NCBI GenBank assembly: GCA_024229935.1
Contig: JAAERX010000002.1
Location: forward strand, 62,001-126,000
DNA length: 64,000 nucleotides
Direction of reading: 5' to 3'
From: Gammaproteobacteria bacterium
GTDB taxonomy: Bacteria; Pseudomonadota; Gammaproteobacteria; Steroidobacterales; GCA-2729495
Under the pieces are notes generated by a model. The model did no database searches and was not told the origin of the DNA. It saw only the letters and a list, made by a program, of their open reading frames with translations. Shown here in pieces: positions 1 through 64,000 of the stretch (positions are counted from its first letter, which is position 1; each line of letters opens with the position of its first letter). A program made the translations under genes and the position numbers.

Positions 1-603
1 GTAACGTACCTCCTGCTGATGTATCAGCAACTCACGTATTACAGATGATGAAATTTCCAGCTGTGTTACTTCCTGCACCAGGATGCACCCAGCCGACGCA
101 TGCTGTAAATCAGATAATGTCTTAGTACCATGCGTGGCAAGTAATTTGCCCAACAAGCCATCTGTCGGTAGTTGTGAACCAGGCCGACAGGCAACCACAA
201 TATGTGCAAACTCCAGAATTTCTGTCCAGCGGTGCCAGTTAGGCAAACCAAGAAAAGCATCCATCCCAAGAATCATGCACAGGCTTTGTATACCAATTTC
301 ACTGCGTATTTCTTCAAGTGTCAGTACAGACCATGAAGGCCCCTGACGCTTAAATTCACGATCATCTACACTACACCAGGGCAGTTCACTAATTGCTGCT
401 TCCAGCATTTTGACCCGTTGTTCTCCACTGGCCAGATGCGGCGAACGATGCGGCGGATTTGCTGAGGGCACAAAACGTAATTCCCCCAGATGTAAAAGAT
501 CATTCAGCTCCACAGCAGTTCGTAAATGCCCGTAATGCACCGGGTCAAAAGCACCACCCATAATAGCAAGAGGCCGGGTTCTATCAGCACCTGAATTTTT
601 CAT
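1..603 (-). CDS. nadD: Nicotinate-nucleotide adenylyltransferase NadD (3' end beyond window)
   Basis: NadD joins ATP and nicotinate mononucleotide to give deamido-NAD in NAD synthesis. The frame reads from an ATG at 603 to the window edge (201 codons). The nucleotidyltransferase motif GGAFDPVHYGH is at residues 16-26, and the C-terminal EISSSVIRELL matches the family SxSxxIR signature. About 10-20 C-terminal residues lie outside the window. Its ATG overlaps the holA stop as ATGA, so the two are translationally coupled, as in many gammaproteobacteria. An overlapping minus-strand frame at 66-269 is a shadow. Confidence 0.95.
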   Translation of the reverse strand, partial: MKNSGADRTRPLAIMGGAFDPVHYGHLRTAVELNDLLHLGELRFVPSANPPHRSPHLASGEQRVKMLEAAISELPWCSVDDREFKRQGPSWSVLTLEEIRSEIGIQSLCMILGMDAFLGLPNWHRWTEILEFAHIVVACRPGSQLPTDGLLGKLLATHGTKTLSDLQHASAGCILVQEVTQLEISSSVIRELLIHQQEVRY

Positions 604-1625
604 ACCTCATAACCTGCCAACCTGACCTGCTGTGGTTGCGCCAGACATAACAGTAATTCCAGTAAAGCATTCCACGGCTGACCCGGGCTGGCACCTTTAA
701 CAATACGATCAGTCAAACCCATCTTTGCCGCCAGTCTTCGCACACTGCGTTCATCATGATTATGCAGCGCTTTGCTCAGTAATGCCTGACGAGCATTCCA
801 CACACGCGCCTCATTCATTGCCTGCCCAGGCGATGCACCCTGTTGAACTCGTGACCATAGTGAGACAAGCAGACTTGCCTCTCGTGCCAGTGCCCAAAGT
901 GTCAAAGCCGGAGCAATGCCTTCTTTACGTAAACCATAGAGAATTCTTATTGCTCGGGTAACATCTTGGCCAACAGCCGCATCAGCCAGCTGAAATACAT
1001 CAAACCGGGCACCATCAGCAACACTTTGCTGCACGATTTCTGCCGTAACCTGCTGCCCATCTGCAAGCAATACCAACTTGCTAATTTCCTGCTGGGCTGC
1101 CAGCAAATTACCCTCAACCCGGGCAGCCAGTATTTCTATAGCCTCCTGGTCAAAACTAAGTCCAGCTGCCTGCATACGATTAGCCAACCAGCCTGGTAAC
1201 TGCTCTGGTGTCAGCATCCGAATAGCTACCCAAACCGCATCTTTTTCAAGGGTCTTCACCCACTTGGCTTTAGCATCAGCTTTTGGCGCAGTAATAATAA
1301 ATAAGGTATCAGCAGGTGGGTCTGCAACCAGCTCAACAATTGCAGCACCGCCCTCACGACCAGGCTTACCGGTAGTTAAACGTATTTCAACAATTTTACG
1401 ACTGGCGAACAATGACAGGTTATCCAAACCAGCACGCAGAGACTGCCAGTCAAATTTAGCATCTGCACTGTGTGACTCACGTTCGTCATATCCCTGACGA
1501 CGCGCCTGCACACGAATGGCATCTGCAACTTCACCCGCAAGCAGCGGGTCTTCGCCTGAAATGAAATAAATCGGTGACAAGCCCTTTGAAAGCTGTTGAT
1601 TAATCTTATTGGCTGTCAGTTTCAC
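600..1625 (-). CDS. holA: DNA polymerase III delta subunit HolA
   Basis: HolA is the clamp-loader delta subunit, which opens the beta sliding clamp. The protein has 341 residues, the usual length. It opens with the family pattern PIYFISGEDPLLAGEVADAIR near residues 18-38, a degenerate AAA+ nucleotide-binding region, and has the usual helical C-terminal domain. The start is GTG at 1625. It is followed at once by nadD with a 4-bp overlap. In E. coli holA follows lptE; here leuS-lptE lies about 4.5 kb away with other genes between, so the usual leuS-lptE-holA-nadD string is interrupted. Confidence 0.93.
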   Translation of the reverse strand: MKLTANKINQQLSKGLSPIYFISGEDPLLAGEVADAIRVQARRQGYDERESHSADAKFDWQSLRAGLDNLSLFASRKIVEIRLTTGKPGREGGAAIVELVADPPADTLFIITAPKADAKAKWVKTLEKDAVWVAIRMLTPEQLPGWLANRMQAAGLSFDQEAIEILAARVEGNLLAAQQEISKLVLLADGQQVTAEIVQQSVADGARFDVFQLADAAVGQDVTRAIRILYGLRKEGIAPALTLWALAREASLLVSLWSRVQQGASPGQAMNEARVWNARQALLSKALHNHDERSVRRLAAKMGLTDRIVKGASPGQPWNALLELLLCLAQPQQVRLAGYEV

Positions 1626-1660
1626 TCTTTAATCGGCACTCCGTATTTTATCCAGATGGA

Positions 1661-1918
1661 TCAGCCTTTAAAGGCAGCCCAGTGAATGCACTCTTCTTCA
1701 AGTAATACCGGGATATCATCACGGACCGGATACACAAGGTCACCATCCTGACTTACCAGTCCCCCGGTCAAAATTTCTGTTAAAGACTCACCGCCATGGT
1801 TACGTACTTTGCCTGCAACAATAGCCGTATTGATCTCTGCCAGCAGCGTTTCATCCATACGGACAAGCGGCCGTCGGGTAATGGGGCAACACAAAATATC
1901 CAGTAATCTGTTATCCAT
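1661..1918 (-). CDS. Trm112/YcaR-like small protein, divergent
   Basis: This 85-residue protein looks like the Trm112 (UPF0434, YcaR) family. It has the N-terminal LLDILCCPITRRPL block and the C-terminal GDLVYPVRDDIPVLLEEE block typical of these proteins. About 25 extra residues sit between the two blocks compared with E. coli YcaR. The zinc-type cysteines are incomplete: Cys10 and Cys11 and a late Cys are present, but not a CxxC pair, so metal binding is doubtful. Family members are often activators of methyltransferases, but the partner here is unknown. It lies between yidD and holA on the same strand. Confidence 0.75.
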   Translation of the reverse strand: MDNRLLDILCCPITRRPLVRMDETLLAEINTAIVAGKVRNHGGESLTEILTGGLVSQDGDLVYPVRDDIPVLLEEECIHWAAFKG

Positions 1919-2055
1919 AGGTTATTACCTGTTACCCCTGATCAGTTGTCTCTAACTCAGAGTTAAATAATCTTTGCTACATAACTTCAATTCTACATCA
2001 GCCTGCCACAACAAGGCGGCTACCAGACATATAACTGTCTGTGGAATAGCCCTTT

Positions 2056-2289
2056 TCAGTCCTGATCCTTGATACCCCACCAGCTAAATACTTCAGGCAC
2101 CGGATCATGCCCATGGGCAGCAAAGGGCTGACAGCGCAGGATACGCTTTAGCGCAAGCCAGCCTCCCCGCAGGCTGCCATACCGCTTTATTGCTTCATCT
2201 GCATATTCTGAGCAGGTGGGCTGAAAGCGACACCGCGGGGCCATGAAAGGCGAGATATAGCGTCGATAAATATGAATTAACCAGCGCAC
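2056..2289 (-). CDS. yidD: Membrane protein insertion efficiency factor YidD
   Basis: YidD is a small membrane-associated protein that assists YidC-dependent insertion of inner-membrane proteins. The 77 residues carry the family block [24 protein letters not shown] and RILRCQPF, with three conserved cysteines, then HGHDPVPE. The start is GTG at 2289, overlapping the sufE stop by 13 bp. The gene normally sits in rpmH-rnpA-yidD-yidC; here it is beside sufE and a Trm112-like gene, an unusual place. The family call rests on the whole conserved core and is firm. Confidence 0.92.
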
Positions 2290-2705
2290 TGAATTGCAAC
2301 CGCATGCCCCCGGATTGCATCAATCATTGCATGCAGCCCATTACTACGGGTTGGGCTCAGGTGCTCATGTAAGCCAATAGCATCAATAAAATCAGGTGGG
2401 GTAGTAAGAATCTCATCAGCATTGCGATCACTATAAACATGAATCAGCACAGCTATCAGTCCTGACACAATGGCCGAATCGCTAATGGCATGAAAGGTTA
2501 GTTTACCATTTGCTTCATCTGCCTTGAGCCAGACCTGAGACTGACAACCATGCAGTTTATATTCTTCAGTTTTCCAGTCCGATGGAAATTCTGGCAGCTT
2601 ACGGCCCAGATCAATCAGATACTCATAGCGATCAAGCCAGTTATCAAATAACTGAAAATCATTAATCAAATCTACCTGTGCCTGGGTGATATCAACATTA
2701 CTCAT
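2277..2705 (-). CDS. sufE: Cysteine desulfuration protein SufE
   Basis: SufE accepts persulfide sulfur from a cysteine desulfurase (SufS or CsdA) for iron-sulfur cluster assembly. With the start at 2705 the protein has 142 residues and the active Cys54 in LHGCQSQVW, close to E. coli Cys51. The frame is open upstream to 2762, but GAGG lies 8 nt before the ATG at 2705 and only 2 nt before the ATG at 2711, so 2705 is preferred. It follows cysS closely and overlaps yidD. No sufS is in the window, so it could also be the CsdE paralogue. Confidence 0.88.
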
Positions 2706-2715
2706 ATTCATTACC

Positions 2716-4098
2716 TCAGGCGCCCGCACGTCGCCAGTGCGGACCATCCGGACTGTCTTCAATAACCACGCCCATATCTGTCAACTGGTCACGAATACGA
2801 TCCGCTTCAGCATAATCCCCAGAAACGCGCGCGGCACTGCGCTGCTCCAGTAAAGCATCAATCTCTGCTGCATCAGTATCCTGCGTTGCCCCAGCTTCAA
2901 ACCAGGCCACCGGGTCACTACCAAGCAGGCCAAGTAGCTCAGCACTGGCACGTAACTGTTGTGCCAGTTGTATCGCCTCGGGACCATCATCAATCCGGTT
3001 AATTTCACGCGCCAGTGCAAATAAAGCAGCCAGGGCTCGTGGCGTATTAATGTCATCTTCTATAGCTGTAATAAAATCAACGGATGGCGCTGTCTCAACC
3101 CAATCAGATTCCCACCCGGAAACTTTACGAAGTGCGTTATACAGACGATCCAGTTTACGGCGCGCTTCAACCAGTACATCATCTGACCAGTCCAGTGGCT
3201 GCCGGTAATGTGCATTCAACAAGGCAAGCCTGACTACCTCACCTGGTGCCTCATCCAGCAAATCCCGAACCAGCACAACATTACCCAAAGACTTGGACAT
3301 CTTGGTGCTGTCCACATTAACAAAACCATTATGCAACCAATAACGGCTAAAGGTTTCACCCTCGTGAGCACATCTGCTTTGGGCTATTTCATTTTCATGA
3401 TGCGGGAAAATCAAATCATTCCCACCCCCATGAATATCGATAGTGGTACCAAGGTGCGTTGCCACCATCGCTGAACACTCAATATGCCAGCCAGGCCGGC
3501 CACGCCCCCAGGGGCTATCCCAGCCAGGCTGTTCAGCTGCAGAGGGCTTCCATAAAATAAAGTCCCCAGGTGCTTCCTTATAAGGCGCAACCTCAACCCT
3601 GGCACCATCTATAAGTTGGCGACTGTCACGACGTGACAGCTGGCCATATTCATCAAATGAAGCCACCCGGAACAGCACGTGCCCTTCTGCTTCATAGGCA
3701 TGTCCACCCTCAACCAGGCGCTCTATCATCGTAATCATCTCAGCCAGATGATGAGTTGCATAGGGCTCCACATCAGGAGGCAGCACCCCAAGTGAGGCCA
3801 TATCCGCATGATAATCAGCCACATGGCGTGCCGCAATCACCTCTATAGCCTCTCCAGAGGATTCCGCAGCTGTATTAATCTTGTCATCAATATCAGTAAT
3901 ATTGCGGACATATGTGACTGCATAGCGAGTCCGTAAATAACGGACCAAGACATCAAAGACCACTGCCGGCCTAGCATTACCAATATGTGGACGGTTATAG
4001 ACCGTTGGCCCGCAAACATATACCGAGACCTGGCCAGGGGTGACAGGCACGAATTCTTCCTTGCTACGGGATAAGGTGTTATGAAGGTTAAGACTCAT
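2716..4098 (-). CDS. cysS: Cysteinyl-tRNA synthetase CysS
   Basis: CysS charges tRNA-Cys with cysteine. The 460 residues are the usual length. The class I HIGH motif appears as HIGN at residues 38-41 and KMSKS at 266-270. Zinc-site residues are visible: Cys29, Cys208 in GWHIECSAM, and the HHENE segment around 233-237. It is the first gene of a minus-strand run (cysS, sufE, yidD, Trm112-like, holA, nadD) and is divergent from hisI across a 163-bp spacer that must hold both promoters. I could not settle a promoter there. Confidence 0.97.
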   Translation of the reverse strand: MSLNLHNTLSRSKEEFVPVTPGQVSVYVCGPTVYNRPHIGNARPAVVFDVLVRYLRTRYAVTYVRNITDIDDKINTAAESSGEAIEVIAARHVADYHADMASLGVLPPDVEPYATHHLAEMITMIERLVEGGHAYEAEGHVLFRVASFDEYGQLSRRDSRQLIDGARVEVAPYKEAPGDFILWKPSAAEQPGWDSPWGRGRPGWHIECSAMVATHLGTTIDIHGGGNDLIFPHHENEIAQSRCAHEGETFSRYWLHNGFVNVDSTKMSKSLGNVVLVRDLLDEAPGEVVRLALLNAHYRQPLDWSDDVLVEARRKLDRLYNALRKVSGWESDWVETAPSVDFITAIEDDINTPRALAALFALAREINRIDDGPEAIQLAQQLRASAELLGLLGSDPVAWFEAGATQDTDAAEIDALLEQRSAARVSGDYAEADRIRDQLTDMGVVIEDSPDGPHWRRAGA

Positions 4099-4261
4099 AG
4101 GGCACTTTTATTTAGAACAGCCCGGTATAATACCAATTTTGGCGAGACTCCTAGGCATGATTCGCAGAAACATTTCTAAGGAAAATCTTACCCGGAACAG
4201 TATAAAACTATATCACTACATGCCGGCCCAACCCCGGTAATAGCAGGCGGAGAGCTACAAG

Positions 4262-4747
4262 GTGGAATTAAACAAGATTTTTAGTGCCCGACAAACCGTT
4301 GAGCAGGTCGAGGAAGGCAGCAAACTGGCACCTAAATTTGATGCAAATGGCCTTATACCGGCCGTCACAACCGACCATGATTCTGGTGAACTACTGATGC
4401 ATGGATATATGAATGCTGAGGCACTGACCCTGACTATCACCACAGGTGAGGCACACTATTTCAGTCGCAGCCGCCAGGCTATCTGGCATAAAGGCGCTAC
4501 CAGTGGCCTTACGCAGAAGATTCGTGAGCTAAAAATTGATGATGATCAGGATTGTATCTGGCTGCGTGTTGATGTCACAGGTGGTGCAAGCTGTCATGTG
4601 GGCTATCGCTCCTGCTTTTACAGAACCATCCCTTCAGGCCCAGAAATAAATACAGATGGTCCACTGACACTTGAATTCACCGAACATGAAAAAGTGTTTG
4701 ATCCAGAAGATGTCTATCCGGGTGTGGAAAACCCTACCAAGCTATAA
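4262..4747 (+). CDS. hisI: Phosphoribosyl-AMP cyclohydrolase HisI, stand-alone
   Basis: HisI opens the adenine ring of phosphoribosyl-AMP in histidine synthesis. The 161-residue protein has the family landmarks [18 protein letters not shown] and, further on, [17 protein letters not shown] followed by GYRSCFYR, giving the zinc and magnesium ligands. There is no HisE pyrophosphohydrolase domain, unlike the E. coli HisIE fusion, so a separate hisE must exist elsewhere. The start is GTG, with GGAG about 11 nt upstream. It is the only plus-strand gene in the first 16 kb and no other his gene is nearby. Confidence 0.93.
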
Positions 4748-4902
4748 ATCAGATGACGCCTTCTTTCTGGTTGGGCATAGCCCGCCCGGAAATATATAAA
4801 GCAGAATTTACATCTCGTACTGTACTAAACACCCCCCTGCATCTCATACGCTGCCAATCAAACTCTCAGCGTTAAAGGATATTCCTTCTGGCCGATAAAG
4901 TT

Positions 4903-4929
4903 AGCCTTTTATACCGGCCATAAAAGGCT
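4903..4929. terminator. Hairpin between convergent hisI and membrane-protein gene
   Basis: A 9-bp perfect stem (AGCCTTTTA, 9-nt loop, TAAAAGGCT) lies between the two convergent genes. The arms are A/T-rich and could work in either direction, but no clean T-run follows, so the terminator call is tentative. A smaller competing hairpin (GGCTT/AAGCC) overlaps its right side. Confidence 0.4.
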
Positions 4930-4974
4930 TCAAAAAGCCAGATGCCGGCTATAGACGATAGAATTTAAAAGTCC

Positions 4975-5640
4975 CTACCGACGCCGTCTCGGCCGCCCAT
5001 CAATATTGCGAGTTCGTGGCAACCGTGACCAGGCATATAAAAATTCAATCGTACCAATCGTGATGATTATGTAAGCACCCAGCTCAATAAACTCTTCTGA
5101 AGCAACTTTCACAACCCGCACATACTCATCGCCCATAATAATTTTCCACAGTGGTTCATGACCAATAAGCTGGGCAAAAGGAATGAGTAAAATCATCCCC
5201 CCTATAATAAGTGCCAGCCCTGCTGACGGCCATGACCTTCGCCAGCCCTGACTATATCGATCATGATTACGTACCCCATATACAACAACCACTGAAAGTA
5301 GCACTGCACACAGCACCTGCCACAGATTATCAAGCAGGTAAACATCCAGAAAAAAATCCAGCTCACGAATCAGGAATATAATAAAGAGTATGCCAAAGCC
5401 AATTACCATAGGACGCCGCAGGCGATCACGAAAGGCAATCCAGCTAAATACACTCGCACAAAATATTAAGAGTAGATTCTGTAATAACTCAACCGGTGAA
5501 AATTCACTGGTAATCACGCCGGATACTTCACGATCAAACTGCAGCCCTCCTGGTAAGCGTGCCCCCAGGAACATTACAAGCACGGTGCCAACAGTCACTC
5601 CTAATGCATACGCCAGATAACGAAATAAAACTTTTTTCAT
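4975..5640 (-). CDS. Unknown six-helix inner-membrane protein after lptE
   Basis: I do not recognise this 221-residue protein. Hydrophobic segments at about residues 8-28, 52-70, 76-96, 100-122, 138-158 and 185-208 suggest six membrane helices. The C-terminus is strongly basic (TRNIDGRPRRRR) and probably cytoplasmic. The charged segment RELDFFLDVYLLD between helices 3 and 4 and EYVRVVKVASEEFIELGAY before helix 6 are the most distinctive parts. It starts 12 bp after the lptE stop, with AGGCGG upstream of the ATG, so it belongs to the leuS-lptE operon. It occupies the place where holA usually sits. Confidence 0.8.
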   Translation of the reverse strand: MKKVLFRYLAYALGVTVGTVLVMFLGARLPGGLQFDREVSGVITSEFSPVELLQNLLLIFCASVFSWIAFRDRLRRPMVIGFGILFIIFLIRELDFFLDVYLLDNLWQVLCAVLLSVVVVYGVRNHDRYSQGWRRSWPSAGLALIIGGMILLIPFAQLIGHEPLWKIIMGDEYVRVVKVASEEFIELGAYIIITIGTIEFLYAWSRLPRTRNIDGRPRRRR

Positions 5641-5652
5641 TAACTGTGCCGC

Positions 5653-6159
5653 CTACTTTAACCGTAACAATTCGCGGCCAACCTGCCTGACAATATCCGC
5701 CGAAATTGCCTTACGAATTCCCTCTGCTTCCCTGTTCTTACCAAGCGTCTGCGTTTCGTCGTAGGTGTAATCCTGGTTCAATGAAAGGGTCCGCGATGGC
5801 AGAACCTCTACGCCATTAATCCAGACAGAATATCTAACTGTATAGAAAACATCATATTCTGTCGGCACATTACGTACTGAAATAGTCAGCACCTTCTGTC
5901 CCGATTCATCCCGTTCAATACGAATGACGGCATCAGCATCAATGGGCGAACCTGCAAGCCTTACCCCGCCCTGCTCAAGCGCTACCCGAAGGTCACGATA
6001 AAAGAATGTGTAATGATCCTCTGCATCAATATAGGTGCTGGCCATACTGGCAGGGTACTCATCTGTACCCTGCAAACGAAACCCACATGCAGCCAGTAGT
6101 GATGCCAGCAGCAAGATGGCAAAGCGAAAATAGGCTGCCTTTTGTTTAAACCACCACAT
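5653..6159 (-). CDS. lptE: LPS-assembly lipoprotein LptE
   Basis: LptE is the outer-membrane lipoprotein that plugs and assembles the LptD barrel for LPS export. The chosen ATG at 6159 gives 168 residues with a short basic N-terminus, a hydrophobic stretch and the lipobox LLAAC, Cys25 being the lipidated residue. CGFRLQG follows, the usual start of mature LptE. The frame extends upstream to 6234, but that would place 25 extra residues before the signal peptide. The ATG overlaps the 3' end of leuS by 14 bp, as is common for this pair. Confidence 0.9.
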
Positions 6160-8599
6160 TAACAAGCTTCCCGGGAACAACAATAACTTTCTGTATTTCA
6201 TTGCCTGCAATAAACCGTTGTACATTCTCATCATTCAGTGCCACTTCTTTAGCAGCATCCTTCGATGCATCAGCAGCAACTTCAATACGTGCCCGCAATT
6301 TGCCATTCACCTGCACTACCAGCGTCACTCTGCTTGATACACGTGCTGCTTCGTCTGCTATCGGCCATGCTACATCTATAACGGCTTCCTCATGGCCTAA
6401 TTGCCGCCACAGAGAATGGCATACATGCGGAATAATAGGCGCCAGCAACAGCACAACACTTTCTAGTGCTTCATGAATCAGCTGATAATCAACTGAATTA
6501 TTAGTCTTATAACGATTCACTGCGTTAACCAACTCCATCGTGGCAGCAATTGCTGTATTAAAAGTATAGCGACGACCAACATCATCACCAACTTTAGCAA
6601 TTGTGTCATGCACCAAACGACGTAATTCCTGCTGCCGATCATCAAGCCCATTCAGATCTTTTTTCTTGCCAGAGAATTCACCAGATATATGTATTTGTAC
6701 GCAGTCCCACAAACGACGGATAAAACGAAAAGCGCCCTTCACCCCTTCATCTGACCACTCAAGTGACTGCTCCGGTGGGGCAGCAAACATCGTGAACAGA
6801 CGTACAGTATCAGCACCATACTTATTTATAAGTTCTTCAGGGTCTACCGTATTACCAAGCGACTTGGACATCTTGGCGCCATCTTTTAGCACCATGCCCT
6901 GTGTCAGCAGACGCTTAAAGGGCTCATCAGTGTCAACCAGGCCCTGATCTCGCAGCAACTTATGATAAAAACGTGCGTACAGTAAATGTAGAATAGCATG
7001 CTCAATACCACCTATATAAAGATCAACCGGCAGCCAGTAGTTACTCCGCTCATCAAGCATTGTATTGGTGGCATCAGGACAGCAAAAGCGAGCGTAATAC
7101 CAGGATGATTCCATAAAAGTATCAAAAGTATCAGTCTCTCTTTGTGCCTTCTCGCCCGTAGCAGAATCTGCTGTTTCAAGAAATTCGGGCATATTTTTTA
7201 ATGGCGAGCCGGCCCCATCAAGTGCAACGTCTTCAGGCAATACAACTGGCAGATCCTCATCTGCTAAAGTTTTCTGCTGACCATCTGCAGTATTGATTAT
7301 CGGGATTGGCGTACCCCAATAACGTTGTCTGGAGATCAGCCAGTCACGTAAACGATAGTTAGTACGACGATCGCCTTTACCATCAGCTTCCAGGTCAGTT
7401 GCCAATGCATTAAATGCCTCTGCTGAGCTCAATCCATCATATTTACCTGAATTAATCAGTCTACCTTTTATAACAAAAGCTTCTGAGTTCAGATCACAGA
7501 CTTCATTCCCGGCCGGCTCAATAACCTGCCGCACCGGCAAACCATATTCATGTGCGAATTCATAATCCCGCTGGTCATGTGCCGGAACAGCCATAACTGC
7601 ACCCGTGCCATACCCCATCAATACAAAATTTGCCGCCCAGACAGGCACCTTGTCTCCTGTAACAGGGTGTACAGCATTAATACCTAATGCCATACCTTTT
7701 TTTTCCATCGTCTCAACAACGGCTTCTGAAACAGCACTGTGCTGACACTCTTCCAAAAATTTCTGTAACTCAGGATTACCTTCTGCAGCTTCCATGGCCA
7801 ACGGGTGTTCAGCCGCTACCGCCATATAGCTAACACCTAACAAGGTATCCGGACGCGTTGTATATATTCGTAAAGTCTGCTCAGAGCCTGCAACATCAAA
7901 ATCAACTTCAAGACCCTCAGAACGGCCAATCCAGTTACGCTGCATAATCTTGACCGGTTCCGGCCAATCCAGATCATCAAGCCCAGCTAGCAGTTCATCT
8001 GCATAATCAGTAATTCGCAGGAACCATTGGGGTATTTCCCTCCTTTCTACAACTGCGCCAGAGCGCCAGCCCTTACCATCAATAACCTGTTCATTTGCCA
8101 GCACAGTCTGATCAACCGGATCCCAGTTAACGACTGCTGCTTTTTTATAGGCCAGCCCTTTCTCAAATAACCGGGTAAAGAACCATTGCTCCCAACGGTA
8201 GTAATCCTGATCACAGGTAGCAAGTTCCCGATCCCAGTCATAAGCAAAACCGAGTTGCTTTAGCTGTACACGCATGTAATCAATGTTCTCGCGTGTCCAT
8301 TGCGCCGGTGGCAAACCATGCTTTAGTGCCGCACCTTCTGCAGGCAACCCAAATGCATCCCAGCCCATGGGCTGCATAACATTCCGGCCCAACATACGCT
8401 GGTATCGGGAAACTACATCACCAATGGTGTAATTCCGCACATGCCCCATATGTAACCGACCACTGGGGTATGGAAACATACTCAAACAATAAAATTTTTC
8501 CCGTTCATCATTCTCAATAGCTGCAAAACTTTTACTGTCATCCCAGAATTTCTGGGCAGCGGCTTCTATTTCTGTGGGGTTATAAGGTGCTGTTTCCAA
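6146..8599 (-). CDS. leuS: Leucyl-tRNA synthetase LeuS
   Basis: LeuS charges tRNA-Leu. The 817 residues are a little shorter than the E. coli enzyme. The class I motif is HMGH at residues 50-53, and KMSKS appears in [13 protein letters not shown] in the catalytic C-terminal part of the core. The CP1 editing domain lies between, with the threonine-rich [10 protein letters not shown] loop and [17 protein letters not shown]. The start is TTG at 8599, supported by GGAG 6 nt upstream and by alignment of [12 protein letters not shown] with the family N-terminus. It heads the leuS-lptE-membrane protein operon. Confidence 0.97.
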
Positions 8600-8713
8600 C
8601 TCGATCTCCGTCGTTTAATACCAGCTATGGCAAGCAGGCCGGGTAGGATACACCAGAGCACCAGCGTACCGCATGGCCAAATTGGTCAGAAAAGCCTTAA
8701 GACTGGAGGGATT

Positions 8714-10225
8714 TTAGTCCGTTTTTCGTCGTGAAAACCAACTACCACCGACCATAAGCAACACCATGCCTGTTATGGGAAGCCAGTTACCAAAACGCAT
8801 GTAGGGTGTCTGACCTGCATAAGGACGAACTGTAGCATCAAGAAAACCAGGTTCAAACTGAGGAATACGCTGCTCAATATGACCAGCCGGATTAATCACA
8901 GCAGTAATGCCGGTATTGGTTGTACGCAACATATAACGTCCAGTTTCCCGTGCCCGAAACTGATTTATCTGCAAATGCTGGTGGGGTGCAATTGTGTTAC
9001 CAAACCAGGCATCATTGCTCACATTAACCAGTAACTGTGCTTGTGGAAAAAAACTTAACTGCTCTGCTCCAAATGCAATCTCATAACAGATAGTAGGCGC
9101 CACCGGCACTCCTTTTGCGTACAGTGGCTCTTGCATCTCACTACCCGGGGAAATGCTCTCTGATGGCAGATTAACCAAACGCATTATCTGACGAACAAAA
9201 TCCGGCACAGGGAAATATTCACCAAAAGCAACCAGATGCCGCTTGTAATAACGACCCTCTTCTTTTCCAAGTGCCAACAGGGTGTTTAGAAACTGATCAT
9301 TTTCAAAATCATACGTCAGGATACCTGCAAATAATTGCGTATCACGCATCACCATCTCATCATGCAAAGAGTGCAGAAACTCTTCGACCTCATAAGGCAA
9401 TGCCGGTATAGCTGCTTCCGGCCATACAATTAAATCAAGCGGGTTATCACTGACACTCAGCTCGCGGTAAAGGCTAAGCGTAGGCCCAAGCTGTTCCGGC
9501 AACCATTTCTTCTCCTGCGGGATGGCTCCCTGCACAAGACGCACATGAAAATTCTTGCCTGTATCCTGAGTCCATATACTTTTATGTAGCCCTGTCGTGG
9601 TAACAACAACACACACAATAATGCCCAGCCCTGTGAGGCGCTGCCATGTATTGCCTGCCACACAAGCCACAAGTCCACCGGCCAGTAATACTGTGACCCA
9701 GGTAACTCCATACACGCCTACCAAGGGCGCAATGCTGCCCAGAACGCTTTCGGTCTGGCTGTAGCCTATACTCATCCAGGGGAAGCCGGTTAGCACCCAA
9801 CCCCGCAGCCATTCTGCCAGTGCCCAGCCGGCAGGGAATACAAGCAACCAGCGCAACACACTATTAGCCCGGGAATAACGTACAACCACATAACCAGCCA
9901 ATGCAGCAAAACTGGCTAAGGCAATAATAAAAACCAGCATCATCAAGAGTGCCAGTGGTGGCCATAAACCACCCAGGATATTGAGACTTATATAAAGCCA
10001 CCAGGTGCCTGCCGCAAACAAGCCAACACCAAAAGCAAAGCCAATCCAGGCGGCCTGACGGGGAGTAGCACGCTCCCACAAGAGCAGAAGACATGCCAAA
10101 GGCAAAGGTGCAATCCAGTACCAGCCAAAAGGAGCAAATGCAGTAACCAGAAGAGCGCCAGCAACCAGAGCAACCCAGCGACCGTTTACTGGCCCTGCAA
10201 AATCATGCAGGCGCAACAACTTCAC
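8714..10225 (-). CDS. lnt: Apolipoprotein N-acyltransferase Lnt
   Basis: Lnt adds the third acyl chain to the N-terminal cysteine of lipoproteins at the periplasmic face of the inner membrane. The 503 residues begin with about 200 residues of membrane helices, followed by a nitrilase-type domain. The catalytic Glu is in LIVWPEAAIPALP, the Lys in GRYYKRHLVAFGEYFPVP and the Cys in PTICYEIAFG. A last hydrophobic segment precedes the C-terminus. The start is GTG, overlapping the corC stop as GTGA. It is the last gene of the miaB-ybeZ-ybeY-corC-lnt operon. Confidence 0.96.
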   Translation of the reverse strand: MKLLRLHDFAGPVNGRWVALVAGALLVTAFAPFGWYWIAPLPLACLLLLWERATPRQAAWIGFAFGVGLFAAGTWWLYISLNILGGLWPPLALLMMLVFIIALASFAALAGYVVVRYSRANSVLRWLLVFPAGWALAEWLRGWVLTGFPWMSIGYSQTESVLGSIAPLVGVYGVTWVTVLLAGGLVACVAGNTWQRLTGLGIIVCVVVTTTGLHKSIWTQDTGKNFHVRLVQGAIPQEKKWLPEQLGPTLSLYRELSVSDNPLDLIVWPEAAIPALPYEVEEFLHSLHDEMVMRDTQLFAGILTYDFENDQFLNTLLALGKEEGRYYKRHLVAFGEYFPVPDFVRQIMRLVNLPSESISPGSEMQEPLYAKGVPVAPTICYEIAFGAEQLSFFPQAQLLVNVSNDAWFGNTIAPHQHLQINQFRARETGRYMLRTTNTGITAVINPAGHIEQRIPQFEPGFLDATVRPYAGQTPYMRFGNWLPITGMVLLMVGGSWFSRRKTD

Positions 10226-11079
10226 TCGATAGATTCCGCAATATCTTCCCGCGTTACTTCCAGTCGGTGTATACGGCGACGATCAGCCTGTACGACTCTG
10301 AAACAAAACCCTTCAGAGCGGGCAACTTCACCACGCCGGGGCAAACGGCCAAACTCACGCATAACCAGCCCGCCTATAGTTTCATAATCATCATCATCCA
10401 GCTGTGAAGAAAAATACTCATTGAATTCATCTATACGTGTGAGCGCCATGACATTCCAGTGATTACCCTGTTCCTGAATGGCATCTGCTGCCTCAGGATC
10501 ATGCTCATCGTCAATTTCACCAACAATTTCTTCAAGTACATCTTCAATTGTGAGCAAGCCAGAGGTACCACCATACTCATCGACAACAATTGCCATATGA
10601 TTGTGACTGCTACGGAATTCCTGCAACAGCGTATCCAGTCGCTTACTCTCAGGGATAAAGGTAGCCGGGCGGAGAAAACCAGTCAGGTCAAGTGATTTAC
10701 CAGGGGATTCAACAATAAACCGCAGCACATCCTTAGCTAGCAAAATACCCATAACTTCATCACGATCCTCACCTATTACTGGAAATCGTGAGTGACCACA
10801 CTCAACAATAGCACCAAGTAATTCATTCATAGGTGCGTCACTTTCCAACACCACCATCTGTGAGCGTGGAATCATAACTTCACGAACCTGCATGTGAGAT
10901 ACCTGTAGGACGCCTTTGAGCATGCGTAATTCCTGCTGCTCCAACACAGATTTCCACCGTGAATCATCCAGCAACTCAATCAGATCAGCCCGACTATCAG
11001 GCTTTCCTTTTAGTAATCCTCGAACCCGCATAATCAGACTACTGTCAGTACCTTTCGGTTTTGAATTTTTATCATTCAT
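10222..11079 (-). CDS. corC: CorC/YbeX-type CBS-domain protein
   Basis: This 285-residue cytosolic protein has the paired CBS domain (about residues 65-190, starting at MIPRSQMVVLESDAPMNELL) and the C-terminal CorC/HlyC domain (about 200-280, ending in RRIHRLEVTRED). The family has been linked to cobalt/magnesium efflux and, in newer work, to ribosome maturation, so the exact role is open. The acidic linker EIVGEIDDEHDPE between the domains is typical. Its position between ybeY and lnt is the conserved gammaproteobacterial order. Confidence 0.92.
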   Translation of the reverse strand: MNDKNSKPKGTDSSLIMRVRGLLKGKPDSRADLIELLDDSRWKSVLEQQELRMLKGVLQVSHMQVREVMIPRSQMVVLESDAPMNELLGAIVECGHSRFPVIGEDRDEVMGILLAKDVLRFIVESPGKSLDLTGFLRPATFIPESKRLDTLLQEFRSSHNHMAIVVDEYGGTSGLLTIEDVLEEIVGEIDDEHDPEAADAIQEQGNHWNVMALTRIDEFNEYFSSQLDDDDYETIGGLVMREFGRLPRRGEVARSEGFCFRVVQADRRRIHRLEVTREDIAESIE

Positions 11080-11101
11080 AGTTATTTAGCGCCTGCCGGA
11101 C

Positions 11102-11623
11102 TTAAGCTCCGGATGTATCCAGACCCACATCTGCATACGGGTTTTCAAATCCAAGTGTTTCAAGCACTTGGATTTCCAATGGCTCCATCATGTTGGCCTC
11201 TGCTTCTTCATAATGATCAAGGCCTGCTAAATGCAGGACTCCATGTACGGTCATATGCGCCATATGAGCACAAAAATTTTTATTTTGCTGTTCTGCTTCC
11301 CTGCTAACAACGTCATAACAAATAACAAGGTCGCCGAGTTCCGCCTCACAATCAGCCTCCTCAGGAAGCGCATTTATACCTGCAGGGAATGCCAACACAT
11401 TTGTAGGATGATGGGTATCGCGGAAACTACTGTTTAACTTACTACTTTCAGTGCTGGTCACAATTCTTATTGTAACGCAGGCTTGTTCCGGCAAGTCCAC
11501 ACCAGGCACCTCACTTAGTGCAGTATTAACCCACCGGGCGAATTCCGATTCACCCGGCAATTCATCACTGGTTTCAACCGCCACCTGCAATGTAACTCGA
11601 AACGGGTCAGATGTAGCTTTCAC
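11102..11623 (-). CDS. ybeY: Endoribonuclease / rRNA maturation factor YbeY
   Basis: YbeY is a zinc-dependent single-strand RNase needed for 16S rRNA 3' end maturation and late 70S quality control. The 173 residues include the metal motif HGVLHLAGLDHYEE (the three histidines bind zinc) and the upstream NVLAFPAG segment. The N-terminal 15-20 residues are less conserved. The GTG start shares one base with the ybeZ stop (TAGTG), so the genes are coupled. Confidence 0.93.
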   Translation of the reverse strand: MKATSDPFRVTLQVAVETSDELPGESEFARWVNTALSEVPGVDLPEQACVTIRIVTSTESSKLNSSFRDTHHPTNVLAFPAGINALPEEADCEAELGDLVICYDVVSREAEQQNKNFCAHMAHMTVHGVLHLAGLDHYEEAEANMMEPLEIQVLETLGFENPYADVGLDTSGA

Positions 11624-12654
11624 TATTCTGGACCAGTTCTATATTCATGGTCTTCATAGGCTTCCACAATCTTCTGTACTAATGGGTGACGCACAACATC
11701 CCGGGAACTGAAATAATCAAACGATACCCCCTCAACATCCGTCAATACGTCAGCAATATGCTTCAAACCTGAAGCCTGATGGTTTGGTAAATCAATCTGC
11801 GTAATATCACCCGTAACCACAGCACGAGAGCCAAAACCCATCCGGGTCAGAAACATTTTCATTTGTTCGGCAGTTGTATTCTGCGCCTCATCTAAAATAA
11901 TGAAACACTCATTAAGAGAGCGTCCGCGCATAAAAGCAAGTGGGGCAATCTCAATAATATTTTTCTCAATTAATCGTGCAACCTGATCAGAGCCAAGCAT
12001 TTCATAAAGCGCATCGTACATAGGCCGCAGATAAGGATCGACCTTCTGGGACATATCACCAGGCAAAAACCCCAGTCTTTCACCTGCTTCTACGGCAGGT
12101 CTGACCAAAACAATCCTGCGCACATGCTCCTGGTCCAGTGACTCCACAGCACTGGCTACTGCCAGATATGTTTTACCTGTACCGGCCGGCCCTATACCAA
12201 AACATAAATCTTTACTTCGCAGGTTTGCCACATAGTTTTTCTGATTAGATCCTCGTGGCTGAATGCGAACACGGCGAGTTGAAATAACCTGTGCATCAAC
12301 TCCAGACAAAGATTCAGAAGACAATCTTACACGGCTATTCTGGTCTGACTTACCGTCACCCTTATCACTTGCTTTATTATTCATGACTGTTTCCTGCAAA
12401 CATATATGGACACGTTGTAAATTAAGTGTTTCCTTTGTGGCCAGTACATACAATTCCTGTATAACCTGCTCCCCCATAGCAGAAGCATGGCGCGGGCCCA
12501 CCACACGAAAATGATTCCCACGATTGCTTATGTGCACGCCAAGACGTTGTTCTATCTGCCGGAGATGTTCATCAAACTGGCCACAAAGATTGGCCAAAAC
12601 ATTGTTATTGGCGGGTTCCAGAAGGAACTCCCTTGTTTCTATCGCGGCGTTCAA
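11623..12654 (-). CDS. ybeZ: PhoH-family ATPase YbeZ
   Basis: YbeZ is a PhoH-like ATPase that works with YbeY in rRNA processing. The 343 residues show an N-terminal KH-like region and then the ATPase core: Walker A GPAGTGKT at residues 155-162, Walker B with FIILDEAQNT, and VTGDITQIDLP downstream. The start appears to be TTG at 12654: MNAAIETREFLLEPANN lines up with the family N-terminus and no in-frame ATG lies nearby. A low-complexity stretch rich in K, D and S near residues 92-107 separates the two regions. Confidence 0.92.
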   Translation of the reverse strand: MNAAIETREFLLEPANNNVLANLCGQFDEHLRQIEQRLGVHISNRGNHFRVVGPRHASAMGEQVIQELYVLATKETLNLQRVHICLQETVMNNKASDKGDGKSDQNSRVRLSSESLSGVDAQVISTRRVRIQPRGSNQKNYVANLRSKDLCFGIGPAGTGKTYLAVASAVESLDQEHVRRIVLVRPAVEAGERLGFLPGDMSQKVDPYLRPMYDALYEMLGSDQVARLIEKNIIEIAPLAFMRGRSLNECFIILDEAQNTTAEQMKMFLTRMGFGSRAVVTGDITQIDLPNHQASGLKHIADVLTDVEGVSFDYFSSRDVVRHPLVQKIVEAYEDHEYRTGPE

Positions 12655-12684
12655 AGGCTAAACGATTTCCGTCCTCGCATAAGA

Positions 12685-14025
12685 TCAGGCAGCTTCTGAT
12701 TCAAGATAGAGCCGCCCGCGTAAAGAATTAGGCCCAGCTTTCGTAATAATTACATCCACAAAATGACCTATTACCTCTGGATCTGCCTGAAAGTTAACCC
12801 AACGATTATTTTCAGTCTTACCAGCCATTTCACGGTTATTACGTACTGATGGGCGCTCAACCAACACTTTCTGCACAGTGCCAACCATTGAGTCACTGAT
12901 AGCCAGTGCCTGTTCATTGATCATTTCCTTCAAGAGTTTCAGGCGTGCATTCTTGGTATCAAGATCCACCTCATCAGCAAAGGATGCTGCCGGAGTGCCT
13001 GGCCGGGCGCTGTATAAAAAGCTATAAGACTGATCAAAACCAATCTCCTTTACCAGCGCCATTGTTGCAGCAAAATCATTTTCAGTTTCTCCCGGAAACC
13101 CCACAATAATATCCGTGGACAAGCAAATATCCGGACGTAATTCACGAAGCTTGCGTATCTTCTGTTTGTACTCAAGTACGGTATAGCCACGCTTCATAAG
13201 AGCAAGTACACGATCAGAACCACTTTGTACCGGCAAATGCAGATAATTAGCTAGTTTAGGCACATCTGCAAATGCCTGGATCAGGCGATCATTAAACTCC
13301 ACAGGATGGGAAGTGATGTAACGTATACGCTCAATAGTATCGATTGCTGCCACGTAATGGATCAGCGTAACAAGATCAGCAATATTGCCATCATGCATTA
13401 CGCCACGATAGCCGTTGACGTTTTGACCAAGCAGGGTTACCTCTCGCATACCCTGATGAGCCAGACCCGCAACTTCTGCAACAACATCATCAAGTGGGCG
13501 GCTAATCTCCTCACCCCTTGTATAAGGCACCACACAGAAACTGCAATACTTACTACAGCCTTCCATAACAGAGACAAACGCCGTAGGGCCCTCACTGCGT
13601 GACGGGGGCAAATTATCAAACTTCTCTATTTCAGGGAAACTGACATCAACAACTGAAGATGCTTTACCACGTGCCTCATCGAGCATAGCGGGCAAACGAT
13701 GCAAGGTCTGGGGACCAAACACCATATCAACATAAGGCGCACGCTTGGTAATTGCCTCACCTTCCTGACTGGCGACACAACCACCCACACCTATAACAAG
13801 CTCTGGCCGGTCATTTTTCCATTTTTTCCAGCGGCCTAGCTGATGGAAAACTTTCTCCTGAGCTTTTTCACGTATAGAACAGGTGTTCAACAGTAATACA
13901 TCTGCCTGTAGAGGGTCATCTGTCAATTCCAGGCCATGACTAACATGCAGCACGTCCACCATTTTGGTGGAATCGTACTCATTCATCTGACACCCGAAGG
14001 TCTTTATGTAGAGCTTACCCGGCAT
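12685..14025 (-). CDS. miaB: tRNA-2-methylthio-N6-isopentenyladenosine synthase MiaB
   Basis: MiaB is a radical-SAM methylthiotransferase that modifies A37 of tRNAs reading UNN codons. The 446 residues have the three domains in order. The N-terminal domain has cysteines in FGCQMNEYD (Cys12), [12 protein letters not shown] and GVGGCVASQ. The radical-SAM domain has [15 protein letters not shown]. The C-terminal TRAM domain runs from about residue 375. It is the first gene of the operon that continues with ybeZ, ybeY, corC and lnt. Confidence 0.97.
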
Positions 14026-14078
14026 ACCCAGGAACCCTTGCTCCCGCTTCCCGCATGACTGATTAGATGGAATCCAGC

Positions 14079-15791
14079 CTAGCGGATGAAGCCCATACTT
14101 TCCAGCTTCACAAGAATACGCTGTGCTGCAAGGTCTGCACTAAGTTCCTCGGTCTTGATAACAACCTCAGCATTCTCAGGGGCTTCATAAGGATCACTAA
14201 TACCGGTGAACTCCTTAATAATACCAGCACGTGCTTTAGCATACAGACCCTTACGATCACGCTCCTCACAGGTCTCCAGTGTCGTCGCAACATGCACCTC
14301 AATAAAGCCACCACCGGCCTCACACATATCTCGCACAATCCGACGAGTAGTGGTATAGGGTGCGATAGGCGCACAAATTGCTATACCACCATGCTTGGTG
14401 ATTTCACTGGCCACATAGCCAATACGCTGAATATTCAGATCTCTATGTTCTTTCGAGAAGCCCAGTTCACTGGAAAGATGCTGACGAACATGGTCTCCAT
14501 CAAGTAGCGTCACATTCCGACCGCCTGCTTCAAGCATCTTAACAAGCAATGCATTGGCTATTGTGGACTTCCCAGAACCGGACAGTCCTGTAAAAAATAC
14601 GGTAAAGCCCTGCTTATGACGTGGTGGATATGACTTACGTAACTCTGCCACCACATTTGGGTAAGAGAACCAATCCGGAATCTCAAGGCCTTCCTGAAGT
14701 CGACGACGGAATTCTGTACCCGAAATACTCAGCACTTTATCGTCATCACTCGCATCATCAGCAGGAATGTACTGAGCCTTATTCTCTGCATAGACCATCA
14801 TTTTAAATGGCACCATGGAGATACCAATTTCTTCTTCATGCTGCTCAAATAATTCCTGAGCATCATATGGCCCATAAAATGGATTACCGTTAGAGTCATT
14901 ACCAGGTCCCGCATGATCGCGACCGACAATCAGATGAGTACAACCGTAATTCTTACGGATGATGCCATGCCAGACTGCCTCGCGAGGGCCAGCCATACGC
15001 ATAGCCAGATTCAGCAAACTTAGGGTTGTAGTCTGTTCCGGATACTGCTCCAGCACCTTCTCATAGCAACGAACCCGCGTGTAATGATCAACATCACCTG
15101 GCTTGGTTAGACCAACTACTGGCTGAATAAGCAGATTTGCTTCCACATCTTTTGCTGCCCGAAATGTGATTTCCTGATGGGCACGATGCAACGGGTTTCT
15201 GGTCTGGAATGCCACTACTTTGCGCCAGCCCAGTTTTTCAAAGCGCGCACGCAGATCAGCAGGGTCATCACGCAACAATTTAAAATCGTAGTGCGTAGGC
15301 TTTTCAACACCCTGTAACTTACCACCGATATAAACCGGACCAGCAATATTATTTAGGAAGTGTACTGCCGGATGCGCTTCATCTTCTGAACCAAACACCT
15401 CTCGTGCTTCTTTTGCCTTATCAGGCTTATAGATATCAGCTATTTCCAGAACAGCAACCAATACCCCCTCTGGGTCACGTAGTGCAAGTTTTTCGCCTGC
15501 CTTTACACTGCCAGCAAATTCCTCACCAACATCAAGTGTAATGGGCATGGGCCACAGTACGCCACTCGGAAGACGCATTTCACTGACTACACTTTCATAT
15601 TCAGCTTGATTCAAAAAACCGTCCAGCGGCGAGAAGGCGCCATTCAGAATCAGCTCTATATCGCAAAGCTGGCGATCGGTCAGGTCCCAGGATGTGTAAT
15701 CCAATGCTTCTTTTTTTACTTGTTCAACCTCTTTATCACCAAGATAAAGATTCTTAAGTTCGCCGCCGTGTGGTTCTTTAAAAGCACCCAT
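14079..15791 (-). CDS. Bifunctional ATP sulfurylase / APS kinase (Sat-CysC fusion)
   Basis: The enzyme makes adenylylsulfate from ATP and sulfate and phosphorylates it to PAPS; the sulfurylase can also run in reverse to make ATP in sulfur oxidisers. In the 570-residue protein the sulfurylase part is roughly residues 1-390, with [10 protein letters not shown] and GRDHAGPG. The kinase part is 396-570, with Walker [10 protein letters not shown] at 402-410 and [10 protein letters not shown]. The frame is open to 15860, but AGGA sits 9 nt before the ATG at 15791, which also fits the family N-terminus. This is the single-chain Sat type, not CysDN. A long hairpin precedes it in the leader. Confidence 0.93.
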
Positions 15792-16107
15792 GATATTCAT
15801 TCCTAAAAATTTTTTGTTAAGCTTTTGTGTGGAAAATATTTTCGGCACACACACCTGCACAGGTATGTGTGCCGAAAATATCCTAAAGGTTTAAACGCCT
15901 CTCTGACGTCGCTATTATTTTATTCAACTAGCCTGAAGTACCCGTCAGGGTTTTGTTCAGGGGCGCGTAAATTAGCACGTACGTCTGAGGCGACTGATAC
16001 TAAATGGTTATATCGTGATAGTGCAGGTTTATGACCATAATTCAGGATTCCAGTATGACGCTAACCGGAAAAGACATAGGCATCAGGTAAAACCAAAAGA
16101 ATCCGGG
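15792..16107 (-). promoter_or_regulatory. Leader region between ssb and sat/cysC
   Basis: These 316 bp hold no credible gene. The part nearest sat is AT-rich and contains the 46-bp hairpin described separately. On the minus strand a stretch reading TTGAATAAAATAATAG near 15910-15930 looks like a promoter core but lacks a good -35 partner. No known riboswitch motif was recognised by eye. Confidence 0.45.
15836..15881 (-). terminator. Long near-perfect hairpin in the sat leader
   Basis: Two 21-nt arms pair with one mismatch around a 4-nt loop. The left arm starts ATATTTTCGGCACACA; the right arm ends TGTGTGCCGAAAATAT. On the minus strand it is followed by TATTTTCC, a modest T-run, and the sat start is 45 nt further on. 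It could be the ssb terminator, an attenuator for sat, or a protein-binding palindrome; the sequence alone does not decide. Confidence 0.6.
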
Positions 16108-16548
16108 TCAGAAGGGAATCTCATCATCTAAAGGCGGATTACCTGATTGTGCAGCTGCAGCAGGCGGCGGAGCTGACTGGGCGGCCGGAGCACCCATACC
16201 TGCATTGCCACCACGAGCACCCAGCATCTGCATATCACGGGCCTCAATCTCAGTGGTCCAGCGGTCATTACCGTTTTTATCCTGCCACTTACGGGTTTTC
16301 AGCTTACCTTCAATATAAACTTGGGAGCCCTTACGCAGGTATTCACCTGCTATCTCAGCCTGCCGTTTAAACATAACAATATTATGCCACTCGGTCCTTT
16401 CAACCTTTTCACCACTGGTCTTATCTTTCCATGAATCTGTTGTGGCCAGACTAAAATTGCAGACACAGTCACCACTGGGCATGTACTTTGTTTCTGGATC
16501 CTTACCCAGGTTTCCGACGAGAATGACCTTATTAACTCCGCGCGCCAT
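16108..16548 (-). CDS. ssb: Single-stranded DNA-binding protein SSB
   Basis: SSB coats single-stranded DNA during replication, repair and recombination. The 146-residue protein has the OB fold at about residues 1-110 ([15 protein letters not shown], then [21 protein letters not shown]). A short Ala/Pro/Gly-rich linker follows, then the acidic tip DDEIPF that docks partner proteins. The linker is short compared with E. coli SSB (178 residues). GGGGAG precedes the ATG. The gene is divergent from uvrA, a classical gammaproteobacterial arrangement. Confidence 0.96.
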
Positions 16549-16939
16549 ACTGCTCCCCTATTCCTATCTATTTGTTTTATATGTTTATTTTTCTGATTGT
16601 TGTTGCTAACAACGGTATCTGCTCATTGTATGCTTTCAGGGAGAAAAACACACGCCCATTAATGACTGAAAGCACTGGAAATTGTTTAGCTGCGCTACCC
16701 AATAATTTTACTGAGGCACATTATACTAACCCCATACATATCAGAAATAAGGTCAAACAATACCCCACAGACCGTGGTCAAAGCTGCCAACTAGTTCAGG
16801 CCTTGTGCCTCAGGAAGCATAAGCTGAGGGACATCCTCTCCATGAAAGACCCGGCAAAATATTTTGTAAGCTCATTACCACCACACCATCAAACAAAACA
16901 AGCTATATTTACGGGTTCGATCAGCATAGTGACCAAACC
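16549..16939. promoter_or_regulatory. Divergent ssb-uvrA spacer
   Basis: These 391 bp must contain both promoters. The plus-strand reading frame from 16572 across the uvrA start looks unconstrained and is not called. Features seen are a CTG-N10-CAG sequence at 16784-16799 and, just downstream, a CCTCAG-N10-CTGAGG inverted repeat. I could not assign -35/-10 pairs with confidence. Confidence 0.5.
16784..16799. promoter_or_regulatory. Possible LexA (SOS) box, weak
   Basis: CTGCCAACTAGTTCAG fits the CTG-N10-CAG frame of the gammaproteobacterial LexA box and is the only such match between ssb and uvrA. The centre lacks the alternating T/A run of strong boxes, so binding would be weak if it is real. 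The position, 141 bp upstream of uvrA, is plausible because uvrA is SOS-controlled in E. coli. Confidence 0.25.
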
Positions 16940-19789
16940 ATGCAAAATATCAGCATCCGGGGAGCCCGAACTCACAACCTCCAGAACATAAATCTGGACC
17001 TGCCCCGTGACAAACTCATTGTAATTACTGGTCTGTCAGGTTCAGGTAAATCATCACTTGCCTTTGATACAATTTACGCTGAAGGCCAGCGCCGTTACGT
17101 GGAATCATTATCCACGTATGCAAGACAGTTTCTGTCGATGATGGAAAAACCTGATTTTGACCACATCGAAGGTTTGTCCCCAGCAATTGCCATTGAGCAA
17201 AAATCAACCTCACACAACCCACGTTCCACTGTCGGCACAGTAACTGAGATATATGATTACCTGCGTTTACTCTACGCACGAGTAGGCCGACCACGCTGCC
17301 CCGAACATCACAATGACCTGCAGGCACAAACAGTTAGCCAGATGGTTGATCAGGTACTGGCACTGGCAGATGGCACACGCTTATTACTACTCGCTCCTGT
17401 AGTTCAGAACCGTAAGGGTGAACATTTACAGCTGCTGGCAGACCTACGCTCTCAGGGGTTTGTACGTGCCCGCATCAATGGGGAAGTATACGAACTGGAT
17501 GACCCACCAAAGCTGGATTTGCGGCGCAAACACAATATTGACGTCGTTGTTGATCGCTTCAAGATACATGATGACATGCGATTACGCCTTACAGAATCTT
17601 TTGAAACAGCATTGAGTATTGCGGAGGGTGTTGCCCGTATCGCATGGATGGATAAACCCGCACATACAGAACTGGTTTTTTCAGATAAATTTGCTTGCCC
17701 GGAATGCGGCTATGCTCTTGCAGAACTTGAACCACGGCTGTTTTCTTTTAATAACCCGATTGGTGCCTGTGACGCCTGTGATGGTCTTGGTGCAAAGCAG
17801 TTTTTTGATCCCGGCAGAGTAATTCGTAACCCCACCCTCAGCCTTGCTGGTGGAGCCATACGTGGCTGGGACCGTCGTAATTCTTACTATTCCCAGGTTA
17901 TACAGAGCCTCGCCGATCATTTTGGTTTTGATATTGAGGCCCCCTGGGAATCACTGGATAAAGAAACACAAAAAATACTGCTGCACGGGTGCAATGAAGA
18001 AGTTGAATTCATCTACCGGTCGACACGTGGTGCAAGCTTTAAACGTACGCATGCATTTGAAGGCGTACTTCCTAATCTTGAGCGCCGCTACCGTGAAACA
18101 GACTCAAGCAAGGTTCGTGAAGAGCTCGCAAAATATCTCAGCATTCAACCCTGCCCCAGCTGCAATGGCACAAGACTCAATAAAGCCGCTCGCAATGTTT
18201 TTATTAGCAAGCGAGCCATCCCTGAAATCACTGGAGAATCAGTTGCTAATGCACTCAACTTCTTTGATGCACTCCACCTGGAAGGGGCCCGAGGAGAAAT
18301 TGCCGATAAAATTATTAAAGAAATTAGTGAACGTCTGCGCTTTCTTGCTGATGTAGGACTGGAATACCTGACTTTAGATCGCAGTGCTGAAACTCTTTCA
18401 GGTGGCGAGGCACAACGCATCCGTCTTGCCAGTCAGATAGGCTCAGGCCTGGTAGGTGTCATGTACATTCTAGATGAGCCATCAATAGGCCTGCACCAGC
18501 GGGACAATGCACGCTTACTGAATACCCTGATTCGATTACGGGATCTGGGCAATACGGTCATGGTGGTTGAACATGATGAAGAAGCCATCATGGCTGCTGA
18601 TTATGTCATTGATATAGGCCCCGGAGCAGGCGTGCATGGCGGCCATATCGTAGCTGAAGGAACACCGCAGGAAATAAAAAATAATGCAACATCTCTTACC
18701 GGCCAGTACCTTTCCGGACGGCGATGCATTGAAATACCTACCAACCGGACCGCAATAGACAAGAAAAAACAATTACGTATCCGGGGTGCCAGCGGCAATA
18801 ACCTTAAGCAGGTAAACGCAGACATCCCTCTTGAGGCAATAACCTGCATTACGGGTGTTTCCGGTTCCGGCAAGTCCACACTTATTAACGACACTCTGTA
18901 TAAAAAAGCAGCTGAATTAATCAATAACAGCAGCCATAGCCCAGCCCCCTGCAAAGCAGTTGAGGGTCTGGATCAGATTGATCGGATTATTGATATCAGC
19001 CAGTCCCCTATTGGTCGTACACCACGCTCTAACCCGGCTACCTATGCTGGATTATTCACACCCGTACGCGAACTGTTTGCAGGGACACAGGAAGCCAGAT
19101 CCCGTGGTTACAAAGCGGGTCGCTTTAGCTTCAATGTAAAAGGCGGTCGCTGTGAATCCTGCCAGGGTGATGGCGTGATTAAAGTAGAAATGCACTTCCT
19201 ACCAGATATTTATGTACCCTGTGATTTATGCAAAGGCAAGCGATATAACCGTGAAACACTGGAAATAAAATATAAAGGGCACAGTATCGACAAGGTGCTC
19301 AATATGACCGTTGAGGATGCTCTGGGAATATTTCAGAATATACCGGTTATCGCCCGAAAACTGCAAACCCTGATGGATGTAGGTCTGAGTTACATACGTC
19401 TTGGACAAAGTGCTACCACCCTGTCGGGTGGTGAAGCTCAGCGAGTAAAGCTGGCCAAAGAGCTGTCCAAACGAAGCACTGGTAGCACACTCTACATACT
19501 GGATGAGCCCACTACAGGTCTACATTTTCATGACATTGCACAACTACTTCATGTGCTGCAGAAATTACGTGACCAGAGCAATACCATCGTTGTTATCGAA
19601 CATAATCTCGATGTCATCAAAACAGCCGACTGGATTATTGATCTGGGGCCCGAGGGTGGTGATGGCGGTGGCACGATAGTTGCTACAGGTACCCCTGAAG
19701 ATGTGGCTGCTAATAAGCAATCATTTACGGGACAATACTTGGCACCTTTACTCAAAAACCACAATAAGAATAAAGCCGCCGTTTCATAA
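16940..19789 (+). CDS. uvrA: Excinuclease ABC subunit UvrA
   Basis: UvrA is the damage-sensing ATPase of nucleotide excision repair. The 949 residues contain two ABC modules: Walker [10 protein letters not shown] at residues 31-39 and GVSGSGKST in the second half. The signature LSGGEAQR occurs twice, followed by [14 protein letters not shown] and [14 protein letters not shown]. Zinc modules are seen at [14 protein letters not shown] with CDACDGLG, and at CESCQGDG with [10 protein letters not shown]. The ATG has no clear Shine-Dalgarno sequence. A strong terminator lies 12 bp after the stop. Confidence 0.98.
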
Positions 19790-19800
19790 ACCATAGAACA

Positions 19801-19829
19801 AAAAAACCCCGCTAAAAGCGGGGTTTTTC
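19801..19829. terminator. Bidirectional intrinsic terminator after uvrA
   Basis: A perfect stem CCCCGC/GCGGGG with loop TAAAA is flanked by an A-run on the left and a T-run on the right. It can end uvrA on the plus strand and the PEP-CTERM cluster on the minus strand. Confidence 0.93.
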
Positions 19830-19857
19830 AAAATGATTAACCTGCTAACCAAATCAC

Positions 19858-20553
19858 TTAACTCGTAAGTATTTTTTTACGACGGGTAAAACCAAGCATG
19901 GCAAGTCCTGATGCAAATAACCAGACTGCTGCTGGAATAGGTACAGCATTTAGCTGAACATCATCAATTGAAAAAGTAACTGCCGATTCAGTGTAGACAA
20001 CAGGCTCGGCAAAAAAGATACCCGGCTGAAGTTTCCCTACCTGAGTAAAAATATGATTATAAGTCTTACCACCAAACCCTGGATCAAAAATTGATGGATC
20101 ATCTATCTGCAACACAAGCTGATACCAGGTATCAGGCGGCATAAGAACCCCGGATAGCCAGCTTGCTGCACCACCAGCTGATGACCCGATACGCACATAT
20201 GCCTCAAGTGATATATCTGAGTCATGCTTAAACCAGTAGCTCAGGGTTGTAACATCTTCACTTATCCAGTCACCCATAAAGGTGTTGCCATTCACACATG
20301 CCGTGTTTTGACAGCGAAACTGAATTAATGCGGAGCCAAAACTAGCTGTATTGGTTGCAATTTCACCGGTATAACTTATATAAGCTCCACCATCATGGCC
20401 CCCACTTGCATGCTCAGTAGGTGCAACACTATCTCTATCCAACCAGCCATTGGCACCGCCCTCAAATGTTTCCAGAGCAACTACCGTGGCCTGACTTGTA
20501 CCGCCCATAAATAAAAACAGCAGTAATATGCAACACTTATTATAATTTTTCAT
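19858..20553 (-). CDS. PEP-CTERM sorting-signal protein 1
   Basis: A 231-residue secreted protein. From the ATG at 20553 (GAGG 6 nt upstream; the frame is open to 20586) a signal peptide ends near GGTSQA. The body, starting VVALETFEGGANGWLDRD, looks like an all-beta, lectin- or jelly-roll-like domain with repeated W/Y-rich strands, but I cannot name a family. The C-terminus VPIPAAVWLFASGLAMLGF then RRKK is a PEP-CTERM tripartite signal: motif, membrane helix, basic tail. Such proteins are cut and released or anchored by an exosortase, none of which is in this window. It is third in a same-strand row of three. Confidence 0.85.
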   Translation of the reverse strand: MKNYNKCCILLLFLFMGGTSQATVVALETFEGGANGWLDRDSVAPTEHASGGHDGGAYISYTGEIATNTASFGSALIQFRCQNTACVNGNTFMGDWISEDVTTLSYWFKHDSDISLEAYVRIGSSAGGAASWLSGVLMPPDTWYQLVLQIDDPSIFDPGFGGKTYNHIFTQVGKLQPGIFFAEPVVYTESAVTFSIDDVQLNAVPIPAAVWLFASGLAMLGFTRRKKILTS

Positions 20554-20602
20554 ATTAAACCTCATCATTATGATGCGCCTTTTCAAGGAGGCACAGCTTG
20601 TC

Positions 20603-21184
20603 TTACTTACTTACTTTTCTCTTTCTAGCCACACCAAACAGCCCAATCAACCCACTGCTAAATAACCAGACTGCTGCCGGAATGGGCACAACAGAAACCT
20701 CAGCACCATTAAAAGCTGGCGTAAACTTAAGGGGACTGGGATTGAGATTAAAGAAGCTACCAAGGTAGGGCAGAGCATCACCCAGGTCTAGGCTTATAGT
20801 GCTGCCAGCCGAGCCCAATGTATCGAAAGTGTAGGTACCAATAGTTGCTGTCGGACTGGAATTATCAAAACCCAACTTAACACTACCCGTATCTATAGTT
20901 GTGCTACCAAATGCGATAGCTGGAGAGTTGTATTCGAAGCCCACGTAGCTTGCGTGAGTTTCATTAAACGTAACATGCACTTTGCCACGGAATATACCCA
21001 CATACTCTCCTATATTTTCGTCAGCTGCATCCATGACAAGATCAACCGTAAATTGCTCACCCTCGCTCACAGAACTTGTTGAAGGCACAAGGGAAATCGT
21101 TGCGGCCAAGCTCGGTAATGCCAAAAGGCTGAAAGTAATAATTGCTGATGTAAACCTAATCCATGTTTTTATTATTGTTTTCAT
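20603..21184 (-). CDS. PEP-CTERM sorting-signal protein 2, cohesin-like body
   Basis: A 193-residue secreted protein with a signal peptide ending around LALPSLAA. The body begins ISLVPSTSSVSEGEQFTVDLVMDA and continues with a pattern of beta strands (VGIFRGKVHVTF, SVKLGFD, TIGTYTFDT). This resembles cohesin-type domains found in other PEP-CTERM proteins; the assignment is by eye. The tail is VPIPAAVWLFSSGLIGLFGV followed by ARKRK, an exosortase signal. GGAG lies about 10 nt before the ATG. It sits 49 bp upstream of protein 1. Confidence 0.85.
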   Translation of the reverse strand: MKTIIKTWIRFTSAIITFSLLALPSLAATISLVPSTSSVSEGEQFTVDLVMDAADENIGEYVGIFRGKVHVTFNETHASYVGFEYNSPAIAFGSTTIDTGSVKLGFDNSSPTATIGTYTFDTLGSAGSTISLDLGDALPYLGSFFNLNPSPLKFTPAFNGAEVSVVPIPAAVWLFSSGLIGLFGVARKRKVSK

Positions 21185-21295
21185 TATTATCTAACTCCTT
21201 GAATTACAATTATTTATCTGTCTTCCGTGATAATCATCATCTTATTTTTCATATTGTTATCTTGATAAATCTTGGCTACCTGCGTGATGCGTACT

Positions 21296-22078
21296 TCAGG
21301 TGGCTATCCGTACTTGTTGTTTGCGATTCCAGCCAACTAACAGCCCTATACCTGAAGCAAACAACCAAACAGCTGCAGGAATTGGCACAAGGGCATCACC
21401 AGATGCCACAGCCCATGCGCTTCCAATAATCAATTCATTTGGCAACACCTCGTTCTGATTTCCGTTGAAGTTAAAAAACATCACTTTGCCGTCTTCAAAA
21501 GGATTGGCGCTAGACCAGGTACGGGAATTGTTCAAGCCAGCTTCATTGAGCAGACCTGTAAATGGGCCGGTATTTGACAGGCAGGAAACAGTCGGGTCAC
21601 TACAAGGGGTGTCTCCACCACTAACGTCTTTTTTACTGATATTTCCAAGTGTATTAAAATACAGATGCGCTATTTCACTGGCAGTACTACCAGCAAAGGC
21701 GGACCCTGCTGCAGACACATTCTGTGCACGATCTGTTGAACCGTCTACACTCCAGTTCCGATTAAACATAGCGCCATTAATTGGTGTGATAGAAGGCAAG
21801 CGCCAGGTATCTAAACCAAGGTAACCTGCAGAATTCATAGCACCAATCCATTCATTGGCAGTATCAAGAGTCATGAGGCCGGATGCTCTGATACCAGCAA
21901 CCCCAAAGTCTTCACTTTGAGCAAGGTTGACATTAGTCAGCCAGGTAATATCCAGCACCGTGTCATAAAAGGCCTGACCACCAGCTCGCTCAACCAATGT
22001 CGCGCTGGCCATCTGACTAATACACATCATTATTACCAGCAAGGCTACTGCTGACCCCTTCTTAACCCTGTAAAGCAT
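21296..22078 (-). CDS. PEP-CTERM sorting-signal protein 3, Lcl/DUF1566-like body
   Basis: A 260-residue secreted protein with a signal peptide ending near ISQMASA. The body starts with LVERAGGQAFYDTVLDITWL and contains LDTWRLPSITPI, the WRLP pattern of the Lcl C-terminal (DUF1566) domain. A cysteine pair in CSDPTVSC could form a disulfide. The C-terminus VPIPAAVWLFASGIGLLVGW then NRKQQ is the sorting signal. GGAG precedes the ATG by a few bases. It is the first of the three-gene row and lies below the MerR-like gene. Confidence 0.86.
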   Translation of the reverse strand: MLYRVKKGSAVALLVIMMCISQMASATLVERAGGQAFYDTVLDITWLTNVNLAQSEDFGVAGIRASGLMTLDTANEWIGAMNSAGYLGLDTWRLPSITPINGAMFNRNWSVDGSTDRAQNVSAAGSAFAGSTASEIAHLYFNTLGNISKKDVSGGDTPCSDPTVSCLSNTGPFTGLLNEAGLNNSRTWSSANPFEDGKVMFFNFNGNQNEVLPNELIIGSAWAVASGDALVPIPAAVWLFASGIGLLVGWNRKQQVRIAT

Positions 22079-22179
22079 GTTGTTACTCCTTTCCTGTATT
22101 CGGTTCCGTTAGCCAGCAATGTCTTTTATGGCGCCGATCTAATGTCAGGCTCTTCTGCCGTAACAGATAAAAAGCACTA

Positions 22180-22192
22180 ACTAACGATTAGT
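22180..22192. promoter_or_regulatory. Small inverted repeat upstream of PEP-CTERM gene 3
   Basis: ACTAA-CGA-TTAGT is a short perfect inverted repeat about 100 bp upstream of the ATG of the third PEP-CTERM gene. The size and place suit a regulator site, possibly for the neighbouring MerR-like protein, but there is no second copy to support it. Confidence 0.25.
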
Positions 22193-22304
22193 CATATCAA
22201 TACCAGTCATAATTTTTCTGGTTAGATACTTATTTTTTTCAATTCATTTCTATAAATTTTGTTCTGTTCTAACTGAAAAGCTTTCTATTAATCTCATTAG
22301 AAAA

Positions 22305-23048
22305 TTATTGGCCTGCCTCGGAATCCAACATCTGCTCCACACGATCAAGGCGATTAGCAATCTCTTCGAGCTTTAGTACAAGCAATTTTTTAACCTCAGG
22401 ACCATTAGCGTTATCATCTTGCCCGTTGACCTTTAGTGCAGATGATGCAGAACGAACGGGAATGGTTTCCTCGAGGCCTTGTTCAGGGAAAAAATCTCCA
22501 GATAACCTGGGCAGAATATCTGTATCTTCAAAATCAGTAGTGAAGCGGTTCAATTGCTCTGAACTAACTCCTCCAGATAATTCCCGCTCAAGGGAAAATA
22601 ACTTACTCAAATCGATGACTGTGCCAATTTGCACACGGCCTGTATCGATACTGCATATTTGTTCCGGGCTAAGGTGATCAAGGACCTGATCAAATTTTTC
22701 TGGCGATACATGCGGCATTAACCCCATTAGTGACAGCCGCACACGCAACCTACGCACTTCAACTGTAAAGCTCCGCTCTGTATCTCTAGCCGCAAGGGTT
22801 TGGATGTCGGGTACAGACAGCTGCGCAAGAAAAATAGAAATTAATTTTAATGAGCCATATTCATCCTTAAGCAAGGAACGTAGCTTCGGAATGACTCTTA
22901 AGATATTAAAGTCCCGCTGCGAGTAGACAGCCCCACGTCCACGATGTGATGGGCCAGACAGCAACCCTTTAGTGATGTAGTCGCTGATTGTCCGTTTATT
23001 AACAGCAGTCAATTCCTCCAACTCATTAATGGTGTAAGAACGAATCAT
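22305..23048 (-). CDS. MerR-type regulator of unknown specificity
   Basis: A 247-residue protein. Residues 1-70 form a MerR-like winged helix-turn-helix (SYTINELEELTAVNKRTISDYI, then GRGAVYSQRDFNILRVI). The middle has arginine-rich and leucine-rich helices (VEVRRLRVRLSLMGLMPH). The last 35 residues (VLKLEEIANRLDRVEQML) look like a coiled coil for dimerisation. No cysteine cluster for metal binding and no known ligand domain is visible. It lies upstream of the three PEP-CTERM genes on the same strand, separated by 226 bp, so a link is possible but not shown. Clear family: MerR HTH; function unknown. Confidence 0.78.
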   Translation of the reverse strand: MIRSYTINELEELTAVNKRTISDYITKGLLSGPSHRGRGAVYSQRDFNILRVIPKLRSLLKDEYGSLKLISIFLAQLSVPDIQTLAARDTERSFTVEVRRLRVRLSLMGLMPHVSPEKFDQVLDHLSPEQICSIDTGRVQIGTVIDLSKLFSLERELSGGVSSEQLNRFTTDFEDTDILPRLSGDFFPEQGLEETIPVRSASSALKVNGQDDNANGPEVKKLLVLKLEEIANRLDRVEQMLDSEAGQ

Positions 23049-23164
23049 TTACCTTCTCTCCAAGAAAAATTAAAGCACGTGAAAATATACGCTTAAATAT
23101 GCAAATGTACTGCTTGGTTACATCTTACAAACTATTGAAAATAAAAATATTTAAATAACTATAC

Positions 23165-23180
23165 ATTTACAACTGTAAAT
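23165..23180. promoter_or_regulatory. Candidate operator of the MerR-like gene
   Basis: ATTTACA-AC-TGTAAAT is a perfect 7-bp inverted repeat with a 2-bp centre, about 117 bp upstream of the MerR-like start. MerR proteins often bind short symmetric sites and control their own gene, so this is a reasonable candidate, but no promoter elements were fixed around it. Confidence 0.35.
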
Positions 23181-23363
23181 ATCTTACTGGAAGTACGAAT
23201 ATTTGTCCATAAAATATGTGAACTTTATTTTAAACATATTCAACCACCTGAAATAACAAGGATTACTGTCAAAGACAGACATCAGCCTCTTTGGCGTTAT
23301 GCAAAAAGCCAGCTTTACGGCACTGACCAGACCTCAGAACCACCCTGAACGGAAATCCTGCCC

Positions 23364-23396
23364 AAAAAAAAACCCGCTCTATAAGCAGGTTTTTTT
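23364..23396 (-). terminator. Terminator after the DksA/TraR-like gene
   Basis: A stem AACCCGCT/AGCAGGTT (one mismatch) with a long A-run on one side and T7 on the other lies 47 bp past the stop of the DksA-like gene. On the minus strand the T-run follows the stem directly. Confidence 0.88.
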
Positions 23397-23442
23397 GGCT
23401 AATGAATCAGCCTGGGCGGAGATATATTAGCTTAATGCCTGA

Positions 23443-23805
23443 CTAGCCCCCGGACGCCTCAGCATGACCCGCACAATTAATGCAGTGGCGTACAGTTAGT
23501 TGCACTTTGAGTCGCTGCGGATTAATAGGCTCGCCACACTCAAAGCAATTCCCATACTCACCCGTATCTATTCTTATTAGTGCTGTTTTGATTGCATACA
23601 GCTCTGCATCCCTGCGTCGATTAGATGCCTGAGACATGGCCTGAGCCTGCATGGCATCCATACGCGATAAACGTCCAACCCGTGCCTGATCTAGTTCAAC
23701 AGTGATGGCCGACTCCCTCCCTGCCTCCTGCACATCCACCAATTCTTTTTGGCGGCTAATGAGCTTATTCCGGAAAAAATCCATATGCAGTTCATTATTA
23801 CCCAT
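23443..23805 (-). CDS. DksA/TraR-family C4 zinc-finger protein
   Basis: A 120-residue protein with an N-terminal coiled coil (about residues 10-75) and a C-terminal C4 zinc finger, CFECGEPINPQRLKV then HCINC. DksA relatives bind in the secondary channel of RNA polymerase and modulate initiation. It is shorter than E. coli DksA (151 residues), and the tip between the coils has the sequence VELDQARVGRLSRMDA, typical of the short DksA/TraR paralogues rather than of true DksA. It starts 22 bp after trpS and probably shares its transcript. Confidence 0.85.
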   Translation of the reverse strand: MGNNELHMDFFRNKLISRQKELVDVQEAGRESAITVELDQARVGRLSRMDAMQAQAMSQASNRRRDAELYAIKTALIRIDTGEYGNCFECGEPINPQRLKVQLTVRHCINCAGHAEASGG

Positions 23806-23827
23806 GACTTACTCAGCACCTAAAAGA

Positions 23828-24838
23828 TCAGGCCAGTGGGGCTATACCAACAGCCGCACGTACTTCAGCAATAACGGCTGATGAATACTCCCGGGCACGT
23901 GCCGAACCTTTCTTCAGAACGCTTTCAATATGTGCAGGGTCTAAAATCAACCTATTATATTCATCTCGTGGGGCCGCCAAATGTGCATCAAGGTATTCAA
24001 ATAACTCCTGTTTGGCATCACCCCAGCCAGCCCCATCCAGAAGCTTCTGCCTGAAAGCAACTACTTCAGCCTCACTGGCAAATGCTTTATAGATATCAAA
24101 TAAAGCGCTGTCATCTGGATCCTTGGGCTCCCCAGGCTCAAGAGAGTTAGTCTTGATTTTCATAATCAGCTTACGTAGCTTTTTGGCCGGCTCAAATAGT
24201 GGAATAGTATTGTTATAGCTCTTACTCATCTTTCGTCCATCAAGGCCAGACAAAACTGCTGCCCTAGCATCAACCACGGCCTCCGGCAAAACAAAGGTCT
24301 CGCCATAGATATGGTTAAACCGTTGGGCAATATCACGCGCCATTTCCACATGCTGAATCTGATCTTTTCCAACAGGGACTTTATGTGCATTAAACATCAG
24401 AATATCTGCTGTCATTAAAACCGGATAAGAGAATAGGGCCATTGTTATGCCCTTATCAGGATCACGATTACCTACCTCTTCATTATCTGCAACAGCTGCT
24501 TTATACGCATGTGCCCGATTCATCAACCCCTTAGCCGTAACACTACTGATGATCCAATTTAGTTCAGCTATTTCAGGCACATCAGATTGACGATAAAAGA
24601 CAGACTTGTCTGTATCAAGACCCAGCGCCAGCCAGGTTGCGGCAACCTCAAGGCAGGATTGACGCAACCGCCCAGGTTCCTGATTTTTAACCAATGCATG
24701 ATAATCAGCCAGAAAATAAAAAGACTGCACATCCCCGGAGCGGCTTGCCTGAATAGCAGGCCTGATCGCACCCACATAGTTTCCAAGGTGTGGCGCACCG
24801 GTTGTTGTAATGCCTGTCAGTACTGTCTGCTTACTCAT
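23828..24838 (-). CDS. trpS: Tryptophanyl-tRNA synthetase TrpS
   Basis: TrpS charges tRNA-Trp. The 336-residue class I enzyme shows the HIGH-like PHLGN motif near residue 16 and KMSKS in [12 protein letters not shown]. The start is placed at the ATG at 24838, giving [14 protein letters not shown] and a GGAG just upstream; an ATG four codons earlier has no ribosome site. TATAAT at about 24895-24900 on the minus strand is a likely -10 element, though its -35 is poor. Confidence 0.95.
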
Positions 24839-25403
24839 ATACTCCGCCATTGAGGTTTACTACCCGCCGCATTCTAAAGCATACCGACATCCAGATTATA
24901 GTTACCTGCAATATCGGTGGATTTTACAACAAGGCAGCCTGCTACCCGACCTGAAAATTGCGGTCTGGCAATATATTAACAATAAAGCCTGAGCTCTATT
25001 TCTGGCCTACTACTAACACCATGAAGCACCAGGCTGCAGACCAGCAAATGAATGGGGTGACGGGTTGCTGACACAACTATTTGGTGACATTTAGATTAAA
25101 GATAACCTGCATATAACTGCCACAGATGATGAAAATAGGACCCATATAGTATTACTGCTAATCAGCCAATAATCCTATACATGACAAATGCAGGGTGGAA
25201 TTATTGATATATATAGTAATAGGCTTTAGAAAGATACTTATATATAAGATACAGCCTGAGCATAAAGACATTTGGTAGGTTTACATCTGCTGAAGCATTT
25301 AAGCTGCATCAACATTATAAATGCCTCACGTACTGCTAAAAATTCAATAAAAAAAAACCCGCAAGAGGCGGGTTTTCCCTTGAGCTGATACCGTGCTTAC
25401 AGC
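24839..25403. other. Long spacer between trpS and rplQ
   Basis: In these 565 bp I see no gene of convincing length or codon pattern on either strand. The trpS side should carry its promoter. The middle is AT-rich with runs such as GATATATATAG near 25206-25216. The rplQ side ends in the alpha-operon terminator. Confidence 0.6.
25349..25376 (-). terminator. Terminator of the ribosomal alpha operon
   Basis: A perfect stem AACCCGC/GCGGGTT with loop AAGAG lies about 30 bp after the rplQ stop. On the minus strand it is followed by T9, a strong intrinsic terminator that closes the long ribosomal transcript. Confidence 0.94.
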
Positions 25404-25778
25404 CTATTCAGCAGCGTTTTCCGGTTGATCAAGTAGCTGCACAATTGCCATTGGGGCAGCATCACCTGCCCGATGACCAGCTTTCAGAATACGCAGATAG
25501 CCACCTGGTCGCGCTTTAAAACGTGGCCCCAACTCATTAAATAACTTACCAACTGATACTTTGTCACGCAAACGGTCAAAGGCCAGACGACGGTTAGCTA
25601 CACCATCTTCCTTAGCAAGAGTAATTAATGGCTCAACGACCCGGCGCAGCTCTTTTGCTTTGCTTACTGTCGTACGAATAGTCTCGTGCTGAATCAGCGA
25701 TGAAGCCATATTTCGATACATGGCTTTACGATGACTACTCTTGCGACCGAGGGTACGGCCTGACTTTTGATGTCGCAT
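25404..25778 (-). CDS. rplQ: Large ribosomal subunit protein L17
   Basis: L17 binds 23S rRNA near the exit tunnel side of the 50S subunit. The 124 residues start [20 protein letters not shown], and [21 protein letters not shown] is intact, as is [20 protein letters not shown]. It is the last gene of the alpha operon after rpoA. Confidence 0.97.
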
Positions 25779-25814
25779 GGTTCTTTACCGTTTAACTTGT
25801 TTATTTCTGGTTAT

Positions 25815-26816
25815 TCAGGCGGCAACTTCGTCGTCACCAGTAACCAGGCTAGCAGGTGGCCAGTTTTCTACACGCATACCTAAGGAAAGGCCATGACTTT
25901 CGAGCACTTCCTTAATTTCGGTGAGGGACTTCTTGCCCAGATTTGGCGTGCGAAGCAACTCAACCTCAGTACGCTGAATTAGATCACCAATATAATTAAT
26001 ATTTTCAGCCTTCAGGCAATTGGCTGAGCGAACAGTCAACTCCAGATCATCAACCGGACGTAACAGTAATGGATCAACTTGTGATTCAGCTGCGGCTGCA
26101 TCCGCTTCATCCTGACCCTGCAGGTCAACAAACACATCTAACTGCTCTTTCAGAATGTTGCCGGCTCGACGAATTGCTTCTTCAGGGTCAATAGTGCCAT
26201 TAGTCTCGATATCGATAAGCAGCTTATCCAGATTAGTACGCTGTTCAACACGTGCCGCTTCAACTGTATAGCTGACCCGGCGTATTGGCGTAAATGAGGC
26301 ATCAAGTTGTAGCTGTCCGATACGTCCGGAATGATCCTCCAGACTCACTGCCCGTACTGCTGGGCGGTAACCACGATTACGCTCAACAACAAGCCGCATA
26401 TTGAGCTCACCCGTGCTGGTCAAATTAGCAATTACCAGGTCAGGGTTTACAACCTCAATATCATGGTCAACTGCAATATCAGCTGCTGTAACTTCACCTG
26501 GACCAGATTTATGCAAAATCAGCTCTGCATGATCACGTGAGTGCATGGTGATAGCAATATCTTTAATATTCAGAAGAATTTCAACAACATCCTCCTGCAC
26601 ACCCTCAATACTGGTGTACTCATGCAATACGCCATCAATATCAACTTCTGTGACAGCACAACCAGGCATGCTTGATAACAATACACGTCGCAGGGCATTG
26701 CCCAGCGTATGCCCAAAACCACGTTCAAATGGTTCTATGACAACACGTGCCTTATTCTCAGTCTGAGATTGCACCCGCACGCTGCGGGGCTTAAGGAATT
26801 CATTAATTTCTGACAT
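25815..26816 (-). CDS. rpoA: RNA polymerase alpha subunit
   Basis: Alpha dimerises to nucleate RNA polymerase assembly and its C-terminal domain contacts UP elements and activators. The 333-residue protein begins [15 protein letters not shown] at the ATG at 26816; the reading frame extends 14 codons upstream but a GGGGA ribosome site supports this start. The N-terminal domain has [17 protein letters not shown]; the C-terminal domain has [20 protein letters not shown] followed by [19 protein letters not shown]. It lies between rpsD and rplQ as usual. Confidence 0.97.
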
Positions 26817-26835
26817 TTGATACTGTCCCCTGCAA

Positions 26836-27465
26836 TTACTTGGAGTAAAGCTCAACAACTAGGTTTTCATTAATATCCGGAAGAATATCTTCTCGTTCCG
26901 GTAAAGAACGTAAAACACCAGTCAGCTTTTTTTCATCAACTTCAACCCATTCTGGCAAGCCCATCTGAGTCGAAATTTCCATAGCGCTCTTAATCCGCAT
27001 TTGCTTCTGCGCCTTCTCACGAACACTAACGTTATCACCAGCACTTACCTGGTATGACGCTATGTTCACAACTGTGCCATTCACTGTAATGGCCTTATGG
27101 CTCACCAGCTGGCGCCCCTCTGCACGAGTAGCGGAATAACCCATGCGATACACAACATTATCGAGGCGCCCTTCCAGCAGGCGAAGCAGGTTTTCACCTG
27201 TTGACCCTTTTTGCTGGGCAGCTTTCTTATAGTAGTTACGGAATTGTTTTTCCAATACACCGTACATACGCCGCAGCTTCTGCTTTTCACGCAACTGCAT
27301 TCCGTAATCAGATAGGCGGCTGCGACGTGCTCCCTGGCTAGCTGTCTGGCCTGGAGGCGTTTCCAGCTTGCACTTGGAATCAAGCGGCCGTACACCACTC
27401 TTCAAAAAAAGATCAGTACCCTCACGACGTGAGAGCTTACATTTTGGTCCCAGATATCTGGCCAT
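26836..27465 (-). CDS. rpsD: Small ribosomal subunit protein S4
   Basis: S4 is a primary 16S rRNA binder and, in E. coli, the translational repressor of the alpha operon. The 209 residues start [20 protein letters not shown], and the S4 RNA-binding domain is present (about 98-160, [20 protein letters not shown]). Two extra cysteines (Cys9 and Cys32) are present, but not a zinc set. Confidence 0.97.
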
Positions 27466-27475
27466 CAGACTTTCC

Positions 27476-27856
27476 TCACACTCGCCGCTTCTTGGGCGGA
27501 CGACATCCGTTATGGGGGATCGGTGTTACATCTTCAATATTAGTGATGCGATACCCCGCGTTATTCAATGATCGTACAGCCGACTCCCGTCCAGGCCCAG
27601 GACCCTGAACCCTTACTTCCAGGTTTTTCAAACCATATTCCTGAGCTGCAAGCCCGGCTTTTTCAGCTGCTATCTGAGCGGCAAACGGTGTGCTCTTACG
27701 TGAACCACGGAAACCACAACCACCCGCAGTTGCCCAGGCCAACGCATTACCCTGTCGATCTGTGATCGTGATAATTGTGTTGTTAAAAGTCGCATGAATG
27801 TGGGCGATACCATCAACCACATGCTTCTTAACCTTCTTTTTTTTCTCTTCTGCCAT
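27476..27856 (-). CDS. rpsK: Small ribosomal subunit protein S11
   Basis: S11 lies in the platform of the 30S subunit near the mRNA exit. The 126-residue protein has the family core [20 protein letters not shown] and ends in [20 protein letters not shown]. The N-terminus is a short lysine-rich run. It follows rpsM in the alpha operon. Confidence 0.97.
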
Positions 27857-27882
27857 ACGAATCTAATCCGTTATTCGATCAA

Positions 27883-28239
27883 TTATTTACGAACTGCCCG
27901 ACGCGGTCCCTTCCGGGTACGAGCATTTGTACGGGTACGCTGACCACGCAGGGGGAGACCCCGACGATGCCGAATACCACGGTAACAACCAAGGTCCATC
28001 AACCGTTTAATGCTCATGGCAGTTTCACGACGGAGGTCACCTTCCACAATAAATTTTGCCACTTCAGAACGAAGCAGTTCCACCTCGGGCTCACTAAGGT
28101 CTTTAACCTTAACATCAGGTGCAATCTTTGCTGCTGCACAAATATCAGCAGCACGATTACGGCCGATGCCATAAACGCTCGTAAGCGCAATCACGATATG
28201 CTTGTTTAAAGGTATGTTTATACCTGCAATACGGGCCAT
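27883..28239 (-). CDS. rpsM: Small ribosomal subunit protein S13
   Basis: S13 sits at the top of the 30S head and forms bridges to the 50S subunit. The 118 residues start [20 protein letters not shown], with [20 protein letters not shown] and the basic tail [17 protein letters not shown]. It opens the alpha group after secY and rpmJ. Confidence 0.97.
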
Positions 28240-28277
28240 TCTTAATCTCCGTTAACGTTAGCAGTTAGTCTTAACGA

Positions 28278-28391
28278 CTAACCCTGACGCTGCTTATGCC
28301 GCGGGTCGGTGCAGATAACACGCAGCACACCTTTTCTGCGGATGATCTTGCAGTTTCTGCAGATCTTCTTAACTGATGCACGAACTTTCAT
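28278..28391 (-). CDS. rpmJ: Large ribosomal subunit protein L36
   Basis: A 37-residue zinc-ribbon ribosomal protein. The translation begins [20 protein letters not shown] and ends HKQRQG. The zinc set is Cys11, Cys14, Cys27 and His33, so it is the zinc-containing form. It lies between secY and rpsM, the standard place. A purine-rich GGAGAGAAC segment precedes the ATG. Confidence 0.96.
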
Positions 28392-28421
28392 CGTTCTCTC
28401 CAGATCTTCTTCAGGCTCGCC

Positions 28422-29765
28422 TTAACGAGCCTGACCGGCACGGCCATAGCCATGCAAATTAGCTTTCTTCAACAGGCCATCATATTGCTGTGACATCATG
28501 TGGGCCTGCAGTTGTGACATAAAGTCCATGGTTACAACAACAATAATTAACAGTGATGTACCGCCAAAATAAAATGGCACCTGCGCATACAAAATCATGA
28601 ACTCAGGCAGCAAACATACGCAGGCAATATAGATTGCACCCCAGAAGGTCAGCCGCGTAAGCACCTTGTCAATATACTCAGCTGTCTGTGTACCCGGACG
28701 TATACCCGGAATAAATCCACCTGATTTCTTCAGGTTGTCAGCTGTTTCACGTGAGTTAAATACCAATGCTGTATAGAAAAAGCAGAAAAACACAATCAGC
28801 GAGGCATATAGAAAAATATAGATGGGCTGACCCGGTGATAACTTGGCAGCAATAGTCTGTAACCAGGCCATCGACTCACTGGTACCACCCCACTGAGCCA
28901 GAGTAGCCGGAAATAGAATCAAACTACTTGCAAAAATCGGAGGGATAACACCTGACATATTGATCTTGAATGGCAGATGACTTGTCTGGCCGGCCATCAT
29001 ACGGCGACCTTGCTGTCGTTTGGCATAGTTGACCGTAATTCTGCGCTGGCCGCGTTCCATAAATACAACAAAATAAGTTACCGCTAGCACCAATATTATT
29101 AGCACCAATGCCAGTGTTGGTGACATCTCACCTGTATTTACCAACTCAAGAGTGCCACCAATTGCAGATGGCAGTCCTGCAATAATACTGGAGAGGATAA
29201 TCATGGAGATACCGTTACCGATACCACGCTCAGTGATTTGCTCACCCAGCCACATCAGAAATACGGTTCCGGTCACAAGCGTAACAGCGGCCGTGAAAAC
29301 AAAATTTGGGCCAGGATTAATAACCACACCCTGATTCTGGAAAGCTACCGCTGCACCAAAAGCCTGAGCACTGGCAAGAATTACAGTGAAATAACGTGTG
29401 TACTGGGTAATCTTTCGCCGCCCTGCCTCACCTTCTTTCTTAAGCTGAGCAATCTGCGGCACCACCACGCCAGCCATCTGCATAATAATAGAAGCAGAAA
29501 TATACGGCATGATGCCTAATGCAAAAATACTAAGTCGTTGCAGTGCGCCACCAGAGAACATATTAAACATACTCAGAATGGTGCCTGACTGCTCTTGAAA
29601 GAACTGCTCAAGTGCAACCGGATCAATACCCGGCACAGGTATAAAGGTGCCGATACGATAGACAATCAGAGCAGCCGCCAAGAAAAACAGGCGCGAACGC
29701 AAATCAGCAAAGCGGGAAGCTTCACCAAGTGCAGATGCCGGGTTTTCTAGTTTACCTTTTGCCAC
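28422..29765 (-). CDS. secY: Preprotein translocase subunit SecY
   Basis: SecY is the channel of the Sec translocon in the inner membrane. The 447 residues show ten hydrophobic helices, beginning with [20 protein letters not shown]. The cytosolic loop [20 protein letters not shown] and the plug-region [20 protein letters not shown] are conserved. It stands at the end of the spc operon between rplO and rpmJ. Its partner SecE is encoded at 54584-54961. Confidence 0.97.
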
Positions 29766-29842
29766 TTTTTTCTCTGTTTGCCTTAATATTGGTGCTCTTG
29801 CCCATCAACCCGGCTTCGCCGTGATCTGGCCTGGGACCCCAC

Positions 29843-30277
29843 CTATTCTTCTATACTGCCGCCGGCCTTTTCAATGGCCTCACGTGCACCTTTGGTAACA
29901 CCTACGCCTCTCAGCTTTACGGCCTTGCTTACTTCACCGCTGGCAAAAACCTTTGCCCTTGTGCTCTGTTGTGCAATGACACCGGCACGCTTAAGCGCCA
30001 GCAAATCAATTTCTTCTTCCTCAATCGCGTTCAGTTCACTCAAGCGAACCTCTGCGTACGTTCGGGCTTTAGCCGAACGAAAACCGACTTTTGGCAGACG
30101 TCGATGAATCGGCATTTGGCCGCCTTCAAAGCCAACCTTATGGTAGCCACCAGAACGCGCTTTCTGGCCTTTCTGGCCGCGTCCGCATGTCTTGCCCTGA
30201 CCAGCTGAATGGCCACGCCCAAGGCGTTTGCTCGTTGGCTTGCTACCTGCAACAGGACCCATTGAGTTCAGTTTCAT
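29843..30277 (-). CDS. rplO: Large ribosomal subunit protein L15
   Basis: L15 is a late-assembly 50S protein. Its 144 residues start [20 protein letters not shown], then the Gly/Arg/Lys-rich tail [20 protein letters not shown] that winds through rRNA, and a compact C-terminal domain. Its ATG follows the rpmD stop directly (TAAATG). Confidence 0.96.
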
Positions 30278-30478
30278 TTATACGTCCTCAACCTGCAGGA
30301 GATAAGAAGCCTTATTAATCATCCCACGATTCTCTGGCGTATCATCAACAATTACGCTGTGATTGATACGGCGTAAACCCAAGCCTGCCACACACGCCTG
30401 GTGATTTTTCAAACGTCCGTACTTACTCTTAATAAGAGTAACTTTAACTTTTCCCGCTTTGCTTTTTGCTTTAGCCAT
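30278..30478 (-). CDS. rpmD: Large ribosomal subunit protein L30
   Basis: A 66-residue protein starting [20 protein letters not shown]; the core [20 protein letters not shown] matches L30. The open frame runs upstream to 30667, but that part overlaps rpsE in another frame, and the ATG at 30478 lies 5 bp after the rpsE stop, so the short form is chosen. Confidence 0.95.
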
Positions 30479-30482
30479 GACC

Positions 30483-30989
30483 TCAACCTGTGATGTCAGC
30501 AACTGACTTGCCACGTTTTGCAGCAATCCGCTCTGGTGACTGAGCTCCACGCAATGCATTAATTGTTGCACGCACCAGATTAATGGGATTACGTGAGCCA
30601 TAACTCTTTGCCAGCACATTACGCACACCTGCCGCTTCAAACACAGCACGCATAGCACCGCCAGCAATTACACCAGTACCTTCAGATGCTGGCTGCATAT
30701 AAACCTTAGTTGCGCCATGACGACCAATCATCTCGTAATGCAACGTGTCATCTTTTAGTGATACACGTTCAAGCTGATTTCTAGCTGCCTGCATTGCCTT
30801 CTGAATAGCCAGAGGCACTTCACGAGCCTTACCGTAACCGAAACCAACGCGGCCTTTACCATCACCAACAACTGTCAATGCAGTAAAACCAAACTGCCGA
30901 CCGCCTTTGACAACTTTAGCTACGCGGTTAATCGTAACGAGCTTTTCAATAAAGTCGTCGCCCGCACCCTGATGATCATGTTTTGCCAT
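30483..30989 (-). CDS. rpsE: Small ribosomal subunit protein S5
   Basis: S5 supports decoding accuracy and the mRNA entry helicase. The 168 residues contain the dsRBD-like N-domain ([20 protein letters not shown]) and the C-terminal domain with [20 protein letters not shown]. It is in the spc operon order rplR-rpsE-rpmD. Confidence 0.97.
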
Positions 30990-31002
30990 GTGTTTTACCC
31001 TG

Positions 31003-31356
31003 CTAGACCTTTAGGCCCTGCTCACGCGCCGCATCTGCAAGCGCCTTGACCCTACCGTGATAACGGAAACCCGAACGATCGAATGCCACCTGTTCAATAC
31101 CGGCTGATTTAGCTTTGTCAGCTATTGCTTTACCAACTGCCTGTGCAGCTTCAACGTTGCCAGTACCCTTCAAAGACTTACGCATATCAGCTTGTATGGT
31201 CGATGCACTCACGATGACAGTACTGCCATCTGCCGCAATAACCTGCGCATAAATATGCTGCGATGTACGATGCACCGAAAGTCGGGGCACGCCCAGCTCC
31301 CGAATTTTTGCTCGGGTGCGACGGGCTCTGCGTAATCTGTTTTGTTTCTTGTCCAT
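31003..31356 (-). CDS. rplR: Large ribosomal subunit protein L18
   Basis: L18 binds 5S rRNA. The 117 residues start [20 protein letters not shown] and continue [20 protein letters not shown], ending in [20 protein letters not shown]. It is of standard size and place between rplF and rpsE. Confidence 0.97.
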
Positions 31357-31412
31357 TACTCTTTACCGAAAATCTGTGAGATGTCAGTACATCACTTGCC
31401 TGAAACTGACTC

Positions 31413-31946
31413 TTATTTCTTCTTCGCTTCCTTAAGAACAACTCGTTCTCCGGCATAGCGAACGCCCTTACCTTTATAAGGCTCTGGCGGACGATAATGA
31501 CGAATCTCAGCCGCAACCTGCCCTACCTTTTGCTTATCAATACCTTTAACGACAATTTCAGTCTGGCTGGGTGTATCAATAGTGATACCCTCCGGGACGT
31601 CATAATTGACGGGGTGTGAAAAGCCCAGAGTCAGGTTTAGTTTCTTGCCCTGTATCTTGGCACGATAACCTACACCAACAAGCTCCAGCTTACGTTCAAA
31701 GCCCTCAGAAACACCGACAACCATGTTATTTACAAGCGAACGCATAGTACCGGTTACGGCACTTGCGAATCGGGAGCCACTTTTGGGCTCAAAGGTCGCA
31801 ACGTTGTCTGCAATATTCATTGTCACTTCTGAATTAAGCTCCAAGATCATTTCGCCCTTGGGGCCCTTAATCACTATTCCGGTGGGTGACTGGTTGATTT
31901 CTATGCCCTTAGGCAACTCAACCGGCATTTTTGCAACTCTGGACAT
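31413..31946 (-). CDS. rplF: Large ribosomal subunit protein L6
   Basis: L6 is a two-domain 50S protein near the factor-binding centre. The ATG at 31946 gives 177 residues starting [20 protein letters not shown] and ending in the conserved [20 protein letters not shown] segment. The open frame extends 25 codons upstream into rpsH and is not used. Confidence 0.96.
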
Positions 31947-31971
31947 GTTTCTTAACTCTGCTTCGTAACCA

Positions 31972-32370
31972 TCAGGCAACGATGCAGAGCACCTCCCCGC
32001 CAAAGCCTTTTGCACGAGCACTGCGATCTGACATCACACCTTCTGACGTTGAAACAATCGCAACGCCCAATCCGTTCATAACTTTAGGCAGTTCACTCTT
32101 GCCACGATAAATACGCAAACCTGGCTTACTGATTTTCTGAATTTTCTCAATGACCGGCTTGCCATCAAAGTAGCGAAGGGAAACCGTTAGTTCACGCTTG
32201 TTACCGGGCTGGTCTACAACCTCGAATCCATCAATGTAACCTTCTGCTTCCAACACGCCTGCGATGGATTCTTTAAGCTGTGATGACGGCATACTGACGG
32301 ATTCCAACGCAACGTTTTGTCCATTACGGATCCGTGTCAGCATATCGGCAATAGGGTCTGTCATGCTCAT
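31972..32370 (-). CDS. rpsH: Small ribosomal subunit protein S8
   Basis: S8 binds the central domain of 16S rRNA and, in E. coli, represses the spc operon. The 132 residues start [20 protein letters not shown] and end [12 protein letters not shown], with the conserved [16 protein letters not shown] loop. Confidence 0.97.
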
Positions 32371-32405
32371 ATTCGTGTCCTCATACCAGGGTTAAACAAG
32401 CAGCC

Positions 32406-32711
32406 TTACCAGCTTGCTTTGCGTAAGCCCGGAATATTTCCTTCCATTGTCTGCTCACGCAATTTTGTACGTGACAAACCAAATTTACGGTAGTAGCCCC
32501 TTGACCGGCCGGTTAATGCACAGCGACTCCGCTGACGAACCGGACTCGAGTCACGTGGCAGCTTTTTCAGCTTATCCATTGCTGCACGACGCTCATCATC
32601 ACTTGATGCTGGTGCGGCAATAACTCGCTTTAGTTCGGCACGCTTGGCAGCAAACCGCAGCACCATCTTCTGGCGCTTTGCTTCACGTGCGATCATGGAC
32701 TTCTTTGCCAT
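32406..32711 (-). CDS. rpsN: Small ribosomal subunit protein S14, zinc-free type
   Basis: The 101-residue long form of S14. It has one cysteine (in [19 protein letters not shown]) and no CxxC pairs, so it is the zinc-independent type. It lies between rplE and rpsH as in the standard spc operon. Confidence 0.97.
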
Positions 32712-32733
32712 ATTCTCTTACCTGGTTTCCGAT

Positions 32734-33273
32734 CTATTTCTTAAAAGGGAAGCTAAATGCATCTAGCAAGGCACGGCCCTGCTCATTATTTTTTGCTGTC
32801 GTGGTAATACAAATATCCATACCACGAACTGAATCAACGCTATCGTAATCAACCTCAGGAAATACGATCTGTTCCTGTACACCCATACTGTAGTTGCCAC
32901 GACCATCAAACGACTTGGGATTCAAACCACGAAAATCCCGAATACGTGGAATTGCAATACTGATTAAACGGTCAAGAAACTCATACATCTGATCTCGCCG
33001 TAGTGTTACTTTGCAACCGATAGGGTAGTTGTCCCGAATCTTAAAGGATGCAACTGACTTACGTGCAAGCGTCACCATTGCTTTCTGACCAGCAATCAGA
33101 GTCATATCACCAACGGCCTTTTCAATAATCTTCTTATCATTGACAGCCTCACCTACACCCATATTAAGCGTAATTTTGGTGATTTTCGGGACCTCCATAA
33201 CGTTCTTTAGACCAAGCTCTTCTTGAAGCTTGGGCATAACGGTGGTCTTGTAGTATTCCTGCAACCTGGACAT
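32734..33273 (-). CDS. rplE: Large ribosomal subunit protein L5
   Basis: L5 binds 5S rRNA and contacts the P-site tRNA and S13. The 179 residues start [20 protein letters not shown] and contain [20 protein letters not shown] and [20 protein letters not shown]. Typical length. Confidence 0.97.
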
Positions 33274-33311
33274 TGTCTTTTACTCTGTCTTTCTCTTTAA
33301 AAGAAGCCTAA

Positions 33312-33632
33312 CTAAACGTCAACAACTTCATTATCCGATTTAAAGAATCGCACCTTGCGACCATCTTCAAGTGTCTTAACGCCAACCCGATCACCTTTAC
33401 CGCTGACAGGGTTGAACAGCATCACATTAGAAATGTGGATAGCTCGAGCCTCATCAATAATTCCACCCTGCACACCCGCATTTGGGTTGCCCTTCTGGTG
33501 TTTCTTTACAATATTGACGCCTTCAACCAGCACCGTATCGTCTTCATCATTGATACGAATCACGGTACCGCGCCGGCCTTTATCTTTGCCTGCGATAACG
33601 ATCACTTCGTCATTTCTTTTAATTCTGTTCAT
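33312..33632 (-). CDS. rplX: Large ribosomal subunit protein L24
   Basis: L24 initiates 50S assembly. The chosen ATG at 33632 gives 106 residues starting MNRIKRNDEVIVIAGKDKGR, with the KOW motif at the start. The frame is open further upstream, but those residues are unlike L24 and overlap rplN. Confidence 0.95.
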   Translation of the reverse strand: MNRIKRNDEVIVIAGKDKGRRGTVIRINDEDDTVLVEGVNIVKKHQKGNPNAGVQGGIIDEARAIHISNVMLFNPVSGKGDRVGVKTLEDGRKVRFFKSDNEVVDV

Positions 33633-33666
33633 GGTTCTATCAGTACCTGTTCCGGACGCCTCTAAA

Positions 33667-34035
33667 CTAAAGAACCTCAGGAGCCAGAGAAACAATCTTC
33701 ATAAACTTGCCGGCACGTAATTCACGTGTAACCGGGCCAAAAATACGTGTGCCAATTGGCTCAAGTTTGGCATTCAGCAAAACAGCTGCATTGCCATCAA
33801 AACGGATCAGAGAACCGTCTGCTCTGCGTACGCCCTTTCGAGTACGCACAACAACTGCGTTATAAACTTCACCCTTCTTAACGCGTCCACGAGGAATTGC
33901 ATCTTTAATACTGACCTTGATGACATCACCAATGCCTGCATAACGGCGCTTGGAACCACCAAGAACCTTGATACACATCACACGCCGTGCACCGCTGTTA
34001 TCGGCTGCGTTAAGGACTGTTTGCATCTGAATCAT
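33667..34035 (-). CDS. rplN: Large ribosomal subunit protein L14
   Basis: A 122-residue protein that forms an intersubunit bridge with 16S rRNA. It begins [20 protein letters not shown] and ends [18 protein letters not shown]; the block [20 protein letters not shown] is intact. It is the first gene of the spc group. Confidence 0.97.
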
Positions 34036-34068
34036 GTTTGATCACCGAACGGCCCAGGCCGTTTTCCC

Positions 34069-34362
34069 TTACGCTTTAGCGCGCCCAATAATTTCAACTA
34101 GGCGCCAGGATTTATTTTTTGAAAAAGGTCTGCATTCCGCAATTACTACCTTGTCACCTTCATTGCATGAGTTATCTTCATCATGGGCCATGTAGCGGGT
34201 TGTACGGCGCATGTATTTACCATACAAAGGGTGCTTAACCAGGCGCTCAACAGATACAGATACTGACTTATCCATCTTGCTACTAGTTACCTTGCCGGTA
34301 ACTGTGCGTAACTTGCCGTCTTCAGCGTTTTCACTCACTGCATTTTCTGCCTTGTCATTCAT
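34069..34362 (-). CDS. rpsQ: Small ribosomal subunit protein S17 with acidic N-terminal extension
   Basis: S17 is a primary 16S rRNA binder with an OB fold. The core runs from [20 protein letters not shown] to the end. The protein has 97 residues against 84 in E. coli, because of an acidic lead of about 16 residues ([16 protein letters not shown]). The ATG overlaps the rpmC stop (ATGA), so the longer start is well supported. Confidence 0.95.
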
Positions 34363-34577
34363 TTAGAAGCACCTGCTTGACTAGATGCCTCAATTTCCTT
34401 TGCCCGCAGTACTGTTTTTACCCGTGCAATACTCTTACGCACCTTTCGGTACTGGTCTGGACGCGCCATCTGCCCCGTAGCCTGCTGCATACGCAGATTG
34501 AATTGCTCACGACGAAGGCCAACAAGCTCTTCAAGCAATTCATTCTGGCTCTTATTTTGAAGTTCACTTGCGTTCAT
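34359..34577 (-). CDS. rpmC: Large ribosomal subunit protein L29
   Basis: A 72-residue, two-helix protein next to the peptide exit, part of the SRP and trigger-factor docking site. It starts [20 protein letters not shown] and contains [20 protein letters not shown]. The ATG overlaps the rplP stop. Confidence 0.96.
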
Positions 34578-34990
34578 TAGATTACCTGCCGGCTCACAAA
34601 CCGCGTTGCAAAAGGCAGCTTAGATGCCGCCAACGTGAAGGCTTCTCGTGCCACATCTTCAGACACACCTTCCATTTCATATAAAATTTTGCCTGGCTGA
34701 ATCTGGGCAACCCAATATTCAACGCTACCCTTACCCTTACCCTGGCGCACTTCCAGAGGTTTCTTTGTAATAGGTTTATCAGGAAAAACTCGAATCCAGA
34801 TCTTTCCGCCACGCTTAATATGACGGGTCATCGCACGACGAGCCGCTTCTATCTGACGCGCTGTCAAACGACCACGACTGGTTGCTTTCAAGCCAAACTC
34901 GCCAAAAGCTACTGTACTTCCGCGATGCGCAAGACCGCGATTGCGGCCCTTCATCTGTTTGCGGAATTTTGTTCGTTTAGGTTGAAGCAT
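34577..34990 (-). CDS. rplP: Large ribosomal subunit protein L16
   Basis: L16 organises the A-site tRNA region of the 50S subunit. The 137 residues start [20 protein letters not shown] and contain [20 protein letters not shown]. The arginine of RVFPDKPIT that YcfD-type oxygenases hydroxylate in E. coli is not at an obviously altered site. Confidence 0.97.
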
Positions 34991-34999
34991 TTACGTGTC

Positions 35000-35683
35000 C
35001 TATCGTCCAGCCTGCTCAGCAGCCGGCTTAATAACTTCCTGCTGTCCGCCTATTACTTCACCACGGAAAATCCAGACCTTCACGCCAATAATTCCATAGG
35101 TAGTCATTGCTTCAGAAAATCCATAATCAATGTCTGCTCGGAATGTATGCAATGGCACTCTACCTTCTCGATACCACTCTGAGCGGGCAATCTCTGCGCC
35201 ATTTAAACGACCGCCTACTTTTACCTTGATACCTTCAGCACCAAGACGCATGGTGTTGGTCACTGCACGCTTCATAGCGCGCCGGAACATCACCCGACGC
35301 TCAAGTTGCTGGGCAATACCTTCTGCAACCAGCTGAGCATCCAGTTCAGGCTTACGGATTTCAGAGATATTAAGACGTACATCCTGCAGCGGCAGGTTGA
35401 TCATCTTGCATATTTCTGCACGTAATTTCTCAATATCTTCGCCCTTCTTACCTATAACAATACCCGGTCGTGCGGTATGAACAGTAATACTGGCCTTACG
35501 TGCTGGTCGCTCAATCTGTATACGACTAACTGAAGCCTCTTTAAGCTGCTTCCTCAGAAATGCACGCACCTGAAAATCCTCAAATACGTATTTTGAATAT
35601 TGCTTACTATCTGCATACCAAGTAGAAGTCCAATCTCTGGTGATACCAAGACGGATGCCAATCGGATGTACTTTCTGGCCCAT
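35000..35683 (-). CDS. rpsC: Small ribosomal subunit protein S3
   Basis: S3 forms part of the mRNA entry site. The 227 residues have the KH domain ([20 protein letters not shown]) at about 50-100 and the C-terminal domain with GLRK-type rRNA contacts ([20 protein letters not shown]). Start and length are standard. Confidence 0.97.
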
Positions 35684-35692
35684 ATTGGTTCC

Positions 35693-36025
35693 TTATTCGT
35701 CCGCGACCTGAACAATGATGTGGCTATTACGCTTAATAATTCGCGTACCACGACCTTTAGCTCGGGCGCGATATCGTCGCAATCCCGGACCTTCATTTAT
35801 TTCTATGCAGCTAACCTTAAGCTCATCGATGTCAGCACCATGATTGTGCTCAGCATTGGCAATAGCAGACTCAAGAACCTTCTTGAGCATTGCAGCACCC
35901 TTCTTTGGCATAAAACTCAGCGTTTGCAGAGCACTGCCAACAGGTTTACCGCGCACAACGTCAGCAACCAATCGAACCTTTTGGGCCGAGATAGGTGCAT
36001 AACTTAATTTTGCAGAAACACGCAT
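35693..36025 (-). CDS. rplV: Large ribosomal subunit protein L22
   Basis: L22 lines the exit tunnel with a beta-hairpin loop. The ATG at 36025 gives 110 residues starting [20 protein letters not shown]; the tunnel loop is [20 protein letters not shown]. The upstream extension of the open frame overlaps rpsS and is rejected. No macrolide-type loop deletion is visible. Confidence 0.95.
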
Positions 36026-36035
36026 CGTTGCTTTC

Positions 36036-36308
36036 CTACTTCGTCTTCCGGTCACCAGAGTGACCTCTGTACGTACGGGTACCAGCAAACTCACCTAGTT
36101 TGTGGCCCACCATGTTCTCAGAAACAAGCACTGGCACATGATCACGGCCGTTATGCACAGCAATGGTCAGCCCAATCATGTCAGGAATAATCATCGAACG
36201 GCGCGACCAGGTCTTTACTGGTTTGCGACTATTGCTAGCCACTGCTGCCTGGACTTTCTTTTCCAGGTGCCCATCTATGAAAGGACCTTTTTTAATCGAT
36301 CGTGGCAC
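36036..36308 (-). CDS. rpsS: Small ribosomal subunit protein S19
   Basis: S19 sits in the 30S head near S13. The 90 residues from a GTG start read [20 protein letters not shown] onwards, ending [21 protein letters not shown] is the only start consistent with the conserved N-terminus. Confidence 0.96.
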
Positions 36309-36335
36309 GTCTAAACTCTCCGTTTCCGTTACCTG

Positions 36336-37166
36336 TTACTTACGCCGCTTGCGTCCACGGGCAATCATCTTGTCCGTACGCTTATTGCTGCGAGTCTTAT
36401 AACCCTTAGTGGGCACGCCCCATGGAGATACCGGATGCCGGCCCCCTGATGTACGTCCTTCACCACCACCATGTGGGTGATCAACCGGGTTCATGGCTAC
36501 ACCACGAACTGTTGGCCTAACACCCTGCCAGCGTTTTGCTCCGGCCTTGCCGAGCTTCCGCAGGTTGTGTTCGTTATGACCCACTTCACCAACTGTGGCG
36601 CGGCAGTCAACATGAATCTTGCGCATCTCACCTGAACGCATACGAAGGGTAGCGTAAGCACCTTCACGTGCAGCAAGCTGCGCTGTACCACCAGCAGCAC
36701 GAACCAGCTGACCACCTTTACCAGGCTTCAGCTCTATACAGTGCACCTGCGTACCAACGGGAATATTACGGATAGGTAATGCATTACCCGGCTTAATCGG
36801 CACATCTTTACCTGACAAAATAGGGTCACCTGCACGACAACCCTTTGGTGCCAGGATATAACGACGCTCACCATCGACGTACAACACCAATGCAAGATGA
36901 GCACTACGATTTGGATCATATTCAATCCGCTCTACCTTGCCCGGTATCCCATCTTTATTGCGCTTGAAATCAACAAGACGGTAATGCCGCTTATGGCCAC
37001 CGCCCTTATGGCGAGTGGTAATACGACCAGCATTATTACGGCCGCCTGTTTTTGACAGCGTGGCAGTCAGACCCGATTGAGGTGCACCCTTGTGCAACTG
37101 TGGGCTGTTTACCCGAACCGTAAAACGACGTCCTGGTGATGTTGGTTTTAATTGTTGCAGTGACAT
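36336..37166 (-). CDS. rplB: Large ribosomal subunit protein L2
   Basis: L2 is close to the peptidyl-transferase centre and is needed for subunit joining. The 276 residues contain [20 protein letters not shown] and the conserved C-terminal [20 protein letters not shown], with its functional histidine. Confidence 0.97.
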
Positions 37167-37187
37167 GTTCGTTAATCCTTAACGTCT

Positions 37188-37505
37188 TTATTCAGCGCCG
37201 AGAAAGTCAATGTCATGACCTTCAGCAAGAGTGACGTAAGCTTTTTTCCAGTCAGCACGTTTACCAAGAGTCTGGCCAAAACGCTTGATCTTGCCTCGAA
37301 CATTCGAGACCTGAACATTTTCAACCTTGACTTCGAACATCATTTCGACAGCCTGGGCGATTTCCTTCTTCGTTGAATCTCGACGCACCTTGAAACAAAT
37401 CTGATTGTGTTTTTCTGCGGCAAGACTGCTTTTCTCAGACACATGAGGCCCAACAAGTACAGTCATCAAGCGCTCCTGATTCATTGCCTTGGTAGTGCTA
37501 CTCAT
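37188..37505 (-). CDS. rplW: Large ribosomal subunit protein L23
   Basis: L23 is at the exit of the peptide tunnel and docks trigger factor and SRP. The 105-residue protein contains the family core [20 protein letters not shown] and the loop [20 protein letters not shown]. The ATG at 37505 overlaps the rplD stop (ATGA). Confidence 0.96.
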
Positions 37506-38107
37506 ACCAGACTCTCCTCAAGCGCCTTGATCGCATCTTCAGTCGCAATCACTTTGTCAAAACGAATCAGGCTAACCGGATTTACTTCGCGTAAATCAAG
37601 TACATCTACGTAAGGCAGATTACGTGCCGCCAGACATAATTTTGTTTTGTAGCTTTTAACCAAAATAAGGACATTACGACCTACGTTAAGCTCATCAAGC
37701 TTGGCGGCTAACAACTTTGTACGTGGCTCTTCAAGTTTAATCTTGTCAATAACAAGCAGCCGGTCCTGACGAACCAGCTCTGACAAAATTGAACGCATGG
37801 CTGCACGATACATTTTGCGATTAACTTTCTGACTGTAATCACGTGGCTTGGCAGCAAATGTACGACCACCACCAACCCAAATTGGGCTGCGGGTAGTACC
37901 TGCACGGGCACGACCTGTACCCTTCTGCGCCCATGGCTTAGCACCGCCGCCACGAACAGCGGCACGATTTTTCTGGCCTTTGGTACCACTGCGACCTTTA
38001 GCACGGAATGCAGTAACAACCTGATGCACAAGCGCCTGGTTAAAGTCTGCAGCAAAGGCTGTGTCATCAACTTCTACCTTGCCACCAGATTGGGTATTTA
38101 ATTTCAT
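37502..38107 (-). CDS. rplD: Large ribosomal subunit protein L4
   Basis: L4 reaches into the exit tunnel and, in E. coli, regulates the S10 operon by binding its leader to stop both transcription and translation. The 201 residues have the tunnel loop region [20 protein letters not shown] followed by [20 protein letters not shown]. It lies after rplC, downstream of the structured leader at 38846-39113. Confidence 0.97.
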
Positions 38108-38122
38108 ATCGTGGAACCCGGC

Positions 38123-38845
38123 TTAAGACGCCTGAGCCTCCTCAGCATCATTAGTAGCATCCGGCTGTTCAGGCTCAACTACAGGTGGCACCCAAGCCTG
38201 CGCTTCAGGGTGTTTCATGGAGGGCTTGATAACAATACGGGCCTGCTTGTGGCCTGGGACAGCACCCTTAACTAGGATGAGATTACGCTCGGCATCTACA
38301 CGAACAACTTCAAGATTCTGGGTGGTACAGCTTTCGTTACCCATATGGCCAGACATCTTCTTGCCTTTAAAGACACGACCAGGAGACTGATTCTGACCAA
38401 TAGACCCGGGCGCTCTATGTGCCAGAGAGTTACCGTGGGTGGCATCCTGTCCGCGGAAATTCCAGCGCTTAATGGCGCCAGCATAACCCTTACCGATAGA
38501 GGTGCCAGATACATCAACCATCTGACCTTCTTCAAAGCGTTCCACTGTAATTTCGACGCCAGGCTCAAATGCTTCTAATTGAGATTCTTCGATTCGGAAT
38601 TCGAACAGGCCTTCGCCCAACTCAGACGATGCAGCTGCATATTGCCCGGCTTCTGTACGAGTTACTTGTGACGCTTTTTTTGTACCCGTGGTGACCTGCA
38701 ACGCAACGTAACCGTCGCTGTCTGTGGTCTTAATCCGTGTCACTCTGTTAGGAAGGGCTTGAAGCACGGTAACAGGTATCGACCTGCCGTCTTCAGTAAA
38801 TACGCGGGTCATGCCGCATTTTCGCCCTACGAGACCGATAGCCAT
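38123..38845 (-). CDS. rplC: Large ribosomal subunit protein L3 with acidic C-terminal tail
   Basis: L3 is an early assembly protein reaching toward the peptidyl-transferase centre. It has 240 residues against about 209 in E. coli. The extra length is a proline/acid-rich tail ending [19 protein letters not shown]. The central [20 protein letters not shown] keeps the glutamine that the methyltransferase PrmB modifies in E. coli. It is the first gene after the leader with its own promoter, about 270 nt downstream. Confidence 0.95.
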
Positions 38846-39113
38846 TGGTCGTAACCTCTGTCAGATCAGTTCCATCACTTGCTTTCAAGTGAAAGAGACT
38901 GAACTAAACCGATAAAGCTGTTCATAAACAAGGGTCAGCCCCCGTCTCTGGTGTCACGACCAGCTTTAGCCAGTCGTGGCGAACTCAGAATCGAAGTCTG
39001 ACCCGGTGGAATCCATTCGTGCTTGGCGTTTTTATGTTCGCCTTTAGCAACAACTAGAGCAAAGTAAGGCCCGACACAGGTTAAATCCTGCACCGAACCC
39101 TAAAGAGCCGGAA
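38846..39113 (-). ncRNA. Structured leader upstream of rplC (displaced S10-type leader?)
   Basis: The stretch from the promoter at 39114 to the rplC start is about 268 nt, has no gene, and contains clear RNA hairpins. A 10-bp stem-loop (CACGACTGGC, loop TAAA, then GCTGGTCGTG on the minus strand) lies at 38955-38978. A 7-bp stem TCACTTG/CAAGTGA with loop AAAG lies at 38875-38892. In E. coli the L4-responsive leader precedes rpsJ; here it would precede rplC. Binding of L4 is inferred only from position. Confidence 0.5.
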
Positions 39114-39141
39114 AGTATAGCAGGATTTCCTGCTAGTTCAA
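39114..39141 (-). promoter_or_regulatory. Internal promoter between rpsJ and rplC
   Basis: On the minus strand TTGAAC (39136-39141) and TATACT (39114-39119) are separated by 16 bp. It begins just after the rpsJ stop and would start transcription near 39107, giving a leader of about 260 nt to rplC. Confidence 0.6.
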
Positions 39142-39144
39142 TTT

Positions 39145-39459
39145 CTAATTAAGCTTAATTTGAACATCCACACCAGCTGGTAATTCCAGCTTCATGAGGG
39201 CGTCCACTGTCTTGTCTGTTGGCTCCACAATATCCATGAGCCGCTTGTGGGTCCGTAATTCATACTGATCCCGGGCATCCTTATTGACGTGCGGTGATGT
39301 CAACACTGTAAAGCGCTCCATCTTAGTTGGCAGAGGGATGGGGCCCTTTACCTGGGCACCTGTACGCTTCGCCGTTTCAACAATTTCCTTAGTGGAGTTG
39401 TCGATAAGCCTGTGATCAAAGGCTTTCAACCTGATTCGAATATTTTGATTAGTCGCCAA
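39145..39459 (-). CDS. rpsJ: Small ribosomal subunit protein S10 (TTG start)
   Basis: S10 (NusE) is in the 30S head and also joins NusB in antitermination. From TTG at 39459 the protein is [20 protein letters not shown] and so on, 104 residues, almost the E. coli length. No ATG gives a sensible N-terminus: the in-frame ATG at 39528 falls in the -10 box of the promoter. The 3' end has [20 protein letters not shown]. It is separated from rplC by 299 bp and from fusA by 302 bp. Confidence 0.93.
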
Positions 39460-39481
39460 TTTAGTAACCCAATGTTTTATA

Positions 39482-39495
39482 AGACTTTTTAGTCT
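39482..39495 (-). other. Small hairpin in rpsJ leader
   Basis: AGACT, four-base loop, AGTCT forms a short stem in the leader about 25 nt before the TTG start of rpsJ. It could affect initiation; a role is only a guess. Confidence 0.35.
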
Positions 39496-39526
39496 ATTTA
39501 CTTTCTGCCGCCTCAAACGGTTGCGC

Positions 39527-39555
39527 ATCGTACCTAAAGAACCGCGGGAAAGCAA
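39527..39555 (-). promoter_or_regulatory. Promoter of rpsJ
   Basis: TTGCTT (39550-39555) and TACGAT (39527-39532) are separated by exactly 17 bp on the minus strand. Predicted start is near 39520, leaving a leader of about 60 nt before the TTG codon of rpsJ. Confidence 0.75.
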
Positions 39556-39761
39556 CGGAAACCAAGGATTTCAGAGGTTAAATGACACTATTTTTCTATT
39601 CAGACATAGCCTAAGCAGAAAGACATCTGGCGGAATTTGTAGCGGCACTTGTGGCTGAGTGAGAGCCCGGTGACTTCGTTCGCCGACAAACACCAAAACT
39701 TCAAAGGGCTTTGATTGCCAGAGGCTGGGCCAGAAAAATGACACAGCGCAATATAAAGGCT

Positions 39762-41855
39762 CTAATCCCGCCGGATAACCTCATCTACAATTCTAGCTGG
39801 CACCTCAGCGTACTTTAAAAATTCCATTGAGTAAGTCGCACGTCCCTGACTCATAGAACGCAGGTGTGTGGCATAACCAAACATTTCACCAAGTGGTACC
39901 TCGGCCCGGATAATCTTGCCTGCCGGTGACTCATCCATACCCTGTAATACACCACGGCGGCGGTTCAGGTCACCATTTACATCACCCATGTAGTCATCCG
40001 GGGTCACAATCTCGACGCTCATAATTGGCTCAAGTAATACCGGTGAGGCATTCTCAGCACCCTGCCTGAATGCCATTGAGCCAGCAATCTTAAATGCAAT
40101 CTCACTGGAATCAACATCATGGAAGGAGCCGTCATACAGCGTCACCTTGACATCAACCATTGGATAACCGGCAATCACTCCAGCCTCCATTTGCTCCTGC
40201 ACACCCTTTTCTACTGCCGGTATAAACTCTCTGGGAACTACGCCACCAGTGATCTCATTCAAAAATTCAAAACCTGCTCCGGGTTCCAATGGCTCAAGAC
40301 GCAGGAAAACATGTCCGTACTGTCCACGCCCACCGGACTGACGCACAAATTTACCTTCCTGCTCAACGGTCTTGCAGATAGTCTCACGATAAGCCACTCG
40401 TGGCCGACCTACATTAGCCGAAACACTAAATTCTCGTTTCATGCGATCAACAATAATATCCAGATGCAGTTCGCCCATACCTGAAATAATGGTCTGACCT
40501 GACTCTTCATCTGTATGCACTCGAAATGAGGGGTCTTCCTTGGCAAGCTTTTGTAGAGCTACTGCCAGCTTGTCTTGATCTGCTTTTGTTTTTGGTTCAA
40601 CAGCAACTGAAATAACTGGCTCAGGGAATTCCATACGTTCCAGCGTCAAAACATGCTTTGGGTCCACCAGACTATCGCCTGTAGTGACATCCTTAAGGCC
40701 AACTGCTGCTGCAATATCACCGGCCCGTACTTCCTGAATTTCTTCACGATCATTGGAATGCATCTGCAACAAACGGCCTATGCGCTCTTTCTTGCCTTTA
40801 ATCGGATTAAATATAGTGTCACCAGATTTCAGCACACCTGAATACACTCGGAAGAAGGTCAGACTTCCCACAAATGAATCTGTCGCTATTTTAAATGCCA
40901 GTGCCGCAAAGGGCTCATCATCACTTGATGGACGGGTTTCTTCTGATTTGCCATCTGCACCTATACCTTGAATGGCGGCCACATCAGTCGGCGCTGGCAT
41001 AAAATCAATGACAGCATCCAGCATTGCCTGAACGCCCTTGTTCTTGAATGCACTACCGCACAGAACAGGAACAATCTCATTAGCCAGTGTTCGACTACGC
41101 AAACCTTGACGAATTTCAGCTTCACTCAATTCACCAGTTTCAAGGTACTTATCCAGCAAAGCCTCATCAGCCTCTGCTGCCACCTCTATCATCTCACTGC
41201 GCATCTTTTGAGCCTGGTCAAGCAACTCATCAGGGATATCAGCAAATGTAAATACTGTACCCATATTTTCTTCTGCCCAGTAAATAGCTTGCATGCGAAT
41301 CAGGTCTACAACACCCTTAAAATTTTCCTCCGCACCTATGTTGAGTTGTAAAGGAACAGGGTTAGCACCCAGACGCTCTTTTACCTGCGCTATGACACGC
41401 TGGTAATCTGCACCTATACGATCCATCTTATTAATGAATATCATGCGCGGCACACTGTATTTGTTTGCCTGACGCCAGACAGTTTCTGTCTGAGGCTCAA
41501 CACCGCCAACAGAACAAAGCACCGTAATGGCACCATCAAGTACACGCAGTGACCGCTCGACCTCAATGGTGAAGTCAACATGACCAGGGGTATCTATAAT
41601 ATTGACGCGGTGCTGGGGGAACTGCTTGTCCATCCCTTTCCAGAAACAGGTTGTTGCAGCCGAGGTAATCGTAATACCCCGCTCCTGCTCCTGTTCCATC
41701 CAGTCCATCACGGCTGCACCGTCATGAACCTCACCTATCTTGTGGGAAATCCCTGTATAGAACAGGACACGTTCTGTGGTGGTTGTTTTACCGGCATCAA
41801 TATGGGCCATGATGCCAATGTTTCGATACCTGTCGATTGGAGTCGAACGAGCCAC
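39762..41855 (-). CDS. fusA: Elongation factor G
   Basis: EF-G is the GTPase that moves tRNAs and mRNA during translocation. The 697 residues start with GTG. G1 is [13 protein letters not shown] near residues 17-29, switch II is DTPGHVDF and NKMD gives base specificity; domains III-V follow, with the domain IV loop near [20 protein letters not shown]. It is preceded by rpsG by 33 bp. There is no tuf downstream. Confidence 0.98.
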
Positions 41856-41888
41856 ATCTGTACGCCTAAGAAATTGGTTTTATACAGC

Positions 41889-42380
<492 letters not shown>

Positions 42381-42423
42381 TCAGGTCATGCGTTAATTAA
42401 TATTTATAGTGTTACTGCAAAAG

Positions 42424-42795
42424 CTACTTAGGTCGTTTGGCGCCATATTTACTACGGCCATTACGACGATCACCTACGCCAGCACAATCAAGCGTGCCGC
42501 GAACAGTGTGGTAACGAACACCAGGCAAATCTTTTACGCGACCGCCACGAATCAATACCACCGAGTGCTCCTGAAGATTGTGGCCTTCACCACCAATGTA
42601 ACTCGTTACTTCAAAACCATTAGTAAGCCTGACACGAGCAACCTTACGCATTGCTGAGTTTGGCTTCTTCGGAGTTGTGGTATACACCCTGGTGCATACG
42701 CCACGTTTTTGTGGACTGCTATCCAGTGCAGGCACATTACTTTTAACCTGCTTGGTCTTGCGTTGCCCGCGTACGAGTTGATTAACGGTTGCCAT
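42424..42795 (-). CDS. rpsL: Small ribosomal subunit protein S12
   Basis: S12 monitors decoding in the A site. The 123 residues carry [20 protein letters not shown] and [20 protein letters not shown]. The lysines at the streptomycin-resistance positions (TPKKPNS and [10 protein letters not shown] regions) are wild type. It is the first gene after the promoter that follows rpoC. Confidence 0.97.
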
Positions 42796-42835
42796 GTATA
42801 AACTCTTGCCTGTTATCTAGTGTTATATGGTTTCA

Positions 42836-42853
42836 GGACAGACTATTCTGTCC
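42836..42853 (-). other. Hairpin in rpsL leader
   Basis: GGACAGA and TCTGTCC (7 bp, 4-nt loop) form a perfect hairpin about 40 nt upstream of rpsL. It may be a ribosomal-protein or processing site; no function is known from sequence. Confidence 0.4.
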
Positions 42854-42866
42854 CTAAATATTTTAC

Positions 42867-42886
42867 CAACCCGCTCCAGCGGGTTG
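42867..42886 (-). terminator. Hairpin after rpoC, at the start of the rpsL leader
   Basis: An 8-bp perfect stem CAACCCGC/GCGGGTTG with a 4-nt loop. On the minus strand it is followed by GTAAAATATTTAGGG, a weak T-run. It overlaps the expected start of the rpsL transcript, so it may act as a partial terminator of rpoBC or as a leader hairpin. Confidence 0.5.
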
Positions 42887-42889
42887 CGC

Positions 42890-42919
42890 ATTCTATTTGT
42901 GCTGCCTAAACCCTGTCAA
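42890..42919 (-). promoter_or_regulatory. Promoter of rpsL-rpsG-fusA
   Basis: TTGACA (42914-42919, perfect -35) and TAGAAT (42890-42895) are 18 bp apart on the minus strand. Predicted start is near 42883. It makes the str genes able to be transcribed apart from rpoBC. Confidence 0.75.
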
Positions 42920-42996
42920 GCTGCACAAATACGCTCAATGTGCCTGAAATGCCTGATTTACAGGCACTTTCCCTACCTGTTTCCCTGCAATTTCAG

Positions 42997-45900
42997 CTAA
43001 CTTGCTGTAGTGCCAGATTCTTCTGCTGCTGGTTCACTTGCCACTACCTCAACCTCAGGAGTTGCAGGAGCATCCTCTGCAGCAGTGACCTGCTCCAGAA
43101 CTGCCAGCTCATCAACCAATAACTGCTCACGAGAACGTCGCTGTTCCTGATGGAACTTAAACCCGGTTCCTGCAGGAATTAATCGACCTACAATGACGTT
43201 CTCCTTCAAGCCGCGCAAATCATCACGCAAGCCCTTCACGGCTGCTTCTGTCAATACCCGAGTAGTCTCCTGGAATGATGCCGCAGAAATAAATGACTCC
43301 GTCGCCAATGACGCTTTTGTTATACCTAACAGCAATGGCTCATATGTGGCCGGCGTAAGGTTTGGTGCAAGAGCCTCATTAGTTTCAAGCAGTCTTGAGC
43401 GATCCAGCTGCTCACCGCGCAGCAGGTTTGTATCGCCTGCATCTGCAACCTCAATCTTGCGCAACATCTGACGAATAATCACTTCTATATGCTTATCGTT
43501 AATTTTCACACCCTGCAGACGGTATACATCCTGAATTTCGCCAACCAGGTATTCAGCTAACGACTCAACACCACGTAAACGTAAAATATCATGCGGGGTA
43601 GGTTCACCGTCAGCAATAAACTCGCCTTTTTCAACCTGTTCACCTTCGAAGACACTAAGATGACGCCATTTTGGTATCAACGTCTCATGGTTTTCACCCG
43701 TTTCATCGGTAATAACCAGACGAACCTTGCCCTTAGTTTCCTTGCCAAAGCTAATGGTGCCAGTGTGTTCGGCCATAATGCCGGCATCTTTAGGCTTACG
43801 CGCTTCAAACAAATCAGCAACTCGGGGCAAACCACCGGTGATATCACGTGTCTTTGAACTCTCTTGCGGAATTCGGGCAATAACATCACCCACCAAAACA
43901 TCCGCTCCATCAGTCATAGCAACCAGTGCACCAGGTGGCAATGCATAAACAGCCGGTATTTCAGTATTAGCAAAGCAGATTTCCTTGCCCTTGCCATCAA
44001 TCAGTTTGGCTGTTGGACGCAGATCTTTACCACCTGCAGGACGCTGTTTTGGATCCATAACAACAATACTGCTTAGACCGGTAACTTCATCTTCCTCTTC
44101 GATGACCGTTAAGCCTTCTTTGATATCCTCGAATTTAAGCTTACCTGCCACCTCAGAAATAACTGGGTGAGTATGAGGATCCCAGGTTGCAACAATCTGA
44201 CCGGGGCCTGCTTTATCACCGTCAGCAATTGAAATCATGGCACCATAAGGCAGTTTATAGCGTTCCCGCTCACGACCATTATCATCAATCACACCCACTT
44301 CACCTGAACGACTAACCGCAACAAGATGACCCTTGGCGTGTTTTACGGTCTTCACATTATGCAGTCGCACTGTGCCACCGTTTTTTACTTCAACGCTATT
44401 CGCAGCAGCAGCTCGGGAAGCAGCACCACCAATATGGAAGGTACGCATAGTTAGCTGTGTGCCAGGCTCACCAATGGACTGAGCTGCTATAACACCCACT
44501 GCTTCACCCTTATTGATTTTGTGACCTCGTGCAAGGTCGCGGCCATAACACTGAGCACAAACACCGTAACGAGTAGCACAACTAATTGCGGAGCGAACCT
44601 TAACGTGATCGATGCCATTATCTTCCAGCACCTGGACCATCTTTTCGTCCATCACCACACCAGCAGCCATCACAACCTTATCCGAACCCGGCGCCGTTGC
44701 ATCTTTGGCCAGTACACGGCCCAACACGCGCTCGTGTAAGGGCTCTACGACATCACCACCTTCAACTAGTGGCGATACCCACAAACCGTTATCCGTTCCG
44801 CAATCATCTTCAGTAACAACCAGATCCTGCGCCACATCTACCAGACGTCGTGTCAGGTAACCGGAGTTCGCTGTCTTAAGCGCAGTATCTGCCAGACCCT
44901 TACGAGCACCATGAGTAGAGATGAAGTACTGCAGAACGTCCAGACCCTCACGGAAGTTCGCAGTAATAGGTGTCTCAATAATAGAGCCGTCAGGCTTGGC
45001 CATCAGGCCTCGCATACCCGCCAGCTGACGAATCTGCGCAGCAGAACCACGCGCGCCGGAGTCAGCCATCATATAGATCGAGTTGAATGAAGGCTGCTCA
45101 ACAGCCTCACCCTTGGCGTTAATGACTTCATCGGTGCCCAGCTTGTCCATCATAGACTTCGCCACCTGGTCATTAGTGCGAGACCAGATATCAACAACTT
45201 TGTTGTAACGCTCACCATCGGTTACCAGACCACTGGCATATTGATCCTGGATATCACGGACCTCATCCTCTGCAACACGCAGAATTGCAGGCTTTTCTTC
45301 TGGGATAACCATATCGTTTATACCAATAGAAATACCGGCACGAGTTGAGTAAGCAAAGCCGGTGTACATCAGCTGATCAGCAAAAACGACTGTTGCCTTA
45401 AGGCCAACCTGACGATAACAAGTATTGATAAGGTTAGAGATTGCACGCTTGCTAAGGTCCCGATTGATGTTATCAAAACTCATACCTTCGGGAAGAATGT
45501 CGGATAACAATGAACGGCCAACTGTTGTATCAACCGTACGGGTACGATGCCTAATTTCTCCGTCTTCTGTTTCGACGCTGTCTTTGATGCGCACTTTGAT
45601 CTTGGCATTCAGGTCAACAACAAACTCACCATCATCACCCTTATTCTGCCGCGCACGATGCACTTCGGAAACATCGGAGAAGACCATGCCTTCACCACGA
45701 GCATTAATACGCTCACGAGTCATGTAATAAAGACCAAGTACCACATCCTGTGAAGGCACAATAATTGGCTCACCGTTTGCGGGTGACAGAATATTGTTTG
45801 ACGCCATCATCAGGGCACGTGCTTCCAGCTGTGCCTCCAGTGAAAGGGGTACGTGCACAGCCATCTGGTCACCATCAAAGTCGGCATTGAATGCTGTACA

Positions 45901-47259
45901 GACAAGTGGATGCAACTGAATGGCCTTACCTTCAATCAATACCGGCTCAAAAGCCTGGATACCGAGACGATGAAGAGTTGGTGCACGGTTAAGCATAACG
46001 GGATGCTCGCGAATCACCTGAGCAAGAATGTCCCAGACCTCAGAGCCTTCACGCTCAACCAGACGCTTGGCAGCCTTAATTGTTGAAGCTTCACCACGCA
46101 GTTGTAGCTTGGAGAAAATGAATGGCTTAAACAATTCCAGAGCCATTTTCTTTGGCAAACCACACTGATGTAGTTTCAGTGTTGGGCCCACCACAATAAC
46201 TGAACGACCAGAGTAATCGACTCGCTTACCCAGCAAGTTCTGTCGGAAACGACCCTGCTTACCCTTGATCATATCGGCAAGGGATTTCAGCGGACGTTTA
46301 TTAGTACCTGTGATAGCACGACCGCGACGGCCGTTATCAAGCAATGCATCGGCTGATTCTTGCAACATGCGTTTTTCATTACGCACGATAATATCAGGCG
46401 CATTCAATTCCAGCAGTCGCCGCAGGCGATTATTACGGTTAATAACTCGACGGTATAGATCGTTAAGGTCAGAAGTTGCAAAACGACCGCCATCCAACGG
46501 TACCAGCGGACGCAAATCCGGCGGTAGCACAGGCATTACAGTTAACACCATCCACTCAGGCTTAATGCCTGAATCACGGAATGCTTCAAGCAGCTTCAGA
46601 CGCTTAGACAAACGTTTGATCTTGGTCTCAGATGAGGTGCCATTGATCTCATCCCGCACTTTGGTTACTTCACTGTGCAACTCGATGGTCTTCAACATAG
46701 CGTGCACAGCTTCAGCACCCATACGAGCATCAAACTCATCACCATATTCTTCCATGGCATCAAGGTACTGCTCATCATTCATCAGGGAACCACGCTCAAG
46801 CGGGGTCATGCCCTCATCAACGACAACGAATGCCTCAAAATAAAGCACTCGCTCAATTTCACGCAGCGTCATATCCAGCATCAGACCTATGCGCGATGGC
46901 AGAGACTTCAGGAACCAGATGTGCGCAACAGGGCTCGCAAGGTCAATGTGCGCCATACGTTCACGCCGCACTTTTGTTTGCGTAACCTCAACACCGCACT
47001 TCTCACAAACCACGCCGCGATGCTTAAGGCGCTTGTACTTACCGCACAGACACTCATAGTCCTTAACCGGGCCAAATATCTTGGCGCAGAAAAGTCCATC
47101 GCGCTCCGGTTTAAAGGTTCGGTAGTTAATGGTCTCCGGCTTCTTAACCTCGCCCCAGGACCACGACTTGATCATCTCCGGCGATGCCAGACCAATTCGT
47201 ATGGCATCAAATTCTTCTACCGTATTCTGCGTTTTAAATATATTTAGTAAGTCGCGCAT
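42997..47259 (-). CDS. rpoC: RNA polymerase beta' subunit
   Basis: Beta' carries the catalytic magnesium. The 1420 residues contain the first zinc site [20 protein letters not shown] near residues 70-90, the catalytic loop [15 protein letters not shown] near residue 460, and the second zinc site [15 protein letters not shown] near residues 890-900. The C-terminus is slightly longer than in E. coli (1407) because of a tail rich in A, P, E and V ending [15 protein letters not shown]. rpoB precedes it by 35 bp. Two hairpins just after the stop (GTGCCTG/CAGGCAC) could be weak terminators. Confidence 0.98.
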
Positions 47260-47294
47260 AATTCACCTGCTAGCTTATTAGGCTTGCGTCTGTA

Positions 47295-50200
47295 TTAGTC
47301 CTGCTCAAGATCAATATTGATTCCGAGAGAGCGAATTTCTTTGACGAGCACATTAAAGGATTCTGGCATTCCAGCCTCAATTTCTTGCGTGCCATCGACA
47401 ATGTTTTTGTACATCTTGGTACGTCCCTGCACATCATCTGACTTAACTGTCAGCATTTCCTGCAAGGTATGAGCGGCACCATAAGCCTCAAGAGCCCAGA
47501 CCTCCATCTCACCGAACCGCTGTCCACCAAACTGCGCTTTACCTCCCAGCGGCTGCTGGGTAACCAGGCTGTAAGGCCCAGTCGAACGCGCATGCATCTT
47601 GTCATCAACCAGATGATTCAGCTTCAGCATGTACATGTAGCCAACGGTAACTGGACGGTGGAAAGTTTCACCACTACGGCCATCGATCAGAGTCATCTGA
47701 CCAGACTCAGGCACTCCACCAAGTTTCAGCAGCCCCTTAATCTCAGCCTCGGACGCCCCATCGAATACCGGCGTAGCCATTGGCACACCGTTTCGAAGAT
47801 TACCAGCAAGCTCATCAACTTCAGCATCACTGAGGCTCTTGATGTCCTCTTCCTGACCACCACTCTTGTTGTAAACCTGATCAAGAAAGTCACGGACCTT
47901 CTTGGTGCCCGCACCGGTGTCTACAAGATCAGCAATCTTGCCGCCTAGCGCTTTGGCTGCAAGCCCAAGATGGACCTCCAGTACCTGCCCAACATTCATA
48001 CGTGAAGGCACGCCCAATGGGTTCAGTACAACATCGACCGGGGTGCCGTCTTCAGCGTAAGGCATATCTTCCACTGGAACAATCGTGGAGATAACACCCT
48101 TGTTACCATGACGACCAGCCATCTTGTCACCCGGCTGAATACGACGTTTAACGGCAAGGTAAACCTTGACCATCTTAAGTACGCCCGGAGCCAGATCATC
48201 GCCAGCAGTAATTTTCTGTTTCTTCTCTTCGAAGCGAACATCAAATTCTTCTCGCTGTGCCTTAAGACGCTTAGCTGCTTTTTCCAGGGATGCATTGGCA
48301 TCATCATTCTTCAGGCGAATAGCAAACCACTGGTCATGCTCAAGTTCATCAAGATACGCCTTAGTAAGCTTGCTGCCTTTGCTCAATTTATTAGGGCCGC
48401 CATCTGCTTGCTTGCCAATCAACATACGTTCAACACGCTCAAAGATGTCTTTCTCAAGTATGCGCTGCTGATCATCAAGATCCTTACGCACACTTTCAAG
48501 CTCTGCCGCTTCTATAGAAAGAGCTCGTGCATCTTTTTCAATACCATCACGTGTAAACACACGTACATCAATTACGGTACCGTCCATGCCCGGAGGCACA
48601 CGCAGTGACGTATCTTTCACATCAGATGCTTTCTCACCAAAGATAGCCCTCAGGAGCTTTTCCTCAGGTGTTAGCTGAGTTTCACCCTTCGGCGTCACCT
48701 TGCCGACCAGAATGTCGCCCGCATTAACTTCTGCACCGATAAAAGCAATACCAGCATCATCCAGTTTAGCCAGCGCCGAATCACCTACATTGGGGATATC
48801 CGCTGAAACCTCTTCAGAGCCGAGCTTGGTATCGCGTGCGACACAACTCAGCTCCTCGATGTGGATAGTAGTGAATCGATCCTCTTCAACCAGCCGTTCA
48901 GAGATAAGGATGGAATCCTCAAAGTTGTAACCATTCCAGGGCATAAATGCGACCAGCATATTCTGACCCAGAGCCAGCTCACCCAAGCTAGTGGATGCAC
49001 CATCTGCCAGCACATCACCACGGGAAATTTTATCGCCAGCATGTGCCAGTGGACGCTGATTCATGCAGGTATTTTGGTTAGAACGCGTGTACTTCGTCAG
49101 GTTGTAAATATCTACGCCCGACTCAGCAACAGTTGTTTCATCATCATTGACACGTACAACAATACGCCCGGCATCAACAGAGTCGACTACACCGCCACGT
49201 TTGGCAATTACAGTCACGCCCGAGTCAATTGCTACCCGAGCCTCCATACCGGTACCCACAAGCGGAGTATCAGCGCGCAGTGTTGGCACAGCCTGGCGTT
49301 GCATATTTGAGCCCATGAGTGCGCGATTAGCATCATCGTGCTCAAGAAACGGCACCAAAGATGCAGCAACAGATACCGTCTGACGAGGCGAAACATCCAT
49401 GTATTTGATGTTTTCTTTCGGTAGCAATGTAAATTCATTGTTATAACGAACTGACACCAGATCTTCGACAAGCATACCTTTGCTGTCAGTCTCTGCATTT
49501 GCCTGCGCAATAACAAACTGACCTTCTTCAATCGCCGATAAATACTCGATCTCATCAGTAACCTTGCCATCCTTAACCTTACGATAGGGTGTTTCAAGGA
49601 AACCATAATCATTAGTACGAGCATAGACAGCCAGTGAGTTAATCAGGCCAATATTTGGGCCTTCAGGTGTCTCAATAGGGCATACACGACCATAGTGCGT
49701 CGGATGCACATCACGCACCTCAAAGCCTGCACGCTCACGAGTCAAACCACCTGGCCCAAGCGCCGATACACGGCGTTTATGAGTTACTTCAGACAATGGG
49801 TTGTTCTGATCCATAAACTGCGAAAGCTGGCTGGAACCAAAAAATTCCTTTACAGCAGCAGCAACAGGTTTGGCATTAATCATTTCCTGAGGCATCAGGC
49901 CTTCAGAATCTGCCAATGTCAGGCGTTCTTTGACAGCACGTTCAACACGCACCAAACCTACACGGAAAGCATTTTCGGCCATCTCTCCAACGCTTCTTAC
50001 GCGACGGTTACCAAGATGGTCAATATCATCAACATTACCCTTGCCGTTACGGATATCCATCAATACCTGCAGCACAGCCAGCACATCATCCTGATCCAGG
50101 ACGCCACTGCCTTCACTATCATCACGGCCAACGCGACGATTGAATTTCATCCGCCCAACGCCGGAAAGGTCATAGCGCTCAGGATTAAAAAACAGGTTGT

Positions 50201-51404
50201 TGAACAGGTTTTCAGCAGCATCCTTGGTTGGCGGCTCGCCTGGGCGCATCATCCTGTATATTTCTACCAACGCTTCTAGCTGTGTAGATGAAGGATCAAC
50301 CCGCAAGGTATTGGAGATGTAAGGGCCTTCATCAAGATCATTTACATGCAGCGTACGAATATGCTGCACGCCTGCCGCTAGTAATGCCTGAATTAACTCT
50401 TCTGTAAGCTCAGTATTTGCCTCAGCCAGCGGCTCACCCTCTTCATTAAGCAGGATCTCACCCGTCTCTTCATCCATGATTGTACGCGCGAGAACCTTAC
50501 CCTCAAGATACCCAGTCGGTACTACTATGGTGTCGGCCTTGGATTTCTCCAATTCCTTAACGTGACGGGCAGTAACACGTCGCCCTTCAGCAACAATAGT
50601 TTTGCGGCCAATCTTAATATCAAAAGTCGCATTCTCACCACGTAAACGCTGCGGTACCAACCCCATCTCAATCTTGTCTTCTCCAAGAAAGAAATCATTG
50701 GTGTCAAAAAAGATTTCAAGAATCTCTTCCTTTTCAAGACCAAGAGCGCGCAGGAAAATAGTGACAGGCAGTTTACGACGACGATCGATACGCACAAATA
50801 CGCTGTCTTTCGCATCAAACTCAAAATCAAGCCATGAACCACGGTAGGGAATTACCCTTGCCGAGAACAGCAACTTACCAGATGAGTGTGACTTGCCTTT
50901 GTCGTGATCAAAGAACACACCCGGTGAACGATGCAGCTGCGAAACGATGACACGCTCGGTACCATTAACTACAAAAGTACCGTTATCTGTCATCAATGGC
51001 ATTTCACCAAGATAGACTTCCTGGTCACGAATCTCCTTAATCGGCTTCGGCTTCTTGCTAGCCGGAGCATCCTTATCATAAATGACCAAACGGACCTGCA
51101 CTCGCAAGGGCGCAGCAAACGTTAGGCCACGAACCTGACATTCCTTGACATCAAATACAGGCGTACCGAGTTCATAACTAACGAACTCAAGTGCTGCCGT
51201 ACCAGAATAGCTGACAATCGGAAACACGCTTTTAAATGCAGCGAGTATCCCTCTGTCTTTACGATCAGCTGACGCTGTATCGGTTTGCAGGAATTTGCGG
51301 TAGGAATCCAGCTGGATTGACAACAGGTATGGAGCATCCATGACGCTCATTTGTTTGCCAAAATCCTTACGGATACGCTTTTTCTCAGTAAAGGAATATG
51401 CCAT
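47295..51404 (-). CDS. rpoB: RNA polymerase beta subunit
   Basis: The 1369-residue beta subunit with typical domains; beta forms one side of the cleft. The rifampicin region reads [20 protein letters not shown] then [17 protein letters not shown], which shows the susceptible residues at the usual resistance positions. The C-terminal clamp part has [20 protein letters not shown]. Length and order (rplJL-rpoBC) are standard. Confidence 0.98.
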
Positions 51405-51551
51405 CTATCAGCACCTCGCACGCTTACACGTTGCGTCTGTGTATCTATTTAAGCAATGCAAGAGCGCGCCAACAGCAATCTGCCGCAGCACCTCTTGCGT
51501 GTTCATACAATCAAACAAAAACAGTTTCAATGCTTTAGTTCGCAAACGGTC

Positions 51552-51926
51552 TTACTTCAGCTCAACGGTGCCGCCGGCTTCTTCCAGACCCTTCTTCAGC
51601 TCTTCAGCCTCAGCTTTGGAAACCGCTTCTTTCAGCGTTGAAGGTGTACCTTCAACAGCATCTTTAGCTTCCTTCAGACCCAAACCAGTAACAGCACGGA
51701 CAGCCTTAATAACTGAAACCTTGTTATCACCAAAGCCGGTCAGAACTAAGTCGAACTCATCTTTCTCTTCTTCTGCAGCAGCTTCACCACCCGCAGCTGC
51801 AGCAACTGCAACTGGCGCGGCGGCAGATACGCCCCAATCTTCTTCAAGCTCATTAATGAGCTCAACCAGCTCCAATACAGGCATTTCGCCCAGAGCTTTC
51901 TTGATATCTTCACGTGAAACAGACAT
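51552..51926 (-). CDS. rplL: Large ribosomal subunit protein L7/L12
   Basis: L7/L12 forms the stalk that recruits GTPase factors. The 124 residues have the N-terminal dimer domain ([20 protein letters not shown]), an Ala-rich hinge (about 35-52), and the C-terminal factor-binding domain with [20 protein letters not shown]. Expected place after rplJ. Confidence 0.97.
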
Positions 51927-51988
51927 TTAACTTCTCCTGAAATACTTTTTTCGTTACCGAATACTTTAAAAATGGACAGTTCATCCGC

Positions 51989-52516
51989 TTATGCGGCTTG
52001 TTGCTGATCCCGATAGGCTGCGAGCAGCCGTACAAATTTGCCTTGAGGCTCGGCAATAGTGCGAACGAACTTGCTTGCTGGCGCCTGTAACAGTCCGAGT
52101 AATTGTCCTCGGGCCTGATCCAGTGTCGGCAATTTCGCGAGTCGGTCCAGATCACTTGCGGGGTACGCTGTGCCACCAATGGCTACTGCCTGGGTGACGA
52201 GCTGCTCACAAGTCTTGGCAAAATCCTTAACGATCCGGGCAGCAGCGCCTGGGTCCTCTTTAGAAAATGCAAGAATGATTGGACCGGTAAGCGAATCAGC
52301 AAGACATTCGAACTCGGTGCCGTCAATAGCCCGCTTTGCAAGGGTGTTCTTAACGACGCGTACGTAAACGCCTTCATTCCGGGCCTTAGCCCTGAACTCA
52401 GTCATTTGCTCAACAGTCATACCACGGTAATCCGCAGCAATAGCTGACAACGCTCCTGTTGCCACCTCATTCACCTCTGCAACAAGAGCCTTCTTGTCTT
52501 CGAGTCTGAGTGCCAT
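51989..52516 (-). CDS. rplJ: Large ribosomal subunit protein L10
   Basis: L10 anchors the L7/L12 dimers. The 175 residues contain [20 protein letters not shown] and the C-terminal helix [20 protein letters not shown]. In E. coli the L10-L12 complex represses its own mRNA through the leader upstream; a likely counterpart lies at 52517-52835. Confidence 0.96.
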
Positions 52517-52835
52517 CTAATTCTCCTGGCCTCTATACCACTAAACAGTTGCAACCAAACAGCAGCACAACCACCTGTGATGGGCACCTTCACCAGGAAA
52601 CCTGATTCGGGTAACGCCACCTGCGCAGGCCGACCTTACGATCATTAAGCTCCCGATCACCTACTTCGGTTGCACCTACGGTCTCTGATGCTTGGACAAG
52701 GCTTTTGGTCTTGTCCATCATTTCAACAGCCGGGGTCAACCCCCAACCTATGGAATTCTTACAGCATCTCTACTGCAATCAGGTTTAAAAACTTTCGGGG
52801 CTTTACCCCGCCACCTCTTAAACCCTTCTAAACTT
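52517..52835 (-). ncRNA. rplA-rplJ spacer, probable L10 leader
   Basis: A 319-nt gene-free region upstream of rplJ on the same transcript. It holds a hairpin with GGACAAG/CTTGTCC arms and, nearer rplJ, ACCGTAGGTGCAACCGAAG-type sequence resembling the L10 leader that binds L10-L12 in enterics. The match was made by eye. A clear internal promoter was not found. Confidence 0.55.
52785..52809 (-). terminator. Attenuator-like hairpin after rplA
   Basis: CGGGG/CCCCG stem with a 5-nt loop, about 25 bp past the rplA stop, followed on the minus strand by GAAAGTTTTT. The short stem and broken T-run suggest partial termination that lowers L10-L12 and rpoBC transcription relative to rplKA. Confidence 0.45.
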
Positions 52836-53525
52836 TTAAACTGTTGCCTGATCTACGACCACGCCAGGGCCCATCGTTGAAGAAACAGTCAGCTTTTTCA
52901 TATAGACACCTTTAGCTGAAGTCGGCTTTGCCTTCTGCAGGTCTGCCAGTAATGCAGAAAGATTCTCTTTCAGTGCATCCAGCTCAAAATCAGCCTGGCC
53001 AATCGAACAATGAATAATTCCCGCTTTATCTGTACGGTAAGTAACCTGTCCTGACTTGGCATTTTTAACTGCAGCTTCAACATCCTGCGTTACCGTCCCA
53101 ACTTTTGGGTTAGGCATAAGACCACGTGGCCCAAGCACCTTGCCAAGCTGACCTACAATGCGCATTGCGTCAGGCGTGGCAATTACTGTGTCAAAATCCA
53201 TTTCACCGGCTTTTACTTTCTCAGCAAGATCCTCAAAGCCAACGATGTCTGCTCCTGCGGCCTTAGCCTTCTCGGCATTCTCACCCTGAGTAAATACAGC
53301 AACCCGCACTGTCTTACCTGTACCATTAGGCAGCACAGTTGAACCACGTACCGCCTGGTCTGATTTCTTTGGATCCACACCAAGGTTAATGGCTATATCA
53401 ATTGACTCTTTAAACTTTGCTGTTGCCAGTTCTTTCACCAGCACAAGCGCCTCATCAACAGACTTAACATCAGCATGAGAAGTTTTTTCTGCTATAAGTT
53501 TGGCTTTTTTACTCAACTTAGCCAT
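52836..53525 (-). CDS. rplA: Large ribosomal subunit protein L1
   Basis: L1 is the mobile stalk next to the E site and a translational repressor of rplK-rplA in E. coli. The 229 residues contain [20 protein letters not shown] and [20 protein letters not shown], both family hallmarks. It follows rplK by 1 bp. Confidence 0.97.
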
Positions 53526-53526
53526 A

Positions 53527-53958
53527 TCAGACGCCCTCTACTTCAAGACCCATACTACGGGCACTACCAGCAATAATGCGTACAGCGGCATCAAGATCAG
53601 CAGCATTTAAGTCCACCATCTTTAACTCTGCAATTTCCTCAAGCTGAGCTCGGGTAACCTTGCCTACCTTTTCAGTATTGGGGACACCGCTACCTTTCTT
53701 AATACCTGCAGCCTTTTTCAACAACACAGCTGCCGGTGGCGTCTTGGTAATAAATGTAAAGCTACGGTCGCTGTAAACTGAAATAACTACAGGAGTCGGT
53801 AAACCGGGCTCCAGACCCTGCGTCTGCGCATTAAACGCTTTACAGAAGTCCATAATATTTACACCGTGCTGACCCAGAGCCGGGCCAACCGGCGGACTGG
53901 GGTTGGCCTTTCCTGCCGGAATCTGCAGCTTAATATAAGTCTCTATCTTCTTTGCCAT
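53527..53958 (-). CDS. rplK: Large ribosomal subunit protein L11
   Basis: L11 with rRNA forms the GTPase-associated centre and is needed for RelA stringent signalling. The 143 residues have [20 protein letters not shown] and [10 protein letters not shown]-like end ([16 protein letters not shown]). It is preceded by an 88-bp spacer after nusG, likely the L1 target site. Confidence 0.97.
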
Positions 53959-54046
53959 GCTACACCTCTATGGGTACAAACGTCCGTCATTAACAACGAA
54001 CTCCCCTGTAACCGTCAGCGCCGTTATTAAAACGACACAAAATTAA

Positions 54047-54580
54047 CTAACTCTTTTCTACCTGACCAAAGTCCAGCTCAACCGGCGTTGGTCGACCAAG
54101 AATCTGTACTGCAACCCGCAGCTTGCTCTTGTCGTAATTGACATTCTCAACCACACCACTGAAGTCATTAAACGGACCATCAATAACCCGCACTACTTCA
54201 CCAGGCTCAAACAACACCTTCGGCCTTGGCTTATCAACGCCTTCTTCAACCCGATTAAGAATCTGGTTGGCTTCAGCCTCAGTAATTGGCGCAGGCTTAT
54301 CACTAGAGCCACCAATAAAACCAAGCACTTTTGGTACTTCTTTCACCAGATGCCAGGTCTCTTCATCAAGTTCCATCTGCACAAGCACATAACCCGGGAA
54401 AAACTTACGCTCACTACGACGTTTCTGACCTTCACGCATCTCCACCACTTCTTCAGTGGGCACAAGGACTTCGCCAAATTTATCTTCCAGGCCATGCAAC
54501 TTGACGCGCTCTTCGAGCGAAGTCTTTACCTTATTCTCAAAATTAGAATAGGCGTGAACGACGTACCATTTAAGCGCCAC
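54047..54580 (-). CDS. nusG: Transcription antitermination factor NusG
   Basis: NusG binds RNA polymerase and links it to Rho or to S10 of the ribosome. The 177 residues show the NGN domain ([40 protein letters not shown]) and the KOW domain at the end ([20 protein letters not shown]). The start is GTG just after secE. Confidence 0.97.
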
Positions 54581-54583
54581 GTA

Positions 54584-54961
54584 TTAGTCCCCGTAACCTG
54601 TCAGCAGTCGTGTTATCCACAACAGAAAAAAGTCTAAACCCCAGAAAAACAAACCCAGAATCAATGCAAATACCAATACCATCAGTGCCGTTTGTACAGT
54701 TTCCTGACGTGTCGGCCAGATTACCTTGCGTATTTCAACGCGTGAACCCTGAATAAACCTCCACAAGGTTCGGCCTCGCTCGCTCTGCATAAAAACAGCA
54801 ACAGCTAAAGCTACAGCAACCAGCAACAACGACACAGATACAAGAAGCGACTGCTCCTCGTAAAAATAGAAGGCTGCAATACCACCCACCAAAATGGCAG
54901 CGGTTAGTGCAAGTTTGACTGTATCCAGGAAACCTGAACTCGTCTCTGCGTTCGTATTCAT
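54584..54961 (-). CDS. secE: Preprotein translocase subunit SecE
   Basis: SecE clamps SecY in the inner membrane. The 125-residue three-helix form has segments at about 13-33, 38-57 and 93-118, with the conserved amphipathic part SRVEIRKVIWPTRQETVQTA before the last helix. It sits between tRNA-Trp and nusG. Confidence 0.95.
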   Translation of the reverse strand: MNTNAETSSGFLDTVKLALTAAILVGGIAAFYFYEEQSLLVSVSLLLVAVALAVAVFMQSERGRTLWRFIQGSRVEIRKVIWPTRQETVQTALMVLVFALILGLFFWGLDFFLLWITRLLTGYGD

Positions 54962-55003
54962 CTATGCCCGAAATCTAATCTGATCAAACCAGCACCAGGG
55001 TGT

Positions 55004-55079
55004 TGGCAGGCCAGGAGGGAATCGAACCCCCAACCTGCGGTTTTGGAGACCGCCGCTCTGCCAATTGAGCTACTGGCCT
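55004..55079 (-). tRNA. tRNA-Trp (CCA anticodon)
   Basis: A 76-nt cloverleaf with acceptor AGGCCAG/CTGGCCT, discriminator G and encoded CCA. The anticodon stem-loop contains TCTCCAAAA with anticodon CCA. It is between tuf and secE, as in E. coli and Pseudomonas. A 6-bp stem (ACCGTC/GACGGT) lies just 5' at 55090-55106. Confidence 0.97.
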
Positions 55080-55148
55080 TCCGCCTGCCACCGTCACTAC
55101 GACGGTTAACCCTGCTCTGGTCATTACTCTTTAATCAAGTAACAACCA

Positions 55149-55165
55149 GCCCCAAATAATGGGGC
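55149..55165 (-). terminator. Weak hairpin after tuf
   Basis: GCCCCA/TGGGGC, a 6-bp perfect stem with 5-nt loop, about 15 bp after the tuf stop. The following sequence has no good T-run, so it may be a partial terminator or an RNA processing site before tRNA-Trp. Confidence 0.4.
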
Positions 55166-55180
55166 GCGAATCAAATCCTG

Positions 55181-56371
55181 TTATTCAATAATTTTTGCTA
55201 CAACACCTGCACCAACAGTTCTGCCACCTTCACGGATAGCAAATCGAAGGCCATCTTCCATAGCAATTGGTGCAATAAGCTCTACAACCATCTGGACGTT
55301 ATCACCCGGCATTACCATCTCTGTGCCTTCAGGCAACTCACATGCTCCCGTTACATCCGTCGTACGGAAGTAAAACTGTGGGCGGTAACCTTTGAAGAAT
55401 GGTGTATGACGACCACCCTCTTCTTTGGTCAAAATGTAGACCTCTGCTTCAAACTTGGTATGCGGTGTAATTGAACCGGGCTTCGCCAGTACCTGACCGC
55501 GCTCAACTTCTTCACGTTTGGTACCACGTAGCAGTACACCTACGTTGTCACCAGCACGACCCTCATCAAGCAGCTTCCTGAACATCTCTACGCCTGTGCA
55601 GGTTGATGTTGCAGTATCTTTGATACCAACAATTTCAATATCATCACCAACTTTAACAATGCCGCGCTCGATACGACCTGTAACCACGGTGCCACGACCA
55701 GAGATTGAGAAGACATCCTCAACAGGCATCAGGAATGCGCCGTCTATTGCACGCTCAGGTTCTGGAATCCAGGTATCCAATGCATCAACCAGCTTTTCAA
55801 TTGCTGGTGCACCAATATCAGATGTATCACCTTCAAGTGCTTTCAGTGCTGAACCAACAATCAATGGAGTGTCATCACCAGGGAACTCATAGGTTGACAG
55901 AAGATCACGCACTTCCATTTCAACCAGTTCCAGAAGTTCTTCATCATCAACCATGTCAGCCTTATTCAGGAACACTACGATGTAAGGAACACCCACCTGC
56001 CTTGCCAGCAGAATGTGCTCACGCGTCTGTGGCATTGGGCCATCAGCTGCACTACAAACCAGAATAGCGCCATCCATCTGAGCTGCACCGGTGATCATGT
56101 TCTTCACGTAATCAGCATGGCCGGGGCAGTCAACGTGCGCATAGTGACGCGCGTCACTTTCGTACTCAACGTGAGCTGTAGCAATAGTAATGCCGCGCTC
56201 ACGTTCTTCAGGAGCGTTATCAATGTCAGCAAAGGCCTTTGACTCGCCGCCATGCTTATCGCCCATGACTTTGGTCAGCGCCGCTGTTAACGTTGTCTTA
56301 CCGTGGTCAACGTGACCAATCGTGCCAACGTTTACATGGGGTTTATTACGCTCAAATTTTTCCTTAGCCAT
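55181..56371 (-). CDS. tuf: Elongation factor Tu (only copy in the window)
   Basis: EF-Tu delivers aminoacyl-tRNA to the ribosome. The 396 residues have G1 GHVDHGKTT, switch [18 protein letters not shown] and the later domains, with no gaps. The gene is at the tufB position, cotranscribed with the tRNA-Tyr-Gly-Thr group. The tufA position between fusA and rpsJ is empty. Confidence 0.98.
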
Positions 56372-56471
56372 CGATGGATCCTCTGATCTTTTTTATGTCT
56401 GTCTAGTTGTAAAACTTACGAAACTTCTTTTTTCTAGCCGTTGCCCAGCTTGCCATTCATCCGGCAATATC

Positions 56472-56546
<75 letters not shown>

Positions 56547-56564
56547 TTGTATTAACTAAAGCCA

Positions 56565-56638
56565 TGGAGCGGGTGATGGGGATCGAACCCACATCATCAG
56601 CTTGGAAGGCTGAGGTTCTACCGTTGAACTACACCCGC
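56565..56638 (-). tRNA. tRNA-Gly (TCC anticodon)
   Basis: A 74-nt gene with acceptor GCGGGTG/CACCCGC, discriminator T and encoded CCA. The loop CTTCCAA gives anticodon TCC. It is close to E. coli glyT. Confidence 0.97.
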
Positions 56639-56844
56639 TTTGATGTCGAACTAAAGCCCTTTTCCCACTAGCCTTTTTCCACTGGCCCACGCCAGCTACT
56701 GTTTTATTTTTTTACCTACACTTACCAGCTTATCGCTCAATCGAACGAGTGCAGGAGACCGTACCTCGATCATCTCGACCTAGGCAAAACCTCCTGCTAA
56801 ATCCAAATTGTTCTGCATCACTTCCACCATCTTCTTATAGAATC

Positions 56845-56929
56845 TGGTGGAGGGGGCAGGATTCGAACCTGCGAAGGCTGAGCCAGCAGATTTACAGTCT
56901 GCCCCCGTTGACCGCTTGGGTACCCCTCC
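56845..56929 (-). tRNA. tRNA-Tyr (GTA anticodon)
   Basis: An 85-nt class II tRNA with a long variable arm and acceptor GGAGGGG/CCCCTCC, discriminator A, encoded CCA. The loop CTGTAAA carries anticodon GTA. Its promoter lies 17 nt upstream. Confidence 0.97.
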
Positions 56930-56945
56930 GCGATGCAGGGCGCGC

Positions 56946-56974
56946 ATTTTCCGCTGTGCTTGCCGCTGTGTCAA
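56946..56974 (-). promoter_or_regulatory. Promoter of tRNA-Tyr-Gly-Thr-tuf
   Basis: TTGACA (perfect -35, 56969-56974), 17 bp, then GAAAAT (56946-56951), followed by GCGCGCC, a GC-rich discriminator of the stringently controlled type. The predicted start is about 10 nt before the tRNA-Tyr 5' end. Confidence 0.85.
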
Positions 56975-57260
56975 CAGCCCAGAGCATTTTTTGCATTGCC
57001 ATAGGGGTTAGTGCCTCCGGCAACAGAATAAGGGGCAAACCCGGCCAAAAACAGGAGCCATTTCCGCCTGATTTCTGACTCAGATAAAGTCAGAGGATTT
57101 CTTTGATATTGGTGGCTGGGACAATAATTCAATATTTTACAGTTACTTAAAAGACTTGACGGCCACAAAAGGCTTGCCCCTCCAGGCAGTGGGAATAAAT
57201 TTAAGGCACTTTTTATCGTCTGGGTACTGCTCGATTAATACCGCACGAGGCGTTTGCGAC

Positions 57261-57280
57261 GTCGATGAAGCTTGAACGCT
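57261..57280. repeat. Direct repeat copy A
   Basis: GTCGATGAAGCTTGAACGCT. It is 19 of 20 identical to the copy at 57435-57454, and 27 bp downstream each copy or its continuation has a related block TTTCCAG[A/T]CCTTGCCTG (57308-57324 and 57531-57547). Confidence 0.75.
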
Positions 57281-57327
57281 CCAGCAGACGTGAATTCTGG
57301 CTAAATCTTTCCAGACCTTGCCTGTTT

Positions 57328-57344
57328 GCCGCCCTTTGGGCGGC
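57328..57344. repeat. GC-rich hairpin in the tRNA spacer
   Basis: GCCGCCC, loop TTT, GGGCGGC, a perfect 7-bp palindromic stem. GC-rich, small and next to repeats, in the style of REP-like elements. Confidence 0.6.
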
Positions 57345-57434
57345 CCTGCGCTGGGCCAACCTCCGGCAATCAAAGCCTTTCATGGCCGGGGTGTTTGCCG
57401 GCGAAGAATAAAGCGGATCGCAGGGAGCCATCGC

Positions 57435-57454
57435 GTCGGTGAAGCTTGAACGCT
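57435..57454. repeat. Direct repeat copy B
   Basis: GTCGGTGAAGCTTGAACGCT, one base different from copy A 174 bp away. The following block also recurs but with an extra palindrome (57480-57513) inserted in between. Confidence 0.75.
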
Positions 57455-57479
57455 ATCAGGCAGCAGGAATAGATTTTAG

Positions 57480-57513
57480 ATGCCGAGATCTCGCTTGAGC
57501 GCGAGATCGGCAT
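57480..57513. repeat. Palindrome inside copy B of the repeat
   Basis: An inverted repeat with arms ATGCCGA..TCTCGC and GCGAGATCGGCAT, a 2-nt bulge and a 6-nt loop. It lies between the two conserved blocks of copy B and is missing in copy A. Confidence 0.65.
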
Positions 57514-57527
57514 TAATTCAACCAAAA

Positions 57528-57566
57528 ATTTTTCCAGTCCTTGCCTGCAGCGAGGACTGGAAAAAT
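57528..57566 (-). terminator. Intrinsic terminator after tRNA-Thr(UGU)
   Basis: A perfect 14-bp stem (ATTTTTCCAGTCCT and its complement) around an 11-nt loop begins 13 nt after the tRNA-Thr 3' end. On the minus strand it ends in AAAAATTTTT. It should end the tRNA-Thr unit before tRNA-Tyr. Confidence 0.85.
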
Positions 57567-57578
57567 GGTCTCATTGAA

Positions 57579-57654
57579 TGGTGCCGGCACCAAGATTTGA
57601 ACTCGGGACCTACTGATTACAAATCAGTTGCTCTACCAACTGAGCTATACCGGC
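57579..57654 (-). tRNA. tRNA-Thr (TGT anticodon)
   Basis: A 76-nt gene with acceptor GCCGGTA/TGCCGGC (one wobble), discriminator A and encoded CCA. The loop TTTGTAA carries anticodon TGT. It has its own promoter and terminator. Confidence 0.97.
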
Positions 57655-57677
57655 ATAACAACATCTGCGGGTGGCGA

Positions 57678-57706
57678 ATAATAGAGTCGCGCCCCCATTA
57701 GGGCAA
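57678..57706 (-). promoter_or_regulatory. Promoter of tRNA-Thr(UGU)
   Basis: TTGCCC (57701-57706), 17 bp, TATTAT (57678-57683), followed by TCGCCACCC. The predicted start is about 17 nt before the tRNA. Confidence 0.8.
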
Positions 57707-57716
57707 GTGCCCCGAT

Positions 57717-58385
57717 CTAGATTCCTGCCTCTGCACAAGAAATTGTCTCGGTACGAAGAATCTGACCTTCATCTGTACGGAACTCTCCCAGCTGCATAGG
57801 TCGGTCTCCAGGTAACCGCACTTCCAACCAAAAATCACTGCCCGGCTGAAAACGATCAGCCACAATAGTTTCATAGCCCTGCCTGATTGCTTGTGACATC
57901 ACCTTGTTTGCGCTCGAACGAAGTCGGAATACGCCCAGAGATATATGAAAATTATCATCTCCTTGCAATATATAAGCATCCTTCATACCAGCAGCAATCA
58001 ACACATCCCGAGTGGTTTCCGCCTTAGCTCTTGAACCCAGGTCAGCAACCTGCACCCAGTGCCCTACCCAAACCTGACCTTCCTTTGTTGTTTGTCGCAC
58101 TGTGGCCTCACGACCCTCAAGGGAACGGCGTACAGAATCTGCATCATTTTCACGTGAGAAAGGCCCGATCTTGAGGCACCGATAAGCAGCCTGACCGTCA
58201 CTTATTACTACTTCGGGCAAAACAACTTCCACCTCAGGTTCAGCCGCTGTATTAACCAGCATTAAACCAGGATAATCCTGAGCTATATAAGTAGCAGCAA
58301 CTTTGACATCAGGCACCAGAACCCAGTGCTGGTATGCATATGCCAGAAAATTCAGCAGCAATAAAACCAGCACCCCATTACGCAT
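57717..58385 (-). CDS. SPOR-domain protein after coaX
   Basis: A 222-residue protein with an N-terminal hydrophobic segment (VLVLLLLNFLAYAYQHWVLV) and a SPOR-like domain at about residues 65-145 (YRCLKIGPFSRENDADSVRR, WVQVADLGSRAKAETTRDVL). SPOR domains bind denuded glycan strands at division sites. Its ATG follows the coaX stop directly (TAAATG). The same arrangement, birA-coaX-SPOR-tRNA, is known in Pseudomonas. The C-terminal third has no recognised domain. Confidence 0.85.
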   Translation of the reverse strand: MRNGVLVLLLLNFLAYAYQHWVLVPDVKVAATYIAQDYPGLMLVNTAAEPEVEVVLPEVVISDGQAAYRCLKIGPFSRENDADSVRRSLEGREATVRQTTKEGQVWVGHWVQVADLGSRAKAETTRDVLIAAGMKDAYILQGDDNFHISLGVFRLRSSANKVMSQAIRQGYETIVADRFQPGSDFWLEVRLPGDRPMQLGEFRTDEGQILRTETISCAEAGI

Positions 58386-59153
58386 TTATTCAGCCTCCAC
58401 GGCCAGATAACGTAACCCCTCAAGTACCAGCATCGGCATCAGCTCCACTTCCAAATCAGGCAAAGGCATCAGGTCTTCAGCATCGCCACCTGTCAACACA
58501 ACCAAGGGCGTAATCCCATCTTGCTCTGATATCTGTTTTAGCGCCTGAAAAATCACTGAGCGCAGAGCAAATAATGCACCACACTGCACGGCTGAAAAAG
58601 TGTCACGCCCAAACCAGTCGTCACCTGTAATATTGCCCTGACTGTGACTGGCAAACCCTGCTATATCACTGGTATCCCTATTAAGCGACTGTGTCATAAG
58701 TGCAAGACCCGGCAGAATAATCCCACCTTGATGCCGGCCATTAGCTGCCACTGCATCAATCGTTACAGCTGTACCCATATCAACAACACACACGCTCCTT
58801 TGAAAGTGCTGCCAGGCCCCCACAATGACTGCCCAACGATCAGCACCCAACTGTTCTATAGCGGTATAGCCATTGATTACTTCACCACAACATTTTGTTG
58901 TTCGTGCAAGCTGTAAGGTCAGACCAAACCGTGACTCAAGCGCCTTAGCTAATGCATGCTCTAACTCTACTCCAGCAACATTAATTGCCCATACTGAATC
59001 AATATTATTTGCTGGTTTAAAATCAGCAATAAATGCAACAGCCTGTTCAGGTGTTAGCCCACGATGCACCAATTCTCCTGGGTATAGCAGTTCACTGCCT
59101 GTATCAAAGGCCCATTTAATTCTGGTGTTACCAATATCAAATAAGAGTTTCAT
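58386..59153 (-). CDS. coaX: Type III pantothenate kinase CoaX
   Basis: CoaX phosphorylates pantothenate, the first step to coenzyme A. The 255 residues show the ASKHA-fold phosphate loop DIGNTRIKWAF near the start and DMGTAVTIDAV in the middle, with GGIILPGLALM after it. The ATG overlaps the birA stop by 4 bp. Type III kinase is independent of the E. coli CoaA type. Confidence 0.95.
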   Translation of the reverse strand: MKLLFDIGNTRIKWAFDTGSELLYPGELVHRGLTPEQAVAFIADFKPANNIDSVWAINVAGVELEHALAKALESRFGLTLQLARTTKCCGEVINGYTAIEQLGADRWAVIVGAWQHFQRSVCVVDMGTAVTIDAVAANGRHQGGIILPGLALMTQSLNRDTSDIAGFASHSQGNITGDDWFGRDTFSAVQCGALFALRSVIFQALKQISEQDGITPLVVLTGGDAEDLMPLPDLEVELMPMLVLEGLRYLAVEAE

Positions 59154-60142
59154 GGCTCAGCTCTAACACTTACATCCCCAGTAACCAGAAGATGCAACTT
59201 CCCATTTGCTTCAAGTCGCAATCGGCCATCTTCAGTTATACCCCGGGCAACACCCGATAAAACTGCATCATCCAATTGCACATTAATCCGTTGTCCTGCC
59301 AAATAATCAGCCGCACCCCACTCATCAGCAAGTGATGTAAATCCATCCTTACTAAAATCCGCCAGCACGGCACAAATTTCATTAATTAATAATGCCGCTG
59401 TTTGATTACGCCCCGCCACCTCAACACCTGCAACATCAGTCATGCATGCAGGTGCAATACCACCACTTGCTACTACCGCCTTTTCAGCCAAATGATTTAA
59501 GTGATAATTGACCCCGACTCCAGCAACCACATAAAGCGGGCCTCCAGCTTCACCCTGTACATCAATTAATATTCCAGCCAGCTTGCAGCCATTTGCCACA
59601 ATATCATTAGGCCACTTTAGCTGCGCACCTGCAGCCCCCGCCGATCGCAATGCCCGTAAAACACCCACACCCACTGCAAGCCCAAGACAGGATAGGTTTG
59701 CAGGACTCATCGAAAATTTCCTGGCCACTGACAGACAGATACCATGACCTGCAGGCGCAAACCACTGCCGTCCCCGTCGCCCACGCCCGGAAGACTGATA
59801 CTCTGCTAAACATACATGAGCAACACCTGGTGATGGTGATGGCTTTTTGAGTAAATGGTCACTGGTGGACTCAGAAATCCATAAAATTTCTGGTGGTTCA
59901 CATAACTGTCGAGTGCGGTCATTAAGAGAATTATTAATCTGGAACTTATCCAGCATTTCCAGTGGCGCAGCTAACCGATAGCCTTTCCCCGCCTGAGCAA
60001 CCACTTCAATATCAAGTGATGACAGTTGACGAATATTCTTCCATATAGCAGAACGGGTTACACCCAGACTGGTTGCAAGCTCATTACCTGAATGTAGCTG
60101 CCCATCTGCAAGCAAACAAAGTAATTGCCACTGAACAGACAT
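59150..60142 (-). CDS. birA: Biotin ligase / biotin operon repressor BirA
   Basis: BirA attaches biotin to carrier proteins and represses the biotin genes. The 330 residues have an N-terminal winged helix (LLADGQLHSGNELATSLGVT), the ligase core SSGRGRRGRQWFAPAGHG, LKWPNDIVANGCKLAGILID, and a C-terminal SH3-like domain. The start shares one base with the plsY stop (TGATG). Confidence 0.95.
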   Translation of the reverse strand: MSVQWQLLCLLADGQLHSGNELATSLGVTRSAIWKNIRQLSSLDIEVVAQAGKGYRLAAPLEMLDKFQINNSLNDRTRQLCEPPEILWISESTSDHLLKKPSPSPGVAHVCLAEYQSSGRGRRGRQWFAPAGHGICLSVARKFSMSPANLSCLGLAVGVGVLRALRSAGAAGAQLKWPNDIVANGCKLAGILIDVQGEAGGPLYVVAGVGVNYHLNHLAEKAVVASGGIAPACMTDVAGVEVAGRNQTAALLINEICAVLADFSKDGFTSLADEWGAADYLAGQRINVQLDDAVLSGVARGITEDGRLRLEANGKLHLLVTGDVSVRAEP

Positions 60143-60795
60143 CAGATATGGTGTGAACGCCCAAACAAACTGAAACGAATATCCGGACTACCTTCACCTG
60201 CTGCCAGCTTGCGTAAATTTGAACGGTGCGTATATACGATAAAGCATGCAACAATACTGGTGAATACAATCAAATTAAGTTGGTCAGCCCCAGCTGTCAT
60301 CAACAGGAAAACCGGAACAGCAAGAGCCGCCATTATTGTTGCCAGGCCAACATAACCGAATACAAACAAAATACCGAACCAGACAATTACTGCAGGCAAA
60401 AATAAACCAGGTAAAATGGTTAAGAGCACTCCTAATGTGGTTGCTGCACCTTTGCCACCATTAAATCCAAACCACACTGGATAACAATGACCAAATATTG
60501 CTGCAGCACCACAAGCATAGGTCAGCCACTCACCTGAAACTGCTGAGCCCTCGCCAACAAATGCAATATTGAGTGGAGGCAAAATCATGACCGGTAACAC
60601 CCCCTTACCGATATCCACCACCATAACGAAAAAAGCAAACAATTTGCCCTGGGTTCTAAGTGCATTCGTACCGCCCGCATTGCCACTGCCAGACTTGCGA
60701 ATATCTATGCCGCCAGATAGCCAGCCAATTAGCAGCGCACCGTTCAGTGACCCTGCCAAATAACTGAGAAAAACCTTAAAACCGAGTTCTAGCAA
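60142..60795 (-). CDS. plsY: Acyl-phosphate glycerol-3-phosphate acyltransferase PlsY
   Basis: PlsY acylates glycerol-3-phosphate in phospholipid synthesis, in the inner membrane. The 217 residues have about five hydrophobic helices and the motifs GSGNAGGTNALRTQGK and GHCYPVWFGFNGGKGAATTLG. The start is TTG at 60795, fitting the family N-terminus. It is the first gene of the plsY-birA-coaX-SPOR operon. Confidence 0.93.
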   Translation of the reverse strand: MLELGFKVFLSYLAGSLNGALLIGWLSGGIDIRKSGSGNAGGTNALRTQGKLFAFFVMVVDIGKGVLPVMILPPLNIAFVGEGSAVSGEWLTYACGAAAIFGHCYPVWFGFNGGKGAATTLGVLLTILPGLFLPAVIVWFGILFVFGYVGLATIMAALAVPVFLLMTAGADQLNLIVFTSIVACFIVYTHRSNLRKLAAGEGSPDIRFSLFGRSHHI

Positions 60796-60871
60796 GGCTA
60801 ACCCGCCCGCCTATTAGTCCCACAGAAGTGCAAATTGTAGCACCTGCAAATTTATGCGACTGCAAGTAGTG

Positions 60872-61042
60872 TCAGACACTTTTACTCTTTACCTGTGTGG
60901 CACCAAAACGAGTGTCCGGCTTGGCTGCAGCAGAAGATTGACGGGCAACCCGCTGTCTGACTCTACTGAGCCAGCTCTGACCTTCTGAAGATGCTGACCA
61001 CCAGCTTTGACGCAGCTGATTACGTTTTCCTTCTGAATTCAT
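60872..61042 (-). CDS. Small basic protein of unknown function, 56 residues
   Basis: The ATG at 61042 is preceded by AAGGAGGGAG at a good distance, the strongest ribosome site I saw in the window, so the gene is probably real. The product begins MNSEGKRNQLRQSWWSASSE and ends ATQVKSKSV; it is rich in R, Q, S and A with two adjacent tryptophans, and has no membrane segment. A possible promoter is TTGCAA and TTAATA with 16 bp between (61117-61144). No family recognised. Confidence 0.7.
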   Translation of the reverse strand: MNSEGKRNQLRQSWWSASSEGQSWLSRVRQRVARQSSAAAKPDTRFGATQVKSKSV

Positions 61043-61116
61043 GATGCTCCCTCCTTGAACCATCAGACCAGCGCTTGCTAATTTGTATACCATTCAGTCC
61101 GGTCTTTAATAAATAT

Positions 61117-61144
61117 TTAATAGAGCAATACTTTAGACTTGCAA
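61117..61144 (-). promoter_or_regulatory. Candidate promoter of the 56-residue protein
   Basis: On the minus strand TTGCAA, 16 bp, TATTAA, about 75 bp before the ATG. Weak -35, so tentative. Confidence 0.45.
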
Positions 61145-61292
61145 TGCATCGGTTTCAAGCAAGCACTCTTAACTAATTTGTTACTAACTTGTTACACAGC
61201 ACACTTGACCCACACTATGTGCGTATAACATCATGTAAAACTATTATAGTTATGCTGGTGCTATTTATCAGTTAGGAAGGAAGGAAATACCA

Positions 61293-62342
61293 ATGAAGAC
61301 CATAAGCATTATGCTCGCCTCTCTCCTTGTGCTGATAGGCTGCTCAAGCGAACCGCCACCACAATGGGGCGTAGAAATTGAGGGGGAATGGATTCTTGTA
61401 AACGACCTGCACACCCATACCGGCACGTGGGACATGATGCCGCCGGGTTTTCAGAACCGGCTGGCAAACCGAGCCCCAGATGCATTTCGCTGGAGTTTTG
61501 GCCCCGTTACCGACTGGCTCCTAAACCCCGATAGCATCATTTCACAAATGAATAATGCCGGCATTTACGGCGCTGGCGTTTTTGCACTCTACAGCCCACA
61601 TACGACCGGGCTGGCGCCCAATGATTTTGTCTCCGAACGTGTGATGACCCATCCGGACCGCCTCTACGGCTTCGCCTCTTTCCGTGCAGACCAATGGAAC
61701 CTGGACAGCGCAGAGCGATTAGCTGAACTGGAACGTGCCGTGCAACTACCAGGTATGGTTGGCATCAAGCTAGCACACGCACACCAGCAGATTCGTCTCG
61801 ACGACGAGCGCATTTATGGTGTTTATGAAATTTCCGCTCGCTATGGCAAACCAATGTATATCCACACTGGTAGCAGCCCAAACCCCGGCACACGCTATGA
61901 AGCCCCCTACGCCGATGCAGCGTACCTGGAAGATGCTATTAAAAAGCACCCTGAAGCCATTTTTATTCTTGGCCATACAGGCTATGACACAAAAAATAAA
62001 GCGCTAACCTTTGTCGACAACGCTATAGAATTAGCAGTGAAATATGACAACGTTTATCTCGAACCCGGCGCACTCGGAGCTGAACGTGGCGAACTTGTCA
62101 TTGATGACTTCGTAACCCGGCTAAAAAATGCAAACGTACTGAGCAAGGTCATTTACGGCTCAGATGGCGTACAGATGCCAGGCTATTTAAAAGAACACCT
62201 GGAAAACTACGTCGCCGCCATGGAACGTAACGGCTATACCAAAGAAGAAATGCGCCAGGTACTATCAGAAAACTTCATCCGTGTATTCGGTGGCCTTGGA
62301 ACCCCCCCCAACCAGATTGCCGAAGCAGATACGGGAGCTTAA
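61293..62342 (+). CDS. Lipoprotein amidohydrolase (Amidohydro_2 type)
   Basis: A 349-residue predicted lipoprotein: signal peptide and lipobox LIGC with Cys17. The rest is a TIM-barrel metal hydrolase of the Amidohydro_2 type: metal-like residues His40 and His42 (DLHTHT), His191 (MYIHTGS), His228 (FILGHTG) and Asp291 (IYGSDG). Family members include decarboxylases and lactonases, so the substrate is unknown. GGAAGGAAGG precedes the ATG. It is followed by a second lipoprotein gene by 3 bp. Confidence 0.85.
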   Translation: MKTISIMLASLLVLIGCSSEPPPQWGVEIEGEWILVNDLHTHTGTWDMMPPGFQNRLANRAPDAFRWSFGPVTDWLLNPDSIISQMNNAGIYGAGVFALYSPHTTGLAPNDFVSERVMTHPDRLYGFASFRADQWNLDSAERLAELERAVQLPGMVGIKLAHAHQQIRLDDERIYGVYEISARYGKPMYIHTGSSPNPGTRYEAPYADAAYLEDAIKKHPEAIFILGHTGYDTKNKALTFVDNAIELAVKYDNVYLEPGALGAERGELVIDDFVTRLKNANVLSKVIYGSDGVQMPGYLKEHLENYVAAMERNGYTKEEMRQVLSENFIRVFGGLGTPPNQIAEADTGA

Positions 62343-62345
62343 TAA

Positions 62346-62816
62346 ATGAAAATCTTTACCCATAAATCCTATGCAGTGCTAACAAGCATCACAGCCCTGA
62401 TAGTATTGAGTGCATGCAGCGGCGCACCAGAAGAGAAGTATCAAACAGTCACGCTAAATGGCAACGTGGAATTACAGGCTGGTCCGGTACCGGCAGGCAC
62501 TATTCACTTTCGCCTTTATACTCTGTGGTTCCTGGAAGGCGATCTGCGTCACCCGTTAGAAGAAATCGAAGACTTTCAGTCTGACTCAGCTAACTTCACT
62601 CATACGTTTGAGTATCCGCTGCATAAAGGCACTGGCTTTGCTATTCATGCCTGGATCGATACGGATGATGACGGTGTATTCTGCACACCCTCAGTTAGAA
62701 CGGATCCCGGTGGCCTAGCATGGACAGAGGAAACACCGAGCAGTGAAATTGATATGACCATCACGCTGACTGATAACTGTCGGAATGCAAGCTGGTTCTA
62801 TCCACCTGCTCCCTAA
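62346..62816 (+). CDS. Unknown lipoprotein, partner of the amidohydrolase
   Basis: A 156-residue predicted lipoprotein with lipobox LSAC, Cys24. The mature part starts SGAPEEKYQTVTLNGNVELQ and contains many beta-type strands. A DTDDDGVFC segment near residue 115 is calcium-loop-like (Asp-rich). Two further cysteines may pair. No family recognised. Three bp separate it from the amidohydrolase gene, so the two are surely cotranscribed and probably work together at the outer membrane or in the periplasm. Confidence 0.75.
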   Translation: MKIFTHKSYAVLTSITALIVLSACSGAPEEKYQTVTLNGNVELQAGPVPAGTIHFRLYTLWFLEGDLRHPLEEIEDFQSDSANFTHTFEYPLHKGTGFAIHAWIDTDDDGVFCTPSVRTDPGGLAWTEETPSSEIDMTITLTDNCRNASWFYPPAP

Positions 62817-62855
62817 GGCTTCCTCAGCGAGGGCAAAGCCTGTCTGGTAAAAATC

Positions 62856-62881
62856 TGTAGGGGTCGAGCTCGACCCCTACA
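62856..62881. repeat. 26-bp perfect palindrome
   Basis: Starts TGTAGGGGTCGAG and its exact complement follows; the RNA would make a long GC-rich hairpin. On the minus strand AGATTTTTACC follows, so it could serve as the cysK terminator, or as a REP-like element. It lies 40 bp after the lipoprotein stop. Confidence 0.75.
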
Positions 62882-63043
62882 ACATATTCAACACCGGATT
62901 TATCGAGCCGAACCTGAATGCCCCTGACCTCGATGCATCAAACACCACAACCAGTTGCTGTTAATTCCCCCAGCCTCTGCAGCAAATAACTCTGTATCAG
63001 TAGACATGGCTTACCTCACGCCTGATTTTAATCATTTAGTAAA

Positions 63044-64000
63044 CTAAGAAAACTGATGGTTTGGTGTTGAACGTGAAATTTCCTGTTCAGCTGCATTCAT
63101 ATCGGCCTCTACCTCATCAAATAACGGAGTCGACAAATAACGCTCGCCCGTATCAGGCAACATGCACAACACGTTACTTCCTTCCGGTGCCTCTGCACAA
63201 ATTTTTAAAGCACCTGCCACAGTAGCTCCACTGGATATACCAGCAAAGATTCCTTCCTGTTGTGCCAGGTTACGTGCAGCCACCAAGGCATCATTACCAT
63301 TAACAGGCAACACCTGATTGGCCAGTTCAAGCCCTAATGCCTCTTCAGTTAACTGGGGAATAAAGTCAGGCGTCCAGCCCTGTACGGGATGTGGGCTGAA
63401 GCTGGGGTGGCTTCCCGCAGGCGAACCATCTGTATTTCTCTCCTGCTGAACACCACTGGCGATTAGCTGAGCATTATCCGGCTCACATACGATGATTTTA
63501 GTATTGGGGCTCTCCTTGCGCAGCACCCGGCCAACACCCTTGAGAGTACCGCCGGTACCAAAACCAGTGACCCAATAATCTAGCTGGATATCTGCAAAAG
63601 ATTCCAGAATTTCAACCGCCGTTGTACGCGAGTGCATATCAGCATTGGCTTCATTCTCAAACTGTCTGGTCAGAAACCAGCCATGTTCTTCAGCCAGCTC
63701 TTTAGCCTTATTAATCATGCCGCTGCCCTTCTCAGCAGCCGGAGTCAGCACCACCCTTGCCCCAAGAAAACGCATAATCTTACGACGTTCGATGCTGAAG
63801 CTCTCAGCCATGACACATACAAAGGGATAGCCTTTGGCCGCACATACCATAGCCAGGCCAATACCTGTATTACCACTGGTGGCTTCAACTACAGTCTGTC
63901 CCGGCTTAAGTACACCGCTTTTTTCTGCAGCCTCAATTACGCCAAGCGCAAGACGATCCTTAACTGAACTGAGGGGGTTAAAGGATTCTGCCTTGGCATA
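63044..64000 (-). CDS. cysK: Cysteine synthase (O-acetylserine sulfhydrylase), 5' end outside
   Basis: The enzyme makes cysteine from O-acetylserine and sulfide using PLP. The frame is open to the window edge: 318 residues, with about 30-35 at the N-terminus missing. The PLP lysine is in FNPLSSVKDR, the substrate loop is TSGNTGIG and the phosphate loop is GTGGTLKGVGR. Between residues coding QLIASGVQQE and QGWTPDFIP is an extra segment, NTDGSPAGSHPSFSPHP, not in E. coli CysK. The CysK name rests on the core motifs; it could be a related PLP cysteine synthase. Confidence 0.9.
   Translation of the reverse strand, partial: YAKAESFNPLSSVKDRLALGVIEAAEKSGVLKPGQTVVEATSGNTGIGLAMVCAAKGYPFVCVMAESFSIERRKIMRFLGARVVLTPAAEKGSGMINKAKELAEEHGWFLTRQFENEANADMHSRTTAVEILESFADIQLDYWVTGFGTGGTLKGVGRVLRKESPNTKIIVCEPDNAQLIASGVQQERNTDGSPAGSHPSFSPHPVQGWTPDFIPQLTEEALGLELANQVLPVNGNDALVAARNLAQQEGIFAGISSGATVAGALKICAEAPEGSNVLCMLPDTGERYLSTPLFDEVEADMNAAEQEISRSTPNHQFS

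Follow-up and report, generated by a model that had tools for sequence, protein, structure and literature searches.

What controls the genes of exosortase substrates when these genes lie behind a regulator of another kind than the one described for them? The question is raised by three neighbouring minus-strand genes for PEP-CTERM proteins downstream of a gene for a MerR-type protein. In the accessible text of a 2006 paper, 99 out of 167 PEP-CTERM genes from proteobacteria are reported to have a sigma-54 site upstream, and most PEP-CTERM proteins are assigned to single-gene operons (PMC1569441). According to the portion available of a study on Aquincola, a PEP-CTERM protein mattered for flocs and not for biofilm (PMC9850573). 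As far as the accessible parts of both papers go, PrsK/PrsR together with sigma-54 is the sole regulation described for PEP-CTERM genes (PMC1569441, PMC9850573), and our literature searches returned no paper linking a MerR regulator with exosortase substrates. The reading that we favour, with a probability of roughly two in three, is that the stretch forms one transcription unit, in which genes for XrtD substrates stand behind the gene of their own MerR-type regulator. We read this unit as lying outside the known sigma-54/PrsR route.

Organization of the locus

The locus belongs to a window of 64,000 nucleotides, i.e., the whole stretch of DNA that was analysed. A preliminary description had listed four open reading frames, one of them for a 247-residue MerR protein and three ending in VPIPAAVWLF, and its coordinates agree with ours (Table 1). 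In all three PEP-CTERM proteins, the VPIPAAVWLF motif is followed by a hydrophobic helix and a basic tail. A search pattern for tail, helix and basic end, composed after the three C-termini had been inspected, fits 3 of the 219 window ORFs of at least 60 aa, precisely these three. A putative signal peptide is apparent by eye at each N-terminus. For the frame ending the unit, the ATG at 20553, preceded by a GAGG, is a more probable start than the TTG at 20586 (by eye).

Table 1. Features of the MerR/PEP-CTERM locus, in positions of the window
Feature	Position	Strand	Remark
Terminator-like hairpin at the unit's end, facing the convergent uvrA-like gene	19801..19829	-	13 pairs, then T run
PEP-CTERM protein, body of unknown kind	19858..20553	-	tail VPIPAAVWLFASGLAMLGFTRRKK
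PEP-CTERM protein, cohesin-like body	20603..21184	-	tail VPIPAAVWLFSSGLIGLFGVARKRK
PEP-CTERM protein, Lcl-like body	21296..22078	-	tail VPIPAAVWLFASGIGLLVGWNRKQQ; first gene downstream of the MerR gene
Gap between MerR gene and first PEP-CTERM gene, 226 bp	22079..22304	-	no terminator-like site listed on that strand
MerR-type regulator, 247 aa	22305..23048	-	upstream of the three PEP-CTERM genes
Perfect palindrome TTTACA-AC-TGTAAA	23166..23179	.	upstream of the MerR gene; candidate operator
Candidate sigma-70-like promoter TGGACA-17-TAAGAT	23181..23209	-	directly before the palindrome
Terminator-like hairpin between dksA-type and MerR genes	23358..23398	-	-17.3 kcal/mol, z -4.2

The unit lies between dksA and a uvrA-like gene and is bounded by two terminator-like hairpins. 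Of six terminator-like sites that the region contains against 3.6 expected, the downstream hairpin is by far the longest. The upstream one, equalled in stability by 0 of 200 shuffles, is missing from the consensus terminator scan listing. The gap behind the MerR gene is long enough here for a separate promoter to be possible; of the 10 further loci described below, 8 have a corresponding gap of at most 100 bp. Among the flanking genes, dksA (PF01258) and trpS were typed by scan, and uvrA, the phosphotransferase-like and TonB-receptor-like genes and the outer flanking-gene homologies by eye.

The PEP-CTERM proteins and their sorting system

In a genome search with TIGR03370, two of the three tails count as above the cut-off of 25.35 bits, i.e., 20603..21184 with 27.8 bits and a second with 25.1 bits (25.7 when neighbours in frame are counted), and the third reaches 18.3 bits. 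Scanned singly, the three proteins score 22.0, 24.5 and 15.3 bits, all under that cut-off, and none is reported by PF07589. The bodies are of different kinds. The first protein matches PF07603 (Lcl C-terminal) at 21.9 bits and E 2e-4, under the cut-off of 34.9 bits, and matches a second PEP-CTERM protein of the same genome (contig C110) at 31.6% over 250 aa. The cohesin-like protein is without a Pfam match of its own; in a relative, L098, a match to Cohesin (PF00963, E 7e-4) stays under the cut-off. Genome G015 has a homologue inside its MerR operon (37% over 186 aa, E 2e-38), and a single match each is found in 24 of 40 family genomes. The third protein matched nothing in the Pfam scan or among PDB sequences, where searches with all three proteins gave nothing at E <= 1. 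The top PDB match of the cohesin-like family profile is a tail spike protein at E 0.074. A single-sequence structure model of the cohesin-like protein was discarded, its pLDDT of 38 being too poor.

The exosortase and PrsK/PrsR genes named for follow-up in the preliminary description are present elsewhere in the genome. The sole exosortase is the VPLPA-CTERM-specific XrtD, which lies outside the window and scores 578 bits against a cut-off of 400. XrtD is above cut-off in all seven MerR-bearing genomes with a typed exosortase, and no exosortase was found in the other three of the ten, the drafts G183, G177 and G194 (92, 87 and 73% complete). The locus resembles the XrtD/VPLPA-CTERM system (TIGR04152 / TIGR03370) in its VPxPA motif, hydrophobic helix and basic tail and in the XrtD of its genome; it is unlike the PEP-CTERM system in that three substrates share one unit under a MerR gene, most PEP-CTERM proteins having an operon to themselves in the accessible text of PMC1569441.

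PrsK and PrsR are intact in this genome (536 and 714 bits), and control of this gene class through them and RpoN is known from the parts available of PMC1569441 and PMC9850573, the latter for pepA of Aquincola. It might therefore be argued that the three genes obey PrsK/PrsR and sigma-54 and that the MerR gene is incidental. We regard this as very improbable: as already claimed in the preliminary description, no TGGCAC-N5-TTGC (-24/-12) box precedes any of the three genes. A further difference from PrsK/PrsR control is that the regulator linked to the genes is of the MerR kind. The single exact match in the window, at 19669, lies on the opposite strand inside ORF 16940-19789 (uvrA by eye). Near matches stand before 3 of the 22 VPLPA-CTERM tails of the genome against 0.96 expected from mononucleotide shuffles, a partial count in which the gene start is unsettled for at least 5 of the 22. 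A contrast in sigma-54 boxes between the three genes and the genome's other VPLPA-CTERM genes was dropped on account of these numbers.

The MerR-type regulator

The regulator comprises a winged helix-turn-helix (HTH) domain (about residues 1-59), a helical domain (60-157), a disordered linker and a C-terminal helix (217-245). PF13411 matches its N-terminus at 38.1 bits (cut-off 21.6, E 1.6e-9), and all 11 members of the MerR alignment at E <= 0.1. The AlphaFold2 model has a mean pLDDT of 74.9, with ten-residue blocks of 72-97 across residues 1-150. The solved structures nearest to it are MerR-family proteins, which match its HTH part with a Foldseek E of 0.012 at best, none reaching E <= 0.001, and with VIA Z scores of at most 7.4, values below 8 being rated as weak in the description of the tool. 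The assignment to the MerR family is based on the Pfam profile together with the MerR-family chains that fill the top fold rows. These rows span residues 1-108 and give no clear match for the middle helical domain; no PDB sequence matched the family profile at E <= 0.01.

MerR-type sensors of metals and thiols carry conserved sensing cysteines. Across residues 1-160 of the 11 members, no cysteine is common to all, which argues that the signal is not a metal or thiol of the usual kind. The protein is like SoxR, CueR, CadR and CvkR in its winged HTH, by profile and fold, and unlike the MerR family in the helical domain behind it and in the missing conserved cysteine.

Conservation of the gene order

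Among 396 genomes sampled from the order, 10 carry relatives of the MerR protein, and all 10 belong to one family. Full-length relatives occupy 11 loci, one per genome and two in G162. In a class-wide sample at E <= 1e-20, 2 of 369 genomes matched, both of genus g1, with no member outside that genus. A scan of named genomes with the single MerR protein as query gave no match; with the alignment as query it gave 10 loci, which were left out of the count and do not add evidence since, judged by lengths and coordinates, they are the same contigs as in the main set. HTH-only weak matches (L079, L080 and L082, E 8e-9 to 5e-12) were likewise excluded from the full-length count; the stretches read there (1.9 to 3.3 kb) show no PEP-CTERM tail, the contig of L080 stopping before the downstream gene.

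In all 10 loci besides that of the window, the next downstream gene on the same strand is of PEP-CTERM type, and nine of these carry the tail motif, so that the neighbourhood that the preliminary description had proposed to check is retained. The neighbour in L053 has the motif alone, without a profile match, and that in L048 has lost its tail at a contig end and shares 49% identity over 176 columns with the tailed L050 protein. PEP-CTERM genes are rare in the ten MerR-bearing genomes (3 to 19 TIGR03370 matches per genome at E <= 1e-3). The pairing recurs across three genera and in no fewer than three genomic settings, among them the site described above and a YfaZ-side locus (L049 and L055). 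The PEP-CTERM bodies beside the regulator mostly differ between genera and the regulator is constant, which fits a tie to the sorting class and not to one protein. The putative exchange of bodies between groups is weakened by a few weak cross-matches, e.g., L055 vs L056 with 26% over 235 columns and E 1e-6, composition correction off.

The protein tree of the MerR relatives follows the genera; being kin by descent, the 11 loci are not 11 independent observations. This tree and the confinement to one family would suit a history in which the adjacency is inherited baggage, the regulator acting on other genes and its neighbours simply never having parted from it, as would the fact that most PEP-CTERM genes of MerR-bearing genomes do not adjoin it. 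Such a history is improbable, given that a PEP-CTERM gene comes next in at least three settings and with mostly differing bodies, and that the two g1 genomes with the cohesin-like gene have it in the MerR operon, but other genera beside an L,D-transpeptidase gene. The full-length regulator is missing in 30 of 40 family genomes and VPLPA-CTERM matches occur in 38 of 40; the MerR protein is therefore no general regulator of the VPLPA-CTERM class.

Link to exopolysaccharide genes

In genera g5 and g7, a Wzz-type chain-length gene follows the MerR and PEP-CTERM genes in 5 of 6 loci (typed by scan in L051, L054, L056 and L057, by eye in L052), the sixth contig ending first; L056 has two PEP-CTERM genes in between. 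In L051 and L057, genes for an exosortase-type tyrosine kinase and an ATPase then follow (NCBIfam under the curated cut-offs, Pfam Wzz above). A single contig of G162 carries XrtD, a PrsT-like TPR protein (by eye), MerR, PEP-CTERM and Wzz, with the MerR and XrtD genes about 12 kb apart. Wzz-type, tyrosine-kinase-type, ATPase and PrsT-like genes beside the exosortase are a further likeness to the XrtD system, all four below the XrtA-based cut-offs.

This order would also be expected if the protein regulated the whole exopolysaccharide/XrtD cluster, of which PEP-CTERM would be just the first gene in g5 and g7; in the genome of the window, regulator and part of the substrates would have moved off, and the regulator may still act on the distant cluster. 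The equivalent gap there (L059 15767-16097) holds no ORF of at least 90 aa, which agrees with such a move. Against this stand the five g1 loci, where a PEP-CTERM gene but no exopolysaccharide gene is seen beside the regulator (by eye, in the window itself and, for the remaining four, within the stretches read). We consider regulation of the whole cluster unlikely, though less so than the alternatives discussed above.

Candidate control sites

In promoters of the MerR family, the operator is set in a spacer lengthened to 19-20 bp that separates the -35 and -10 elements. Neither of the two binding sites put forward in the preliminary description found support. The palindrome within 23165-23180 is not enriched, with 1 window match at up to 2 mismatches vs 3.45 expected from shuffles. 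Of 82 loci, 3 contain the palindrome at 22180-22192; these three are copies of the same place, and no other genome's locus has it. Sigma-70-like sites number 5 in the region against 8.7 expected. In three g1 relatives, a TGTRAC-N6-GTTACA palindrome is kept, ending 70-79 bp before the MerR start. A single operator for all 11 loci was rejected: TGTRAC-N6-GTYACA, a pattern drafted after inspecting its three g1 loci, occurs in 3 of 5 g1 loci and in 0 of 6 upstream regions of g5 and g7, and the common g1 palindrome is absent from the window's genome and from G052. At three further sites of it, in G015 and G177, the short stretches read are free of PEP-CTERM tails. What stands of the preliminary interpretation is the matching XrtD and the MerR/PEP-CTERM adjacency. 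An exosortase is present in the window's genome and the PEP-CTERM neighbours are kept, with the three drafts as the exception for the exosortase.

A model for control

The anatomy of the locus, the presence of XrtD, the exopolysaccharide-type genes and the conserved gene order are observed. Direct control of the PEP-CTERM genes by the MerR protein is what we infer from sequence. On the favoured reading, i.e., one unit headed by its own regulator, a MerR dimer would sit on a palindrome that precedes the MerR gene, and the helical middle domain would take up a signal and shift the grip of the protein on the promoter. The regulator gene would then share a transcript with the surface-protein genes downstream of it. 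The PEP-CTERM proteins would exit via their signal peptides and be held by the C-terminal helix; XrtD would cut at VPIPA and the proteins would be passed to the exopolysaccharide layer. A part in biofilm, suggested in the preliminary description, may be supposed for the three proteins.

More tentatively, and at somewhat less than even odds in our view, the MerR protein with its private helical sensor domain may govern exosortase substrates as swappable cargo, any PEP-CTERM gene behind it falling under its control. Surface proteins and exopolysaccharide would then have a second switch that is independent of sigma-54. The MerR-led loci point to a so far undescribed control switch of protein sorting in one gammaproteobacterial family. 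A MerR protein tied to exosortase substrates through relocation and substrate change would name a second route of control, and this link may offer a handle on what the hardly studied XrtD proteins respond to.

Organization of the MerR/PEP-CTERM unit

On its minus strand the window holds a MerR-type gene followed by three PEP-CTERM open reading frames (ORFs). Each carries VPIPAAVWLF near its C-terminus, then a hydrophobic helix and, last, basic residues, a pattern that was drawn up after these tails had been seen and that exactly these three of the 219 window ORFs display. When the whole genome is searched with the VPLPA-CTERM tail profile TIGR03370, two of the three tails exceed the cut-off and the third scores 18.3 bits; scanned in isolation, all three proteins fall below it. 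The unit is flanked by dksA and a uvrA-like gene. Its internal gaps are 226 bp, 111 bp and, depending on the start codon chosen for the final ORF, 16 to 49 bp.

Features of the MerR/PEP-CTERM unit and of related loci (window positions unless a contig or locus is named; G000 is the window's genome)
Feature	Location	Strand	Remark
MerR-type gene	22305-23048	minus	three PEP-CTERM ORFs downstream
Cohesin-like PEP-CTERM gene	20603-21184	minus	
Terminator-like hairpin	19801-19829		end facing the convergent uvrA-like gene
Terminator-like hairpin	23358-23398		behind dksA, at the other end of the unit
Palindrome TTTACA-N2-TGTAAA	23166-23179		behind a weak promoter-like match
PrsK/PrsR genes (L058)	G000:C76:208998-212475		intact
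VPLPA-CTERM cluster (L060)	G000:C35:1-6627		three tail-bearing ORFs
VPLPA-CTERM cluster (L061)	G000:C110:1-13882		two tail-bearing ORFs
TGTAAC-N6-GTTACA	L091 1501-1518		genome G015, divergent intergenic gap
TGTAAC-N6-GTTACA	L092 1501-1518		genome G177, divergent intergenic gap

Downstream neighbours of the MerR gene

The arrangement first noticed in the window is confirmed, and the link between the MerR gene and PEP-CTERM genes, guessed from the window alone, passes a neighbour test in which the next same-strand downstream gene was read at all 10 other MerR loci: each has a PEP-CTERM-type neighbour, L048 by similarity. The tripartite tail is present at nine; at L048 the neighbour is cut by the contig end, and its remainder shares 49% identity with the tailed protein of L050 over 176 columns. 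TIGR03370 matches the neighbours at L050, L055, L056 and L057 with E <= 1e-3, as does the PepA model those at L052 and L054. The L051 neighbour gives 0.0023 with TIGR03370 and 2e-7 with another PEP-CTERM model, the first neighbour at L049 gives only 0.045, and the L053 neighbour matches none of the PEP-CTERM models scanned. The gap from MerR to neighbour is at most 100 bp at 8 of the 10 loci, which makes co-transcription likely there, and measures 145 bp at L056 and 215 bp at L055. The tree of MerR members matches the genera and the members share descent; the 10 of 10 are therefore not ten independent draws.

The surroundings differ between loci. A YfaZ-type gene lies near the unit at L049 (PF07437) and L055 (by eye). 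In two other genera of the family, a Wzz-type gene comes after the PEP-CTERM gene at five of six loci (L051, L054, L056 and L057 typed, L052 by eye), following two such genes at L056; at the sixth, L053, the contig stops 421 bp past the PEP-CTERM ORF. The draft genome G162 carries two MerR, PEP-CTERM, Wzz and kinase blocks (L056 and L057) with similar upstream neighbours by eye, a pairing that reflects duplication or mixed strains.

The cohesin-like gene has one match apiece in 24 of 40 family genomes. It is placed in the MerR operon in the window and in G015, whereas of the 18 loci read in other genera no fewer than 9 have it, by eye, between genes for a ~390-aa protein and an L,D-transpeptidase (L098, L101, L103, L106, L108, L111-L114). 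Two of these transpeptidases were confirmed as YkuD, and the two ~390-aa proteins scanned have no Pfam match. This setting raises the possibility that exosortase substrates are linked to peptidoglycan cross-linking. The bodies of the neighbouring PEP-CTERM proteins fall mostly into unlike groups, though a few weak cross-matches exist. Settings, bodies and the cohesin-like gene fit the pattern expected if the MerR protein were tied to a cargo class and not to a single protein.

Exosortase and PrsK/PrsR

The preliminary description saw no exosortase, which is true of the window and not of the genome; only the size of the window kept it from view. The single exosortase match in the genome is XrtD, the type specific for VPLPA-CTERM, which scores 578 bits (cut-off 400). 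Its cluster also includes Wzz-type chain-length, tyrosine-kinase-type, ATPase, O-ligase-like and PrsT-like genes, all five scoring under NCBIfam cut-offs named after the XrtA system or PEP-CTERM. G162 has a MerR gene and XrtD ~12 kb apart on one contig. That MerR gene, flanked by two PEP-CTERM genes, one on each side, falls in the stretch bounded by a phosphotransferase-like gene (by eye) and Wzz; the matching gap in the window's genome spans 331 bp and holds no ORF of >= 90 aa.

TIGR03370 has 22 matches in the window's genome at E <= 1, with 14 counted over cut-off. VPLPA-CTERM clusters also occur on contigs C35 and C110, so clustering in this genome is not limited to the MerR unit. PrsK and PrsR occur as an intact pair, although few VPLPA-CTERM genes of this genome are preceded by a sigma-54-like box (3 of 22 tails in a partial count).

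Distribution and nature of the regulator

In a sample of 396 genomes from the order, 10 have MerR relatives at E <= 1e-10, all within one family, where full-length relatives occupy 11 loci in 10 of 40 genomes and three additional weak matches span the HTH alone. Sampling across the class gave matches at E <= 1e-20 in 2 of 369 genomes, both from the window's genus. VPLPA-CTERM matches are found in 38 of the 40 family genomes, whereas full-length MerR is found in only 10, which speaks against a general role. Seven of the 10 MerR-bearing genomes have an exosortase match, and the exosortase typed from each is XrtD over cut-off (7/7); G183, G177 and G194 (92, 87 and 73% complete) have no exosortase match.

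All 11 members are recognized by profile as having a MerR HTH (E <= 0.1), and MerR-family structures, with modest scores, top the fold lists. The structure model has an extra helical domain (60-157, mostly confident), a disordered linker and a C-terminal helix, in agreement with the coiled-coil end proposed earlier. No cysteine is conserved among the members, an argument against metal or thiol sensing of the SoxR/CueR kind.

Candidate operators

Neither binding site proposed earlier fared well: near 23165-23180 a palindrome is indeed present, but neither it nor the promoter-like match is above chance, and 22180-22192 is not conserved. TGTRAC-N6-GTTACA lies upstream of the MerR gene in three relatives of the window's genus. 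Across five genomes of that genus, TGTRAC-N6-GTYACA occurs in 6 places, 3 of them the sites before MerR genes, and the reversed pattern, used as control, in none; a genome-wide pattern search found no copy in the window's genome or in G052. The palindromes of L091 and L092 precede a TonB-receptor-like gene (by eye) and a gene for a TPR protein, and may be sites of a different regulator.

Relation to known systems

Titles and abstract openings of the open-licence papers matched disclosed no link of PEP-CTERM or exosortase to MerR; the paper with most mentions of both terms is on Geobacter and cobalt (PMC7726332). No open-licence paper was found for XrtD with exosortase or for PEP-CTERM with cohesin, and the matches listed in a broader search mention neither PEP-CTERM nor exosortase. 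In the excerpts available, known PEP-CTERM regulation involves PrsK/PrsR and sigma-54 (PMC1569441, PMC9850573). Excerpts of the latter report that PepA overexpression in an rpoN1 mutant did not bring back biofilm formation or swarming (PMC9850573), which calls for caution over the word biofilm in the preliminary description. The same overexpression did bring back flocs, while soluble polymer fell and bound polymer rose (PMC9850573); on this basis the PEP-CTERM proteins of the window would have a role in the surface layer.
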